DNA of 47,239 bases, taken from NCBI GenBank assembly GCA_945897435.1, contig CAMDFJ010000009.1:1-47239 (forward strand), written 5' to 3'. The position numbers were made by a program, and so were the translations under genes. Each line of letters begins with the position of its first letter. Position 1 is the stretch's first letter. This DNA comes from Candidatus Kuenenia stuttgartensis. GTDB lineage: Bacteria > Planctomycetota > Planctomycetia > Pirellulales > UBA1268. The notes beneath the pieces are model-generated. The model was not told the origin of the DNA and did not search any database. It saw only the letters and a list, made by a program, of their open reading frames with translations. Positions 1 to 47,239 of this stretch are shown one piece after another.

Positions 1-64
1 TGCCTGCCGATCTGGTTCCCTTCCTTCGGCCCGAGCCATCCAGGCCATCCGAACCATCCAGGCC

Positions 65-1285
65 ATGAGTCGCTCTGTCTTCACCGCTCCGATTCCCCTG
101 CCGGCGCCTGAGCTCGGAATCAGAGCGGGCCTTTTCGCAGGAATCGCCTGCCTGCTCATGGCCGGCTCGATGCTGGCGGAGGAGGAGCCGCGACAGCCCC
201 CACGTCGGCCAGACGGCCTGCTCGAATGCTGCAACTCAAGCCATGCATCGGTGACGGCAGAGAGTCTTTCAGACCAACGCTGTGTCTGGCGGCTGCCCGA
301 CGGAAGCCTGCTCGACACAGAGACCGATTCGCTGCTCACCTGGGGCACGTGCCCTCCATGGCCGGTGGGTTCCCACCTGCTCCTCGTGGACGGGGGCGTC
401 GTCGCCGGCAGGCTCGAATCGATCGACGACGGTCGAATCACGATCCGTTCCCCCGTGGTCGGGCGAATGTCTCTCCCGCGGAACGCCGTCGCCGGCTACC
501 GAGGCACCGCGGCCAGCCGGCCGCCGATTGCGGCCGAGGGCCCTGTCGTGGATCTCGCCAACGGCGACCGGATCATGGCCCGCTCGATCAGCGCCCGAGA
601 TGGAATCGCCTCGCTTTCCTGGCAGGGGGGCGTTGTCTCGATCCCCCTGGAGCGGATCCATGCATTCGATCTGACTGGCATCCCGCCCGCCGTTTCGCGT
701 TCTGCGGTGACAACGGTCCGCGTCGCACTCGTCGATGGCTCCCGTGGACCTCTCTCCCTGTTTGGCGAGGCCACGCCGGTGGACCGCGTGCTGGCGATCC
801 GTGTCGATGGTGGCTGCGGGATCGACCTCACCTCGCTCGAACCGATTGACATCAGTGGTCTCGACAACGCGGGTTCGCGGGCCGGGCTCAGCCGCGGCCG
901 CACGCTCTCCGGGGCACCGCCCGAGATCGGTGGCCGGAGCGGGTTCAGCGGGCTTGGCATCCGATCTCGGGCAACGATCAGATATCGGTTCGAGTCGCCA
1001 ATCGTCCGCTTTGAATCGAGCCTGGCGATCGATGACGCTGCAAAACCGGGGGGACGGGCCATGGTCCGGGTGATCGCCCGCTCCATCGACGGCGACCGCC
1101 GGCAGGCATTCGCATCCGCTGTGATCCAGGCGGGCGATCCGCCGATCGGGATTCGCGTCGATCTCGACCAGGCTCGGGAAATCGATCTGGTCGTCGAGGC
1201 GGTCGAGGCGGAGGACGATCCCGTCGACACCTTTTGGCTCGACCCCCTGGTGATCGCATCGCGCCGCGTCAGTGCTGCTCCCTGA
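65..1285 (+). CDS. Secreted protein with NPCBM-like C-terminal domain, unknown function
   Basis: I do not recognise a specific function. The 406-residue product has a hydrophobic stretch at about residues 24-38 that could be a signal peptide or anchor. The middle part (about 105-205) has two short beta-rich units resembling the domain in planctomycete secreted proteins that reads LANGDRI followed by IPLERIHAF. The last 110 residues alternate beta-strands and end in FWLDPLVI, the pattern of an NPCBM-type (novel putative carbohydrate-binding module) domain. This suggests an extracytoplasmic protein that binds glycans, which is inference. The ATG at 65 has no clear Shine-Dalgarno; a second ATG at 158 would remove part of the signal-like segment and is less likely. 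A downstream ABC permease gene follows after 21 bases. Confidence 0.6.
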   Translation: MSRSVFTAPIPLPAPELGIRAGLFAGIACLLMAGSMLAEEEPRQPPRRPDGLLECCNSSHASVTAESLSDQRCVWRLPDGSLLDTETDSLLTWGTCPPWPVGSHLLLVDGGVVAGRLESIDDGRITIRSPVVGRMSLPRNAVAGYRGTAASRPPIAAEGPVVDLANGDRIMARSISARDGIASLSWQGGVVSIPLERIHAFDLTGIPPAVSRSAVTTVRVALVDGSRGPLSLFGEATPVDRVLAIRVDGGCGIDLTSLEPIDISGLDNAGSRAGLSRGRTLSGAPPEIGGRSGFSGLGIRSRATIRYRFESPIVRFESSLAIDDAAKPGGRAMVRVIARSIDGDRRQAFASAVIQAGDPPIGIRVDLDQAREIDLVVEAVEAEDDPVDTFWLDPLVIASRRVSAAP

Positions 1286-1294
1286 GACTCGGGC

Positions 1295-1300
1295 TACAAT
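1295..1300 (+). promoter_or_regulatory. Candidate -10 box directly before the ABC permease gene (leaderless type)
   Basis: TACAAT lies exactly six bases before the ATG at 1307, which has no usable Shine-Dalgarno. Transcription from this box would start at or next to the start codon. No good -35 hexamer is visible 16-18 bases upstream. Confidence 0.4.
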
Positions 1301-1306
1301 CGAGAG

Positions 1307-2443
1307 ATGCTCTGGATTGCCTGGAAGATGCTGATCGGAAACCGGGTGAAATACCTCGGCATCGTTTTCGGCGTGGTGTTCGCCGCGCTGCTGATCGCCC
1401 AGCAGGCCTCGACCTTCTGCGGACTGATGCTGCTGACGATCAGCCAGATTCGTGATGCCGCCGGTCCGGACATCTGGGTCATGGACCGGAAGGTGCAGTT
1501 TGTCGACGACATCAAACCGCTGTCGGACACCGAACTTTTTCGGGTCAAGGGAGTTCCCGGCGTCGAATGGGCCGTCCGATTTTTCAAGGGGATCGCCCGG
1601 GCCCGACTGGAGGAGGGGAGCTACGAACAGGTGATCCTGCTGGGACTCGACGACGCCACGCTCGTGGGTGCCCCGCAGGGGATATTCATGGGATCGATCG
1701 CCGACCTGCGGAAGCCAGATGCCGTGATCATCGACGATGCCGGCTACAAGCGGATCTGGCCGGGTGAGCCCTACCGGATCGGAAGGACTTTCGAGATGAA
1801 CGATCACCGGGCGGTGCTCGTCGGGATCACGACCGCCAGCCGCACGTTCCAGAGTTTTCCCATCATCTACACCCGCTACAGCCAGGCGGTCCGGTTCGCA
1901 CCGCCCGAACGCAAGGTGCTCTCCTTCGTGCTCGCGGAACCGGCTGCCGGGGTGCCATCCGCCGAGGTCTGCCGCCGGATCGAGGCCCAGACGGGCCTCC
2001 AGGCACTGACCCACGACCAGTTCATCTGGAAGACGATCGACTATTACCTCGCCAAGACGGGTATTCCGGTGAACTTCGGGATCACGGTGTTTCTCGGATT
2101 CCTCGTCGGTACGGCGATCGCCGGACAGACCTTCTACCTTTTCACCGTGGAGAACATCCGCCAGTTCGGCGCCCTCAAGGCGATGGGCACGAGCAACTGG
2201 ACGATCCTGTTGATGGTGCTCTCGCAGGCAGTCCAGGTCGGAGTCGTCGGCTACGGCATCGGCGTCGGACTGGCGGCGCTCTTCGGCCTCTCCACCCGCG
2301 GACTCGTGCGACTCGCCTTCTACATGCCCTGGCAGGTGCTGGCGATCACCGCCGCCGCAGTCTTCGCCATCGTGCTGCTCGCCAGCCTGCTCTCGATCCG
2401 ACGCGTGCTCGTGGTCGATCCGGCGATCGTGTTTCGAGGCTGA
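1307..2443 (+). CDS. ABC transporter permease, FtsX/MacB fold, DevC-like
   Basis: Integral membrane permease of an ABC system, 378 residues. One hydrophobic helix is near the N-terminus (about 14-40), a large periplasmic region follows to about residue 255, and three helices lie at about 255-275, 300-335 and 340-365. This one-plus-three layout is that of MacB/FtsX/DevC permeases. The C-terminus ends in SIRRVLVVDPAIVFRG, the usual terminal motif of the family. The ATPase gene follows after 19 bases, and an HlyD-type adaptor is encoded 2.1 kb downstream, giving a DevBCA-like set. In cyanobacteria DevBCA exports glycolipids; the substrate here cannot be told. Confidence 0.88.
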   Translation: MLWIAWKMLIGNRVKYLGIVFGVVFAALLIAQQASTFCGLMLLTISQIRDAAGPDIWVMDRKVQFVDDIKPLSDTELFRVKGVPGVEWAVRFFKGIARARLEEGSYEQVILLGLDDATLVGAPQGIFMGSIADLRKPDAVIIDDAGYKRIWPGEPYRIGRTFEMNDHRAVLVGITTASRTFQSFPIIYTRYSQAVRFAPPERKVLSFVLAEPAAGVPSAEVCRRIEAQTGLQALTHDQFIWKTIDYYLAKTGIPVNFGITVFLGFLVGTAIAGQTFYLFTVENIRQFGALKAMGTSNWTILLMVLSQAVQVGVVGYGIGVGLAALFGLSTRGLVRLAFYMPWQVLAITAAAVFAIVLLASLLSIRRVLVVDPAIVFRG

Positions 2444-2462
2444 TCCCGCTGGGGACTCAACC

Positions 2463-3218
2463 ATGCAGAAGCCAGAATCCTCCGATGCAGCGGCGACAGG
2501 CGATCTGGCGGTGCGGGTTCGCGGCGTCACGAAGGAGTTTGGCAGCGGCGGTTCCCTGACCCGGGCCCTCCGCGGTGTCGATCTCGACGTGCCCTACGGC
2601 GAGATGCTGATGCTCGTCGGGCCCAGCGGCTGCGGCAAGACGACGCTGGTGTCGATCGTGGCCGGAACCCTCCAACCGACCGCCGGTGAGGTGACGGTGC
2701 TGGGGCTCGACCTCGTGGCGATGGGCAACGGCCGCAAGGTGCGGTTCCGCCGCGACAACGTCGGCTTCGTTTTCCAGGCCTTCAATCTCCTGCCCGCTCT
2801 CAGCGCCGCCGAAAACGCCGCCGTCCCACTGCTGATCGCCGGCTGGCGTCGGGCCGACGCGATCGAGGTTGCCAGCGAGATCCTCGAGACGCTCGGCCTC
2901 GGCGACCGACTGACGAACCTGCCGAGTGAGCTCTCGGGCGGTCAGCAGCAGCGGGTCGCGATCGCACGGGCGCTCGTCCACGAGCCCAGGATCCTGGTCT
3001 GCGACGAGCCCACCAGCGCCCTCGACGCCGAAAACGGCAGGATCACGATGGAATTGATCGAGCGGATCGCGGTCCAGCCCGGACGGGCGGTGATCGTGGT
3101 GACCCACGATGCCCGGGTCTACTCCTTCGCCGACCGGATCGCCTCGATGGAGGACGGCAGGATCGTTTCGATTGAAGCGGGCCCCCACAACTCCACGGAC
3201 GCTGCGGTTCCTCGGTGA
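2463..3218 (+). CDS. ABC transporter ATP-binding protein, DevA/LolD-like
   Basis: Cytoplasmic ATPase of the adjacent permease, 251 residues. Visible motifs are the Walker A loop GPSGCGKTT, a Q-loop in GFVFQAFNLLPALS, the signature LSGGQQQRVAIARAL, Walker B with the catalytic Glu in ILVCDEPTSALD, and the switch His in VVTHDARV. The first 15 residues are a non-conserved extension. These features place it in the MacB/LolD/DevA branch of ATPases, which pair with FtsX-type permeases, in agreement with the gene just upstream. The inositol-phosphate synthase gene starts 81 bases downstream. Confidence 0.92.
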   Translation: MQKPESSDAAATGDLAVRVRGVTKEFGSGGSLTRALRGVDLDVPYGEMLMLVGPSGCGKTTLVSIVAGTLQPTAGEVTVLGLDLVAMGNGRKVRFRRDNVGFVFQAFNLLPALSAAENAAVPLLIAGWRRADAIEVASEILETLGLGDRLTNLPSELSGGQQQRVAIARALVHEPRILVCDEPTSALDAENGRITMELIERIAVQPGRAVIVVTHDARVYSFADRIASMEDGRIVSIEAGPHNSTDAAVPR

Positions 3219-3299
3219 CGGATCCCGACGGGCGGCGACCCCGACGCTGTTTCGGCCTGCTTGACGCCGTCGGTGGATGCGACTACCACTCCATGCATC

Positions 3300-4520
3300 A
3301 TGGCTGACAAACGTCTCGGACTCTGGCTGATCGGTGCAAAGGGTGGCATCGCCACCACGCTGCTCTGCGGGCTCGCCAGCCTGCGTCGCGGAGCGATCGC
3401 CCCGATCGGCCTGCTCACCGAACTCGAGCCCTTCACCCGGCTTGGCCTCGTCGACTTCGCCGACATCGTCGTCGGCGGCCACGACATCCGTGGCGGCCGC
3501 CTCGGCGACGAGGCCCGGCGGATGTGGACCGAGAGCCGGGCGATCACGCCCGAACTGCTCGACAACGCGACCGACTATTTCGCCGAGGTGGAGACGCGGA
3601 TCCGGCCGGGCACCGTCGTCGCCACGGGCGATCGGATCCGCAGCCTCGCCGACGACGCGGCGGCGACGATCGTCGAGACCCCACGGGGGGCGATCTCCCG
3701 GATCCGTGCCGACATCGAGGCCTTCGCTGCGGCCGAGCGGCTCGACCGCCTGGTGGTGGTGAATATCGCCTCGACCGAGCCACCCCCGAGCCGCCCGATC
3801 CCCGCCGACTTCGCCGAGTTGGATCCGCTCCTCGACGACGCCGCCCAATGCCCGCTGCCCGCCAGCAGCCTCTACTTCATCGCGGCCGTCGAGGCGGGGG
3901 CGTCGTATGTCAATTTCACCCCTTCGGCAGGCTCCACGCCCGCCTGCCTGCAGCAATTGGCGATCGAGCGGCAGATCGCCCACGCCGGCTGCGACGGCAA
4001 GACCGGTGAGACGCTGCTCAAGAGCGTGCTCGCTCCGATGTTCGCCGCCCGCAACCTCGAGGTGATGAGTTGGGTGGGGCACAACATCTTCGGCAACATG
4101 GATGGCAAGGTGCTCGATGACCCGCGCAACAAGGCCGCCAAGGTCCGCAGCAAGGACCACCTGCTGGCCAGCATTCTCGGCTACCCGCCCCAGACACACG
4201 TCTCGATCGAGTACATCCAGAGCCTCGGCGACTGGAAGACGGCCTGGGACCATATCCACTTCCGCGGCTTCCTCGGCACACCGATGACGCTGCAATTCAC
4301 CTGGCAGGGCTGTGATTCGATCCTCGCGGCCCCGCTCGTGCTCGACCTCGTTCGGCTCATCGACCGGGCCCGTCGGGCCGGGGAGTACGGCGGCCTTGCC
4401 TGGCTGGCCTGCTTCTTCAAGAGTCCGATCGGTGTGTCGGAGCAGGATTTCTCCAGGCAGTTCCAGTTGCTCGAGGATTGGGCGCGGGGGCAGTCCGCGG
4501 GAGCAGGGCATGGCGGCTGA
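3300..4520 (+). CDS. ino1: Myo-inositol-1-phosphate synthase
   Basis: Converts glucose 6-phosphate to 1D-myo-inositol 3-phosphate with bound NAD; cytosolic; 406 residues. The N-terminus shows a Rossmann loop (IGAKGGIATTLL). The family core is clear: NFTPSAGSTPACL, the lysine-rich active site in GHNIFGNMDGKVLDDP and KVRSKDHLL, and the C-terminal LQFTWQGCDSILAAPLVLDL. The ATG at 3300 is preferred to an in-frame upstream codon at 3261 because the fold starts at residue 6. It sits between the ATPase and the adaptor gene of the ABC system and only 27 bases before the latter. This suggests, but does not show, that inositol phosphate feeds a lipid or compatible solute handled by the exporter. Confidence 0.93.
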   Translation: MADKRLGLWLIGAKGGIATTLLCGLASLRRGAIAPIGLLTELEPFTRLGLVDFADIVVGGHDIRGGRLGDEARRMWTESRAITPELLDNATDYFAEVETRIRPGTVVATGDRIRSLADDAAATIVETPRGAISRIRADIEAFAAAERLDRLVVVNIASTEPPPSRPIPADFAELDPLLDDAAQCPLPASSLYFIAAVEAGASYVNFTPSAGSTPACLQQLAIERQIAHAGCDGKTGETLLKSVLAPMFAARNLEVMSWVGHNIFGNMDGKVLDDPRNKAAKVRSKDHLLASILGYPPQTHVSIEYIQSLGDWKTAWDHIHFRGFLGTPMTLQFTWQGCDSILAAPLVLDLVRLIDRARRAGEYGGLAWLACFFKSPIGVSEQDFSRQFQLLEDWARGQSAGAGHGG

Positions 4521-4534
4521 TCGCCGTCTTGGCA

Positions 4535-4540
4535 TACGAT
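4535..4540 (+). promoter_or_regulatory. Candidate -10 box directly before the HlyD-type gene (leaderless type)
   Basis: TACGAT ends seven bases before the ATG at 4548. No Shine-Dalgarno precedes that ATG. The same hexamer forms the -10 of the well-supported fdxA promoter at 18217. No convincing -35 is seen. Confidence 0.35.
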
Positions 4541-4547
4541 ATTCCGC

Positions 4548-5687
4548 ATGGCAGCAGTCCCCTCGGAAGTTTCCGATCCGCCGCGTCGCCGCATCAGGCG
4601 GCGGAGTTTCGCCGATATTCTTACCCAGGTCGGACTGCCGATCGTGGCGTTGTCTCTGCTCGGCTTCGCCTGCTGGTATGTCTGGACCACCCGCCGGGTG
4701 ACGTCAAACCCGCCACCTCCAATCGAGCCGGCCCACAGTCCCTTCGCCGACGCGCTTGCGGCCTCGGGCCTGGTCGAGCCGCAGACGGAGAATATCGCCG
4801 TCGGCTCGGCCACGGCGGGCGTTGTCGTCCAGGTGCTGGTCAAGGTCGGCGACTCGGTCGAACCGGGAACACCTCTCTTCCGGCTCGACGACCGGCAGCT
4901 GCGGGCCGATCTCGCGGTGCGACGGTCGGTGGTATCGCAGGCCAAGAGCGAGCTTGTCCGGCTCGAGGCGGAGCCGCGCAAGGAAAAGATTCCTGTGCTC
5001 GCCGCCCAGGTCAACGAGGCCCAGGCCACGGTGCTCCGCGAGGCGGACTCCCTCAGGCGGGCCGAGGAGACCTTCGCCCGCAAGGTGACCACGGAACAGG
5101 ACCTGATCGCCCGTCGAGAGGCCTACGCCGGGGCCGAGGCGAATCTGGAGCGAACCCAGGCCGATCTCGCGCTCCTGCAGGCAGGTTCCTGGGAGTACGA
5201 CCGGGATGTGACGCGGACTGCGATCGCCAAGGCCGAGGCGGAGGTGGCCAAGATCGAGACCGATCTTGATCGGCTGATCGTCCGGGCACAGGTGGCAAGC
5301 CGGATTCTGCAGCTCAACGTTCGGCCCGGCGAGTTCGTGGGGGCACCGCCAGGACAGCCGCTGGTGATCCTCGGCGACGTCGAGCGTCTGCATGTGCGGG
5401 TCGATATCGACGAATACGACATCGCACGCTTCAATCCGGCCGCGAAGGCCTCTGCCGTGCCGCGGGGCAGCCTGCAGACGAGGTATCCGCTGGAGTTCGT
5501 CAGGGTCGAGCCGTTCGTGGTTCCCAAGAAATCGCTCACCGGCGAGACCACCGAGCGGGTCGACACCCGTGTGCTGCAGGTGATCTACGTCTGCGAGCCC
5601 TCCGAACTCCCACCGCTGTACGTCGGCCAGCAGGTCGAGGTGTACATCGACGCCACCCAGCCGACTTCGGGACAGGCCACTCCGTAG
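4548..5687 (+). CDS. HlyD-family periplasmic adaptor, DevB-like
   Basis: Membrane-fusion (adaptor) subunit of a tripartite or ABC exporter, 379 residues. A basic N-terminus (PPRRRIRRR) is followed by one membrane anchor at about residues 24-45. A split lipoyl/biotinyl-like domain comes next (VLVKVGDSVEPGTPLFRLDD), then a coiled-coil hairpin at about 125-225, the second lipoyl half (LNVRPGEFV), and a beta-barrel domain with the family sequence RVDIDEYDIARF. It most likely works with the permease and ATPase encoded at 1307-3218. Its separation from them by the inositol synthase gene is unusual for a DevBCA-type set. Confidence 0.88.
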   Translation: MAAVPSEVSDPPRRRIRRRSFADILTQVGLPIVALSLLGFACWYVWTTRRVTSNPPPPIEPAHSPFADALAASGLVEPQTENIAVGSATAGVVVQVLVKVGDSVEPGTPLFRLDDRQLRADLAVRRSVVSQAKSELVRLEAEPRKEKIPVLAAQVNEAQATVLREADSLRRAEETFARKVTTEQDLIARREAYAGAEANLERTQADLALLQAGSWEYDRDVTRTAIAKAEAEVAKIETDLDRLIVRAQVASRILQLNVRPGEFVGAPPGQPLVILGDVERLHVRVDIDEYDIARFNPAAKASAVPRGSLQTRYPLEFVRVEPFVVPKKSLTGETTERVDTRVLQVIYVCEPSELPPLYVGQQVEVYIDATQPTSGQATP

Positions 5688-5689
5688 GT

Positions 5690-5709
5690 TGACAGGCTTT
5701 CGTCTGTCA
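5690..5709 (+). terminator. Weak hairpin after the adaptor gene
   Basis: TGACAG and CTGTCA form a 6-bp stem with an 8-base loop, two bases after the adaptor stop codon. No T tract follows, so it is at best a factor-dependent or partial terminator. Confidence 0.3.
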
Positions 5710-5768
5710 CTGAATCACAAACGCCAGCGGCAGGCCGGAATGGCGGAGTCATCACGAAGAGAATTTTC

Positions 5769-6137
5769 ATGCCGATCATCCTGGCGTCCCTGGTCGTGAA
5801 CGTGCTCGTCGCCGGTTTCTTCGGCCTTGCGGCCGGGTTCAGCCTCAACTCGATACTCCCGAAGCTCGACGTCGTGTTTGGGCCGGACACGCCCTCGCGA
5901 CGAATCCTGGCGTGCCTCTATCTGGCAATCGCCGTTGCAAGCGCGGTGGCTTTGCTCGTCGTGCCGCTGCGGATGGGTATTGTTGTGGTGCTCTTGCCGC
6001 TCCAGATTCTCTATAAAACGCTGACCGTTTTTTTTGTCGCGGATTGGAAAAATCCTGTTCCGTGGTGGAATCTGGTCATCAGTGCGCTCCATGCGACATC
6101 GCTTTGGATTGCCTTCTCGGGCCAGGGGATCAAATAG
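5769..6137 (+). CDS. Small hypothetical membrane protein
   Basis: A 122-residue hydrophobic protein of unknown function. About four membrane helices can be drawn at residues 3-27, 45-63, 66-88 and 97-117, with short loops. No catalytic motif is seen. The start has no strong Shine-Dalgarno. Codon use (G/C at third positions) matches its neighbours and the hydrophobic pattern is regular, which supports a real gene. It stands alone between the adaptor gene and a PAP2-like gene, with 81 and 168 bases of spacer. Confidence 0.6.
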   Translation: MPIILASLVVNVLVAGFFGLAAGFSLNSILPKLDVVFGPDTPSRRILACLYLAIAVASAVALLVVPLRMGIVVVLLPLQILYKTLTVFFVADWKNPVPWWNLVISALHATSLWIAFSGQGIK

Positions 6138-6305
6138 CCGGCGACGAGTTGCCGCTTGAACCACCGCCCGTCTCTCCCGCTCGCGGACAGCCGACCGCGG
6201 CCTTCAAGGTCTCCCGGCAGCAGATTCGGGCTGGGTTCCTGCTGGAATCGAGCCTGAAATCGCCCTTGCAGGGGGGTCGGGGGGCTGGGACAGTCTCCGG
6301 TGATC

Positions 6306-7739
6306 ATGTCCCAGGCCGCCCCCAGCATTCCCGAGCCCCTTCAGCGATCCCGCCGTCCGCGGGACCGGGCCGGAGTGTTTCTGCGGATCTGGTGCGCGGT
6401 CAGCATGGCCGTCCCGATTCCCGCGCCTGCCTGGGCCGATGAACTCCTGCCGCTGCCCTCGGTAGTGGGTCCCGGGCAATCGCCCTCGGAGGAGGCACCG
6501 ACGCCACCCCCTGCCGCATCGCAGGGCACGTTCCTTCCCAGCCAGAACGGCCGCCTGCTCTGGAGTCAGACCCTTGCCACCGTCTCCAGCGACTGGCCGA
6601 TCATGCGGACGGTCGAGCCAGACTTCGCGTCACTGCCACCCCGCGCCGGCCTGATCGAGTCGGCATGGGTCGAGCCGCCCGCCGAGTCAGCAACATCAGG
6701 CAGCCTCGCGGTGGCACCGACCTGGCCGCCGAAGCGACAGCGTGTCGTGGTTCATGTGACGCCCGCCGTGAACGGGGCCTGGATCGACGCCGTCGTGGAA
6801 ACCCAGTCGATTGCGGAGGCCCATGCCGATGCAGGGCCGGGCCGCGTGACGCTCACCGGTGGATGGCAAACCGTGGCCGGCAGCGGCTCTGAAACGAACA
6901 TTTCCGCCCGCCTCGCGGCCAGGATGGCGCCGGGCGTCGAGCCGATCTATTCGTTGCCGTCGCTCGACGGCCAGTTGGAGACCGCATCATCCAACGAGCC
7001 CCCCTGGGCAGACAGCAACCACCCGCGAATGGCTCGGTTCGGCTACAAGGTGCTCGAGGACTATCGAAACTTCTACTCCTGCGAGAGCCTCGTCTGCCTG
7101 ACGGGCGCCTTCGGCGCCGGCGCCCTGATGGCGAACACCGGGTTCGACACGACCATGCAGGCGGCCTGGCAGGAGAGTGTCGTTCCGACCGATCTGGGGA
7201 CGTTTTTCAAGGGCTGCAAGGACATCGGCGAGGGTCGTTACGCCCTCGGTGTGTTCGGTGCCGCGGCCCTGACCGGCCTCGTCTTCGAGGGCCGGCCGTC
7301 TGGCGACATCGTCGGCGAGTGGGGCTCTCGATCGCTGCGGATGTTCATCGTCGGGGCCCCGCCGGTCTATGTGCTGCAGCTCGCGACGGGCGCCTCACGG
7401 CCGCTGGAAAACAGAGGCAGTCAGTGGAAGTCGTTCAACGACGACAACGGTGTCAGCGGCCACGCCTTCGTGGGAGCGATCCCGTTCCTCGCGGCTGCCG
7501 ACATGGTCGAGAGCCCGCTGCTCAAGGGCACGCTCTACGTCTGCTCGACCTTCGTCGGCTTCTCGCGGATGACGACCGATTCCCACTATCCGTCGCAGGT
7601 ATTCCTCGGCTGGTATCTGGCCTGGGCAAGTTCCCGGGCAGTCAGCCGGACGGAGATGCACTTCGCCGGGATGGAGGTCAGCGTCGTGCCGCTGCCAATC
7701 GCCGATATGGGCGGCCTGGCTGTCGAGGGCCGCTGGTGA
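6306..7739 (+). CDS. PAP2-superfamily protein with altered third active-site motif
   Basis: Secreted or membrane-associated phosphatase-like protein of 477 residues. A signal-like segment ends near APAWADEL (about residue 45). The first 230 residues are beta-rich and unassigned. The C-terminal half carries the PAP2 fold with motif 2 as SGHAF (S384, H386) and motif 3 as SRMTTDSHYPSQ (S420, R421, H427). In PAP2 enzymes motif 3 is SR-x5-H-x3-D; here the last position is Gln431. Motif 1 (K-x6-RP) is not clear, although ASRPLENRG is present. The family removes phosphate from lipid phosphates or similar substrates; activity here is uncertain. ATG at 6306 is taken rather than GTG at 6300. Confidence 0.75.
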   Translation: MSQAAPSIPEPLQRSRRPRDRAGVFLRIWCAVSMAVPIPAPAWADELLPLPSVVGPGQSPSEEAPTPPPAASQGTFLPSQNGRLLWSQTLATVSSDWPIMRTVEPDFASLPPRAGLIESAWVEPPAESATSGSLAVAPTWPPKRQRVVVHVTPAVNGAWIDAVVETQSIAEAHADAGPGRVTLTGGWQTVAGSGSETNISARLAARMAPGVEPIYSLPSLDGQLETASSNEPPWADSNHPRMARFGYKVLEDYRNFYSCESLVCLTGAFGAGALMANTGFDTTMQAAWQESVVPTDLGTFFKGCKDIGEGRYALGVFGAAALTGLVFEGRPSGDIVGEWGSRSLRMFIVGAPPVYVLQLATGASRPLENRGSQWKSFNDDNGVSGHAFVGAIPFLAAADMVESPLLKGTLYVCSTFVGFSRMTTDSHYPSQVFLGWYLAWASSRAVSRTEMHFAGMEVSVVPLPIADMGGLAVEGRW

Positions 7740-7749
7740 CGCCGGGGCC

Positions 7750-9651
7750 TCATCGTCTTCTGATGGCGCGAATGCCGCAGATCGCGGCGGCCAGAGAGCA
7801 GAGCAGGAGCGAAGAAGGCTCGGGGACGGCTGTCACGCTCCAGGCCAGTCCATAGGTCGTGTCGGCCGGCAACTCGCCCGAAGATCCGAGATCGTAGACC
7901 CGGTCGAGGCCGACGACCCGCAGGTCGTAGTCGCCCGCTTCCGGAATCTGGATCCTGAGGAACTCCGACGTGCCGTAGGGGCTGATCGAGCGGGCGATCA
8001 GGGAATCCCCGGCTGGAACGTCGGTCCGCCAGAGTTCGAGCGAGAGATCGCTGAGCCCGATGTCGCGGGCGGAGTCGAGCGTGTCGGTGAACAACCTGTC
8101 GGCAAACCAGGTCAATGCGACCGAGAGGAGATCGCCGGCTGCCAGCGGACTTGCGAACGAATATGCGTTCGCACCACCACCGGTCAGCGCGGTAGCGTTT
8201 TCAACGCTGCCAAGATCCCAGCCGCGGTGCTGGACGCCATCCGCTCCGCCGCCGCCGAACACGCCCAGCGTGGTGTCGAGGCCGGCGCTGACCGCGATCG
8301 GCATTCCATTCATGAGGATGCCGGCTGGTTCGCCGACGTAGATCCTGTAGGCCGTGTCGAGGTCGAGCATGCCGGCACCGACCGCATTGTCGAGGGCCTG
8401 CTCGGTGGTGATCACACCATCGACCATCACCTGACCGTTGTTCCAGCCATTCGTCGCCGTGGCACCGGCCATCATCGTGGCCTTGATGACCCGGGCATCG
8501 AGCATCTCGGCCGGGGCCGCATTCGCCGAGACGAAATAGCTGCCGGCGTCGACGAGCAGGGCGGCGGCTCCCGCCACGATCGGCGCGGCGAAACTCGTGC
8601 CCGCCATGTCAGGAACGTAGTATTGGCCGTGATAGGCGCTCTGCATGCCGCCCGTCGGATCGCTGCCAGTGCGATTGCCACCGGTGTTGCCGCCATAGAA
8701 GGCGAGCGTCAGGTTGTCACCTGGGGCGGCGATGTCGACCGTCGCGCGGGCATTCGGAAGCGTTGTTCCAGTCGCTGGATTATAGAAATCGCCCGGCCCA
8801 CGGCTCGAAAAATCGGCCACCTCGTTGAACGGTGGTGAGAGCGTGTCGCCAGTCATGGCGGCCACCGAGATGCCGTTGTAGCCCGATGCGAGCCCGCCGA
8901 CGGAGTTCTGGGTCGGCCCGCCGTTACCGGCCGAAAACACGGCGATGACGTTGTTCTCCCTGACAAGCGCGTCGACGGCGATCGTTTCGGCCAACGCCCC
9001 GGCTGAATCGTCGAATCCCCAACTGCTGTTGATCACGTTGGCTCTGAGCGTCGCCGACCCACTCGTCACTCCGGTCCGCATCGCAGTCAGGTAGGGATAG
9101 AGGAAACTCGTCTCGGTGACGGTGAAATTTCCGCTGAAGCCGCTGCCGCTCCAGCCGGTCGCGATCGCCCCCGACCAGAGCTGCGCCGTCGGAGCGATGC
9201 CCAGCTGATGCTGATAGAGACCCGAGCCTCCGATCGCCTGCCCGACGAAGGTCGCATGCCAGTCGGCCTCTCCGAGCGACGTTCCCCCGGAGGACTGCGT
9301 CAGGGGATCGGCGAGATAGCGGGAGACGCGGCCGGAGAGCGACTCATGGCCGTTCCAGATCGAGCCGGCCTCGATGTTGGCCACGATCGCACGGCTGCCC
9401 CCGAAGCCCCAGTCATAGAAGGTCGTCGCCCCGACGAGATCATTGACGAAGACCCCGTTGAAGATGCTCGACCCGGAACCGCTGCCGTTGATCGCCTGAG
9501 CCGGTCGGGCCGCCACGGCGAGCAGAAGCCCAATCAGCAACGTCGGGAAAAATCGGCCACCGGGCGCAAACCGCCCACTGGTGCCCAGCCAATAGCCCTG
9601 CTTCAGCAAGGGATGTTCCCGGCCCGGATGTCGTGCGGAAGCGAACCGCAT
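7750..9651 (-). CDS. Subtilisin-like serine protease (S8) with PEP-CTERM sorting tail
   Basis: Exported protease of 633 residues. The start at 9651 is set by a GGAGGTG sequence just upstream; an in-frame earlier codon at 9705 lacks this. The signal peptide has the hydrophobic core PTLLIGLLLAVAA and ends at ARPAQA. The S8 domain spans about residues 60-440: His132 in DWHATFVG, the oxyanion Asn243 in FSAGNGG, and Ser353 in AGTSFAAP. The position of the catalytic Asp (normally VIDTG) reads NIEAG, with Glu94. A beta-rich pre-peptidase-like domain follows, then VPEPSSLLL, a membrane helix and a basic end, which is the PEP-CTERM signal for exosortase processing. It is probably co-transcribed with the small secreted protein gene 29 bases upstream. 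Confidence 0.88.
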   Translation of the reverse strand: MRFASARHPGREHPLLKQGYWLGTSGRFAPGGRFFPTLLIGLLLAVAARPAQAINGSGSGSSIFNGVFVNDLVGATTFYDWGFGGSRAIVANIEAGSIWNGHESLSGRVSRYLADPLTQSSGGTSLGEADWHATFVGQAIGGSGLYQHQLGIAPTAQLWSGAIATGWSGSGFSGNFTVTETSFLYPYLTAMRTGVTSGSATLRANVINSSWGFDDSAGALAETIAVDALVRENNVIAVFSAGNGGPTQNSVGGLASGYNGISVAAMTGDTLSPPFNEVADFSSRGPGDFYNPATGTTLPNARATVDIAAPGDNLTLAFYGGNTGGNRTGSDPTGGMQSAYHGQYYVPDMAGTSFAAPIVAGAAALLVDAGSYFVSANAAPAEMLDARVIKATMMAGATATNGWNNGQVMVDGVITTEQALDNAVGAGMLDLDTAYRIYVGEPAGILMNGMPIAVSAGLDTTLGVFGGGGADGVQHRGWDLGSVENATALTGGGANAYSFASPLAAGDLLSVALTWFADRLFTDTLDSARDIGLSDLSLELWRTDVPAGDSLIARSISPYGTSEFLRIQIPEAGDYDLRVVGLDRVYDLGSSGELPADTTYGLAWSVTAVPEPSSLLLCSLAAAICGIRAIRRR

Positions 9652-9679
9652 GCCCACCTCCCCGCCCCTGGGGCCGCGG

Positions 9680-9949
9680 TCACCGAGACTGCCTGGCGGC
9701 CCCATCGACCGATCGCATTCTCGAACGTTGCCGAAACCCTGACCGCTTCGGCCTTTGCTCTGTCTTCGAGGTGGCTACTGGCTGCCGATTCCGCCTCTCG
9801 GATCCCGTGGCCTGCGACTTCTCCACTTCAAGGACCCCGAAGTATGGATCGGGAAACTGCCAATCGTTCTGGGCCACCACCTCAGCCGGCAGGGAGAGGA
9901 CAATCAAGCCCATCGCAGCAATGACCAGAGAGCGACGCACCGCAGCCAA
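9680..9949 (-). CDS. Small secreted protein, unknown function
   Basis: An 89-residue product with a clear signal peptide: basic MAAVRRS, a hydrophobic core to about residue 20, and a cleavage-like AEVVAQ. The mature part begins NDWQFPDPYFGVLEVEK and then becomes Arg/Gln-rich. The start is TTG at 9949 behind an AAGGGA-like sequence, or GTG at 9940. The gene lies directly upstream of the subtilase gene on the same strand (gap 28 bases), so the two may form a unit. No domain is recognised. The strong signal peptide is the main support. Confidence 0.55.
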   Translation of the reverse strand: MAAVRRSLVIAAMGLIVLSLPAEVVAQNDWQFPDPYFGVLEVEKSQATGSERRNRQPVATSKTEQRPKRSGFRQRSRMRSVDGAARQSR

Positions 9950-9996
9950 TGTCCCTTCAAAACAGGTCCAACCGGGCTCTCAGTTGTGCTGATGCC

Positions 9997-10524
9997 TCAG
10001 ACAGGAAAGTCAGGGCTGGAAACCGCATCGGCGAAAACCGTCGGCTGATCGAGCGATGACCGGATCGAACGAATCGTGTCGAGCATCACAGGTCGCACGA
10101 GATAGCCGGCAACACCCGATGCAAGCGAACGCTGTTCGTCTTCCAGTCGATAGTCGTCGGAGACCATGAAGATCGCCGAACGCTGCGAGTCGCCGACACG
10201 CCCGAGGGAGATCGACGCCCCGGAAAGGGTCGGATCGACGTCTGCATGACCGACGTGCGGAGCCAGCATGTCGAGCAGATCGAAGCCGGACATGTCGGAA
10301 AGTTCGGTGGCCACGAGCCAGACATCGGCCCGAAACCGTCGGGCCAGCCGGACCGCTGCCCGACCGTCAGCACAGAAATGCAGACCGATCTCGCCCGCCC
10401 TGGCCGCCTGAACGAAATCCGCGTAGCGATCGCAGGCAGGATCGACGATGACGATCTCACTGATCCCCGCCGCCCGGAGCGACGTGAGGCTGGAATTGAA
10501 AGAGTCTTTTGAATTCATGTTCAT
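9997..10524 (-). CDS. Degenerate response-regulator receiver domain (pseudo-receiver)
   Basis: A 175-residue single-domain protein with the CheY-like fold. Beta1 is EIVIVDPAC (Asp28), beta3 and the loop read DVWLVATELSDMSGF, beta4 is AIFMVSDDY (Ser122) and beta5 is GYLVRP (Arg144). A gap-free alignment with the usual DVVLLDIRLPDMSGF puts Ala72 at the phospho-acceptor Asp and Arg144 at the conserved Lys. It therefore probably cannot be phosphorylated in the normal way. It has no output domain. Possible roles are protein-protein signalling or a constitutive switch, which is inference. An AAGGA sequence 11 bases upstream supports ATG 10524. Confidence 0.75.
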   Translation of the reverse strand: MNMNSKDSFNSSLTSLRAAGISEIVIVDPACDRYADFVQAARAGEIGLHFCADGRAAVRLARRFRADVWLVATELSDMSGFDLLDMLAPHVGHADVDPTLSGASISLGRVGDSQRSAIFMVSDDYRLEDEQRSLASGVAGYLVRPVMLDTIRSIRSSLDQPTVFADAVSSPDFPV

Positions 10525-10539
10525 GATCTGAGGTGTCCT

Positions 10540-10573
10540 TCAGACAAGTGAAACGCATCAGACAAGTGAAACG
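10540..10573. repeat. 16-bp direct repeat, period 18, at a stop codon
   Basis: TCAGACAAGTGAAACG occurs at 10540-10555 and again at 10558-10573. On the minus strand the second copy supplies the last sense codons and TGA stop of the 40-residue reading frame, and the first copy lies just after it and before the ribosome-binding site of the receiver gene. Confidence 0.9.
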
Positions 10574-10680
10574 ATCGACAAAAACAGCGCAATCGGAAGG
10601 ACGCACAAGAGCAGGTCCGCCCTTGTCAGCGACCCGCGGGCCGCAAGTGCCGAGGTTGCCCCAATCTGCCTGGTGTTCAT
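10558..10680 (-). CDS. Small membrane peptide (40 residues), hypothetical
   Basis: A short reading frame on the minus strand. ATG at 10680 is preceded by GGAG with a 6-base spacing. The product starts MNTRQIGATSALAARG, then has one hydrophobic helix (LLLCVLPIALFLSIVSLV) that runs to the C-terminus. No family is recognised. It sits 33 bases upstream of the receiver gene, on the same strand. The ribosome-binding site and the helix favour a real gene, but the length makes this uncertain. Confidence 0.4.
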   Translation of the reverse strand: MNTRQIGATSALAARGSLTRADLLLCVLPIALFLSIVSLV

Positions 10681-11001
10681 CGACATCTCCGTGACTTTGT
10701 AAGTCTTCTCTTGAACCTGCTGTTCTGGACCGGCAAGCAAACATGCACGCGCCGTGCCAATCGCGCCGGTTGCCGCGATCGAGCGACCCAAACCGACACA
10801 AACAGCCGCTGAAACCTGCAAAAAAGGCTTCGCTGTCGCTGACTGGAGGAAAAACATTTTGCCGCTGCCATCGTCATGATCGGCGTCATTCGCACCGACC
10901 CTGGCGCGATTTGCCCCAGTCGGACAGCAAACGACCGCGGGGGGTGGGACGATTCGCCCCACCCCCCGCGCTCTTTCGCATCAGGCTCAGGGTACGGCCG
11001 G
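10681..11001. other. Intergenic region upstream of the receiver group
   Basis: No convincing gene is seen in these 321 bases. They contain the hairpin at 10936-10970 that probably ends the phosphoglycerate mutase transcript. The promoter of the 40-residue and receiver genes should also lie here, but no clear -35/-10 pair was found on the minus strand. Confidence 0.5.
10936..10970 (-). terminator. GC-rich hairpin after the phosphoglycerate mutase gene
   Basis: CGCGGGGGGTGGG and CCCACCCCCCGCG form a perfect 13-bp stem with a 9-base loop, 31 bases after the apgM stop codon. No T tract follows on the minus strand. Confidence 0.6.
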
Positions 11002-12207
11002 TCAGGCCCCGTACTTTCCAAGACGGAGGGCATGGGCCATGGCCAGCAGCATCAGGTGTTTGGCCGCAAACTGGCCGAGCCCGCCCCTGAGGCATTCCCG
11101 CTCGGAGAAGCCGGTCAGGCCGTCGGGCCTGCATGTATCGGCGACCAGAAGCGTCGGCACCGGATGCCAGCTGTGGCTCTTGAGCAGACTGGGGGTGGAA
11201 TGATCGCCGGTGACGATCAGGACATCGGGCCGGAGCCTTTCGATCCGGGGAATCGCCGAGTCGAGCTCTTCGGTCCTTCGCACCTTCTCGGAGAAGTTGC
11301 CGTCCTCGCCGGTGGAATCGGTGTATTTGAAGTGCAGGAAGAAAAAGTCATAGTCGTTCCAGCAGCCGGCAAGCGTTTCGATCTGTTCGTCCAGCGACTG
11401 CGCCCTGCCGACGAGGGTCATGCCTGCCAGCCGGGCGAGCCCCTTGTACATCGGATAGACGGCGATCGCCGCCGACCGCAGGCCATAGACCTGCTCGAAC
11501 GTGGGCAGTTGCGGCTTGGCGGCGAATCCCCGCAGCACCATGCCGTTGGCCTTGGGCTCATCCCGAAGGATCAGCCGTGCCTGTCGCACGAATTCCTTCG
11601 CCACCTCGGCCGTCCGGCCAGCCGCCGGAACAGCAGCGACCGGGTCGAGCGGGGCCACGCCAACGGCCTGGGGGTCGGTGTCGGCCACGCCGCCATCCAG
11701 GCCTTTGCCGCGAAAAACCACCACGAACCGGTGCTCTTTCACGGGCTTCACGAACGTCTCGACGCCCTCGATCTTCACGGCCTCGAGCCGCTCGACGACC
11801 TTGAAACTCTCCTCCGATGGAATCCGTCCCGCCCGGCGGTCGGAGATGCGTCCGGCCGCGTCGAGTGTGCAGAAATTACCGCGGGCGGCGACGTCGTCGG
11901 GCCCGAGTTCGAACCCGATGCCGGTCGCCTCGAGGGCGCCGCGTCCGATCCTGAACTCGAGCGGGTCGTAGCCGAAGAGGCCGAGGTGACCCGGGCCGGA
12001 TCCCGGCGTGATGCCGGGCAGCACAGGAATGCTCGAGCCGCTCGTTCCCCGGGCGGCGAGCCGATCCAGATTCGGGGTCGAAGCCGTCTCAAGTTCGGTC
12101 CTGCCACCCGGCTCGAGGGGCAAACCGCCAAGTCCGTCGGCAACGAGCATGACGATCTTCGTAGTCGCTTTTTCCGCAAGTTCCCGGACGAGTTGGAGTT
12201 GATTCAC
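11002..12207 (-). CDS. apgM: 2,3-bisphosphoglycerate-independent phosphoglycerate mutase, archaeal type
   Basis: Interconverts 3- and 2-phosphoglycerate in glycolysis; cytosolic metalloenzyme of the alkaline phosphatase superfamily; 401 residues, the usual length for the ApgM type. The N-terminus has the metal-binding Asp in IVMLVADGLGG, followed by STPNLDRLAARG with the nucleophile region and by GSGPGHLGLFGYDP. Near the C-terminus VLIVTGDHSTP carries further metal ligands. The reading frame extends upstream, but the fold starts just after GTG 12207 (MNQLQLVREL), with an AGGAA sequence upstream, so this start is chosen. It is divergent from the glucose-6-phosphate isomerase gene, another glycolytic enzyme, with 199 bases between them. 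Confidence 0.93.
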   Translation of the reverse strand: MNQLQLVRELAEKATTKIVMLVADGLGGLPLEPGGRTELETASTPNLDRLAARGTSGSSIPVLPGITPGSGPGHLGLFGYDPLEFRIGRGALEATGIGFELGPDDVAARGNFCTLDAAGRISDRRAGRIPSEESFKVVERLEAVKIEGVETFVKPVKEHRFVVVFRGKGLDGGVADTDPQAVGVAPLDPVAAVPAAGRTAEVAKEFVRQARLILRDEPKANGMVLRGFAAKPQLPTFEQVYGLRSAAIAVYPMYKGLARLAGMTLVGRAQSLDEQIETLAGCWNDYDFFFLHFKYTDSTGEDGNFSEKVRRTEELDSAIPRIERLRPDVLIVTGDHSTPSLLKSHSWHPVPTLLVADTCRPDGLTGFSERECLRGGLGQFAAKHLMLLAMAHALRLGKYGA

Positions 12208-12321
12208 GGCAGCATGTTCCTGAGGGGGGAGAGAAGTTCCACGATCCTGCGGGCGTTGTTTTGGCGGCGTGAACCGATCGCTGCAAGGGGAACTCCGCCA
12301 ACGCCGTCGACTGGCGGATGG

Positions 12322-12350
12322 TTGGGCTGGGGACGTCGATCGGCTACATT
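12322..12350 (+). promoter_or_regulatory. Candidate sigma70-type promoter of pgi
   Basis: TTGGGC (12322-12327), a 17-base spacer and TACATT (12345-12350) lie in the divergent region, giving a leader of about 50 bases before the ATG at 12407. Confidence 0.4.
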
Positions 12351-12406
12351 CCGCGGTCGAGCGTTTCCGGCATCGATCATCCCCGCCCAGAGCCAGCGAG
12401 CCCACC

Positions 12407-13852
12407 ATGAGCGTCATCCGTCCGAAGCCGCCCGAGGACCCGATCCAGTACGATCCCTCCGCCGTGTTCGCCACCGGAGGCATCAGCCGCGAAGGGCTCG
12501 CCTCCCTCTCACCTCGGCTCGATCAGGCCCGCCAGGAGACGCTGACCGACATCGACCGCTTTCGGACGGGTAAGACCCGGCCGGGGGAGGTGCTCGACCC
12601 CGCGTTCATCGACCTGCCCGACCGACTCCTGGCCGACTACAACACACAACGCCCCGAGAGCGAACTGTTTGCCATCCTCTCGACGGCACGTCGGATCCGC
12701 GAGGCCGTCGACCGGGTCGTCGTGCTCGGCATAGGCGGCTCCTACATGGGCACTCGGGCCCTGTTCGAGGCCTGCTGCCATCCGTTCCACAACGAACTGC
12801 CCCGGGGCGAGCGAGGGGGCCGACCGCGGCTCTCGTTCGAGGGCTTCAACATCGACAACGATGCGGCCCAGGGACTGCTCGACCTGCTGGCGGTGCCGGC
12901 CTCTGGCGGCGGGCCGGACGACCTACTTGCCCGCTGGGCCCTGCTGATCGTCAGCAAGAGTGGGGGCACGCTCGAGACCGCCGTCGCCACCCGACTCTTC
13001 CTGGCGACGCTGTTCGAGGCGGTCGGCCGCGATCGTGGCCGGCTGGCCGAACTGGTCGTACCGGTCACCGGAAAGAGCGGCCGGTTGGCGGCCTTGGCCG
13101 GGGCGATCGGCTGCCCAGATGTGTTCGATATTCCCGATGGCGTGGGGGGACGGTTCTCGGTCTTCACAGCGGTCGGGCTGCTGCCTGCCGCGATCGTCGG
13201 CATCGACGTTGTCAGACTGCTCGAGGGAGCCGCGGCCATGAACCGGCGTTTCCGCGAGGCTCCTGTGGCGGAGAATCCGGTGCTGCAGTACGTCGGCGTC
13301 TGCCATCTCGCCGAGGCCGAGATGGGGGCTACGATCCGCATCCTTTCAACCTGGAGCAGCCGTCTCGAGGCGGTGGGGCTGTGGTACGACCAACTGCTTT
13401 CGGAGAGTCTCGGCAAGGGAGAGCAGGGGGCCACTCCGCTGACCACGGTGACGACCCGAGACCTCCATTCCCGCGGCCAGCAGCATCAGGAGGGCCGGCG
13501 GGACAAACTGATCACAAACCTGCTTGTCGGCGAGCCGCGACGCGATCCGATCAGGCTGCCCTCGATCGGCGGCTTCGCTGCCAATCAGGATGCTCTCGAT
13601 GATCTCGTCGGCAGGGCCTGGCCCGACATGCTCGCGGCAGCAGCGGCGGGTACGAACGAGGCCTACGCGGCAGACCGTCGGCCGACCGCCGACATCACCC
13701 TGCCGCGGATCGACGAGCACACGGTCGGCCAGTTGCTTCAGATGCTGATGCTGGCGACGGTTGCCGAGGGCCGGCTCGTGGGCACGAACCCCTACGGCCA
13801 GCCCGGCGTCGAGGCCTACAAGCAGTGCATGATGCGGCGGCTGCGGCCCTGA
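12407..13852 (+). CDS. pgi: Glucose-6-phosphate isomerase
   Basis: Interconverts glucose 6-phosphate and fructose 6-phosphate in the cytosol; 481 residues. Two SIS-type sugar-phosphate binding regions are seen: VVLGIGGSYMGTRALFEA near residue 105 and LLIVSKSGGTLETAV near 180. The region GVGGRFSVFTAVGLLP follows, and the C-terminal NPYGQPGVEAYK carries the conserved Lys of the active site. The frame is open further upstream, but conserved sequence begins after ATG 12407. The gene faces away from apgM, so two steps of glycolysis share one divergent control region. The next gene, an MBL-fold hydrolase, starts 44 bases downstream. Confidence 0.94.
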   Translation: MSVIRPKPPEDPIQYDPSAVFATGGISREGLASLSPRLDQARQETLTDIDRFRTGKTRPGEVLDPAFIDLPDRLLADYNTQRPESELFAILSTARRIREAVDRVVVLGIGGSYMGTRALFEACCHPFHNELPRGERGGRPRLSFEGFNIDNDAAQGLLDLLAVPASGGGPDDLLARWALLIVSKSGGTLETAVATRLFLATLFEAVGRDRGRLAELVVPVTGKSGRLAALAGAIGCPDVFDIPDGVGGRFSVFTAVGLLPAAIVGIDVVRLLEGAAAMNRRFREAPVAENPVLQYVGVCHLAEAEMGATIRILSTWSSRLEAVGLWYDQLLSESLGKGEQGATPLTTVTTRDLHSRGQQHQEGRRDKLITNLLVGEPRRDPIRLPSIGGFAANQDALDDLVGRAWPDMLAAAAAGTNEAYAADRRPTADITLPRIDEHTVGQLLQMLMLATVAEGRLVGTNPYGQPGVEAYKQCMMRRLRP

Positions 13853-13896
13853 CGACCCAGCCCGAGTCGATTGCAAAGTCCCGAGGAAAATCCATC

Positions 13897-14622
13897 ATGC
13901 CGATCACGCTCACCTGGACGGGACATGCCACCTGGCTGATCGAGACAGCCGCAGGCAGGCTGCTCGTCGACCCGTTCTTCGACGGCTGTCCGACGGCCTC
14001 GATGAAGGCGGCCGATGTCTCCTGCGACGCGATCCTCGTGACGCACGGTCACTTCGATCACGTCGCAGATCTTGTCTCGATCGCCCGCCGGACGAAGGCA
14101 CCCGTGCTCTGTGCCTACGAGATCGCCAACTGGCTCGGCGGACAGGCGATCCTGAATTCCGTGCCGATGAACATCGGAGGGAGGGTTTCCGTGCCCGGCG
14201 GGACGGCGAAAATGGAGATGGCCTTTCATTCGTCGAGCCTTCCCGACGGCACGTATGCCGGCAGCCCCGCCGGCTGGCTGTTGGATCTGGAGGGCATCCG
14301 GATCTACATCGCGGGAGACACCGGGCTGTTTTCCGACATGGAACGGATCGGCAGGCCCCAGGCCGGCCGCGGCATCGATGTTGCGATCCTGCCGATCGGC
14401 GACGTGTTCACGATGGGCCCGGACGACGCGGTCGAGGCCACGAGGCTCCTCCGGCCGCGAATCGTCCTGCCGAGCCACTACGGAACCTGGCCACCGATCG
14501 CCCAAAACGCCGGAGCCTGGGCCGAGAGGATCGCCGCCGAGCAACTTGCCGAACCTCGGATCCTGGAGCCAGGCGGGGCGATCACCGTTTCGGGTCGCCC
14601 GACGGCAGTTCCACCGGCCTGA
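13897..14622 (+). CDS. MBL-fold metal-dependent hydrolase, UPF0173 family
   Basis: A 241-residue cytosolic metallo-beta-lactamase-fold protein. The N-terminus ITLTWTGHATWLIET and the metal-binding THGHFDHVAD (HxHxDH) identify the UPF0173 group. Further ligands are in IYIAGDTGLFSDM and LPSHYGTWP near the C-terminus. The physiological substrate of this family is not known. ATG 13897 has AGGAAAA seven bases upstream and starts right at the conserved sequence. The last 41 bases overlap, tail to tail, with the end of the small Rieske gene on the other strand. Confidence 0.88.
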   Translation: MPITLTWTGHATWLIETAAGRLLVDPFFDGCPTASMKAADVSCDAILVTHGHFDHVADLVSIARRTKAPVLCAYEIANWLGGQAILNSVPMNIGGRVSVPGGTAKMEMAFHSSSLPDGTYAGSPAGWLLDLEGIRIYIAGDTGLFSDMERIGRPQAGRGIDVAILPIGDVFTMGPDDAVEATRLLRPRIVLPSHYGTWPPIAQNAGAWAERIAAEQLAEPRILEPGGAITVSGRPTAVPPA

Positions 14623-14965
14623 CGGGCGGCACCCTGACCTCGATCGCATCCCCGACGACGCGAACATCGAACACCTCCACCCGGAGTGCGGCATTGTCGC
14701 ACCAGGCGCCGTCAGAAAGACGAAACCGCCAGGCATGCCAGGGACAGGTGACGACGCCGTCCGTGAGCGGTCCCGAACCGAGCGACGCCCCCATGTGCGG
14801 GCAGAGATCGTCGATCGCCGAATAGGCGACGCCATCGAAGAACAGGGCGACCAGGCGTTCGCCGACCGCGAAGGTGCGGCCCTCCCCAGCCGGAATGTCA
14901 CCGACCTTGGCCACGGGAATGAAGGGAACGTCGTTCATCTCAGAAACCAGTACCATACCATCCAT
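14582..14965 (-). CDS. Small Rieske [2Fe-2S] ferredoxin, NirD-like
   Basis: Soluble Rieske-type electron-transfer protein of 127 residues, the size of NirD or dioxygenase ferredoxins. The cluster ligands are in LCPHMGASLG (Cys, His) and TCPWHAWRF (Cys, His), 16-18 residues apart, as in the family. There is no signal peptide or membrane anchor. ATG 14965 is chosen because GGAGG lies four bases upstream. No nitrite reductase or dioxygenase gene is adjacent, so the partner is unknown. Its start codon shares two bases with that of the HAD gene on the other strand, and its 3' end overlaps the MBL-fold gene. Confidence 0.85.
   Translation of the reverse strand: MDGMVLVSEMNDVPFIPVAKVGDIPAGEGRTFAVGERLVALFFDGVAYSAIDDLCPHMGASLGSGPLTDGVVTCPWHAWRFRLSDGAWCDNAALRVEVFDVRVVGDAIEVRVPPVRPVELPSGDPKR
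14951..14956 (+). promoter_or_regulatory. Candidate -10 box before the HAD gene (leaderless type)
   Basis: TACCAT ends seven bases before the ATG at 14964, which has no Shine-Dalgarno. The site lies inside the first codons of the divergent Rieske ferredoxin gene. Confidence 0.3.
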
Positions 14966-15893
14966 GGTGCCTCCAGCAGACTGCCTTCCCCTCGGCGAGA
15001 TTCGCCTGCTCGTGCTCGATGTCGACGGCACGCTGAGCAACAGCCGGCATGAGGTCAGCGACGCGACCTGCGCCGCCGTCAGGCAGGTTCAGGCGGCCGG
15101 CATCCGGGTCATGCTGGCCACGGGGCGGAGGTTTCGCGACGTGCTGCCGGTGGCGGAGCGACTCGGGGTTGTGGTCCCGCTGGTGACGGCTTCGGGCGCC
15201 CTGATCAAGGATCCCCTGACCCACAGGACCGTTGCCCGGGCAGGATTTGCTGACGGAGTTCTGCAGGGAGTCCTCCGCCTGATCGTGGACCGCGGACACG
15301 AGCCGATCGTCTACACGGACAGCTTCGCCCTTGGATACGACTTTCATTGTCGCAGTCTTGGCGGGACCGATCGGGCGGCGATCCCGGAAGGCCGCAGGGG
15401 TGTGGCCGAATATCTCGATCGCAACCGCGGTCTGGCCAATGTCCTCTCCGAATTGGAGTCGGCTCCTCCGGAGGGAGTGTTCGCGGGATTCACGATGGGC
15501 ACACAGGAAGAGATGCTCGACCTCGAACGCAGCCTCGACGCCCGCTGGCCCGGTGCCCTCTCGCTGCACACGATCCGCAGCCCGCGTTACCGCGACTGGA
15601 TGTGCGAGATTGCCCCGGCCGGCGTGACGAAGTGGTCGGGCGTGATGGCGTTGGCCGTGGGCTGGGGCATCGAACCGGGCGGAATCTGCGCCGTCGGGGA
15701 CGACGTCAACGATCTGCCCATGATCCGCGGCGCGGGCATCGGGATCGCGATGGGCAACGCCACGGCAGAAGTGCGGCGGGAAGCCGACCGGGTGGTCGCC
15801 ACCCATGACGACGGTGGGGTCGAAGAGGTGGCGGGAATGCTCCTTGCCGGGCTTTCCCAGACTGCGCCGCCTGAGGATGGCAACGCGGGTTGA
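14964..15893 (+). CDS. HAD-family hydrolase, Cof type
   Basis: Cytosolic phosphatase of the haloacid dehalogenase superfamily, Cof/IIB subgroup; 309 residues, which is slightly long. Motif 1 is LVLDVDGTLSN with the nucleophile Asp, motif 2 is in MLATGRRF, motif 3 is the Lys of GVTKWSGV, and motif 4 is GDDVNDLPM, followed by the typical GIAMGNATAEVRREAD. The cap domain lies between residues of about 90 and 200. Substrates of Cof proteins are sugar phosphates, nucleotides or flavin phosphates; the specific one cannot be told. ATG 14964 begins within the palindrome CCATGG shared with the divergent ferredoxin gene. Confidence 0.9.
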   Translation: MVPPADCLPLGEIRLLVLDVDGTLSNSRHEVSDATCAAVRQVQAAGIRVMLATGRRFRDVLPVAERLGVVVPLVTASGALIKDPLTHRTVARAGFADGVLQGVLRLIVDRGHEPIVYTDSFALGYDFHCRSLGGTDRAAIPEGRRGVAEYLDRNRGLANVLSELESAPPEGVFAGFTMGTQEEMLDLERSLDARWPGALSLHTIRSPRYRDWMCEIAPAGVTKWSGVMALAVGWGIEPGGICAVGDDVNDLPMIRGAGIGIAMGNATAEVRREADRVVATHDDGGVEEVAGMLLAGLSQTAPPEDGNAG

Positions 15894-15974
15894 GCAGCCG
15901 TCGGACTTCTTCTATAAGCCCACGTCCTCTTTCCCCGGATCGAACCCCCGAACGCGGCCTCGCCGCGGCCGCAG

Positions 15975-16466
15975 ATGGATCTTTCACTCCGTCGTCCGAA
16001 TGCCTGCTGCCGCACGTCGGGCAGACAGTTTGCCGCCGGCGAGACGATCTACTCGGCGCTCGCCCGGACCGAGGGCGGACTGGAACGGTTCGATTACGGA
16101 TCCGAAGCCTGGCAGGGGCCTCCCGAGAACACGCTCGCCTGGTGGCGGTCTGCGTATCCCGAGCGTGAATCGGATGCCCAGATGCTCGCTCCAGTCGATG
16201 TGCTCCTCGATGTTCTCGAACAACTCGACGGCCTGCAGGACGAGGCACCGCTCCGCTATCTGCTCGCCCTGGAACTCGTCCGTCGTCGGACGCTCCGCAT
16301 GGTCGACCGGCCGACCGCCGACAGGCCGACCGAGGAGGTGCTTCAGCTGACCTGCCGGCGCCGCGAGAGCGAGTATCTCGTCGTCGTGGCCACGCCGCCG
16401 CCAGCCACCATCGCCGCGGTGCAGGCCCGACTCACCGGGCTGCTCTGGTCGGGAGGTGAGGCATGA
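15975..16466 (+). CDS. Conserved hypothetical protein with N-terminal Cys pair
   Basis: A 163-residue cytosolic protein without a recognised function. The N-terminus reads ACCRTSGRQFAAGETIYSAL, followed by a Trp-rich stretch with EAWQGPP and LAWWRSAYP and then by helices (VLLDVLEQL, LRYLLALELVRRR). I recall similar proteins, with a Cys-containing start and this Trp-rich stretch, from planctomycetes, which is memory and not a search. It overlaps the next gene by four bases (ATGA), so the two are translationally coupled and probably act together. Confidence 0.65.
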   Translation: MDLSLRRPNACCRTSGRQFAAGETIYSALARTEGGLERFDYGSEAWQGPPENTLAWWRSAYPERESDAQMLAPVDVLLDVLEQLDGLQDEAPLRYLLALELVRRRTLRMVDRPTADRPTEEVLQLTCRRRESEYLVVVATPPPATIAAVQARLTGLLWSGGEA

Positions 16467-17380
16467 CCAAGCCGAGCCAACGACGCCCCCCATCGGCAGC
16501 CGGAATGCTTGCGGCGATCGTGATCGCGGTGGCCTGCAGCGGCGCGACCTGCCCGCAGGTGCTGCGGGGCTATCAGGTCGGCACCATGCCGCTGCCGAGG
16601 GCGCTCCCCGCGCAGGCAACGCTCGACCAGATCATCGCCGGCGTGCATGACAACACGCAGCGGGTTCGCACCTACATGGCGCCCCAGGCAGTGCTCGTCG
16701 TGCCGGGCGTGCCTCGACTCTCGGCCCAGGTCGCCTGCGAGCCGCCGCGGAGATTCCGCCTCAGAGCCCAGACGACCGTCACCGGCAGCGAACTCGACAT
16801 CGGCAGCAACGACGACCTCTTCTGGCTCTGGATTCGACGGCACCAGCCCCCCGTGATGCTTTTCTGCCGCCACGACCGCTATGCACAGTCGTCGGCACGG
16901 CGGCTCCTCCCACTCCGTGCCGATTGGATGCCGGAGCTTCTCGGGCTGGTGAACTTCCGCCCCGAGGACCGGCACGAGGGGCCGTTCCCCGTGCCCGACG
17001 GCAGGCTCGAAATCCGTAGCCGCATCCAATCGCCCGACGGCGAGCTGCTCAAATCGACGCTGGTCGACGGCACCACGGGCCTTGTCGTGGAGCAGCACCT
17101 TTTCACGGCATCGGGCGAGCGGCTGGCGAGCGTGCGGACGAGCAAGCATCGCGTCGACCCGCCCTCGGGTGCCGCCCTGCCGCGGCAGGTCGAGGTGTCG
17201 TGGCCCGCCTCAGGCATCGAATTCAAGCTGGAACTCTCGACGATCACGACGAACACGCCCTCGACAGATCCCGGGCAACTCTGGCAGATGCCGGCCTACG
17301 AGGGCTACGAGCCGGTCGATCTGGCCGACCCTGCCGTGGTCATCGGCCCGCCCCAGGCGCAGGCCGCCGTCGACCGCTGA
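16463..17380 (+). CDS. Secreted/lipoprotein with LolA-like features, unknown
   Basis: A 305-residue exported protein. Residues 13-30 form a signal core (AGMLAAIVIAVACSG) with a Cys that could be a lipobox, and a second Cys at TCPQV. The mature part shows an initial helix (LDQIIAGVHDNTQRVRTY) followed by beta-strands, with LEIRSRI and later LSTITTNTP, the pattern seen in LolA/LolB-like or DUF4292-like lipoprotein carriers. That is a structural guess. The start overlaps the previous stop codon by four bases and has GGGAGGTGAGG just upstream. It ends ten bases before the convergent sigma factor gene. Confidence 0.6.
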   Translation: MTKPSQRRPPSAAGMLAAIVIAVACSGATCPQVLRGYQVGTMPLPRALPAQATLDQIIAGVHDNTQRVRTYMAPQAVLVVPGVPRLSAQVACEPPRRFRLRAQTTVTGSELDIGSNDDLFWLWIRRHQPPVMLFCRHDRYAQSSARRLLPLRADWMPELLGLVNFRPEDRHEGPFPVPDGRLEIRSRIQSPDGELLKSTLVDGTTGLVVEQHLFTASGERLASVRTSKHRVDPPSGAALPRQVEVSWPASGIEFKLELSTITTNTPSTDPGQLWQMPAYEGYEPVDLADPAVVIGPPQAQAAVDR

Positions 17381-17389
17381 CCGCTTCGG

Positions 17390-18091
17390 TCAGGTGGCAG
17401 GCAGACTGCCGGCACGCATCTTCTGGCGGGCCTTGGAAAGGGCCGGCCCGATCGAACCGATCGGCAATCCAGTCAGGCGGCTGATCTCGCCGTAGCTGCG
17501 TGCCTCGAGGTGATGGAGCCGCACGAGCCTGGCCTCGGCATCGTCGAGCCGTCCGAGCAGTGTCTCGATCTCCTCGCGGTCGGCCGCCAGACGCTCCTCA
17601 TCGTGGTGGTCCGGCGGGTCGGTTTTCATCGATACGGAATCGATGTTCCCGGGGCTGCGGCAGATCGAGCGGACGGCCACCCGGCGGGCGATCACCGTCA
17701 GGTAGCTCGGCAGGCTCGAACGGCCGGCGAAGGACCGCAGCACGGCGGCGTCGTTGCGGATGATCTCGACCAGGATCTCGGCCACGAGATCATCGCGATC
17801 CGCCGCTGCGAGCTGCTGCTGCCGTTGCCCGCAGGTTCGGTCGACGAGGTGGATGAACAGTCCGGCGAAACGACCGACAAAATCGTCCCAGCAACCGGGT
17901 GCGGACGCGAGACAGGCCTGCAGAAGCCGGCGATCCTCCGGCGAAACGACCTCCGCGGCCGACACGGCCTGCTCCTGCCCAGGCTGGCGGCCCGTTTTTT
18001 TTCCACCCGACTGGCCCAGTTCATCCGGCTGGCCCGGGGAACCCCGATCAGCCGGCTTCGGCAGGGCGTCGGATGCTGATTCGGCGGTCAT
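17390..18091 (-). CDS. ECF-type RNA polymerase sigma factor
   Basis: A 233-residue sigma factor of the extracytoplasmic function class. The first 50 residues are polar and not conserved. Region 2 covers about residues 60-140 ([20 protein letters not shown], then [14 protein letters not shown] and [14 protein letters not shown]). Region 4 is at the C-terminus, with [20 protein letters not shown] and the recognition helix [20 protein letters not shown] 18091 is preferred because GGAGGG lies eight bases upstream; an in-frame ATG at 18115 lacks such a site. No anti-sigma gene is adjacent. It is divergent from fdxA. Confidence 0.87.
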
Positions 18092-18193
18092 GGATGCATC
18101 CCTCCGCGGAATCATAGAGGCCGTTTCCGGGCGGCACCAACGCCATTCCGAGAGGACTCAGGAAATCGCACGGAAATGCCGATTTCTGATTCG

Positions 18194-18222
18194 TTGACAG
18201 CCACCCGCGTGCATCCTACGAT
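18194..18222 (+). promoter_or_regulatory. Sigma70-type promoter of fdxA
   Basis: TTGACA (18194-18199), a spacer of 17 bases and TACGAT (18217-18222). The -35 is a perfect consensus match. Transcription would start near 18229, giving a leader of about 67 bases before the fdxA ATG. Confidence 0.7.
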
Positions 18223-18295
18223 TCGCGCAGTTTGCCAGTTCTCCCAGACGGACATTTCGCTCTCCAGACATCACGCTCTCGAGGAGTCTTCGATC

Positions 18296-18568
18296 ATGAC
18301 GCACGTCGTTGCCGAGCCCTGTTTCGCCTGCAAGTACACCGACTGCGTGGTGGTCTGCCCAGTCGAATGCTTCTACGAAGGCGACAAGATGGTCTACATC
18401 CATCCTGACGAGTGCATCGACTGCGAGGCCTGCGTTCCGGAGTGTCCCGTCGAGGCCATCTTCCACGAGGACAACCTTCCGGCCGAGTGGAAGGACTTCA
18501 AGGAACTCAACGCTGAAATGTCGCCCCAGCTTCCGGTGATCACCGAGAAGAAGGATCCGCTCTGCTGA
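18296..18568 (+). CDS. fdxA: Seven-iron ferredoxin FdxA type
   Basis: Small cytosolic electron carrier of 90 residues with one [3Fe-4S] and one [4Fe-4S] cluster. The N-terminal cluster motif is in [18 protein letters not shown], where the second Cys of a normal CxxCxxC run is displaced, and the second motif is [16 protein letters not shown]. The C-terminal extension with WKDFKELN is typical for FdxA. ATG 18296 has GAGGAG ten bases upstream. The frame is open upstream, but the conserved start THVVAEPC fixes this codon. Its partner is unknown; no oxidoreductase is adjacent. Confidence 0.93.
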
Positions 18569-18602
18569 GCCGGCTCGGGACGCCAGCCAGAGTTGACCAG
18601 GG

Positions 18603-19262
18603 CTATTTGAGGTCGACGAGCCAGTAGGCGTTGTCGACGAAACTCTTCCAGCTTTGATACTTCGGATTCCCCAGCTTGATCGAAAGCAGGGGGCTTCGCT
18701 TCGGCTTCACCGGCTGGCGGATCATCTGCATCCGGGCCTCCTGCGGTGTTCTGCCACCCTTGCGGACGTTGCAGGCGACGCAGGCGCAGACGATGTTCTC
18801 CCAACTCGTGTTGCCGCCCCGGCTCCGAGGCACGACGTGGTCGAGGGAGAGTTCGCTGGTCGGGAAGTTGTTGCCGCAATACTGGCACTGGTTGCCGTCG
18901 CGTGCAAAGACGTTGCGACGGTTGAACCGCAGCCTTTGCCTCGGCCCCCTGTCGCAGGCGACCAGTCGAATCACCCGCGGTGCCTGGAGGTCGTAGCCGA
19001 CGGCGCGGACCCAGTCCTGCTCGGGTGTCCGAAAAGAGGACTGGAGGGCGGAGAGTTGCCGCCAGGATTCGAGCGAGTGGGCCGCGTACTGCCCCTCTTC
19101 GATGTGGACAACCTCCGCCAACTGGCGAAACAGCAGCGTGATCGCGCGGCGAACGTTCGTGATGTGCACCGCCACGAAGGAACGGTTGAGCACCAGCACG
19201 CTCAGGCAGAGCGGGCTCTGGGGCGAGACTGGCGAGTGAACCGGGATTGCGAGTCCGGACAT
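18603..19262 (-). CDS. HNH endonuclease family protein
   Basis: A 219-residue protein with an HNH nuclease domain in the C-terminal half: RRNVFARDGNQCQYCGN, then LSLDHVVPRSRGG, NTSWENIVCACVACN and VRKGGRTP. Two CxxC pairs (CQYC and CVAC) bind structural zinc. The N-terminal 100 residues are helical and less conserved. ATG 19262 is supported by GAGGAAG seven bases upstream. Stand-alone HNH proteins of this shape are common in planctomycetes and cyanobacteria; roles in DNA repair or phage defence are possible but not shown. It converges on fdxA. Confidence 0.88.
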   Translation of the reverse strand: MSGLAIPVHSPVSPQSPLCLSVLVLNRSFVAVHITNVRRAITLLFRQLAEVVHIEEGQYAAHSLESWRQLSALQSSFRTPEQDWVRAVGYDLQAPRVIRLVACDRGPRQRLRFNRRNVFARDGNQCQYCGNNFPTSELSLDHVVPRSRGGNTSWENIVCACVACNVRKGGRTPQEARMQMIRQPVKPKRSPLLSIKLGNPKYQSWKSFVDNAYWLVDLK

Positions 19263-19632
19263 CGACGTCTTCCTCGGAAGAGATTCCCTCGAAAAGGCCT
19301 TCCTTCGTGAAGCACGAGTTTAGTCGCCCCACCCAGACCACGCCAAATCCTCACATCAGCCACGACCGCCCCGAATGCCGACTCCGGTTTGGGGGCCGAC
19401 CGGCGTCTTGCTCGAAAGGTCGTTCGTACGCAAGGCTTGCCTTGAACGGAGGTTGCAGGCAGACTCGGGTGCTGGGAACGGTGTCTGGCCAATGCCAATC
19501 ACGATCCGAGGCCGAGGCCCATCGTGAGTCGGCGAAAGCGCCGTTCCCCAGCAGAGGATCGAACCGCAAAACGATCACCCGATCTGGATTCCCGATCGGC
19601 TGATCAACCCAAAAGAACCCGGAGAAAGCCAG
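19263..19632. other. Divergent intergenic region
   Basis: These 370 bases separate the HNH gene and the CxxC protein gene, which diverge. Promoters for both should lie here, but no clear -35/-10 pair was found. No gene, tRNA or repeat was recognised. Confidence 0.4.
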
Positions 19633-19956
19633 ATGCTCCATTACTCCTGTGACATCTGCAAGCGGCCAATCAATGCCCACGCAGATGTCAGACACGTCCT
19701 CAAAATCGAGGTTTTTCCAGCCGTCGAAGACATCGCCGGCGGTTGCTGCGACGGAGGAGAGTCGGACAGCGACCACCTGGAAGAGATGCAGGACCTGCTC
19801 GAAAGCATCGACGAGCAGACAAGCGACGCCAACGTTTCCTTCGACGACGGCACCCGCTCGATGCGTTTCGATCTCTGCGATGCCTGCCGGCAGCGGTTCG
19901 TGATGAACCCGCTGGGCATCAAGTCGGGCAAGCAACTCGACTTCAGCAATAACTAG
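19633..19956 (+). CDS. Putative zinc-binding protein with two CxxC motifs
   Basis: A 107-residue cytosolic protein. It starts with MLHYSCDICKRPINAHADV and ends with a second pair in FDLCDACRQRF, so one zinc could be held by the two CxxC knuckles. The middle is acidic and helical (SDHLEEMQDLLESID) and has a CC pair. I associate this layout with small planctomycete proteins of unknown role. GGAGAAAG just upstream supports the start. The stop codon lies in the first arm of the hairpin array that follows. Confidence 0.7.
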   Translation: MLHYSCDICKRPINAHADVRHVLKIEVFPAVEDIAGGCCDGGESDSDHLEEMQDLLESIDEQTSDANVSFDDGTRSMRFDLCDACRQRFVMNPLGIKSGKQLDFSNN

Positions 19957-20006
19957 CTCCACGCAAACACACGGCATACTGCCGTTGTTTGCTTGGCCGG
20001 CTAGTT
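19951..20006. repeat. First hairpin of the array (bulged stem inside an outer inverted repeat)
   Basis: The arms GCAAACA-C-ACGGCA and TGCCGT-TGTTTGC (19963-19992) pair over 13 bp with one bulged C and a TAC loop. It is enclosed by AACTAGC (19951-19957) and GCTAGTT (20000-20006), a perfect 7-bp inverted repeat that includes the TAG stop of the preceding gene. Confidence 0.85.
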
Positions 20007-20085
20007 ACACGGAAAATCTCGGCATCCTGCCGAATTTTCCTTGGCGACCTCCGGTCGCTGGTGATCACACGGCCCTCCGGGCCTG
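20006..20085. repeat. 80-bp direct repeat, copy 1, made of three hairpins
   Basis: The unit holds three stems that each have the loop TCC. Stem one has the arms GGAAAAT-C-TCGGCA and TGCCGA-ATTTTCC with one bulged C (20011-20040). Stem two is GCGACC/GGTCGC (20044-20058). Stem three is GGCCC/GGGCC (20071-20083). A GTGATCAC palindrome (20061-20068) lies between stems two and three. Confidence 0.92.
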
Positions 20086-20102
20086 ACCTCTGTCCGATGT
20101 GG

Positions 20103-20120
20103 GACAGGCTTCAGCCTGTC
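20103..20120. repeat. Perfect inverted repeat between the two 80-bp copies
   Basis: GACAGGCT and AGCCTGTC pair perfectly around two bases. It lies in the 45-bp spacer between the two repeat copies. Confidence 0.85.
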
Positions 20121-20130
20121 GTAACGCTCC

Positions 20131-20210
20131 TACACGGAAAATCTCGGCATCCTGCCGAATTTTCCTTGGCGACCTCCGGCCGCTGGTGATCACACGGCCC
20201 TCCGGGCCTG
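20131..20210. repeat. 80-bp direct repeat, copy 2
   Basis: Identical to copy 1 over 80 bases except for one T to C change at 20180, which turns one base pair of the second stem into an A-C mismatch. The copies are 125 bases apart, start to start. The next gene begins 147 bases downstream, and the remaining sequence shows no clear promoter. Confidence 0.92.
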
Positions 20211-20356
20211 GCGCGGTGTGCTGGTTCTCACCTCGGCAGGAAAAAACCGGGTCTCTCAATCGGGCGCCACGGCGGGCGGGTTCCGTTTCGGCAAAACTCG
20301 CCGTAACCTTGCGGACAGATTTCGACCGTCACCCTCATACGGAGCATGCAGACCCG

Positions 20357-21427
20357 ATGGCCGCCACCAAACTCAAGATCGCCTCGATTCCCGGAGATGG
20401 CACTGGCCCCGAGGTGACGGCCGAGGCGATGAAGGTGTTGGCTGCGGTCGCGAAGATCGACGGATTTGGCTTCGAGGTCGAAACGCTCGACTGGGGTGGC
20501 GACCGCTACCTGAAGACGGGCGAGATCATTCCCGAGGGTGGTCTCGATCTGCTGCGGTCGAAGGATGCGATCTTCCTGGGTGCGATCGGACATCCCGGGG
20601 TGGCGCCGGGCATTCTCGAAAAGGGCCTGCTGCTCGACCTCAGGTTCAAACTCGATCAATACATCAACCTTCGGCCGGTAAAACTGCTCCCCGGCGTGGA
20701 AACGCCGCTGGCCGGACGCGGGCCGAAGGACATCGACTTCGTCGTGGTCCGCGAGAACACCGAGGACCTCTACTGCGGCGTTGGCGGCTACCTCAAGAAG
20801 GGCACGCCCGACGAGGTCGCGGTGCAGCAGGCCATCTACACGCGAAAGGGATGCGAACGCTGCATCCGCTGGGCGTTTGACTACACGCGAAAGCGGAACA
20901 GCCCCAAGAAGACGCTCACGCTGGTCGCCAAGACGAACGTGCTCACCTTCGGCCACGATCTCTGGTGGCGGACGTTCCAGGAGGTGGCCAAGGACTATCC
21001 GGACGTGAAGACCGACTACAACCACGTCGATGCCTGCTGCATGTGGATGGTCAAGAATCCTGATGCCTATGACGTGATCGTCACCACCAACATGTTTGGC
21101 GACATCATCACCGACCTCGGGGGTATCCTTCAGGGCGGCATGGGCGTGGCCGCCGGTGCCAACCTCAACCCCGACAAGGGGGGCGTCAGCATGTTTGAAC
21201 CGATGGGGGGAAGCGCGCCCAAGTACACCGGCCAGAACGTGATCAATCCGATGGCCGCGATCAACGCGATGGCGATGCTGCTCGAGCACAGCGGGCACCC
21301 CGCCTCGGCGGCGAAGATCGACCGAGCGGTGGCCGAGGTGACGGGCACGAAGATGAAAAGTCAGGCGGCCGGCAAGATGGGCCACGGCACCCGCGAGATC
21401 GGCGACCTCGTGGTGGCTGCAATCTGA
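20357..21427 (+). CDS. Isopropylmalate/isocitrate dehydrogenase family enzyme
   Basis: NAD(P)-dependent decarboxylating dehydrogenase, 356 residues. The N-terminal SIPGDGTGPEVTAEAM, the substrate region LLLDLRFKLDQYINLRPV, FVVVRENTEDLYCG, the metal-binding Asp residues in TTNMFGDIITDLGG, and the cofactor loop GGSAPKYTGQ identify the family. The LLxLRxxLDxYxNLRP pattern favours isopropylmalate dehydrogenase, while RENTEDLY is more like isocitrate dehydrogenases, so the substrate stays open. ATG 20357 begins the conserved sequence; GGAG is 12 bases upstream. It converges on the Gfo/Idh gene. Confidence 0.85.
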   Translation: MAATKLKIASIPGDGTGPEVTAEAMKVLAAVAKIDGFGFEVETLDWGGDRYLKTGEIIPEGGLDLLRSKDAIFLGAIGHPGVAPGILEKGLLLDLRFKLDQYINLRPVKLLPGVETPLAGRGPKDIDFVVVRENTEDLYCGVGGYLKKGTPDEVAVQQAIYTRKGCERCIRWAFDYTRKRNSPKKTLTLVAKTNVLTFGHDLWWRTFQEVAKDYPDVKTDYNHVDACCMWMVKNPDAYDVIVTTNMFGDIITDLGGILQGGMGVAAGANLNPDKGGVSMFEPMGGSAPKYTGQNVINPMAAINAMAMLLEHSGHPASAAKIDRAVAEVTGTKMKSQAAGKMGHGTREIGDLVVAAI

Positions 21428-21503
21428 CAGACCGTGCCGATCACCACGCGGCTTCGGAACCGGTGGTACAGAGCAGCCCCGAGCCAGCGGCATTCCAGAG
21501 GAG

Positions 21504-22511
21504 TCAGACGCGCACGCGACGGCCTTCCCGCTGGCTTTCGGCCGCCGCCTGAACGACCTCCATGGCGCGGAGTGTGTCGTCGAGGCCGCTGACCGCTCGG
21601 ACGAGACTGGTCACCTTTCGGTGAAACTGCACGAGCATGCACTCGCCGACGGGCCGCTCACTCTCGAGCGACTCCTGATGCCGTCCCATGGAGTCGAACC
21701 AGACGAGGCTCGAGGGCAGGTCGATAAACGCGATCCCGTTGTCGCAGACCACCTGCAGGCCGGGCGGGGGGCGGAACCCGACCGCCTCCTCCCACTGCCG
21801 CGGCATGTAGTAGCCGCAGCTGATCTGGGCCAGCGGGCCGTCGCCAGAGCGTCCGGTTGTCGAGAAGTCGAGGCTCATCATCTGGTAATCGTCGATGTCC
21901 GCAGCGGGCGTCTCGGCATGCCGCACGGCGACGACGCTCGTCGGCTCGACGCCCGCCACGTAGCGGCACCAGTCGACGAGTTCCATCAGATCGCGGGCCT
22001 CGCTCGATGGGTCGCGGGCCGGCGCGGTTGGATGACCTCCGGAGAGAGGCACCCGCCGATGACAGAAGAGCATCTTCGGGCGACCGAGTCGCGTGGCGAT
22101 CAACTCCTTGAGGCGAACGGTCGCCGATGCATGCCGCCTCGGCAATTCCGCCATGAAGGCGATCCCGGATTCATCGACCCGGCGCCGGAGCAGTTCGGCC
22201 GCTGCCGGCTCGAGCGGAAACGAGATCGCCGAATACACGGCCTTGCCGAAGTCGCAGGCGGCCAGGATCGGGGCTGTGCCATACCACTGATCGGCCAGAT
22301 AGAGGATTCCGTCGATGTCTTCCCGGGCGGTGAGGGCCCTGTATCCGTCGACGGCGACGGTGCCGAGTTCCCCGGCAGCCCGCGAGGCAAGGTGGCCGAC
22401 CTGCTCGCAGACGCCGCGGACCTCGAAGCGATCCGCCAGCGACCGCAGCGCCGGCAGGTAGCGGGTATCCCAGTGGCTGCCCAGGCCGACGATGCCAACT
22501 CGGAGCTTCAT
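21504..22511 (-). CDS. Gfo/Idh/MocA family oxidoreductase
   Basis: Predicted NAD(P)-dependent sugar-type oxidoreductase of 335 residues. The N-terminal Rossmann motif is VGIVGLGSHWDTRYL, followed by DGILYLADQWYGTAPILA and by GKAVYSAISFPLEP, where the usual EKP motif of the family is not kept in its normal form. The C-terminal half is the alpha/beta domain of the family (ISCGYYMPRQW). No signal peptide is visible. ATG 22511 overlaps the purD stop codon as ATGA and has GGAGG ten bases upstream, so it is translationally coupled to purD. The substrate is unknown. Confidence 0.82.
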   Translation of the reverse strand: MKLRVGIVGLGSHWDTRYLPALRSLADRFEVRGVCEQVGHLASRAAGELGTVAVDGYRALTAREDIDGILYLADQWYGTAPILAACDFGKAVYSAISFPLEPAAAELLRRRVDESGIAFMAELPRRHASATVRLKELIATRLGRPKMLFCHRRVPLSGGHPTAPARDPSSEARDLMELVDWCRYVAGVEPTSVVAVRHAETPAADIDDYQMMSLDFSTTGRSGDGPLAQISCGYYMPRQWEEAVGFRPPPGLQVVCDNGIAFIDLPSSLVWFDSMGRHQESLESERPVGECMLVQFHRKVTSLVRAVSGLDDTLRAMEVVQAAAESQREGRRVRV

Positions 22512-23836
22512 TCCCCAGAGGCCTCCGCGGCCGCCTCCGCGACCCCCAGTTCGTGGGCCATGGCCTTGTCGGAGATGTCCTTGCGACACCATGCGCCCTG
22601 CCAGCGAATCTGCTTGACGGCCGTGTAGGCCTGCAACTTGGCTTTGGCGAGCGAGCCACCGACCGCTGTCACCGCAAGCGTGCGGCCGCCGTCACTGAGA
22701 ACGTCACCGCCATCGAGTCTGGTTGCGGCATGAAACACCTCCACGCCTTCGACGGCGGCGGCGGCGTCGAGGCCGCGGATCAGCCGTCCCTTTTCGACCG
22801 GCCCCGGATAGCCCTCCGATGCCATGATCACCGTCACGCTGGCACCGTCCCGCCAGACGGGCGGTTCGACGGTTTCCAGACGGCGATCGGCGGCGGCATC
22901 GAGCAGTTCGAGCAGGCTCGACTCCAGCCTCACGAGCAGGGCCTCGCATTCGGGGTCGCCGAACCGGGCGTTGAACTCCAGCACCTTCGGCCCCTGCGCA
23001 GTGAGCATCAGTCCGGCGTACAGCACTCCCTGGAACGGCACCTTCGCCCGACGCATGGCGTGCACGGTCGGCACCAGGATTCGGGCCTCGATGTCGGCGA
23101 GAAGCTCGGCGTCGACGAACGGCGTGGGACAGTAGGCTCCCATGCCTCCCGTGTTGGGTCCCTGGTCTCCGTCATAGGCGGCCTTGTGATCCTGCAGCGG
23201 CGGCAGGGTGATGATCGTGCGACCGTCCGTGATCGCCATCACGCTCACTTCCACGCCGTCGAGCCGTTCCTCGATCAGGATCCCTTTTGCCGCGGCGGCA
23301 AACTGCGGATCGCTGCCAAGGGTCGCGACCGCCTCGATCGCGGCGGCGCGGTCGTCGCAGACGAACACTCCCTTGCCGGCGGCCAGGCCATCGGCCTTGA
23401 CGACAACGGGCACGTCCTCGCGGGCCTCGAGAAACTCGCGTGCCGCCGCCACGGATCGAAACTCCTGAAACATCGCCGTCGGTACGTCGCCGCGATGGAG
23501 AATCTGCTTGCAGAAAAGCTTGCTCCCCTCGAGCTGGGCCGCCCGCGACGTCGGTCCGAAGACCCGCAGACCGGCGGCAGCGAAGGCGTCGACCAGGCCC
23601 GCCACGAGCGGCGCCTCCGGGCCAACAACGGTCAGATCGACCTTCCGTTCGCTGGCAAGCCGGACGAGTCCGGCAACGTCCGTGGCACTCAGCGGAACGT
23701 TTTCGGCAATCCCGGCAGTGCCGGCGTTCCCGGGGGCGACGAGTACCTCGGCCCCGTCTTTGGCGAGTTTCCAGGCGAGGGCATGCTCCCGTCCGCCTCC
23801 GCCGACAATCAGAACACGGCGGGATGTGGGGGGCAC
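22508..23836 (-). CDS. purD: Phosphoribosylamine-glycine ligase
   Basis: Second step of purine synthesis: joins glycine to phosphoribosylamine with ATP to make GAR; cytosolic; 442 residues. The start is GTG 23836, set by GGAAGGAG eight bases upstream and by the family N-terminus RRVLIVGGGGREHALAWKLA two residues later; longer in-frame starts would add about 30 or more unrelated residues. ATP-grasp features are VVVKADGLAAGKGVFVC, the GPNTGGMGAYCPTP loop, and the metal-binding EFNARFGDPECEALL. It is followed by an overlapping Gfo/Idh gene. No other purine gene is in the window. Confidence 0.95.
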   Translation of the reverse strand: MPPTSRRVLIVGGGGREHALAWKLAKDGAEVLVAPGNAGTAGIAENVPLSATDVAGLVRLASERKVDLTVVGPEAPLVAGLVDAFAAAGLRVFGPTSRAAQLEGSKLFCKQILHRGDVPTAMFQEFRSVAAAREFLEAREDVPVVVKADGLAAGKGVFVCDDRAAAIEAVATLGSDPQFAAAAKGILIEERLDGVEVSVMAITDGRTIITLPPLQDHKAAYDGDQGPNTGGMGAYCPTPFVDAELLADIEARILVPTVHAMRRAKVPFQGVLYAGLMLTAQGPKVLEFNARFGDPECEALLVRLESSLLELLDAAADRRLETVEPPVWRDGASVTVIMASEGYPGPVEKGRLIRGLDAAAAVEGVEVFHAATRLDGGDVLSDGGRTLAVTAVGGSLAKAKLQAYTAVKQIRWQGAWCRKDISDKAMAHELGVAEAAAEASGE

Positions 23837-24123
23837 GGGGCGGGCTCCTTCCAGCGGCAAAAACAGAAAATGACCGGGGGCGGATTGTGGCGACACGGAT
23901 GCCGCTTGGGCAAGGAGGGATGACATTCCGGCGGGAAAGAGCGCCGCCTGACGTTGACACCTCGGCCGCGGCCGATACAGTGGAAGAGAGTTCGTGAAAA
24001 AAATCACAAACTCGGTAAACGGGTCAAAAAACCTTTTTCCCAAACGATTTGCAGCTGGTTTTTGGCCGCAGCTCGGAGGCAGGGCGGCTGACATGCCAGC
24101 GTGAAGTCGCCGAGGCGATCCCG
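23837..24123. promoter_or_regulatory. Divergent control region of purD and the respiratory locus, with a sigma70-type promoter
   Basis: On the plus strand TTGACA (23954-23959), a 16-base spacer and TACAGT (23976-23981) make a good promoter with a leader of about 135 bases before the Rieske gene. The leader holds an A/T-rich stretch (about 23995-24050), unusual here, with GTGA and TCAC arms around an A run. On the minus strand TTGACC (24027-24022) could be a -35 for purD, with a poor -10. Confidence 0.55.
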
Positions 24124-25230
24124 ATGGCAGACAAGAAGAAGATGTCGGTCGCCGAGATTATGGCGGCCGCCCGCGCCCAGAAGGCCGGCACGCCGTCGCA
24201 GGGCGTGCCACCGGCGGCCGACGCCGAGTCGACCGCGGCGGATGCAGCCACAACGCAGGATTCCACCGCTCCGGAATCTGCTGCCAAGCCTGATCCAAAA
24301 CCGGCCGCAAAGCCCGGCGCGAAAGCGGCGACCGGCGCTGGTGGCAGGCCGAGCGTCGCCGAAATCATGGCGTTGGCTCGCTCCAAGGCTGCGGCGGGGG
24401 CGACGGAATCTGCCCCCAAGCCCACTGCTCCCAAGGCTGCCCCCGCTGCCAAGCCGGCAGTAGAAAAACCAGCCGCCAAAACCGCGGCCAAACCCGCCAC
24501 CAAGCCGGCAGTCGCCCGCGACACGGCAAGCATTCTTGCGGCCGCTCGGGCGGGGGCAAAGCCCGGCCCGGTGAGCAAGGCTGATGCCCCGCCCAGGCCG
24601 GAGGTCAAGAAACAGGTTCCGGAAAGACCGGCGGCGGAGCGTGCACCTGCGAAACTGGCAGCGGCCGCCGTGCCCGCCAAGCCCGTCAAGCCGGCCGCAA
24701 AGAAAGGGGCCGAGGCCGACGAGGATCGCCGTGGCTTCCTCGAAATCGCGCTCGGTTCGTTCATGGCCATGGGCTTCACCGCTCTGTCGGTCACGGGTGG
24801 CCTCTTTTCACTGGGGCTGGCCCGCTACTTCTTCCCGAACGTGTTGGCGGAGCCTCCCAGCCGCTTCAAGGTCGGCTTCAAGGAAGGGTTCCCGGTCGGC
24901 AAGGTCGAGACAAAGTTCGTGGCCCAATACGGTGTTTGGGTGGTGAACAGCGACGTCGGCGGTCAGCAGCAGGTCTACGCCCTGAAAACTGTCTGCACCC
25001 ACCTCGGCTGCACGCCCAACTGGCTGGAGGCCGAGCAGAAGTTCAAGTGCCCCTGCCATGGCAGCGGCTTTTACAAGGACGGCGTCAATTTCGAGGGGCC
25101 GGCCCCGCGGCCGCTGGAACGCTACGCCATCCGGCTTTCGGACGACGGACAACTCGAAGTCGACAAGAGCCGGACCTTTCAGGAAGAACTCGGCCAGTGG
25201 GCCGATCCCGAATGCTTTATCACCGTCTGA
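24124..25230 (+). CDS. petC: Rieske iron-sulfur protein of a cytochrome bc complex, with repeated Ala/Pro/Lys-rich N-terminus
   Basis: [2Fe-2S] subunit that takes electrons from quinol at the Qo site; 368 residues, about twice the usual length. The first 195 residues are Ala/Pro/Lys-rich and contain three related units: SVAEIMAAAR (about 8-17), SVAEIMALAR (77-86) and DTASILAAAR (133-142). Arg202-Arg203 in EDRRGFLEIALGS resemble a twin-arginine signal in front of one membrane helix (about 207-237). The Rieske domain is C-terminal: CTHLGC (C291, H293, C296) and CPCHGSGF (C309, C311, H312). It is the first gene of the locus, 32 bases before cytochrome b. Confidence 0.92.
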   Translation: MADKKKMSVAEIMAAARAQKAGTPSQGVPPAADAESTAADAATTQDSTAPESAAKPDPKPAAKPGAKAATGAGGRPSVAEIMALARSKAAAGATESAPKPTAPKAAPAAKPAVEKPAAKTAAKPATKPAVARDTASILAAARAGAKPGPVSKADAPPRPEVKKQVPERPAAERAPAKLAAAAVPAKPVKPAAKKGAEADEDRRGFLEIALGSFMAMGFTALSVTGGLFSLGLARYFFPNVLAEPPSRFKVGFKEGFPVGKVETKFVAQYGVWVVNSDVGGQQQVYALKTVCTHLGCTPNWLEAEQKFKCPCHGSGFYKDGVNFEGPAPRPLERYAIRLSDDGQLEVDKSRTFQEELGQWADPECFITV

Positions 25231-25262
25231 CCAGCACAACCGCACCGGACATCGACTGAATC

Positions 25263-26036
25263 ATGGCCATTGGCGAAACCATCCGTAACTCCCAAATCTG
25301 GAAGAGTATCTTCCGCCATCCGATGCCGCTCGATCGGCGGAATCGGATCGTGGTGATGCTGACCAACTTCTTCCTCCACCTGCACCCTGTCTCGATCAAG
25401 AAGCAGGGCATCGCGCTCTCGTTCACGTGGTGCATGGGCGGGGTGACGTTTTTCCTGTTTCTCGTGGAGACGGTCACGGGCGTTCTGCTGATGTTCTATT
25501 ACCGGCCGACGCTTGAGTGGGCCTACAACGACATTCTCGCGCTTCGCGACGTGACGAGCCTGGGCATCCTCCGAGAACTGCATCGCTGGGGCGCCCACGC
25601 GATGGTGATCACGACCTGGCTGCACATGTACCGCGTCTTCCTGACCGGCAGCTACAAGCCTCCGCGGGAGTTCAACTGGGTGATCGGCGTGATCCTTCTC
25701 CTGCTGACGCTCCTGCTTTCCTTCACGGGCTACCTCCTTCCCTGGGATCAGCTGGCGATCTGGGCGATCACCGTCGGCTCGAACATGGCCCGGGCGACGC
25801 CGATCCTCGGCTATGAGGGCCCTGGCCAGCAGCTTCTCACGATCGGTGGCATCGACATGATCACCGACGCCTCCGACGCCCGCTTCGGCCTCCTCGGGGC
25901 AAGGTTCGTCGGCGAGGAGACGCTGAACCGCTTCTACGTGCTGCATTGCATCGCGATTCCCCTCGCCGTGGCCCTGCTGCTGGCGATCCACTTCTGGCGA
26001 GTCAGAAAGGACGGCGGCATCAGCGGACCGCTGTAG
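25263..26036 (+). CDS. petB: Cytochrome b, N-terminal half (b6-like)
   Basis: Dihaem membrane subunit of the quinol-oxidising complex; 257 residues. Four helices are seen. The haem ligands are H107 and H121 in [10 protein letters not shown] and WLHMYRVF, and H228 and H243 in VLHCIAIP and AIHFWRV. The second pair is separated by 14 residues, as in cytochrome b6, and not by 13 as in mitochondrial cytochrome b. [16 protein letters not shown] is the conserved region after helix C. It carries only the haem-binding half; the C-terminal half is supplied by the next gene after 10 bases. Confidence 0.93.
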
Positions 26037-26046
26037 TTCGACCACC

Positions 26047-27417
26047 ATGGAACACCTCGGCACCTCCCTCGGTCCGGCACTCGGCCTGTTTCTCAGTTCA
26101 TCCGGAACGTTCCTCAAGGACGTGGCCGGCTTCCTCGGCTCGTACTACACGGGCATCGCGATCATGAACGCGGTCTTCGCGCTCATTCTTTGGCAGAAGA
26201 AGAAGCAGACAGGATGGGCCATCTTCTGGGCGGTGTTCGCCTCGGTGATGATGATCCTTGCGAGCCTCGCCCTCTCTGGCTCGTCGACCCTGGTCCCGGG
26301 TCTGCCGCTGGCCTCGCGGCATCTGGTCAACAGGCTGTCGGGGCCCGTGCTCTACACGCTCGGCACCACCGCACTGTTCACGATCCTGTTCGTGTTCCGC
26401 AAGTTCTTCGTGCAGCCGATGGTCGCCTGGTCGGTGCTCAACATCGCCCTCGTGCTGATGGGGCTTTCGATGGCCGACGAAAACTTCGCCTCGATCGTGA
26501 TGAAACCTGACAACGTTCCGATCGTCGGCCTCGTCTTCCTGCTGGCATTCTTCACCTGGGTCGCCACCAAGCAGGCCGTCGTCAACGACGAGCGGATCCG
26601 CCAGGGGCTGCCGCCGATGGAAAAACTCGCCGACGAGAAGGTGCTTGTCTGGCCCGACCTCGTCTACACCGAACTGATCTGCATGGTCGGCGTCTCGGCA
26701 TTTCTGCTGCTCTGGGCGATCTGTCTTCCGGCGCCGCTCGAGGAGCCGGCTTCGAGCGTCAAGACGCCGAATCCCTCCAAGGCCCCGTGGTACTTCCTCG
26801 GCCTCCAGGAGATGCTCGTCTACTTCGATCCCTGGTATGCCGGTGTGGTTCTGCCGAGCCTGGTGGTCTTCGGCCTGATGGCGATGCCCTACCTCGACTT
26901 CAACAAGAAGGGGAATGGCTACTACTCGATCGAGGAGCGGAAGTTCAGCTACCTCGTCTACCAGTTCGGTTTCTTCGAACTCTGGATCACGCTGATCATT
27001 CTCGGCACCTTCCTTCGGGGTCCAAACTGGAACTTTTTCGGTCCCTTCGAATATTGGACGCCCTACAAGGTCGAGGTGCTCAACAACGTCGACCTGCCGC
27101 AGATGTTCTGGGTCAACCTGCTCGATCAGCCACTGCCCCGGGCCCCGCAGGGTGCAGGCACGCTCTCCCAGATCGGCTACATCCTGCTCCGTGAGGCGCC
27201 CGGCCTGCTCTTGCTGGGGGCCTATCTGGTCCTTTTGCCTCCGCTCCTGGCAGTGACCGTGTTTCGCGGTTTCTTCGCGAAAATGGGGTTCATTCGCTAC
27301 ATGATCATGGCAAACCTGATGCTGCTCATGCTCACCCTGCCGCTGAAGATGATTCTGCGCTGGACGTTGAACCTCAAATATCTGGTCAGTATTCCGGAGT
27401 TCTCTCTCAATTTTTAA
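26047..27417 (+). CDS. Cytochrome b C-terminal (subunit IV-like) protein with extra N-terminal helices
   Basis: Membrane partner of the b6-like subunit, 456 residues, much longer than subunit IV (about 160). The first 180 residues form about five extra helices without recognised motifs. The conserved part starts at about residue 195 (VWPDLVYTELICM) and includes NPSKAPWYFLGLQEMLVYFD. The Qo-site motif, PEWY in mitochondrial cytochrome b, reads APWY here (A246-Y249). Two or three further helices follow, and the tail ends after KYLVSIPEFSLNF. The stop codon lies in the first copy of a 19-bp tandem duplication. Confidence 0.88.
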   Translation: MEHLGTSLGPALGLFLSSSGTFLKDVAGFLGSYYTGIAIMNAVFALILWQKKKQTGWAIFWAVFASVMMILASLALSGSSTLVPGLPLASRHLVNRLSGPVLYTLGTTALFTILFVFRKFFVQPMVAWSVLNIALVLMGLSMADENFASIVMKPDNVPIVGLVFLLAFFTWVATKQAVVNDERIRQGLPPMEKLADEKVLVWPDLVYTELICMVGVSAFLLLWAICLPAPLEEPASSVKTPNPSKAPWYFLGLQEMLVYFDPWYAGVVLPSLVVFGLMAMPYLDFNKKGNGYYSIEERKFSYLVYQFGFFELWITLIILGTFLRGPNWNFFGPFEYWTPYKVEVLNNVDLPQMFWVNLLDQPLPRAPQGAGTLSQIGYILLREAPGLLLLGAYLVLLPPLLAVTVFRGFFAKMGFIRYMIMANLMLLMLTLPLKMILRWTLNLKYLVSIPEFSLNF

Positions 27418-27448
27418 GGCTGGTTTCGATTTTTAAGGCCGGTTTCGA
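27411..27448. repeat. 19-bp tandem duplication over the stop codon
   Basis: TTTTTAAGGCTGGTTTCGA (27411-27429) is followed at once by the same sequence with one T to C change (27430-27448). The first copy contains the TAA stop of the cytochrome b C-terminal gene. The following 184 bases up to the next ATG show no clear gene; TAAAAT at 27532 could be a -10 but has no -35. Confidence 0.9.
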
Positions 27449-27632
27449 GGCCAACTGAAGTTTTTTTGGCGCGGGATTGCCCCAACCGGGCGGCACGTCC
27501 GGCCAGAAAACACGGAGCACCTAAAATCTGAAGTACGGTCAACGCAGACGAGCCCAAAGCAGAACAGCCTGCCAAAACAGCTACGGTTAGAGAAGATCCC
27601 ACCCCGCCCATTCGACGAACCCCCTCACAACG

Positions 27633-30600
27633 ATGCCCGCAACAGAACAGACTTGGCGCGACATGAAGGTGCTGCACGTCGTCTTCGGCGTGTCGGCGAT
27701 CCTTCTTCTTCTGGCCACCGTGGTGATGCTCGCCGTTGATCACAACCGGCCGTGGAAGAAGTACCAGCGGGAGTTCCGGGCGCTCGAGACCTGGTCGGCC
27801 GCGGCCCGGGTCGACGAGCAGGATTCACGCAGCTACGAGGAGCGTTCGAAGCAGCTCGACGAGGCCCTTGCCAAGACCCGCAGCGACAGTCTCGATCCCG
27901 CCCTCGCAAAGCAGTTTCTCGACCGGGTCCGCACCGTTCCGGCAGATCTCGAAGCCGCGGACCGTGCCCAGATTGACCTCGACGTTCTCGCCAATCAGCA
28001 GGACGAAGGCTCCAGGCTGGCGCTTCGTGGAGACCTTCTTGAACGTCTCCGGGACATCGTCAAAAGGACGAAGTTCCGGGAGGACCTGCTTGCCGGACAA
28101 CTCAAGCTCCGGAAGGCCGAACTCGACAAGAATCGGGCTGATTACGAACTCGCTGTCGCCGAGGCAGCGGCCCAGCCGCGGCTCGACGCCCTGCTCGCGT
28201 TGGCCGACGCCAAACGTGCCGAGGTGGCCAAGGCCACGCTGGAAAACCAGGCGGCCAACACCCACCGCAAAGAGCTCGAAGCAACACTCCGAAAAATCAC
28301 CGCTGCCGAAGATGCGGCGTCCAAGGATCTGGCCGACCACCGCCAGAAACTTCTGCAGCTCTCGAAGACGCTCAAGGACAGGGCGCCGAACGTCGGCAAA
28401 ACGGTGCTCGAACTGCCCGTTCTCGACGCGTTCAACGGTCCCCTTCGGGTTGATCAGATCTGGCTGCCCCAGCTGACGATCAACAACAACTTCCGCGACG
28501 TCGCCCGATTCGACCGCTGCATCACCTGCCACCGGGGGATGGATAAGTCGTTGCCGGGTCAGCCCACGGAGCCGGCCTATCCGGATCGTGAAACGTTCTC
28601 CCTTTCGCTTGGCACTCCGGCAGAGCCACCGGCGGCCGCCACGGGCGACGCAAACCAGCAGTTGGAACAGGCTTACGGTTTTCATCTGGCGCCGGCCGGA
28701 CTTTTCCGCCACGAGGATCCGACCGTGAGCGTGGTGCTGCCGGGGTCGCCCGCCGCCATGGCCGGCCTGATGCCCGGCGACGTGATCGCTGATATCGGTG
28801 GTGGCAAAACGCTGGCCCGCAAGGTCGCGGTCGCGGCGCTTCTCGAATCTCCCAGCTGGGGCAAGCCGCTCGAATTGACCATCCGCCGCGGCGTTCCACA
28901 GCCCTACTCGACACATCCGAGGCTCGATCTCTTCGTCGGGTCGACGAGCCCTCATCCGATGCAGACCTTCGGCTGCACAAGCTGCCATCAGGGGCAGGGC
29001 AGTGCGACGAGCTTCAAGTGGGCGTCGCACACGCCCAATACGCCGAAGCAGGCCCACGAATGGCACGACGAGCATGGCTGGTTCAACAACCATCACTGGA
29101 TCTTCCCGATGCTGCCGCAGCGGTTCGAGGAGTCGAGCTGCCTGAAGTGCCACCATCAGGTCGTCGATCTCGAGCCGAGCGAGCGGTTCCCGGAGCCGCC
29201 CGCGCCGAAGCTCGTCGAGGGCTACCACCTGATCCGGCAGTACGGCTGCTACGGATGCCATGAGATCAATGGATGGGCGGGCCCAGACAAGCGGATCGGC
29301 CCGGACATGCGGCTCGAGCCCAATTTCCACGAGGTTGCCGAATCGCTCGCCACTGATCCCGGCCTGACGGCGATGGGCGGCACCGTCCGCCGCTGGGTCG
29401 AGGATGTCCGTTCGAGCCCCGATGGCACACAGTCCCGCGGACGGCTTCGCGACGCGATCGAACGCGATGCGGCCGCAGGCGACGAGGCCAAGCTCTCCAA
29501 GCGTTCGCACGAGCTGGCCGCTCTGCTCAAGGATCCGGAGACTGCCGGAACACTGCCGAAGGTCGGTCCCTCGCTGCGTCACGTGGCCAGCAAAGTTGGA
29601 TTCGACTGGCTCTATGCCTGGTTGAGAAATCCCCAGGACTTCCGGCCTTCGACGAAGATGCCGCGGTTTTTCGGACTCTGGGAGCATCTCGAGGGCAAGG
29701 GGCTGGAGGAGTCAAAACGCTACGAGCCGATCGAGATTCGCTCCATGATCAACTATCTGCTCGGAGCGAGCGCGCCGTTCGAGTACGTGCAGCCGTATGA
29801 CGGGATCACCGCCAAGCCCGACATCGAGCGTGGCAAGAAGGTGGTCCAGGTCAGGGGCTGTCTCGCCTGTCACCAGCATGCGGACTTCCCGGATGCCAAG
29901 AGCGTCCACGGTCCGAATCTTTCCCGGATCGGCGCCAAGGTCGCCTCGCACACAAATGGCCCGGCCTGGCTCTACAGCTGGCTCCGCGAGCCGGCCCGCT
30001 ACCACCCTCGGACAATCATGCCCAACGTGTTGCTCGAACCGGTCACGCTCGCCGACGGCACCGTCAGCGACCCGGCCGCCGACGCGACCGCCTACCTGTT
30101 GGGCTCGACGGAAAACTGGACGCCGACCGATGTCCCGGCTGCGAATGCCCTCACCTCCGATGAGCAGAAGGCCACCGAGGAATTGGCGTTCATGTATCTC
30201 AAGGACAGGTTCCCCTCGGCTCGGGCGGAGGAGGTTCTCAAGGATGGCCTCGGCCCCGATCAGGCCGCGATCCAGGGTGACGAGCGGATGCTGCTCGGCA
30301 TGAATGCCTCCAATAAAAACGCGTTTCTGCTGAACTATGTCGGCAAGAAGACGCTCGCCAAACTGGCCTGCTACTCCTGCCACGACATCCCAGGTTTTGA
30401 AGATGGCAAGGCGGCGGGTGCGGCACTCGCCGACTGGGGCCGCAAGGAGCCCTCGAAGATCGCCTTCGAGCAGGTGGCCCACTTCGTGATGCACCAACTC
30501 GAGCATGGGCTTGAGCATGGGCATGGGCACGGCCCCGGACATGGACATGGCGGGCACGACGAAGGGCAGCAGGCGGGCGGCGAGCAGGGTCTTGCAAAGA

Positions 30601-32153
30601 CGCCGGCCGGCGACGAACCACTCGCTCCAGACCTGGCCTATGCGGCACCGCCACGGAGCCACGTCACACCCGAGTCGGTCGATCCCGACACCGGGTTCTT
30701 CCTCGAAAAACTGCTCGCCCACGAGCGGGAGGGATTCCTCTGGCAGAAACTCCGTCAGCCAAGGACCTACGACTACAAGAAGGCCGAGAACAAGTCCTAC
30801 AACGAGCGGTATCGGATGCCGCAGTTCCCCTTCAATGCGGAACAGCGCGAGGCGGTGATGACTTTCGTGCTCGGCCTCGTCGCCGAACCGCCGGCACCGC
30901 AGTTCATCTACAAACCCTCTCCTCGCGAGGAGGCCAGGCTCAAGGGGCTCGTGGTCGCCGAACAGTACAACTGCGGCGGTTGCCACACCCTGCAGATGGA
31001 CCGCTGGGACGTCCGCTACAAGCCGGATTCGATGGGTGAATCCCAGACCGTTGCCGATTATGCCTTCCTCTCGCCGCACTTCTCGCCGCAGCAGGTCGAT
31101 CGATCTCTGGTAACCGACCGTCAGGGCCGCCGGCAGGCCACGCTCGTGGGAATGCCGATCCTCGATCCGGAGACTGGCAAGCCGCAACTCGTCGACGAGG
31201 ATGGCGTGCCAATCGAGGCAGGAGACACCGAGGCAGTTCCGCACCAGCCCGTCATGCTCTGGCACGATACGCTCGTCGATGGCGAGCCCAGGCCCGTCGG
31301 CGGCCAGAACGTGATCGTTCCCGAGGATGCAATTCGTGCTGGCAGGCACTATCCGGCCAAGGGAGGCGACCTCGCCAGGCTGCTGTTCCCCGTCGTGATC
31401 GAGGATGAAAAGCAGATCAACCCGAACGTCAAACCCGATGACGCCTGGGGCTGGCTGCCGCCTCCTCTCGTTGGCGAGGGTCGCAAGGTCCAGTCAGGCT
31501 GGCTGCACAAATTCCTGCTCAATCCCCACACGATCCGCCCACCGGCGGTGCTGCGGATGCCGAAGTTCAATTTCCACTCTTCCGAGGCGGCGGCGCTCGT
31601 CAACTACTTCGCGGCGGTCGACGGTGCCGAATATCCCTACGTCTACGATCCGCGACTCGACGAGAGTTCGGTTGCGTCAGCGGAGAAGTCGCATCCAGGC
31701 CATCTCGAAGGGGCGCTGCGAATCGTGACCAACAACAATTACTGTGTGAAGTGCCATCTCGTCGGCGACTACGCCCCGCCGGGCAATCCGAAGGCGCTCG
31801 CCCCGCAACTCGAGCAGGTGCACGAGAGGCTTCGTCCTGACTACGTCCACAATTGGATCGCCAACCCGAAGCGGTATCTGCCCTATACCGGCATGCCGGT
31901 GAACATCCCCTACGACAAGCCTGTCAGCCAGGATCTTTACGCCGGTGACAGCGAGCAGCAGGTGGATGCCCTCACCGACCTGCTGATGCACTTCGACACA
32001 TTCGCCAAGCGGAACCTCTCCCTGGAGGCCTACCTCCAGCAGCAGCAACAGCAAAAGCAGCCTCCGCTGCCGCCCGGCCAGCCCGCCAGCCCGCCGAAAC
32101 AGTCGTCTGCGCCGCCGGCTGACTCCCGGAGACCGGGTGTGGCGCTAAAATAA
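27633..32153 (+). CDS. Giant octahaem cytochrome c with coiled coil, PDZ domain and His-rich segment
   Basis: A 1506-residue exported electron-transfer protein, probably the c-type subunit of the bc complex. One N-terminal membrane helix (about 13-36) is followed by DHNRPWKKYQREF, then a long charged coiled coil (about 50-265). Eight CxxCH haem sites are found with first Cys at 296, 448, 503, 539, 743, 913, 1114 and 1371. A PDZ-like domain (VVLPGSPAAMAGLMPGDVIA, near residues 355-430) lies between sites one and two. A His-rich run (HGHGHGPGHGHGGH, about 960-975) follows site six. The C-terminus is Gln/Pro-rich. No separate cytochrome c1 gene is present, so this protein may replace it. A shorter start at Met12 is possible. 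Confidence 0.9.
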   Translation: MPATEQTWRDMKVLHVVFGVSAILLLLATVVMLAVDHNRPWKKYQREFRALETWSAAARVDEQDSRSYEERSKQLDEALAKTRSDSLDPALAKQFLDRVRTVPADLEAADRAQIDLDVLANQQDEGSRLALRGDLLERLRDIVKRTKFREDLLAGQLKLRKAELDKNRADYELAVAEAAAQPRLDALLALADAKRAEVAKATLENQAANTHRKELEATLRKITAAEDAASKDLADHRQKLLQLSKTLKDRAPNVGKTVLELPVLDAFNGPLRVDQIWLPQLTINNNFRDVARFDRCITCHRGMDKSLPGQPTEPAYPDRETFSLSLGTPAEPPAAATGDANQQLEQAYGFHLAPAGLFRHEDPTVSVVLPGSPAAMAGLMPGDVIADIGGGKTLARKVAVAALLESPSWGKPLELTIRRGVPQPYSTHPRLDLFVGSTSPHPMQTFGCTSCHQGQGSATSFKWASHTPNTPKQAHEWHDEHGWFNNHHWIFPMLPQRFEESSCLKCHHQVVDLEPSERFPEPPAPKLVEGYHLIRQYGCYGCHEINGWAGPDKRIGPDMRLEPNFHEVAESLATDPGLTAMGGTVRRWVEDVRSSPDGTQSRGRLRDAIERDAAAGDEAKLSKRSHELAALLKDPETAGTLPKVGPSLRHVASKVGFDWLYAWLRNPQDFRPSTKMPRFFGLWEHLEGKGLEESKRYEPIEIRSMINYLLGASAPFEYVQPYDGITAKPDIERGKKVVQVRGCLACHQHADFPDAKSVHGPNLSRIGAKVASHTNGPAWLYSWLREPARYHPRTIMPNVLLEPVTLADGTVSDPAADATAYLLGSTENWTPTDVPAANALTSDEQKATEELAFMYLKDRFPSARAEEVLKDGLGPDQAAIQGDERMLLGMNASNKNAFLLNYVGKKTLAKLACYSCHDIPGFEDGKAAGAALADWGRKEPSKIAFEQVAHFVMHQLEHGLEHGHGHGPGHGHGGHDEGQQAGGEQGLAKTPAGDEPLAPDLAYAAPPRSHVTPESVDPDTGFFLEKLLAHEREGFLWQKLRQPRTYDYKKAENKSYNERYRMPQFPFNAEQREAVMTFVLGLVAEPPAPQFIYKPSPREEARLKGLVVAEQYNCGGCHTLQMDRWDVRYKPDSMGESQTVADYAFLSPHFSPQQVDRSLVTDRQGRRQATLVGMPILDPETGKPQLVDEDGVPIEAGDTEAVPHQPVMLWHDTLVDGEPRPVGGQNVIVPEDAIRAGRHYPAKGGDLARLLFPVVIEDEKQINPNVKPDDAWGWLPPPLVGEGRKVQSGWLHKFLLNPHTIRPPAVLRMPKFNFHSSEAAALVNYFAAVDGAEYPYVYDPRLDESSVASAEKSHPGHLEGALRIVTNNNYCVKCHLVGDYAPPGNPKALAPQLEQVHERLRPDYVHNWIANPKRYLPYTGMPVNIPYDKPVSQDLYAGDSEQQVDALTDLLMHFDTFAKRNLSLEAYLQQQQQQKQPPLPPGQPASPPKQSSAPPADSRRPGVALK

Positions 32154-32212
32154 GTCGAGTTGCCCGACCACTGCTTTCTGACCAACCCTGCCTTTCGGAG
32201 CCAAGACCTCAC

Positions 32213-33031
32213 ATGCCCACAGCACTCAGCTTGACCCAGCGGATTTCCGCTCTCTTTTCGCCAGCTGTCGTCAGGCCGACTCTGATCGCGGTTTCGATCT
32301 TCGCCTCACCACTGGTCGGTTCGGCCGACGAATGGGGCACGATCAAGGGAAGGTTCAAGTTTGGCGGCACGGCACCCAAGCAAGCCGACCTCAAGGCCGA
32401 CAAGGATCCAGAGGTCTGTGGCAAGCACAAACTGCTCGCCGAAGAACTGGTCGTCGCTGAGGATGGTGGCGTCGCCAACGTGGTCGTTTTTGTTCGCGAC
32501 AAGAGCGTCAAGGTGCACCCCGACCTGGCGGCCGGAAAGAACGAGAAGGTCGTCCTCGACAACAAGGACTGCCGCTTCGAACCCCATGTCGCGGTCGTGC
32601 AGACCGGCCAGCAACTCGTGCTCAAGAATTCGGACACCGTCGGCCACAACAGCAACGTCGCTACGGTCAAGAATCCCCCCTCCAACAGCCTGATTCCGGC
32701 TGCGGGCGAATCGACGATCACATTCCAGTCCGACGAGGCGATTCCGGCTCAGGTCACCTGCAACATCCACCCCTGGATGAAGTCCTGGATCGTGGTCCGT
32801 TCGAATCCTTATGCGGCCGTCTCGAAGGCCGACGGTTCATTCGAACTCAAGAACGTTCCTGCCGGCGACCTCGAACTCCAGTTCTGGCACGAGAAGGCCG
32901 GCTACCTCGGCGAGATGACGATCGGCGGCAAGTCGGAAAAAGTCGCCAAGGGACGCAAGAAGGTCAAGGTTGCTGCAGGAGATAACGATCTCGGGGAGTT
33001 GGTGCTCGATGCAAGCCTGTTCAGCAAATAG
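32213..33031 (+). CDS. Cupredoxin-domain secreted protein 1
   Basis: A 272-residue exported type I copper-like protein. The signal peptide ends near LVGSADEW (about residue 38). A copper site can be read from His145 in VGHNSNV and from Cys183, His186 and Met189 in VTCNIHPWMKSW. The last 70 residues look like a carboxypeptidase-regulatory-type beta domain (SKADGSFELKNVPAGDLEL). Such proteins are often annotated as methylamine-utilisation or plastocyanin-like. Between the bc and oxidase genes it is likely a periplasmic electron carrier, which is inference. It overlaps the second cupredoxin gene by 23 bases. Confidence 0.85.
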   Translation: MPTALSLTQRISALFSPAVVRPTLIAVSIFASPLVGSADEWGTIKGRFKFGGTAPKQADLKADKDPEVCGKHKLLAEELVVAEDGGVANVVVFVRDKSVKVHPDLAAGKNEKVVLDNKDCRFEPHVAVVQTGQQLVLKNSDTVGHNSNVATVKNPPSNSLIPAAGESTITFQSDEAIPAQVTCNIHPWMKSWIVVRSNPYAAVSKADGSFELKNVPAGDLELQFWHEKAGYLGEMTIGGKSEKVAKGRKKVKVAAGDNDLGELVLDASLFSK

Positions 33032-33926
33032 CGGACGCTTTTCGAGGCTTCCGTGGAGCCTGGCCGCGGCGACGGCGATAATGGCCGTCTGTCTCGGCTG
33101 CTCGTCGGAACGCGTCACCTCCCCGGCCGCCGATTCGGCAGCGGCGACCACGCTCCGAGCGACACTGGTCAGTGCCTCATCTCCCGGCGCCGCCGCTGCA
33201 GGGGCAGCCTCGACCGGCACCGGCTGGGGCACGCTCAAGGGGCGGTTCGTGTTTGCCGGCGATCCGGGCACGGCGAAGCCGCTGCTGGCCGACAAGGACA
33301 CGGAGGTCTGTTCGAAGGGGGGCATGAAATTGCTCGACAGGTCCCTGCTGATCGATCCGTCGTCGAAGGGACTGGCAAATGTCGTGGTCTTCGCGAGGAA
33401 ATCGAGCCGGGTCAAGGAAGCCTCTCCGTCGCAGACTCCGCTCGTGTTGGACCAGAAACAGTGTGAATTCCTCTCGCCCGTATTCGCCGCCCGCGTGGGT
33501 CAGCCGATCGACGTCAAAAACAGCGACCCGATCGGCCACAACACCAACATCGCCGGCACGAGTTTCAACCAACTCATCCCCGCCGGGCAGGGAACGATCT
33601 ACAAGCCAGAGAGCGAAACAGGCATGCCGACGACCGTCACCTGCAACATCCACCCCTGGATGAAGGCCTATGCGATCTTTCGCAAGGATGGCTACGTGGC
33701 AGTAACGGCTGCGGACGGCTCGTTCACGATTCCCGATCTTCCGGCCGGCGAACCGCTCGAGATGCAGGTCTGGCACGAGCGTTCGACGGGCCCCAACGGG
33801 GCCTTGGGAATCGAGAAGCCCGAATTGAAGTGGACTCCCAAGGGCCGCTTTCAGATCACGCTCGAACCGGATCAGGTGAAGGACATCGGCACGCTGGAGG
33901 TTCCGGCGTCCGCCATTGGCACATGA
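33009..33926 (+). CDS. Cupredoxin-domain lipoprotein 2
   Basis: A 305-residue paralogue of the preceding protein. The N-terminus has a basic region, a hydrophobic core and the lipobox-like VCLGC, so it is probably lipid-anchored. Copper ligands are His177 in IGHNTNI and Cys212, His215 and Met218 in TCNIHPWMKAY. The C-terminal beta domain with AADGSFTIPDLPAGEPLEM is shared. ATG 33009 lies inside the previous gene, with GGGGAG 11 bases upstream; a later ATG at 33081 would cut the signal peptide. The tandem arrangement points to duplication followed by different anchoring. Confidence 0.83.
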   Translation: MQACSANSGRFSRLPWSLAAATAIMAVCLGCSSERVTSPAADSAAATTLRATLVSASSPGAAAAGAASTGTGWGTLKGRFVFAGDPGTAKPLLADKDTEVCSKGGMKLLDRSLLIDPSSKGLANVVVFARKSSRVKEASPSQTPLVLDQKQCEFLSPVFAARVGQPIDVKNSDPIGHNTNIAGTSFNQLIPAGQGTIYKPESETGMPTTVTCNIHPWMKAYAIFRKDGYVAVTAADGSFTIPDLPAGEPLEMQVWHERSTGPNGALGIEKPELKWTPKGRFQITLEPDQVKDIGTLEVPASAIGT

Positions 33927-33927
33927 C

Positions 33928-35211
33928 ATGAACGGGATCATGAACACGACTGTCTGCTCCGTTGCCCGCCCCTTGCACAAATCGGCCCTTGTCGCCGGAT
34001 TGCTGCTCTGCCTGATCGTCACGGCCACCGGCTGCGGCCGCACGCCCGCCGCATCCTTCCGGCTCAACATGGTCGAGGCGACGAAGCAACGGCTCACCAC
34101 CGAGCAGGAGAAACAGGTTGCGACTGTGCTCCTGGCCATGTTCGGCACGCCTGACGAGCCGGTCTGTCTCCCTGAAACCGGCCTCGATGAGGCAAAGCTC
34201 AGGCTTTCGGCAGGCCCCGTGCGGAGCGATATCGTCGGCCGCAAGAACGGGCTCTATCGCGAGCACTGCGCCCACTGCCACGGGGTGACGGGCGACGCGC
34301 TCGGGCCGACTGCCGCATTTCTCAATCCGTATCCGCGGGACTATCGCCCCGGCGTCTTCAAGTTCAAGAGCACAGAACGGGCCGACAAGCCGACCCACGC
34401 CGATCTTGTGCGGGTGCTTCACAACGGCATTCCCGGCACCTCGATGCCCTCTTTCGCATTGCTCTCCGCCGCTCAGGTCGACGCACTTGCCGAGTATGTC
34501 AAGTATCTGAGCATTCGCGGTGAGACCGAATTGGCACTGATGCGGGCCTTCTTCGAACTCGACGACGACGCCCTGGGCAAACTCCCCGAAAGCAGGGAAT
34601 TTCTCGTCGACGAGACCCTTGCGCCGATCGCCGAGAAGTGGAAGACCGCGGCCGATGCCCAGATCGCCGTGCCACCGATGCCGACCGGCATCGATCTGGT
34701 CGCCTCGATCGCCAAGGGGAAGGAACTCTTCTACGGCGACAAGGCCAACTGCGTGAAGTGCCATGGCGTGACCGGCCTCGGTGACGGCCAGGCGAACGAC
34801 TACGACGACTGGAACAAGGCGATCGTGGAGATCAACAAGGAGATCACCAGCGGCTCGGAGAAGGCCCGTGAAACCTCGACCTCCGGAATGTCGGCCGAGG
34901 ATCTCGACGAGCACCGCAAGCAGATCGCCTGGCTGGCGAAGTTCGACAACGTGCTCGACGGCGACGCGCTCCGTCCGCGAACGATCCCCCCGCGAAACCT
35001 GCGGCACGGGATCTACCGCGGCGGTCGTCGTCCGCTCGATCTCTACTACCGCATCCATGCCGGCATCAACGGCGCCCCGATGCCTGCCGCCAAGGGCACC
35101 GTCCCCCCCGAAGACATCTGGCACATCGTCAACTACATCCGCTCTCTGCCTTACGAACTCGACGGCGAACTTGGCGCCGACAAGCCGATGCTGGCCCGTG
35201 ACCGCTTCTAA
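33928..35211 (+). CDS. Dihaem cytochrome c lipoprotein
   Basis: A 427-residue exported cytochrome with two class I-type domains. A hydrophobic segment ends in the lipobox VTATGC, so it is likely a lipoprotein. The first CxxCH is C114-A-H-C-H118 in EHCAHCHGVTGD, with a Met ligand candidate in NGIPGTSMPSF. The second is C275 to H279 in NCVKCHGVTGLGDG, with a later GAPMPAAKG. An acidic linker lies between. ATG 33928 is taken, two bases after the previous stop; ATG 33940 is possible. It probably passes electrons to the CuA site of the oxidase encoded next. Confidence 0.88.
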   Translation: MNGIMNTTVCSVARPLHKSALVAGLLLCLIVTATGCGRTPAASFRLNMVEATKQRLTTEQEKQVATVLLAMFGTPDEPVCLPETGLDEAKLRLSAGPVRSDIVGRKNGLYREHCAHCHGVTGDALGPTAAFLNPYPRDYRPGVFKFKSTERADKPTHADLVRVLHNGIPGTSMPSFALLSAAQVDALAEYVKYLSIRGETELALMRAFFELDDDALGKLPESREFLVDETLAPIAEKWKTAADAQIAVPPMPTGIDLVASIAKGKELFYGDKANCVKCHGVTGLGDGQANDYDDWNKAIVEINKEITSGSEKARETSTSGMSAEDLDEHRKQIAWLAKFDNVLDGDALRPRTIPPRNLRHGIYRGGRRPLDLYYRIHAGINGAPMPAAKGTVPPEDIWHIVNYIRSLPYELDGELGADKPMLARDRF

Positions 35212-35268
35212 AACCGTCACCCGGCCCGCCGACATCACACCGGACCCATCACTGACTGGAGCAACGCC

Positions 35269-36069
35269 GTGAACCGCCTGTCGGGAATCTTCTGGAGCCT
35301 GCTGTTTCTCGCGGTCCCGGTCCTCGGGGTGGCGACGTTCGCCGTTGCGCCGGCATTCGACATCTGGCTGCCCAAGGATGTTTCAGAGCACGGGAAATCG
35401 ATCGACGGCCTCTTCTACTTCATCCTCGCCCTGACCGGAGTGGTCTTCGTCGGCACCGAACTGGCGATGTTCTGGTTTCTCTGGAAGTATGACGCCGCCA
35501 AGGCAAAGGGCCCTGCCACCTACATCCAAGGCAGCCACACGCTCGAAGTTGTCTGGACGATCATCCCGGCGGCGACACTGCTGTTTCTCGCCATCTACCA
35601 GATGAACACCTGGGCCGACGTCAAGATGCGGCGTCCGGCGATGTCCCCAACCGTCGAGGTGGTGGCCCGTCAGTTCGAATGGCGGCTGAGATATCCCGGA
35701 CGCGACGGCACGCTTGGCACCCCCGACGACCTGTTCCTGGTCAATGACCTACATGTGCCGGTGGATGAGGACGTGCTCGTCCAGCTGAAGAGCATGGACG
35801 TTCTCCACTCGTTCTTCCTGCCCAACCTCCGCATCAAGCAGGACGCCGTCCCCGGAATGAAGATTCCGGTCTGGTTCAAGGCGACCGAAACCGGCCAATT
35901 CGACATCGTCTGCGCCGAACTCTGCGGCTGGGGACACTATAAAATGAAGGGCCGTGTGACGGTCGAATCCCGCGAGGACTTCGACCGCTGGCTTGAAGCC
36001 AAGTATGCGGCACAGGAATCGACTCAACCCGAGGCCGATCCTTCAGAGGCCGTTGCCCTGGCCAACTGA
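35269..36069 (+). CDS. ctaC: Cytochrome c oxidase subunit II
   Basis: CuA-bearing subunit, 266 residues. Two membrane helices lie at about 7-30 and 43-72. A third hydrophobic stretch (VVWTIIPAATLLFLAIYQ) ends the anchor region. The CuA ligands are His180 in VLHSFFLP and C215, E217, C219, H223 and M226 in CAELCGWGHYKM. No haem c domain is fused, so electrons must come from the separate dihaem cytochrome or cupredoxins. The start is GTG 35269, with GGAG nine bases upstream. Subunit I follows after 102 bases. Confidence 0.95.
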   Translation: MNRLSGIFWSLLFLAVPVLGVATFAVAPAFDIWLPKDVSEHGKSIDGLFYFILALTGVVFVGTELAMFWFLWKYDAAKAKGPATYIQGSHTLEVVWTIIPAATLLFLAIYQMNTWADVKMRRPAMSPTVEVVARQFEWRLRYPGRDGTLGTPDDLFLVNDLHVPVDEDVLVQLKSMDVLHSFFLPNLRIKQDAVPGMKIPVWFKATETGQFDIVCAELCGWGHYKMKGRVTVESREDFDRWLEAKYAAQESTQPEADPSEAVALAN

Positions 36070-36171
36070 GATCACGATCAATCGCAGACAGACGAACAGC
36101 CAAAAACACCAGTCAGAACCGAAGGGCAACCGCCCGCACCCGATCACGACGCCGCATCCGGAGGATCCCCA

Positions 36172-37995
36172 ATGAGCATCGCCAGCAGTTCCACGACGCT
36201 CCAGACCGAAGCCACCCACCAGCCGCTGCAGCGTCCGGCCCGGAAGCCGCGGCCCGTTGCCGAATTCCTCTCGACCTATGTTTTTTCGAAGGATCACAAG
36301 GTCATCGGCCTGCAGTTTCTCTTCTCCACGCTCGTATGGTTCCTGATCGGCGGCCTGCTGGCTCTGGCCGTTCGCTGGCAGATCGCCTGGCCCTGGTCCG
36401 ACGTGCCGGTGCTGGGAAAGCTCTTCGCCCAGCAGGGCGGACAGATGGCGCCGGAGTTCTACACCATGCTCTTCACGATGCACGCCACCGTGATGATCTT
36501 CCTGGTGATCATTCCGATCCTGGCCGGAGCATTCGGCAACTTCCTCATTCCGCTGATGATCGGTGCTGATGACATGGCGTTTCCGACGCTCAACATGCTC
36601 TCCTACTGGTTCATGTGGCCCGCATTCATCGCCTTCGGAGCGAGCTTCTTCGTCGAGGGCGGGGCGGCCTCGAGCGGCTGGACGAGTTATCCGACTCTCT
36701 CGACCAACGTCGCCTCGTCACCAGGGGCCGGCTGGGGCCAGACGCTCTGGCTGCTGGGCCTGACGATGGTCGGTGTCTCCTCGATGCTCGGCAGCGTCAA
36801 TTACATGACGACGATCATCCTGATGCGGGCTCCGGGCATGACGATGTTCCGCCTGCCGATGACGATCTGGGCGATGTTCATCACCGCCGTGCTCCAGGCC
36901 TTCGCGCTTCCGGTGCTGACGGCGGCCGGCTTCATGCAACTCGCCGATCGCACCCTCGGCACAGGCTTCTTCTCGCCCGAGGGCAACATCGTCAACAACT
37001 GGATGCAGGCCACGGGTGGAGGTCAGCCGCTGCTCTGGCAGCACCTCTTCTGGTTCTACAGCCACCCGGCCGTCTACATCATGATCCTTCCGGCTATGGG
37101 CATGGTCAGCGACATCATGACATGCTTCGCCCGCAAGCCGCTCTTCGGCTACCGGCCGATGGTCTATTCGATCGCCGGCATCGCCGGCCTCGGCTTCATC
37201 GTCTGGGGCCACCACATGTTCATCTCCGGTATGAACCCGGCGCTCGGCATCACCTTCATGGTTTCGACGATGATGATCGCCCTCCCCAGTGCGGTGAAGA
37301 CGTTCAACTGGCTGGGCACGATCTGGGGCGGCAAGATCCAGTTCACGACAGCGATGCTCTTCGCACTCTCCTTCGTCTCGATGTTCATCATCGGCGGTCT
37401 CTCCGGCATCTTCATGGCGGCCACTCCGGTCGACATCTTCATCCACGATACCTACTTCATCGTGGCCCATTTCCACTACGTGCTCTTCGCGGGCACTGCG
37501 ATGGGCGTCTGGGCGGGCATCTACTACTGGTTCCCCAAGATGTTCGGCCGCACGATGAATGAGTTCTGGGGCAAGGTCCACTTCTTCCTGACCTTCATCT
37601 TCATGAACGGAACCTTCTTCACGATGCACATCCTCGGTGCCGTCGGATTCCCGCGGCGACTGGCCGACGCCTACCACTACGAGACGTTCCACCACCTCCA
37701 ACCGCTGAACGCCTTCATGACCTGGTGTGCGATCGGCATGGTGGCAACGCAGATCATCTTCGCGATCAACTTCTTCTGGAGCATGTTCTACGGGCCGATC
37801 GCCGGCCGAAATCCCTGGAACGCCAACACCCTCGAATGGACCGCGCCGAGCCCGCCGGGCCACGGCAACTTCGACTTCCAACCGGTGGTCTACCGAGGCC
37901 CCTACGAGTACTCCGTGCCCGGTGCGGAGAAGGATCACCTCATGCAGACCGACCCCCCGAATGCAGCCGCTGCCGCCCTGGCTGCGGTCCACTAG
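36172..37995 (+). CDS. ctaD: Cytochrome c oxidase subunit I, A2 type
   Basis: Haem-copper catalytic subunit, 607 residues, with about 12 helices and some extra C-terminal residues. The haem a ligand is in TMHATVMIF. The CuB and cross-linked Tyr motif reads YSHPAVY (Y296-Y302), where A1-type enzymes have GHPEVY; the YS pair with loss of Glu marks the A2 class, as in Thermus and Rhodothermus caa3. HHMFISGMNP gives two more CuB ligands, and HDTYFIVAHFHYV carries the haem a3 and a ligands. GGAGG seven bases upstream supports the start. Confidence 0.96.
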   Translation: MSIASSSTTLQTEATHQPLQRPARKPRPVAEFLSTYVFSKDHKVIGLQFLFSTLVWFLIGGLLALAVRWQIAWPWSDVPVLGKLFAQQGGQMAPEFYTMLFTMHATVMIFLVIIPILAGAFGNFLIPLMIGADDMAFPTLNMLSYWFMWPAFIAFGASFFVEGGAASSGWTSYPTLSTNVASSPGAGWGQTLWLLGLTMVGVSSMLGSVNYMTTIILMRAPGMTMFRLPMTIWAMFITAVLQAFALPVLTAAGFMQLADRTLGTGFFSPEGNIVNNWMQATGGGQPLLWQHLFWFYSHPAVYIMILPAMGMVSDIMTCFARKPLFGYRPMVYSIAGIAGLGFIVWGHHMFISGMNPALGITFMVSTMMIALPSAVKTFNWLGTIWGGKIQFTTAMLFALSFVSMFIIGGLSGIFMAATPVDIFIHDTYFIVAHFHYVLFAGTAMGVWAGIYYWFPKMFGRTMNEFWGKVHFFLTFIFMNGTFFTMHILGAVGFPRRLADAYHYETFHHLQPLNAFMTWCAIGMVATQIIFAINFFWSMFYGPIAGRNPWNANTLEWTAPSPPGHGNFDFQPVVYRGPYEYSVPGAEKDHLMQTDPPNAAAAALAAVH

Positions 37996-38076
37996 TTCGG
38001 GAATCAGTCCGCCCAAAAGGCTCGTCTGCGTGATCGTCCATCTTCACAACCGGCGCCCTCAGCGGGGGAATCTCAG

Positions 38077-39093
38077 ATGACCCCCCGGGGAATCAACTGG
38101 CCCCACCTGACCTCCTGTCTGCTTGTGGGCGCCACGGCGGTGTTGCTCTGCTTCGGCGCGCTTGTCACCACCTATGACGCGGCGATGGCGGTGCCCGACT
38201 GGCCGGCCACCTATGGCCACAACATGTTCCTGTTTCCATTCGCGGAATGGTTCTGGGGGCCATGGGACCTGTTCCTCGAGCACGGTCATCGTCTGCTCGG
38301 AGCGGTCGTCGGCATGATCACGCTGCTGCTGGCCGGGATCGTCTGGGCGCGGGAGCCGAACGCCACGGTCCGAGGCCTCGTCGTCGCGGCAGTGCTGCTC
38401 GTGGTGGTGCAGGGAGCCCTCGGCGGCGCCCGGGTGCTGCTCGACGACAAGACGGTCGCCAAGGTTCACGCCTGCACAGGACCGCTGTTCTTCGCGGTCG
38501 CGGTCGCGATCGCCGCGCTCACCGGCCGGCGGCCGGATCCAATCGCCGTCATCGGCGACCATGCCAATGCCGTCCGCCGCTCGAATCGACTGAATGCGAC
38601 TGGAGAAGGAACCGCTGCCGAGGTGACCGGACGGGTCACGACGTCACTGCTCGTGGCGGCCTATGTCCAGCTTGTGGCCGGCGCCCAGCTAAGGCATCTC
38701 GATGCAGCCAGCATCTCGCCGACGGCTTTCCGCTGGCTCGTGATCCTCCATCTTCTCGGAGCCTTCGCCGTGACCGGGCTGGCGTTCACGGCGGCGGTGG
38801 CCTGCAACCGCAACGCCTCGGCCACGGCCCGGCGCTGGTCGCTCATCATCGCGTTGCTGGTGGCCTGCCAGTTGCTGCTGGGCGTCGGGGCCTGGGCAGT
38901 CTCGTGGGGCATCCCCTCCGGCTGGGTTCCCGCCAGTTGGATGCCGGCAGAGCCCCTTGCGGCCCGAAGCCCGCGTGGTGCCGCGGTCGTCACGGGCCAT
39001 GTCGTGCTGGGGATGATGATCCTTGGCGGCTCAGTCGCTTTGGCCACGGCCACCGGTCTGTTTGCCCGTCGTACCTCTGGTTCGCCGGCATGA
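38077..39093 (+). CDS. ctaA: Haem A synthase, COX15/CtaA family
   Basis: Membrane enzyme that oxidises haem O to haem A for the oxidase; 338 residues and about eight helices. The motif LEHGHRLLGAVVG and the later KVHACTGPLFF hold conserved His residues of the first half; ILHLLGAFAV and VTGHVVLGMMI supply those of the second half. VPDWPATYGHNMF matches the loop after helix one. The purine-rich GGGGGAA six bases upstream acts as ribosome-binding site. The haem O synthase gene follows after 62 bases. Confidence 0.92.
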   Translation: MTPRGINWPHLTSCLLVGATAVLLCFGALVTTYDAAMAVPDWPATYGHNMFLFPFAEWFWGPWDLFLEHGHRLLGAVVGMITLLLAGIVWAREPNATVRGLVVAAVLLVVVQGALGGARVLLDDKTVAKVHACTGPLFFAVAVAIAALTGRRPDPIAVIGDHANAVRRSNRLNATGEGTAAEVTGRVTTSLLVAAYVQLVAGAQLRHLDAASISPTAFRWLVILHLLGAFAVTGLAFTAAVACNRNASATARRWSLIIALLVACQLLLGVGAWAVSWGIPSGWVPASWMPAEPLAARSPRGAAVVTGHVVLGMMILGGSVALATATGLFARRTSGSPA

Positions 39094-39155
39094 CCGCCGG
39101 CGATATCCACAAGACCGAATCCCGAAGATAGGCCCGGATCCTGAAGCCTGACACC

Positions 39156-40136
39156 ATGTCCACGATGACCAGCCCAACGCTCGCCGACTCCGCAGTCTCG
39201 CTCGACGGCCAGGCTGCGGTCGCGCCCGTCGAGGCCGCAGTCGCCTCGTCGATGGCGGTGCTTCTGGCCGACATCTCGCTGTTGATCCGACCGAGAATCG
39301 CGGTGATGGTGCTCGCGACCGTCGCCACCGCAAGTTGGCTCACAGCAGGGGAAATTGACGGTCGGATGCTTGCCGGACTGCTCCTCGGCACGGCCCTTGT
39401 GGCCTCCAGTTCCAGCATCACAAACCAGATCCTGGAAAGAGACACCGACCGGCTGATGCCCAGGACCGCCCGGCGACCCATCGCCGCCGGCAGGATGACG
39501 ATCGAGACTGCCGGCAGAATCAGCGCCGGCCTGCTGATCGTCGGAATGGTCCTCACGATCCTCGCGGCCGGATGGCAGCCGGCGGCGGCCGCCGCCGCAA
39601 CCTGGCTGATCTATGTGGTCGCCTACACTCCGCTCAAAAAGAGATCGCCGCTCAACACGGCCGTCGGTGCGGTCGCCGGGGCTTTGCCTGTGGCCATCGG
39701 CTGGCTGGCGGCCGACGGTCCCCGGCGACTGGCCGCAGGCGACGCCGCCTCGGCCCTGACCGCCGCCGCGTTGGCAACGGTCCTCTATCTCTGGCAGTTT
39801 CCTCATTTCATGGCCATCGCCTGGCTCTATCGTCGCCAATACGCCGCGGCCGGCCTGCGGATGCTCACGGTCGACGACCCGAGCGGACTGCGGGCCGCCG
39901 GCCAATCGCTGGCTGCCGCCCTGGCGATGGTTCCAGTCAGCCTGGTGCTGGCGGTGCCCTCCGGCAGCGTGCCGATGTTCCTGGCTGCAGCCGTCGTCTC
40001 GATCGTTTATTGTGGTGCTGCGATCCGGTTCGCCGTCCGCCGCGACGACGATTCGGCCCGTAGCCTGCTTTTGATATCACTCGGCACGCTCCTCGGCCTG
40101 TTCACGGCCGCGGTGCTCTTCGGCCAGCCCAGCTGA
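39156..40136 (+). CDS. ctaB: Protohaem IX farnesyltransferase (haem O synthase)
   Basis: UbiA-family membrane prenyltransferase that converts haem B to haem O; 326 residues, about nine helices. The first Asp-rich motif is in NQILERDTDRLMPRTARRP, the diagnostic sequence of CtaB. A second conserved region is WQFPHFMAIAWLYRRQYAAA, followed by RMLTVDD. A polar N-terminal extension of about 40 residues precedes the first helix at LLIRPRIAVMV. It works before CtaA in haem A synthesis. Confidence 0.94.
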   Translation: MSTMTSPTLADSAVSLDGQAAVAPVEAAVASSMAVLLADISLLIRPRIAVMVLATVATASWLTAGEIDGRMLAGLLLGTALVASSSSITNQILERDTDRLMPRTARRPIAAGRMTIETAGRISAGLLIVGMVLTILAAGWQPAAAAAATWLIYVVAYTPLKKRSPLNTAVGAVAGALPVAIGWLAADGPRRLAAGDAASALTAAALATVLYLWQFPHFMAIAWLYRRQYAAAGLRMLTVDDPSGLRAAGQSLAAALAMVPVSLVLAVPSGSVPMFLAAAVVSIVYCGAAIRFAVRRDDDSARSLLLISLGTLLGLFTAAVLFGQPS

Positions 40137-40196
40137 TCCATTTCCAAAGACCCATCACCGCCAGATCCCCGACCGCCGCGACACTCTGGATTTCGA

Positions 40197-41198
40197 ATGA
40201 ACGCCTCCGCAGCCACCATTTCCCACGGCCATGACCATGGCCACGGCCACAATCATGGCGATGACCATGGCCACGGACACGACGGCCACCATGGCCCGGT
40301 GCTCCAGTACCAGCCCGGCCTGCCGCTCTCCCGCGGCAAGTTGATCATGTGGCTGTTTCTGTCGACTGAGATCATGTTCTTCGCGGCGCTCCTCGGCAGT
40401 TACGTGGTGCTCCGCTTCGGCGCGCCGGTCTGGCCGAAGCCCCACCATGTCCACCTCAGTGAACCGATCGGGGCCTTCAACACCTTCGTGCTGATCTGCT
40501 CGAGCGTCACGATCGTTTTGGCGCTGGAGGCCGCCCGGGCCAACAAGACGGGGCTGGCCAAGTTTTGGATGGTTCTCACACTCGCGCTCGGCGGGCTGTT
40601 TCTCGGGGTCAAGGGCTACGAATACCAGGCGAAGTTTTCCCATGGCATCTACCCCTGGTCGCCCCGCAGCCGGGTGTTCGAGAAGCCCGACCTGTACTAC
40701 GGCTCCGCGGTTCGGGCACGACTTGGCGAGCCTGCCATCATCGATCGGCTCAAAGAACTCGACGATGCCGCCGAGAACACGCTCAGCGAAGAGGAGATTG
40801 CGGGCCGGCGACGTCTGAAACAGATCCGGCAGATGGTGATGAGCCCCGATCAGCAGCCATTCGATCTGGCCGTGGTCGCCGATCAGGTGATGCCGTTGCC
40901 CGTAGAGGCCAACGCCCACGGTGATAAGGGAGGCCACGGTTCCCACGGCCTCAACGACACGTTCCCCTGGCTCAAGCTTCCCGCGGTAATCCCGGGTGGA
41001 AACATGTGGGCGAGCACCTACTTTTTCCTGACCGGATTCCACGCAATCCACGTGATCGTCGGACTGATCGTGTTTGCGATCCTGCTGCTCTACAGGCTCG
41101 GCCCCAAGCGGGCCGGCATGATCGAGAATGCCGGCCTCTACTGGCACTTCGTCGACCTCGTCTGGATTTTCCTGTTTCCGCTTCTCTACCTCTTCTGA
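40197..41198 (+). CDS. ctaE: Cytochrome c oxidase subunit III with His-rich N-terminus and internal insertion
   Basis: Membrane subunit of the oxidase, 333 residues. The first 35 residues are His-rich ([20 protein letters not shown]) and could bind metal. Five helices fit the short form of subunit [58 protein letters not shown], then [18 protein letters not shown] and [18 protein letters not shown]. An insertion of about 110 hydrophilic residues (about 155-265) separates helices three and four and has no recognised motif. Confidence 0.92.
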
Positions 41199-41230
41199 CC
41201 GTCTGCAGTGCGTCCGAAAGGCACCCTCCG

Positions 41231-41761
41231 ATGAGCGATCACCACTCCGACCCCGCCCATTCCCACGGCCCAATCACCCGGTCCGGCGAGATTCCCGAGC
41301 ATGACGACTACCACGGCCACAACGCCGGTGACCATGGCGGCGACCATGCTCATGGCGGAATCGCCAAGTATCTTGCCGTCTTCGCGGCTCTCTGCGTGCT
41401 GACGACGATGTCGTTTCTCACCTATTCGCCCGCCTGGCCGTGGCGGAATGAGCCGCATGTCGGCTGGGCGTTCATGATGGCCGTCTCCTGCACCAAGGCG
41501 ATGCTCGTCGTGCTGTTCTTCATGCACGTTCTTTGGGAGGCGAACTGGAAGTACGTGCTCACGATCCCAGCCGCGATGATGGCGCTGTTTCTCGGGATCA
41601 TGCTGATCCCGGACATCGGCCTGCGAACGAGGATGGTCGCGCAGGAGAGGGCGCTCCACATGGCCCGGCCCTCGGACGTTCGGCTCATGGAGCAGGCGGG
41701 CGAGGCAGATCTGCTGGCCGATCCAGCGGAGCACAAAAACCAGAGTGAGCCGCACAATTAG
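41231..41761 (+). CDS. coxD: Cytochrome c oxidase subunit IV, prokaryotic type
   Basis: Small membrane subunit, 176 residues. The N-terminus is His-rich (DHHSDPAHSHGP, then HGHNAGDHGGDHAHGG). Three helices follow at about residues 50-67, 80-100 and 110-130 with the family pattern of WAFMMAVSCTKAMLVVLFFM. The tail of about 40 residues is polar. It overlaps the Sco gene by 17 bases. The His-rich start resembles those of subunit III and the giant cytochrome. Confidence 0.85.
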   Translation: MSDHHSDPAHSHGPITRSGEIPEHDDYHGHNAGDHGGDHAHGGIAKYLAVFAALCVLTTMSFLTYSPAWPWRNEPHVGWAFMMAVSCTKAMLVVLFFMHVLWEANWKYVLTIPAAMMALFLGIMLIPDIGLRTRMVAQERALHMARPSDVRLMEQAGEADLLADPAEHKNQSEPHN

Positions 41762-42479
41762 AGACGATTCGACCCACCTCCATCGCAGGCTTCGGGGGCG
41801 ACAACAGGCTTGTCGCCGTGGCCCGCCCGACTCGGGCTCTTCGGGCCGCTCGATCGCCCTGCTCGGACTGCTTCTGCTCCCGCTTTTCTGGGGCTGCACG
41901 AAGCCTGCCGAGCGGGCCATCGACAGGCCGCTCGGCAGCCGGCCCGCCGCGCCCCAACCGGTGGTCGAGAAGGTGGAGCCTGGGGCACCCGCAGCGCCGT
42001 TCACGCTCATCGATCAGCGAGGTGAGGCCTTCGACTCCTCGACCCTGCGGGGCAAGGTCTGGCTGGGGAGCGTCTTCTTTGCCAACTGCCCGGGCCCCTG
42101 TTTCCGTGAGAACCAGGCGGTCGCCGATCTGCTCCGCGAGATCGATGATCCGGATCTCGTCGCCGTCAGCCTGACCTGCGATCCCGAAAACGACACGCCC
42201 GAAGTGCTGCGACGGTATGCCGACCGGTTCGAGGCGAACGCCGACCGCTGGAAATTTCTTACCGGCGACATGGCCGTGATCAAAAAGGTCGCCAACGAGA
42301 CGTTCTTCCTGCCTGCCGAGGTCGGCGTCCACTCCGAACGCGGGGTCGTATTCGACCGGGAGGGCCGCCTGCGTGGAGGCTATCACCTGCTGCAGCCGGA
42401 TCGGGTCGCGCTCCTGAAGCAGTTGATTCTCGATGTTCTCGCCGAGGGGCGGTCCGCCGCTCCGGCCGCGACTCCATGA
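41745..42479 (+). CDS. sco1: Sco1/SenC family copper chaperone lipoprotein
   Basis: Delivers copper to the CuA site of subunit II; periplasmic, 244 residues. A hydrophobic segment ends in LLPLFWGC, a lipobox-like site. The thioredoxin-fold domain has C115-P-G-P-C119 in FANCPGPCF and the His196 ligand in GVHSERGVVFD, the three copper ligands of Sco proteins. GTG 41745 is the start in the coding frame and overlaps the previous gene by 17 bases. The long basic N-terminal stretch before the signal core means a shorter start is possible. Confidence 0.9.
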   Translation: MSRTIRDDSTHLHRRLRGRQQACRRGPPDSGSSGRSIALLGLLLLPLFWGCTKPAERAIDRPLGSRPAAPQPVVEKVEPGAPAAPFTLIDQRGEAFDSSTLRGKVWLGSVFFANCPGPCFRENQAVADLLREIDDPDLVAVSLTCDPENDTPEVLRRYADRFEANADRWKFLTGDMAVIKKVANETFFLPAEVGVHSERGVVFDREGRLRGGYHLLQPDRVALLKQLILDVLAEGRSAAPAATP

Positions 42480-42514
42480 CATTCCATGCCACTCCAAGAT
42501 GAAATGATCAGGCC

Positions 42515-42949
42515 ATGACTCTGCCCGCACTGCTGGCAATCCATCCGCTGGCAACGACCAACGCCGTCCTCAACACGATCGCAACACTCCTGCTCGTGGC
42601 CGGCTGGGTGTTCATCCGACGAGGTCAGTGGCAGGCCCATCGGGCTACGATGATCGCGGCCTTCGCGGTCTCGGCGATCTTCCTCGCCTGCTACCTCACC
42701 TATCACTATCTGGTCGGGCATGTGCCGTTCACCGGTCAGGGACCGATACGGATCGTCTATTTCACGATCCTTTTCTCCCACATTCTGCTCGCGGTGACCG
42801 TTCCCGTACTTGCGATCTCGATGTTCGTGCTCGCCTACCGTGGCCGCTGGGAGGCCCACCGCCGTCTGGGGCGAGTCACGATGCCGATCTGGCTCTACGT
42901 GTCAGTCACGGGAGTCGTGATCTATCTCATGCTCTACGGGCTGGTGTAG
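42515..42949 (+). CDS. ctaM: DUF420 membrane protein, CtaM-like oxidase maturation factor
   Basis: A 144-residue protein with four helices. Conserved His residues of the DUF420 family lie in QAHRATM, YLTYHYLVGH, FSHILLA and EAHRRLGRVTMPIWLY. In Staphylococcus a DUF420 protein (CtaM) is needed to make active aa3 oxidase. Position at the end of the oxidase genes supports the same role. A strong hairpin follows seven bases after the stop codon. Confidence 0.88.
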   Translation: MTLPALLAIHPLATTNAVLNTIATLLLVAGWVFIRRGQWQAHRATMIAAFAVSAIFLACYLTYHYLVGHVPFTGQGPIRIVYFTILFSHILLAVTVPVLAISMFVLAYRGRWEAHRRLGRVTMPIWLYVSVTGVVIYLMLYGLV

Positions 42950-42955
42950 CAGGCA

Positions 42956-42983
42956 GAAACCCGGGCCTCGAGGCCCGGGTTTC
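42956..42983 (+). terminator. Perfect palindrome at the end of the oxidase genes
   Basis: GAAACCCGGGCC and GGCCCGGGTTTC form a 12-bp stem around TCGA, seven bases after the stop of the DUF420 gene. No T tract follows, but stem length and place suggest a terminator or attenuator. Confidence 0.65.
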
Positions 42984-43012
42984 GCGAATGGGCCAGGACG
43001 GAATGGGATGCC

Positions 43013-43018
43013 TATAAT
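43013..43018 (+). promoter_or_regulatory. Consensus -10 box before the three-gene cassette (leaderless type)
   Basis: A perfect TATAAT ends six bases before the ATG at 43025, which has no Shine-Dalgarno. It follows the terminator-like palindrome. No TTGACA-like -35 is present at 17 bases; a TG lies two bases upstream of the box, close to an extended -10. Confidence 0.5.
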
Positions 43019-43024
43019 CAGAGC

Positions 43025-43303
43025 ATGACGAGGAACCTGTTTGTCTGCGTCGCGGTTCTGCTCGCCTTGGCCTTGGCGGGAGAGGCGTTCGGCTGTCCGA
43101 CCTGCAAGGACGGTGTGGCCGCAAACGACCCTGAGGGCGTGAACCTCGCCCGTGGTTACGCCTACAGCATTCTCATCATGCTCGCCATGCCCTTCACGCT
43201 CGTCGGGTCCTTCGGCACCTACGTCTGGCTGGAGATGCGGCGACAGAAGCGGGAGTCGGAAGCCGCGGCCGCCGCCCCACCGCAGGACCCGCGAATCTCC
43301 TGA
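43025..43303 (+). CDS. Small exported membrane protein with CPTCK motif, unknown
   Basis: A 92-residue protein. A signal peptide with the core VCVAVLLALALAG is followed at once by GCPTCKDGVAANDP, which has a thioredoxin-like CxxC, and by one membrane helix (YSILIMLAMPFTLVGSFGTY). The tail is basic and Ala-rich. The CxxC would lie on the periplasmic face. It could bind copper or act as a thiol redox partner in oxidase assembly; this is inference. I recall similar small proteins in planctomycetes next to respiratory genes. It leads a cassette with two larger membrane proteins. Confidence 0.7.
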   Translation: MTRNLFVCVAVLLALALAGEAFGCPTCKDGVAANDPEGVNLARGYAYSILIMLAMPFTLVGSFGTYVWLEMRRQKRESEAAAAAPPQDPRIS

Positions 43304-43321
43304 ACAGATTCCCCGACTCGG

Positions 43322-44340
43322 ATGAGTTCCCCTGGGAAACCGCCTGCGTCCGAAACCACCACCGGCGGGGCGGCAGGGAGGAGGCCGAGAAACTTTCTCG
43401 CTCCAGCGGAACGGCAGCGGCTGTTCTGGCTGATGATGCCCCCGGCTCTGGCCTTGTTCCTGCTGCTCACCTGGCTGGAGCGGCCCTGGGATCGGCCCCC
43501 GCCAGCGGCCACTCCCCAGGTTGACACGGTGCTCCGGTCGGCCGACCTCCAGCGGACCATCGACGGCAGCGTGATCATCGAAGCAGATCCGAAGCCCGTC
43601 TGGGCCGCGGCCGAGGATCTCGGCGCAACGCCCGAGAGTCTGGCAACGGTACGCGACGATACGGTCTTCCGTCCGGGAGACGACGAGGCCTGGTTCCAGA
43701 TCTGGCAGAGGATCCGCTCCACCGGCCCCGAGGCCCTCCGTCGGGCAGGGGCACGGCGGGTGGGCTTCGCCGAACTCTTCGATCAGCCGATCAGCTTTCG
43801 TGGCCGGCTGATCCGTTTCAGTGGCACGATCCACCGGCTGCAAAAGGTCGAGGCTCCTCCCAACGGGTACGGGATCGACGGCTATTGGCAGGCATGGGTC
43901 GAGCCCGACGGAGGGCCCGCCTCGCCGATCGTGGTCTATTTTCTCGGCATCCCGGATGGCATGCCCGTCGGCATGAAGGTCTGCGAATCGGTCGATCTGG
44001 TGGGCTACTTCTTCAAGCGGTGGGCCTATCAGGCAAGCGATGCCATCCGCACAGCACCGCTGGTGATGGCAGCCGAGCCAATCTGGAAACGCCGGTCAGC
44101 GTTAACTCCAGGGGGAACGTTCATCGGAGGCGTTGCATTGGCTGGCATGGCCGGGCTGGTCGCGGTCACGGCCGCCGCGATCTGGCTTGCCGACGGCCCG
44201 AGGCGGCGGCGGCCAGCCGGCCCTGATGTCGATCTCTCGACCGCGCTTGCGGGCATCGAGACGCTCACCCCAGAGGAGTCGCTGCGCAGGCTCGAGGCCG
44301 AGGCGGCATCCCCTGACTCGGATCGGCTGGAGCGTCACTC

Positions 44341-44344
<4 letters not shown>
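43322..44344 (+). CDS. Membrane protein of unknown function, paralogue of the next gene
   Basis: A 340-residue protein with helices at about residues 33-53 and 262-286 and a large domain between them, presumably periplasmic. The domain has a small beta-barrel-like stretch (SFRGRLIRFSGTIHRL) and a conserved block with GMPVG, VGYFFKR and YQ (about 213-237), then TAPLVMAAEPIWKR before the second helix. The block matches the next protein at 12 of 25 positions, so the two share a domain. No enzyme motif is seen. The 3' end overlaps the next gene by four bases. Confidence 0.65.
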
Positions 44345-46816
<2,472 letters not shown>

Positions 46817-47079
46817 CGGGCCCTGCCTCTTGCCTGTCTTGCCCCGCCTTCCGGCATGACCCCGATTGGGGGCCCTTCAGCCGGCTGTCCCGGCCCTGAC
46901 CAGCGACGGCCGGGATGCTGACGTTGAAGGCAGTTCCCCGTTCCACTACAAACCGCCCGGATGCCTTCGGGCGGTCCGCCACCCTGTGGTGCGGGCCTTC
47001 CCGGCATCCGTCTGAGTTCCGATGGTCGGCTGACGTTCGCCCGACCAGACAGGCCGATGTCTTCATCGCGAGGTGATCG
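46817..47079. other. Intergenic region with a hairpin
   Basis: ACCGCCCG (46952-46959) and CGGGCGGT (46968-46975) form an 8-bp stem with an 8-base loop; CCCC-GATT-GGGG (46861-46872) is a smaller one 45 bases after the mdh stop. They could end the mdh transcript. I recognise no riboswitch or small RNA. Confidence 0.4.
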
Positions 47080-47239
47080 ATGAGCAGCCGACTTCCCAAC
47101 CTGGCGGCATTGAACCTGGCCGCCGGTGAAGGCGAAGCAGAAGGCGACGATGTCCTGTTCACGCCGCTTGGATACGAGCCGAGCTACGATTACCCGCTCC
47201 TCGTCTGGCTCCCGGAACGGGATGGCGGCCGCCAATTCG
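47080..47239 (+). CDS. Start of a gene cut by the window end, possibly an alpha/beta hydrolase
   Basis: ATG 47080 has GAGGTG five bases upstream and opens a frame to the window end (53 codons). The product begins MSSRLPNLAALNLAAGEGEA and continues with LFTPLGYEPSYDYPLLVWLP. The YEP-x-YDYPLLVWL pattern recalls the first strands of esterase-like alpha/beta hydrolases in planctomycetes, where a short polar start leads to PLLVWLHG. The catalytic residues lie outside the window. Confidence 0.5.
   Translation, partial: MSSRLPNLAALNLAAGEGEAEGDDVLFTPLGYEPSYDYPLLVWLPERDGGRQF

Follow-up and report, generated by a model that had tools for sequence, protein, structure and literature searches.

The window, the 47,239-nt stretch of DNA analysed here, comes from a 3.0-Mb draft genome in 205 contigs that is 96% complete. 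At 19951-20210 it carries an array of hairpins between two genes (Table 1). The elements listed by the initial annotation are present at the places given: three hairpins of the same layout with a bulged C (M1 in Table 1), further stems with TCC loops (M2 and M3), a GACAGGCT palindrome and an 80-bp direct repeat. In unit 1, the M1 hairpin has the lower stem GCAAACA/TGTTTGC, the bulged C, the upper stem ACGGCA/TGCCGT and the loop TAC. In units 2 and 3, the corresponding parts are GGAAAAT/ATTTTCC, the bulged C, TCGGCA/TGCCGA and the loop TCC. The 265-nt stretch folds with a z-score of -9.2 as DNA and -8.9 as RNA, and none of 200 shuffled sequences was equally stable. A search of the array against Rfam matched no family.

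Table 1. Features of the hairpin array and of the genes on either side (positions in the window)
Feature	Position	Strand	Remarks
Upstream gene, 107 aa	19633-19956	+	Kept across the genus; no confident Pfam match
TAG stop codon of the 107-aa gene	19954-19956	+	Anchor of the array
Leader CTCCAC	19957-19962	+	6 nt, from the stop codon to the first stem
Unit 1, M1 hairpin	19963-19992	+	Bulged C at 19970; unit without M2 and M3
Unit 2	20001-20084	+	M1 20011-20040, M2 20044-20058, M3 20071-20083; covariance model 101.1 bits
80-bp direct repeat	20006-20085 (copy 1), 20131-20210 (copy 2)	+	One change between the copies
M4 palindrome GACAGGCTTCAGCCTGTC	20103-20120	+	Between units 2 and 3
Unit 3	20126-20209	+	M1 20136-20165, M2 20169-20183, M3 20196-20208; covariance model 94.3 bits
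Downstream gene, isocitrate/isopropylmalate dehydrogenase family	20357-21427	+	

A dispersed family of three-hairpin units

The array belongs to a dispersed repeat family. A DNA search of its own genome gave 54 matches, and one M3 motif alone gave 68. We fetched 53 stretches around copies from this genome and scanned them with a covariance model, which found at least 88 units grouped in 59 arrays. This copy number is a lower bound because repeats break the assembly. Many units lie at contig ends (own-genome contigs C36, C78, C104, C158, C188 and others).

A unit of about 84 nt consists of the three hairpins M1, M2 and M3, preceded by a leader that ends in TTCAC. The leader consensus is (C)TRNNTTCAC, and CTAG is frequent only where the leader meets a stop codon; a CT dinucleotide opens 91 of 168 units and is thus no general feature. 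M1 has 7 bp, the bulged C, 6 bp and a 3-nt loop, TCC or TCG (TCG in 51 of 129), and is followed by TTGG. Its flanks, CA on the 5' side and TG on the 3' side, pair across a C-T mismatch. M2 has 6 bp and a (C)TCC loop, and after a spacer comes M3 with 5 bp and a TCC loop; the loops of both hairpins are almost always TCC. M4 is a separate palindrome between units, which gives several arrays a period of 122 nt. In some units the bulged C sits one position lower (6 + 7 bp), and in a smaller subfamily (L200, L228, L096) it is on the 3' arm.

The lower stems of M1 differ widely while pairing is kept. Besides the two versions seen in the window, they include GCGACGG/CCGTCGC, GGAACGG/CCGTTCC, GGGAATT/AATTCCC, GGCAAGT/ACTTGCC and GCAAATC/GATTTGC. 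The initial annotation had noted covarying stems in three hairpins, and the same holds in an alignment of 45 units from six genomes, in which 97.3% of the cells are paired and 15 pairs show changes on both sides. Double-change cells number 191, compared with 56 in shuffled alignments. The covariation score is 0.440 vs 0.122 in shuffles (none of 500 as high), and it falls to 0.02-0.10 when the pairing partner is slid. One caution is that units of the same genome are related to each other, but stem sequences vary from genome to genome and also among orthologous loci. Some of the covariation may stem from a few master copies, because units are homogenised within genomes (9 of 13 orthologous pairs, see below). 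The asymmetry between G-U and A-C (25 vs 16, p = 0.21) does not tell the two strands apart as the one that folds. The argument that kept structure with changed sequence reflects selection on folding is supported by the covariation across the 45 units. That argument had been made dependent on further copies and on covariation, and both were found.

The repeat family is present in all six genomes of the genus. Across the taxonomic family, a group of uncultured planctomycetes, the covariance model matched 45 of 72 genomes, in 7 of 12 genera. Another 198 genomes, drawn from the rest of the phylum, gave no match. These scans used stricter filters, which weak or very diverged members could escape. 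The named records with matching units are planctomycete metagenome-assembled genomes, with a few doubtfully labelled exceptions; the unit-bearing records CAMAVC01, CAMCQY01 and CAMCPF01 are labelled Planctomicrobium piriforme and Candidatus Kuenenia stuttgartiensis, labels that may be misassigned. Our literature searches found no description of this hairpin repeat family.

Anchoring behind stop codons

The arrays are placed with respect to the gene upstream. In the own genome, 16 of 59 arrays have the stop codon of a long open frame on the same strand exactly 6 nt ahead of M1; the counts are 10 of 26 for G002 and 13 of 64 for G005. Any other distance from stop codon to M1 occurs at most twice per genome in these three genomes. 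A C precedes the stop in 37 of the 39 anchored arrays vs a background of 50% (p = 3e-9), and the stop is TAG in 23 of the 39 vs 26%. Many other arrays start near a stop codon with M4, M3 or a damaged unit. The arrays are therefore trailers that begin right at the upstream gene's stop codon, which is the wrong place for the regulatory leader that had been proposed, and nothing in the analysis supports the packaging site that had been named beside it. Covariation and placement mark the array as part of a family of repeats whose fold is under selection and whose copies sit at the ends of genes.

Hairpins behind genes recall intrinsic transcription terminators, which could have multiplied at gene ends. 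Both the position at 3' ends and the A- and T-rich sequence around the upper stem of some versions are in keeping with such an origin, and in the window, where ATTTTCC comes directly after the GC-rich upper stem, there are five terminator-like sites vs 0.5 expected. However, this T-run belongs to the lower stem, and it is absent from the versions common in relatives (GCGACGG/CCGTCGC and GGAACGG/CCGTTCC). A conserved terminator was rejected on such stem variants, and terminator action is not the shared function, because the U-run is not conserved. The bulged C, M2, M3 and the fixed leader are also not terminator features, and we regard the terminator explanation as improbable.

In the own genome, the units share a single strand in 49 of 49 arrays, and the upstream gene runs in the same direction as the array in 37 of 46 cases (as called with a simple custom gene caller). 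A few model matches on the opposite strand occur in G002 and G005. Orientation bears on the idea that the opposite strand serves as a decoy for CsrA, since the TCC loops read GGA there. The near-constant TCC loops of M2 and M3 would suit a decoy, CsrA occurs in 72 of 72 genomes of the taxonomic family (with three matches in the own genome), and the minus strand gives weak rsmX matches with E-values of about 2. Yet those matches score far below the gathering score, the TCG loops of M1 read CGA on the other strand, and the presence of CsrA is not in step with that of the repeats. Decoys of the CsrB/RsmX type carry repeated GGA in hairpin loops of the transcribed strand; here GGA occurs only opposite to the strand of the upstream gene. 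Because the arrays are oriented like that gene, antisense transcripts would have to come mainly from convergent genes. We consider a CsrA decoy highly improbable.

Empty, filled and conserved orthologous sites

The same gene ends are found with and without arrays. For the 107-aa gene of the window, the protein end is the same in G005, G002 and G001 and no array follows it there, and G003 has an array of different sequence after the same TAG. Conversely, units with different stems follow directly after the natural stop of the ferredoxin gene (18176-18568 in the window) in G005 and G002, while the own genome and G003 have none there. At these two loci the array is anchored to the stop codon that belongs to the gene itself, because the array-less orthologs end at the same residue; insertion inside a gene end, with the element supplying the stop codon, is ruled out at both.

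By upstream gene, 13 array positions are shared among three genomes (six between G000 and G005, two between G000 and G002 and five between G002 and G005); with about 3,000 genes per genome, we estimate, rather than compute, that fewer than one shared position per comparison is expected by chance. In 9 of the 13 orthologous pairs, the unit resembles units elsewhere in its own genome more than it does its ortholog, so units are homogenised within genomes. Two pairs show the reverse. The orthologous units L200/L228 differ at 1 of 96 nt and L069/L195 at 3 of 84 nt, while the adjacent 300 nt of coding DNA differ at 43 and 47 positions, respectively. These non-coding units are thus 96-99% identical between species next to coding DNA that is about 85% identical. 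Recent spread is unlikely to be the reason and was rejected, because the genus holds no close second copy of either unit. What remains for these pairs is selection on the element, or gene exchange confined to it.

The suggestion that the array is a mobile palindromic element is partly supported: the family is dispersed and high in copy number, present or absent at orthologous sites and homogenised per genome. A search of the own genome, as a draft that is 96% complete, found no Y1_Tnp gene. Across the taxonomic family, Y1 genes occur in 22 of 60 genomes and show no correlation with the repeats. The Y1 loci of relatives are mostly without units, and other palindromes flank those that we read. 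One divergent Y1 group (G005, G014, G036 and G049) does have a unit in its vicinity in G005, G014 and G049 (a weak one in G049), but it is flanked by different palindromes. A RAYT was rejected as the mobiliser on these three grounds: no Y1 gene in the own genome, no family-wide correlation, and, for the RAYT genes that we read, a place among other palindromes.

One such gene, a divergent RAYT-like Y1 gene of 192 aa (L099:4344-5317, G005 contig 106), lies among another palindromic repeat, AGAAAGCCCGAGGCGTAAGCCGAGTGGATGCCC, and its relatives in L087 and L088 lie among yet other palindromes. These genes likely represent separate planctomycete RAYT/REP pairs.

Origin and function of the repeats

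Among known systems, the family is closest to the REP elements, yet it fails three of their defining features that we tested. Like the REP/BIME elements associated with TnpAREP/RAYT (E. coli and the GTAG and CGTC families), the repeats are short, high-copy intergenic palindromes, mostly at the 3' ends of genes, with an imperfect, bulged stem that often touches stop codons (PMC3733652; PMC8266576; PMC12306157); REPs of the GTAG family frequently provide a stop codon or abut one (PMC3733652). The GTAG or CGTC tag is absent, however, the leader being NTTCAC; neighbouring units do not alternate in orientation; and no RAYT gene flanked by the repeat was found in this draft genome. The three-hairpin unit of about 84 nt and the stop codon at one fixed distance also differ from REP/BIME. 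Elements of the MITE, ERIC and RU type are likewise non-coding, dispersed and foldable. Unlike them, the units have no evident terminal inverted repeats (their ends are not complementary), are oriented to the upstream gene and start at stop codons.

We favour, with a probability of about one half, a lineage-restricted, REP-like family of three-hairpin units behind stop codons that has been spread or homogenised and is kept as RNA structure in 3' UTRs. The units would spread, or become homogenised, through an activity with a preference for C-TRR (mostly CTAG or CTGA) at natural stops that also recognises the folded strand. Arrays that are kept would form the beginning of the 3' UTR in the transcript and act as RNA. 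At 6 nt past the stop codon, the first stem would lie at the expected leading edge of a terminating ribosome, where it may form a structural barrier that sets the stability of the mRNA 3' end, or termination and recycling. The analogy is with E. coli, where stop-proximal REPs are reported to act in this way; those that lie at most 15 nt from a stop codon are described as stalling ribosomes in PMC12306157, which cites Liang 2015 for it. The 6-nt geometry could also be a by-product of insertion targeting.

The serious rival is a purely selfish REP-like element that moves as single-stranded DNA, mobilised in trans by an HUH or other nuclease, because E. coli TnpAREP cuts at CT and contacts a bulged C (PMC8266576). 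The fold and the bulged C would then be kept only for recognition by the enzyme, the target would be CTRR, and harmful insertions elsewhere would have been lost. Concerted evolution within genomes, presence and absence at orthologous sites and the C before the stop in 37 of 39 arrays all fit such an element. Against it stand the own genome without Y1_Tnp and the Y1 genes uncorrelated with the repeats, and the two orthologous units that are near-identical across species without sister copies. Other intergenic insertions should, moreover, be tolerated as well as those at a stop codon. We consider a purely selfish element possible.

A stronger form of the favoured reading, which we think rather unlikely, would make the repeats a new class of 3'-UTR RNA. 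Here a set of bulged-C hairpins, spread by RAYT-independent, stop-targeted movement to 6 nt behind the natural stops of many genes, would act on terminating ribosomes or mRNA 3' ends, with a few copies conserved above the adjacent coding sequence.

Whether stop-proximal palindromes such as REPs are selfish or kept as parts of 3' UTRs is a long-open question, and in this family it can be separated locus by locus. The family is a natural, replicated case of repeats tied to stop codons with an accuracy of one base; its orthologous sites are found both empty and filled, and its stems come in many sequences. It also points to a putative mobilising or homogenising activity in planctomycetes.

Two observations concern the surroundings of individual arrays. 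In L134 (G001 contig 685), a stop codon, 6 nt and a bulged-C hairpin follow a gene that, judged by eye only, reads like that for ribosomal protein bL35. Downstream of arrays there is often another, longer repeat whose ends are inverted (GGGTCGGGGTTGCCCG ... CGGGCAACCCC), as in L020, L022, L023 and L065 of the own genome.
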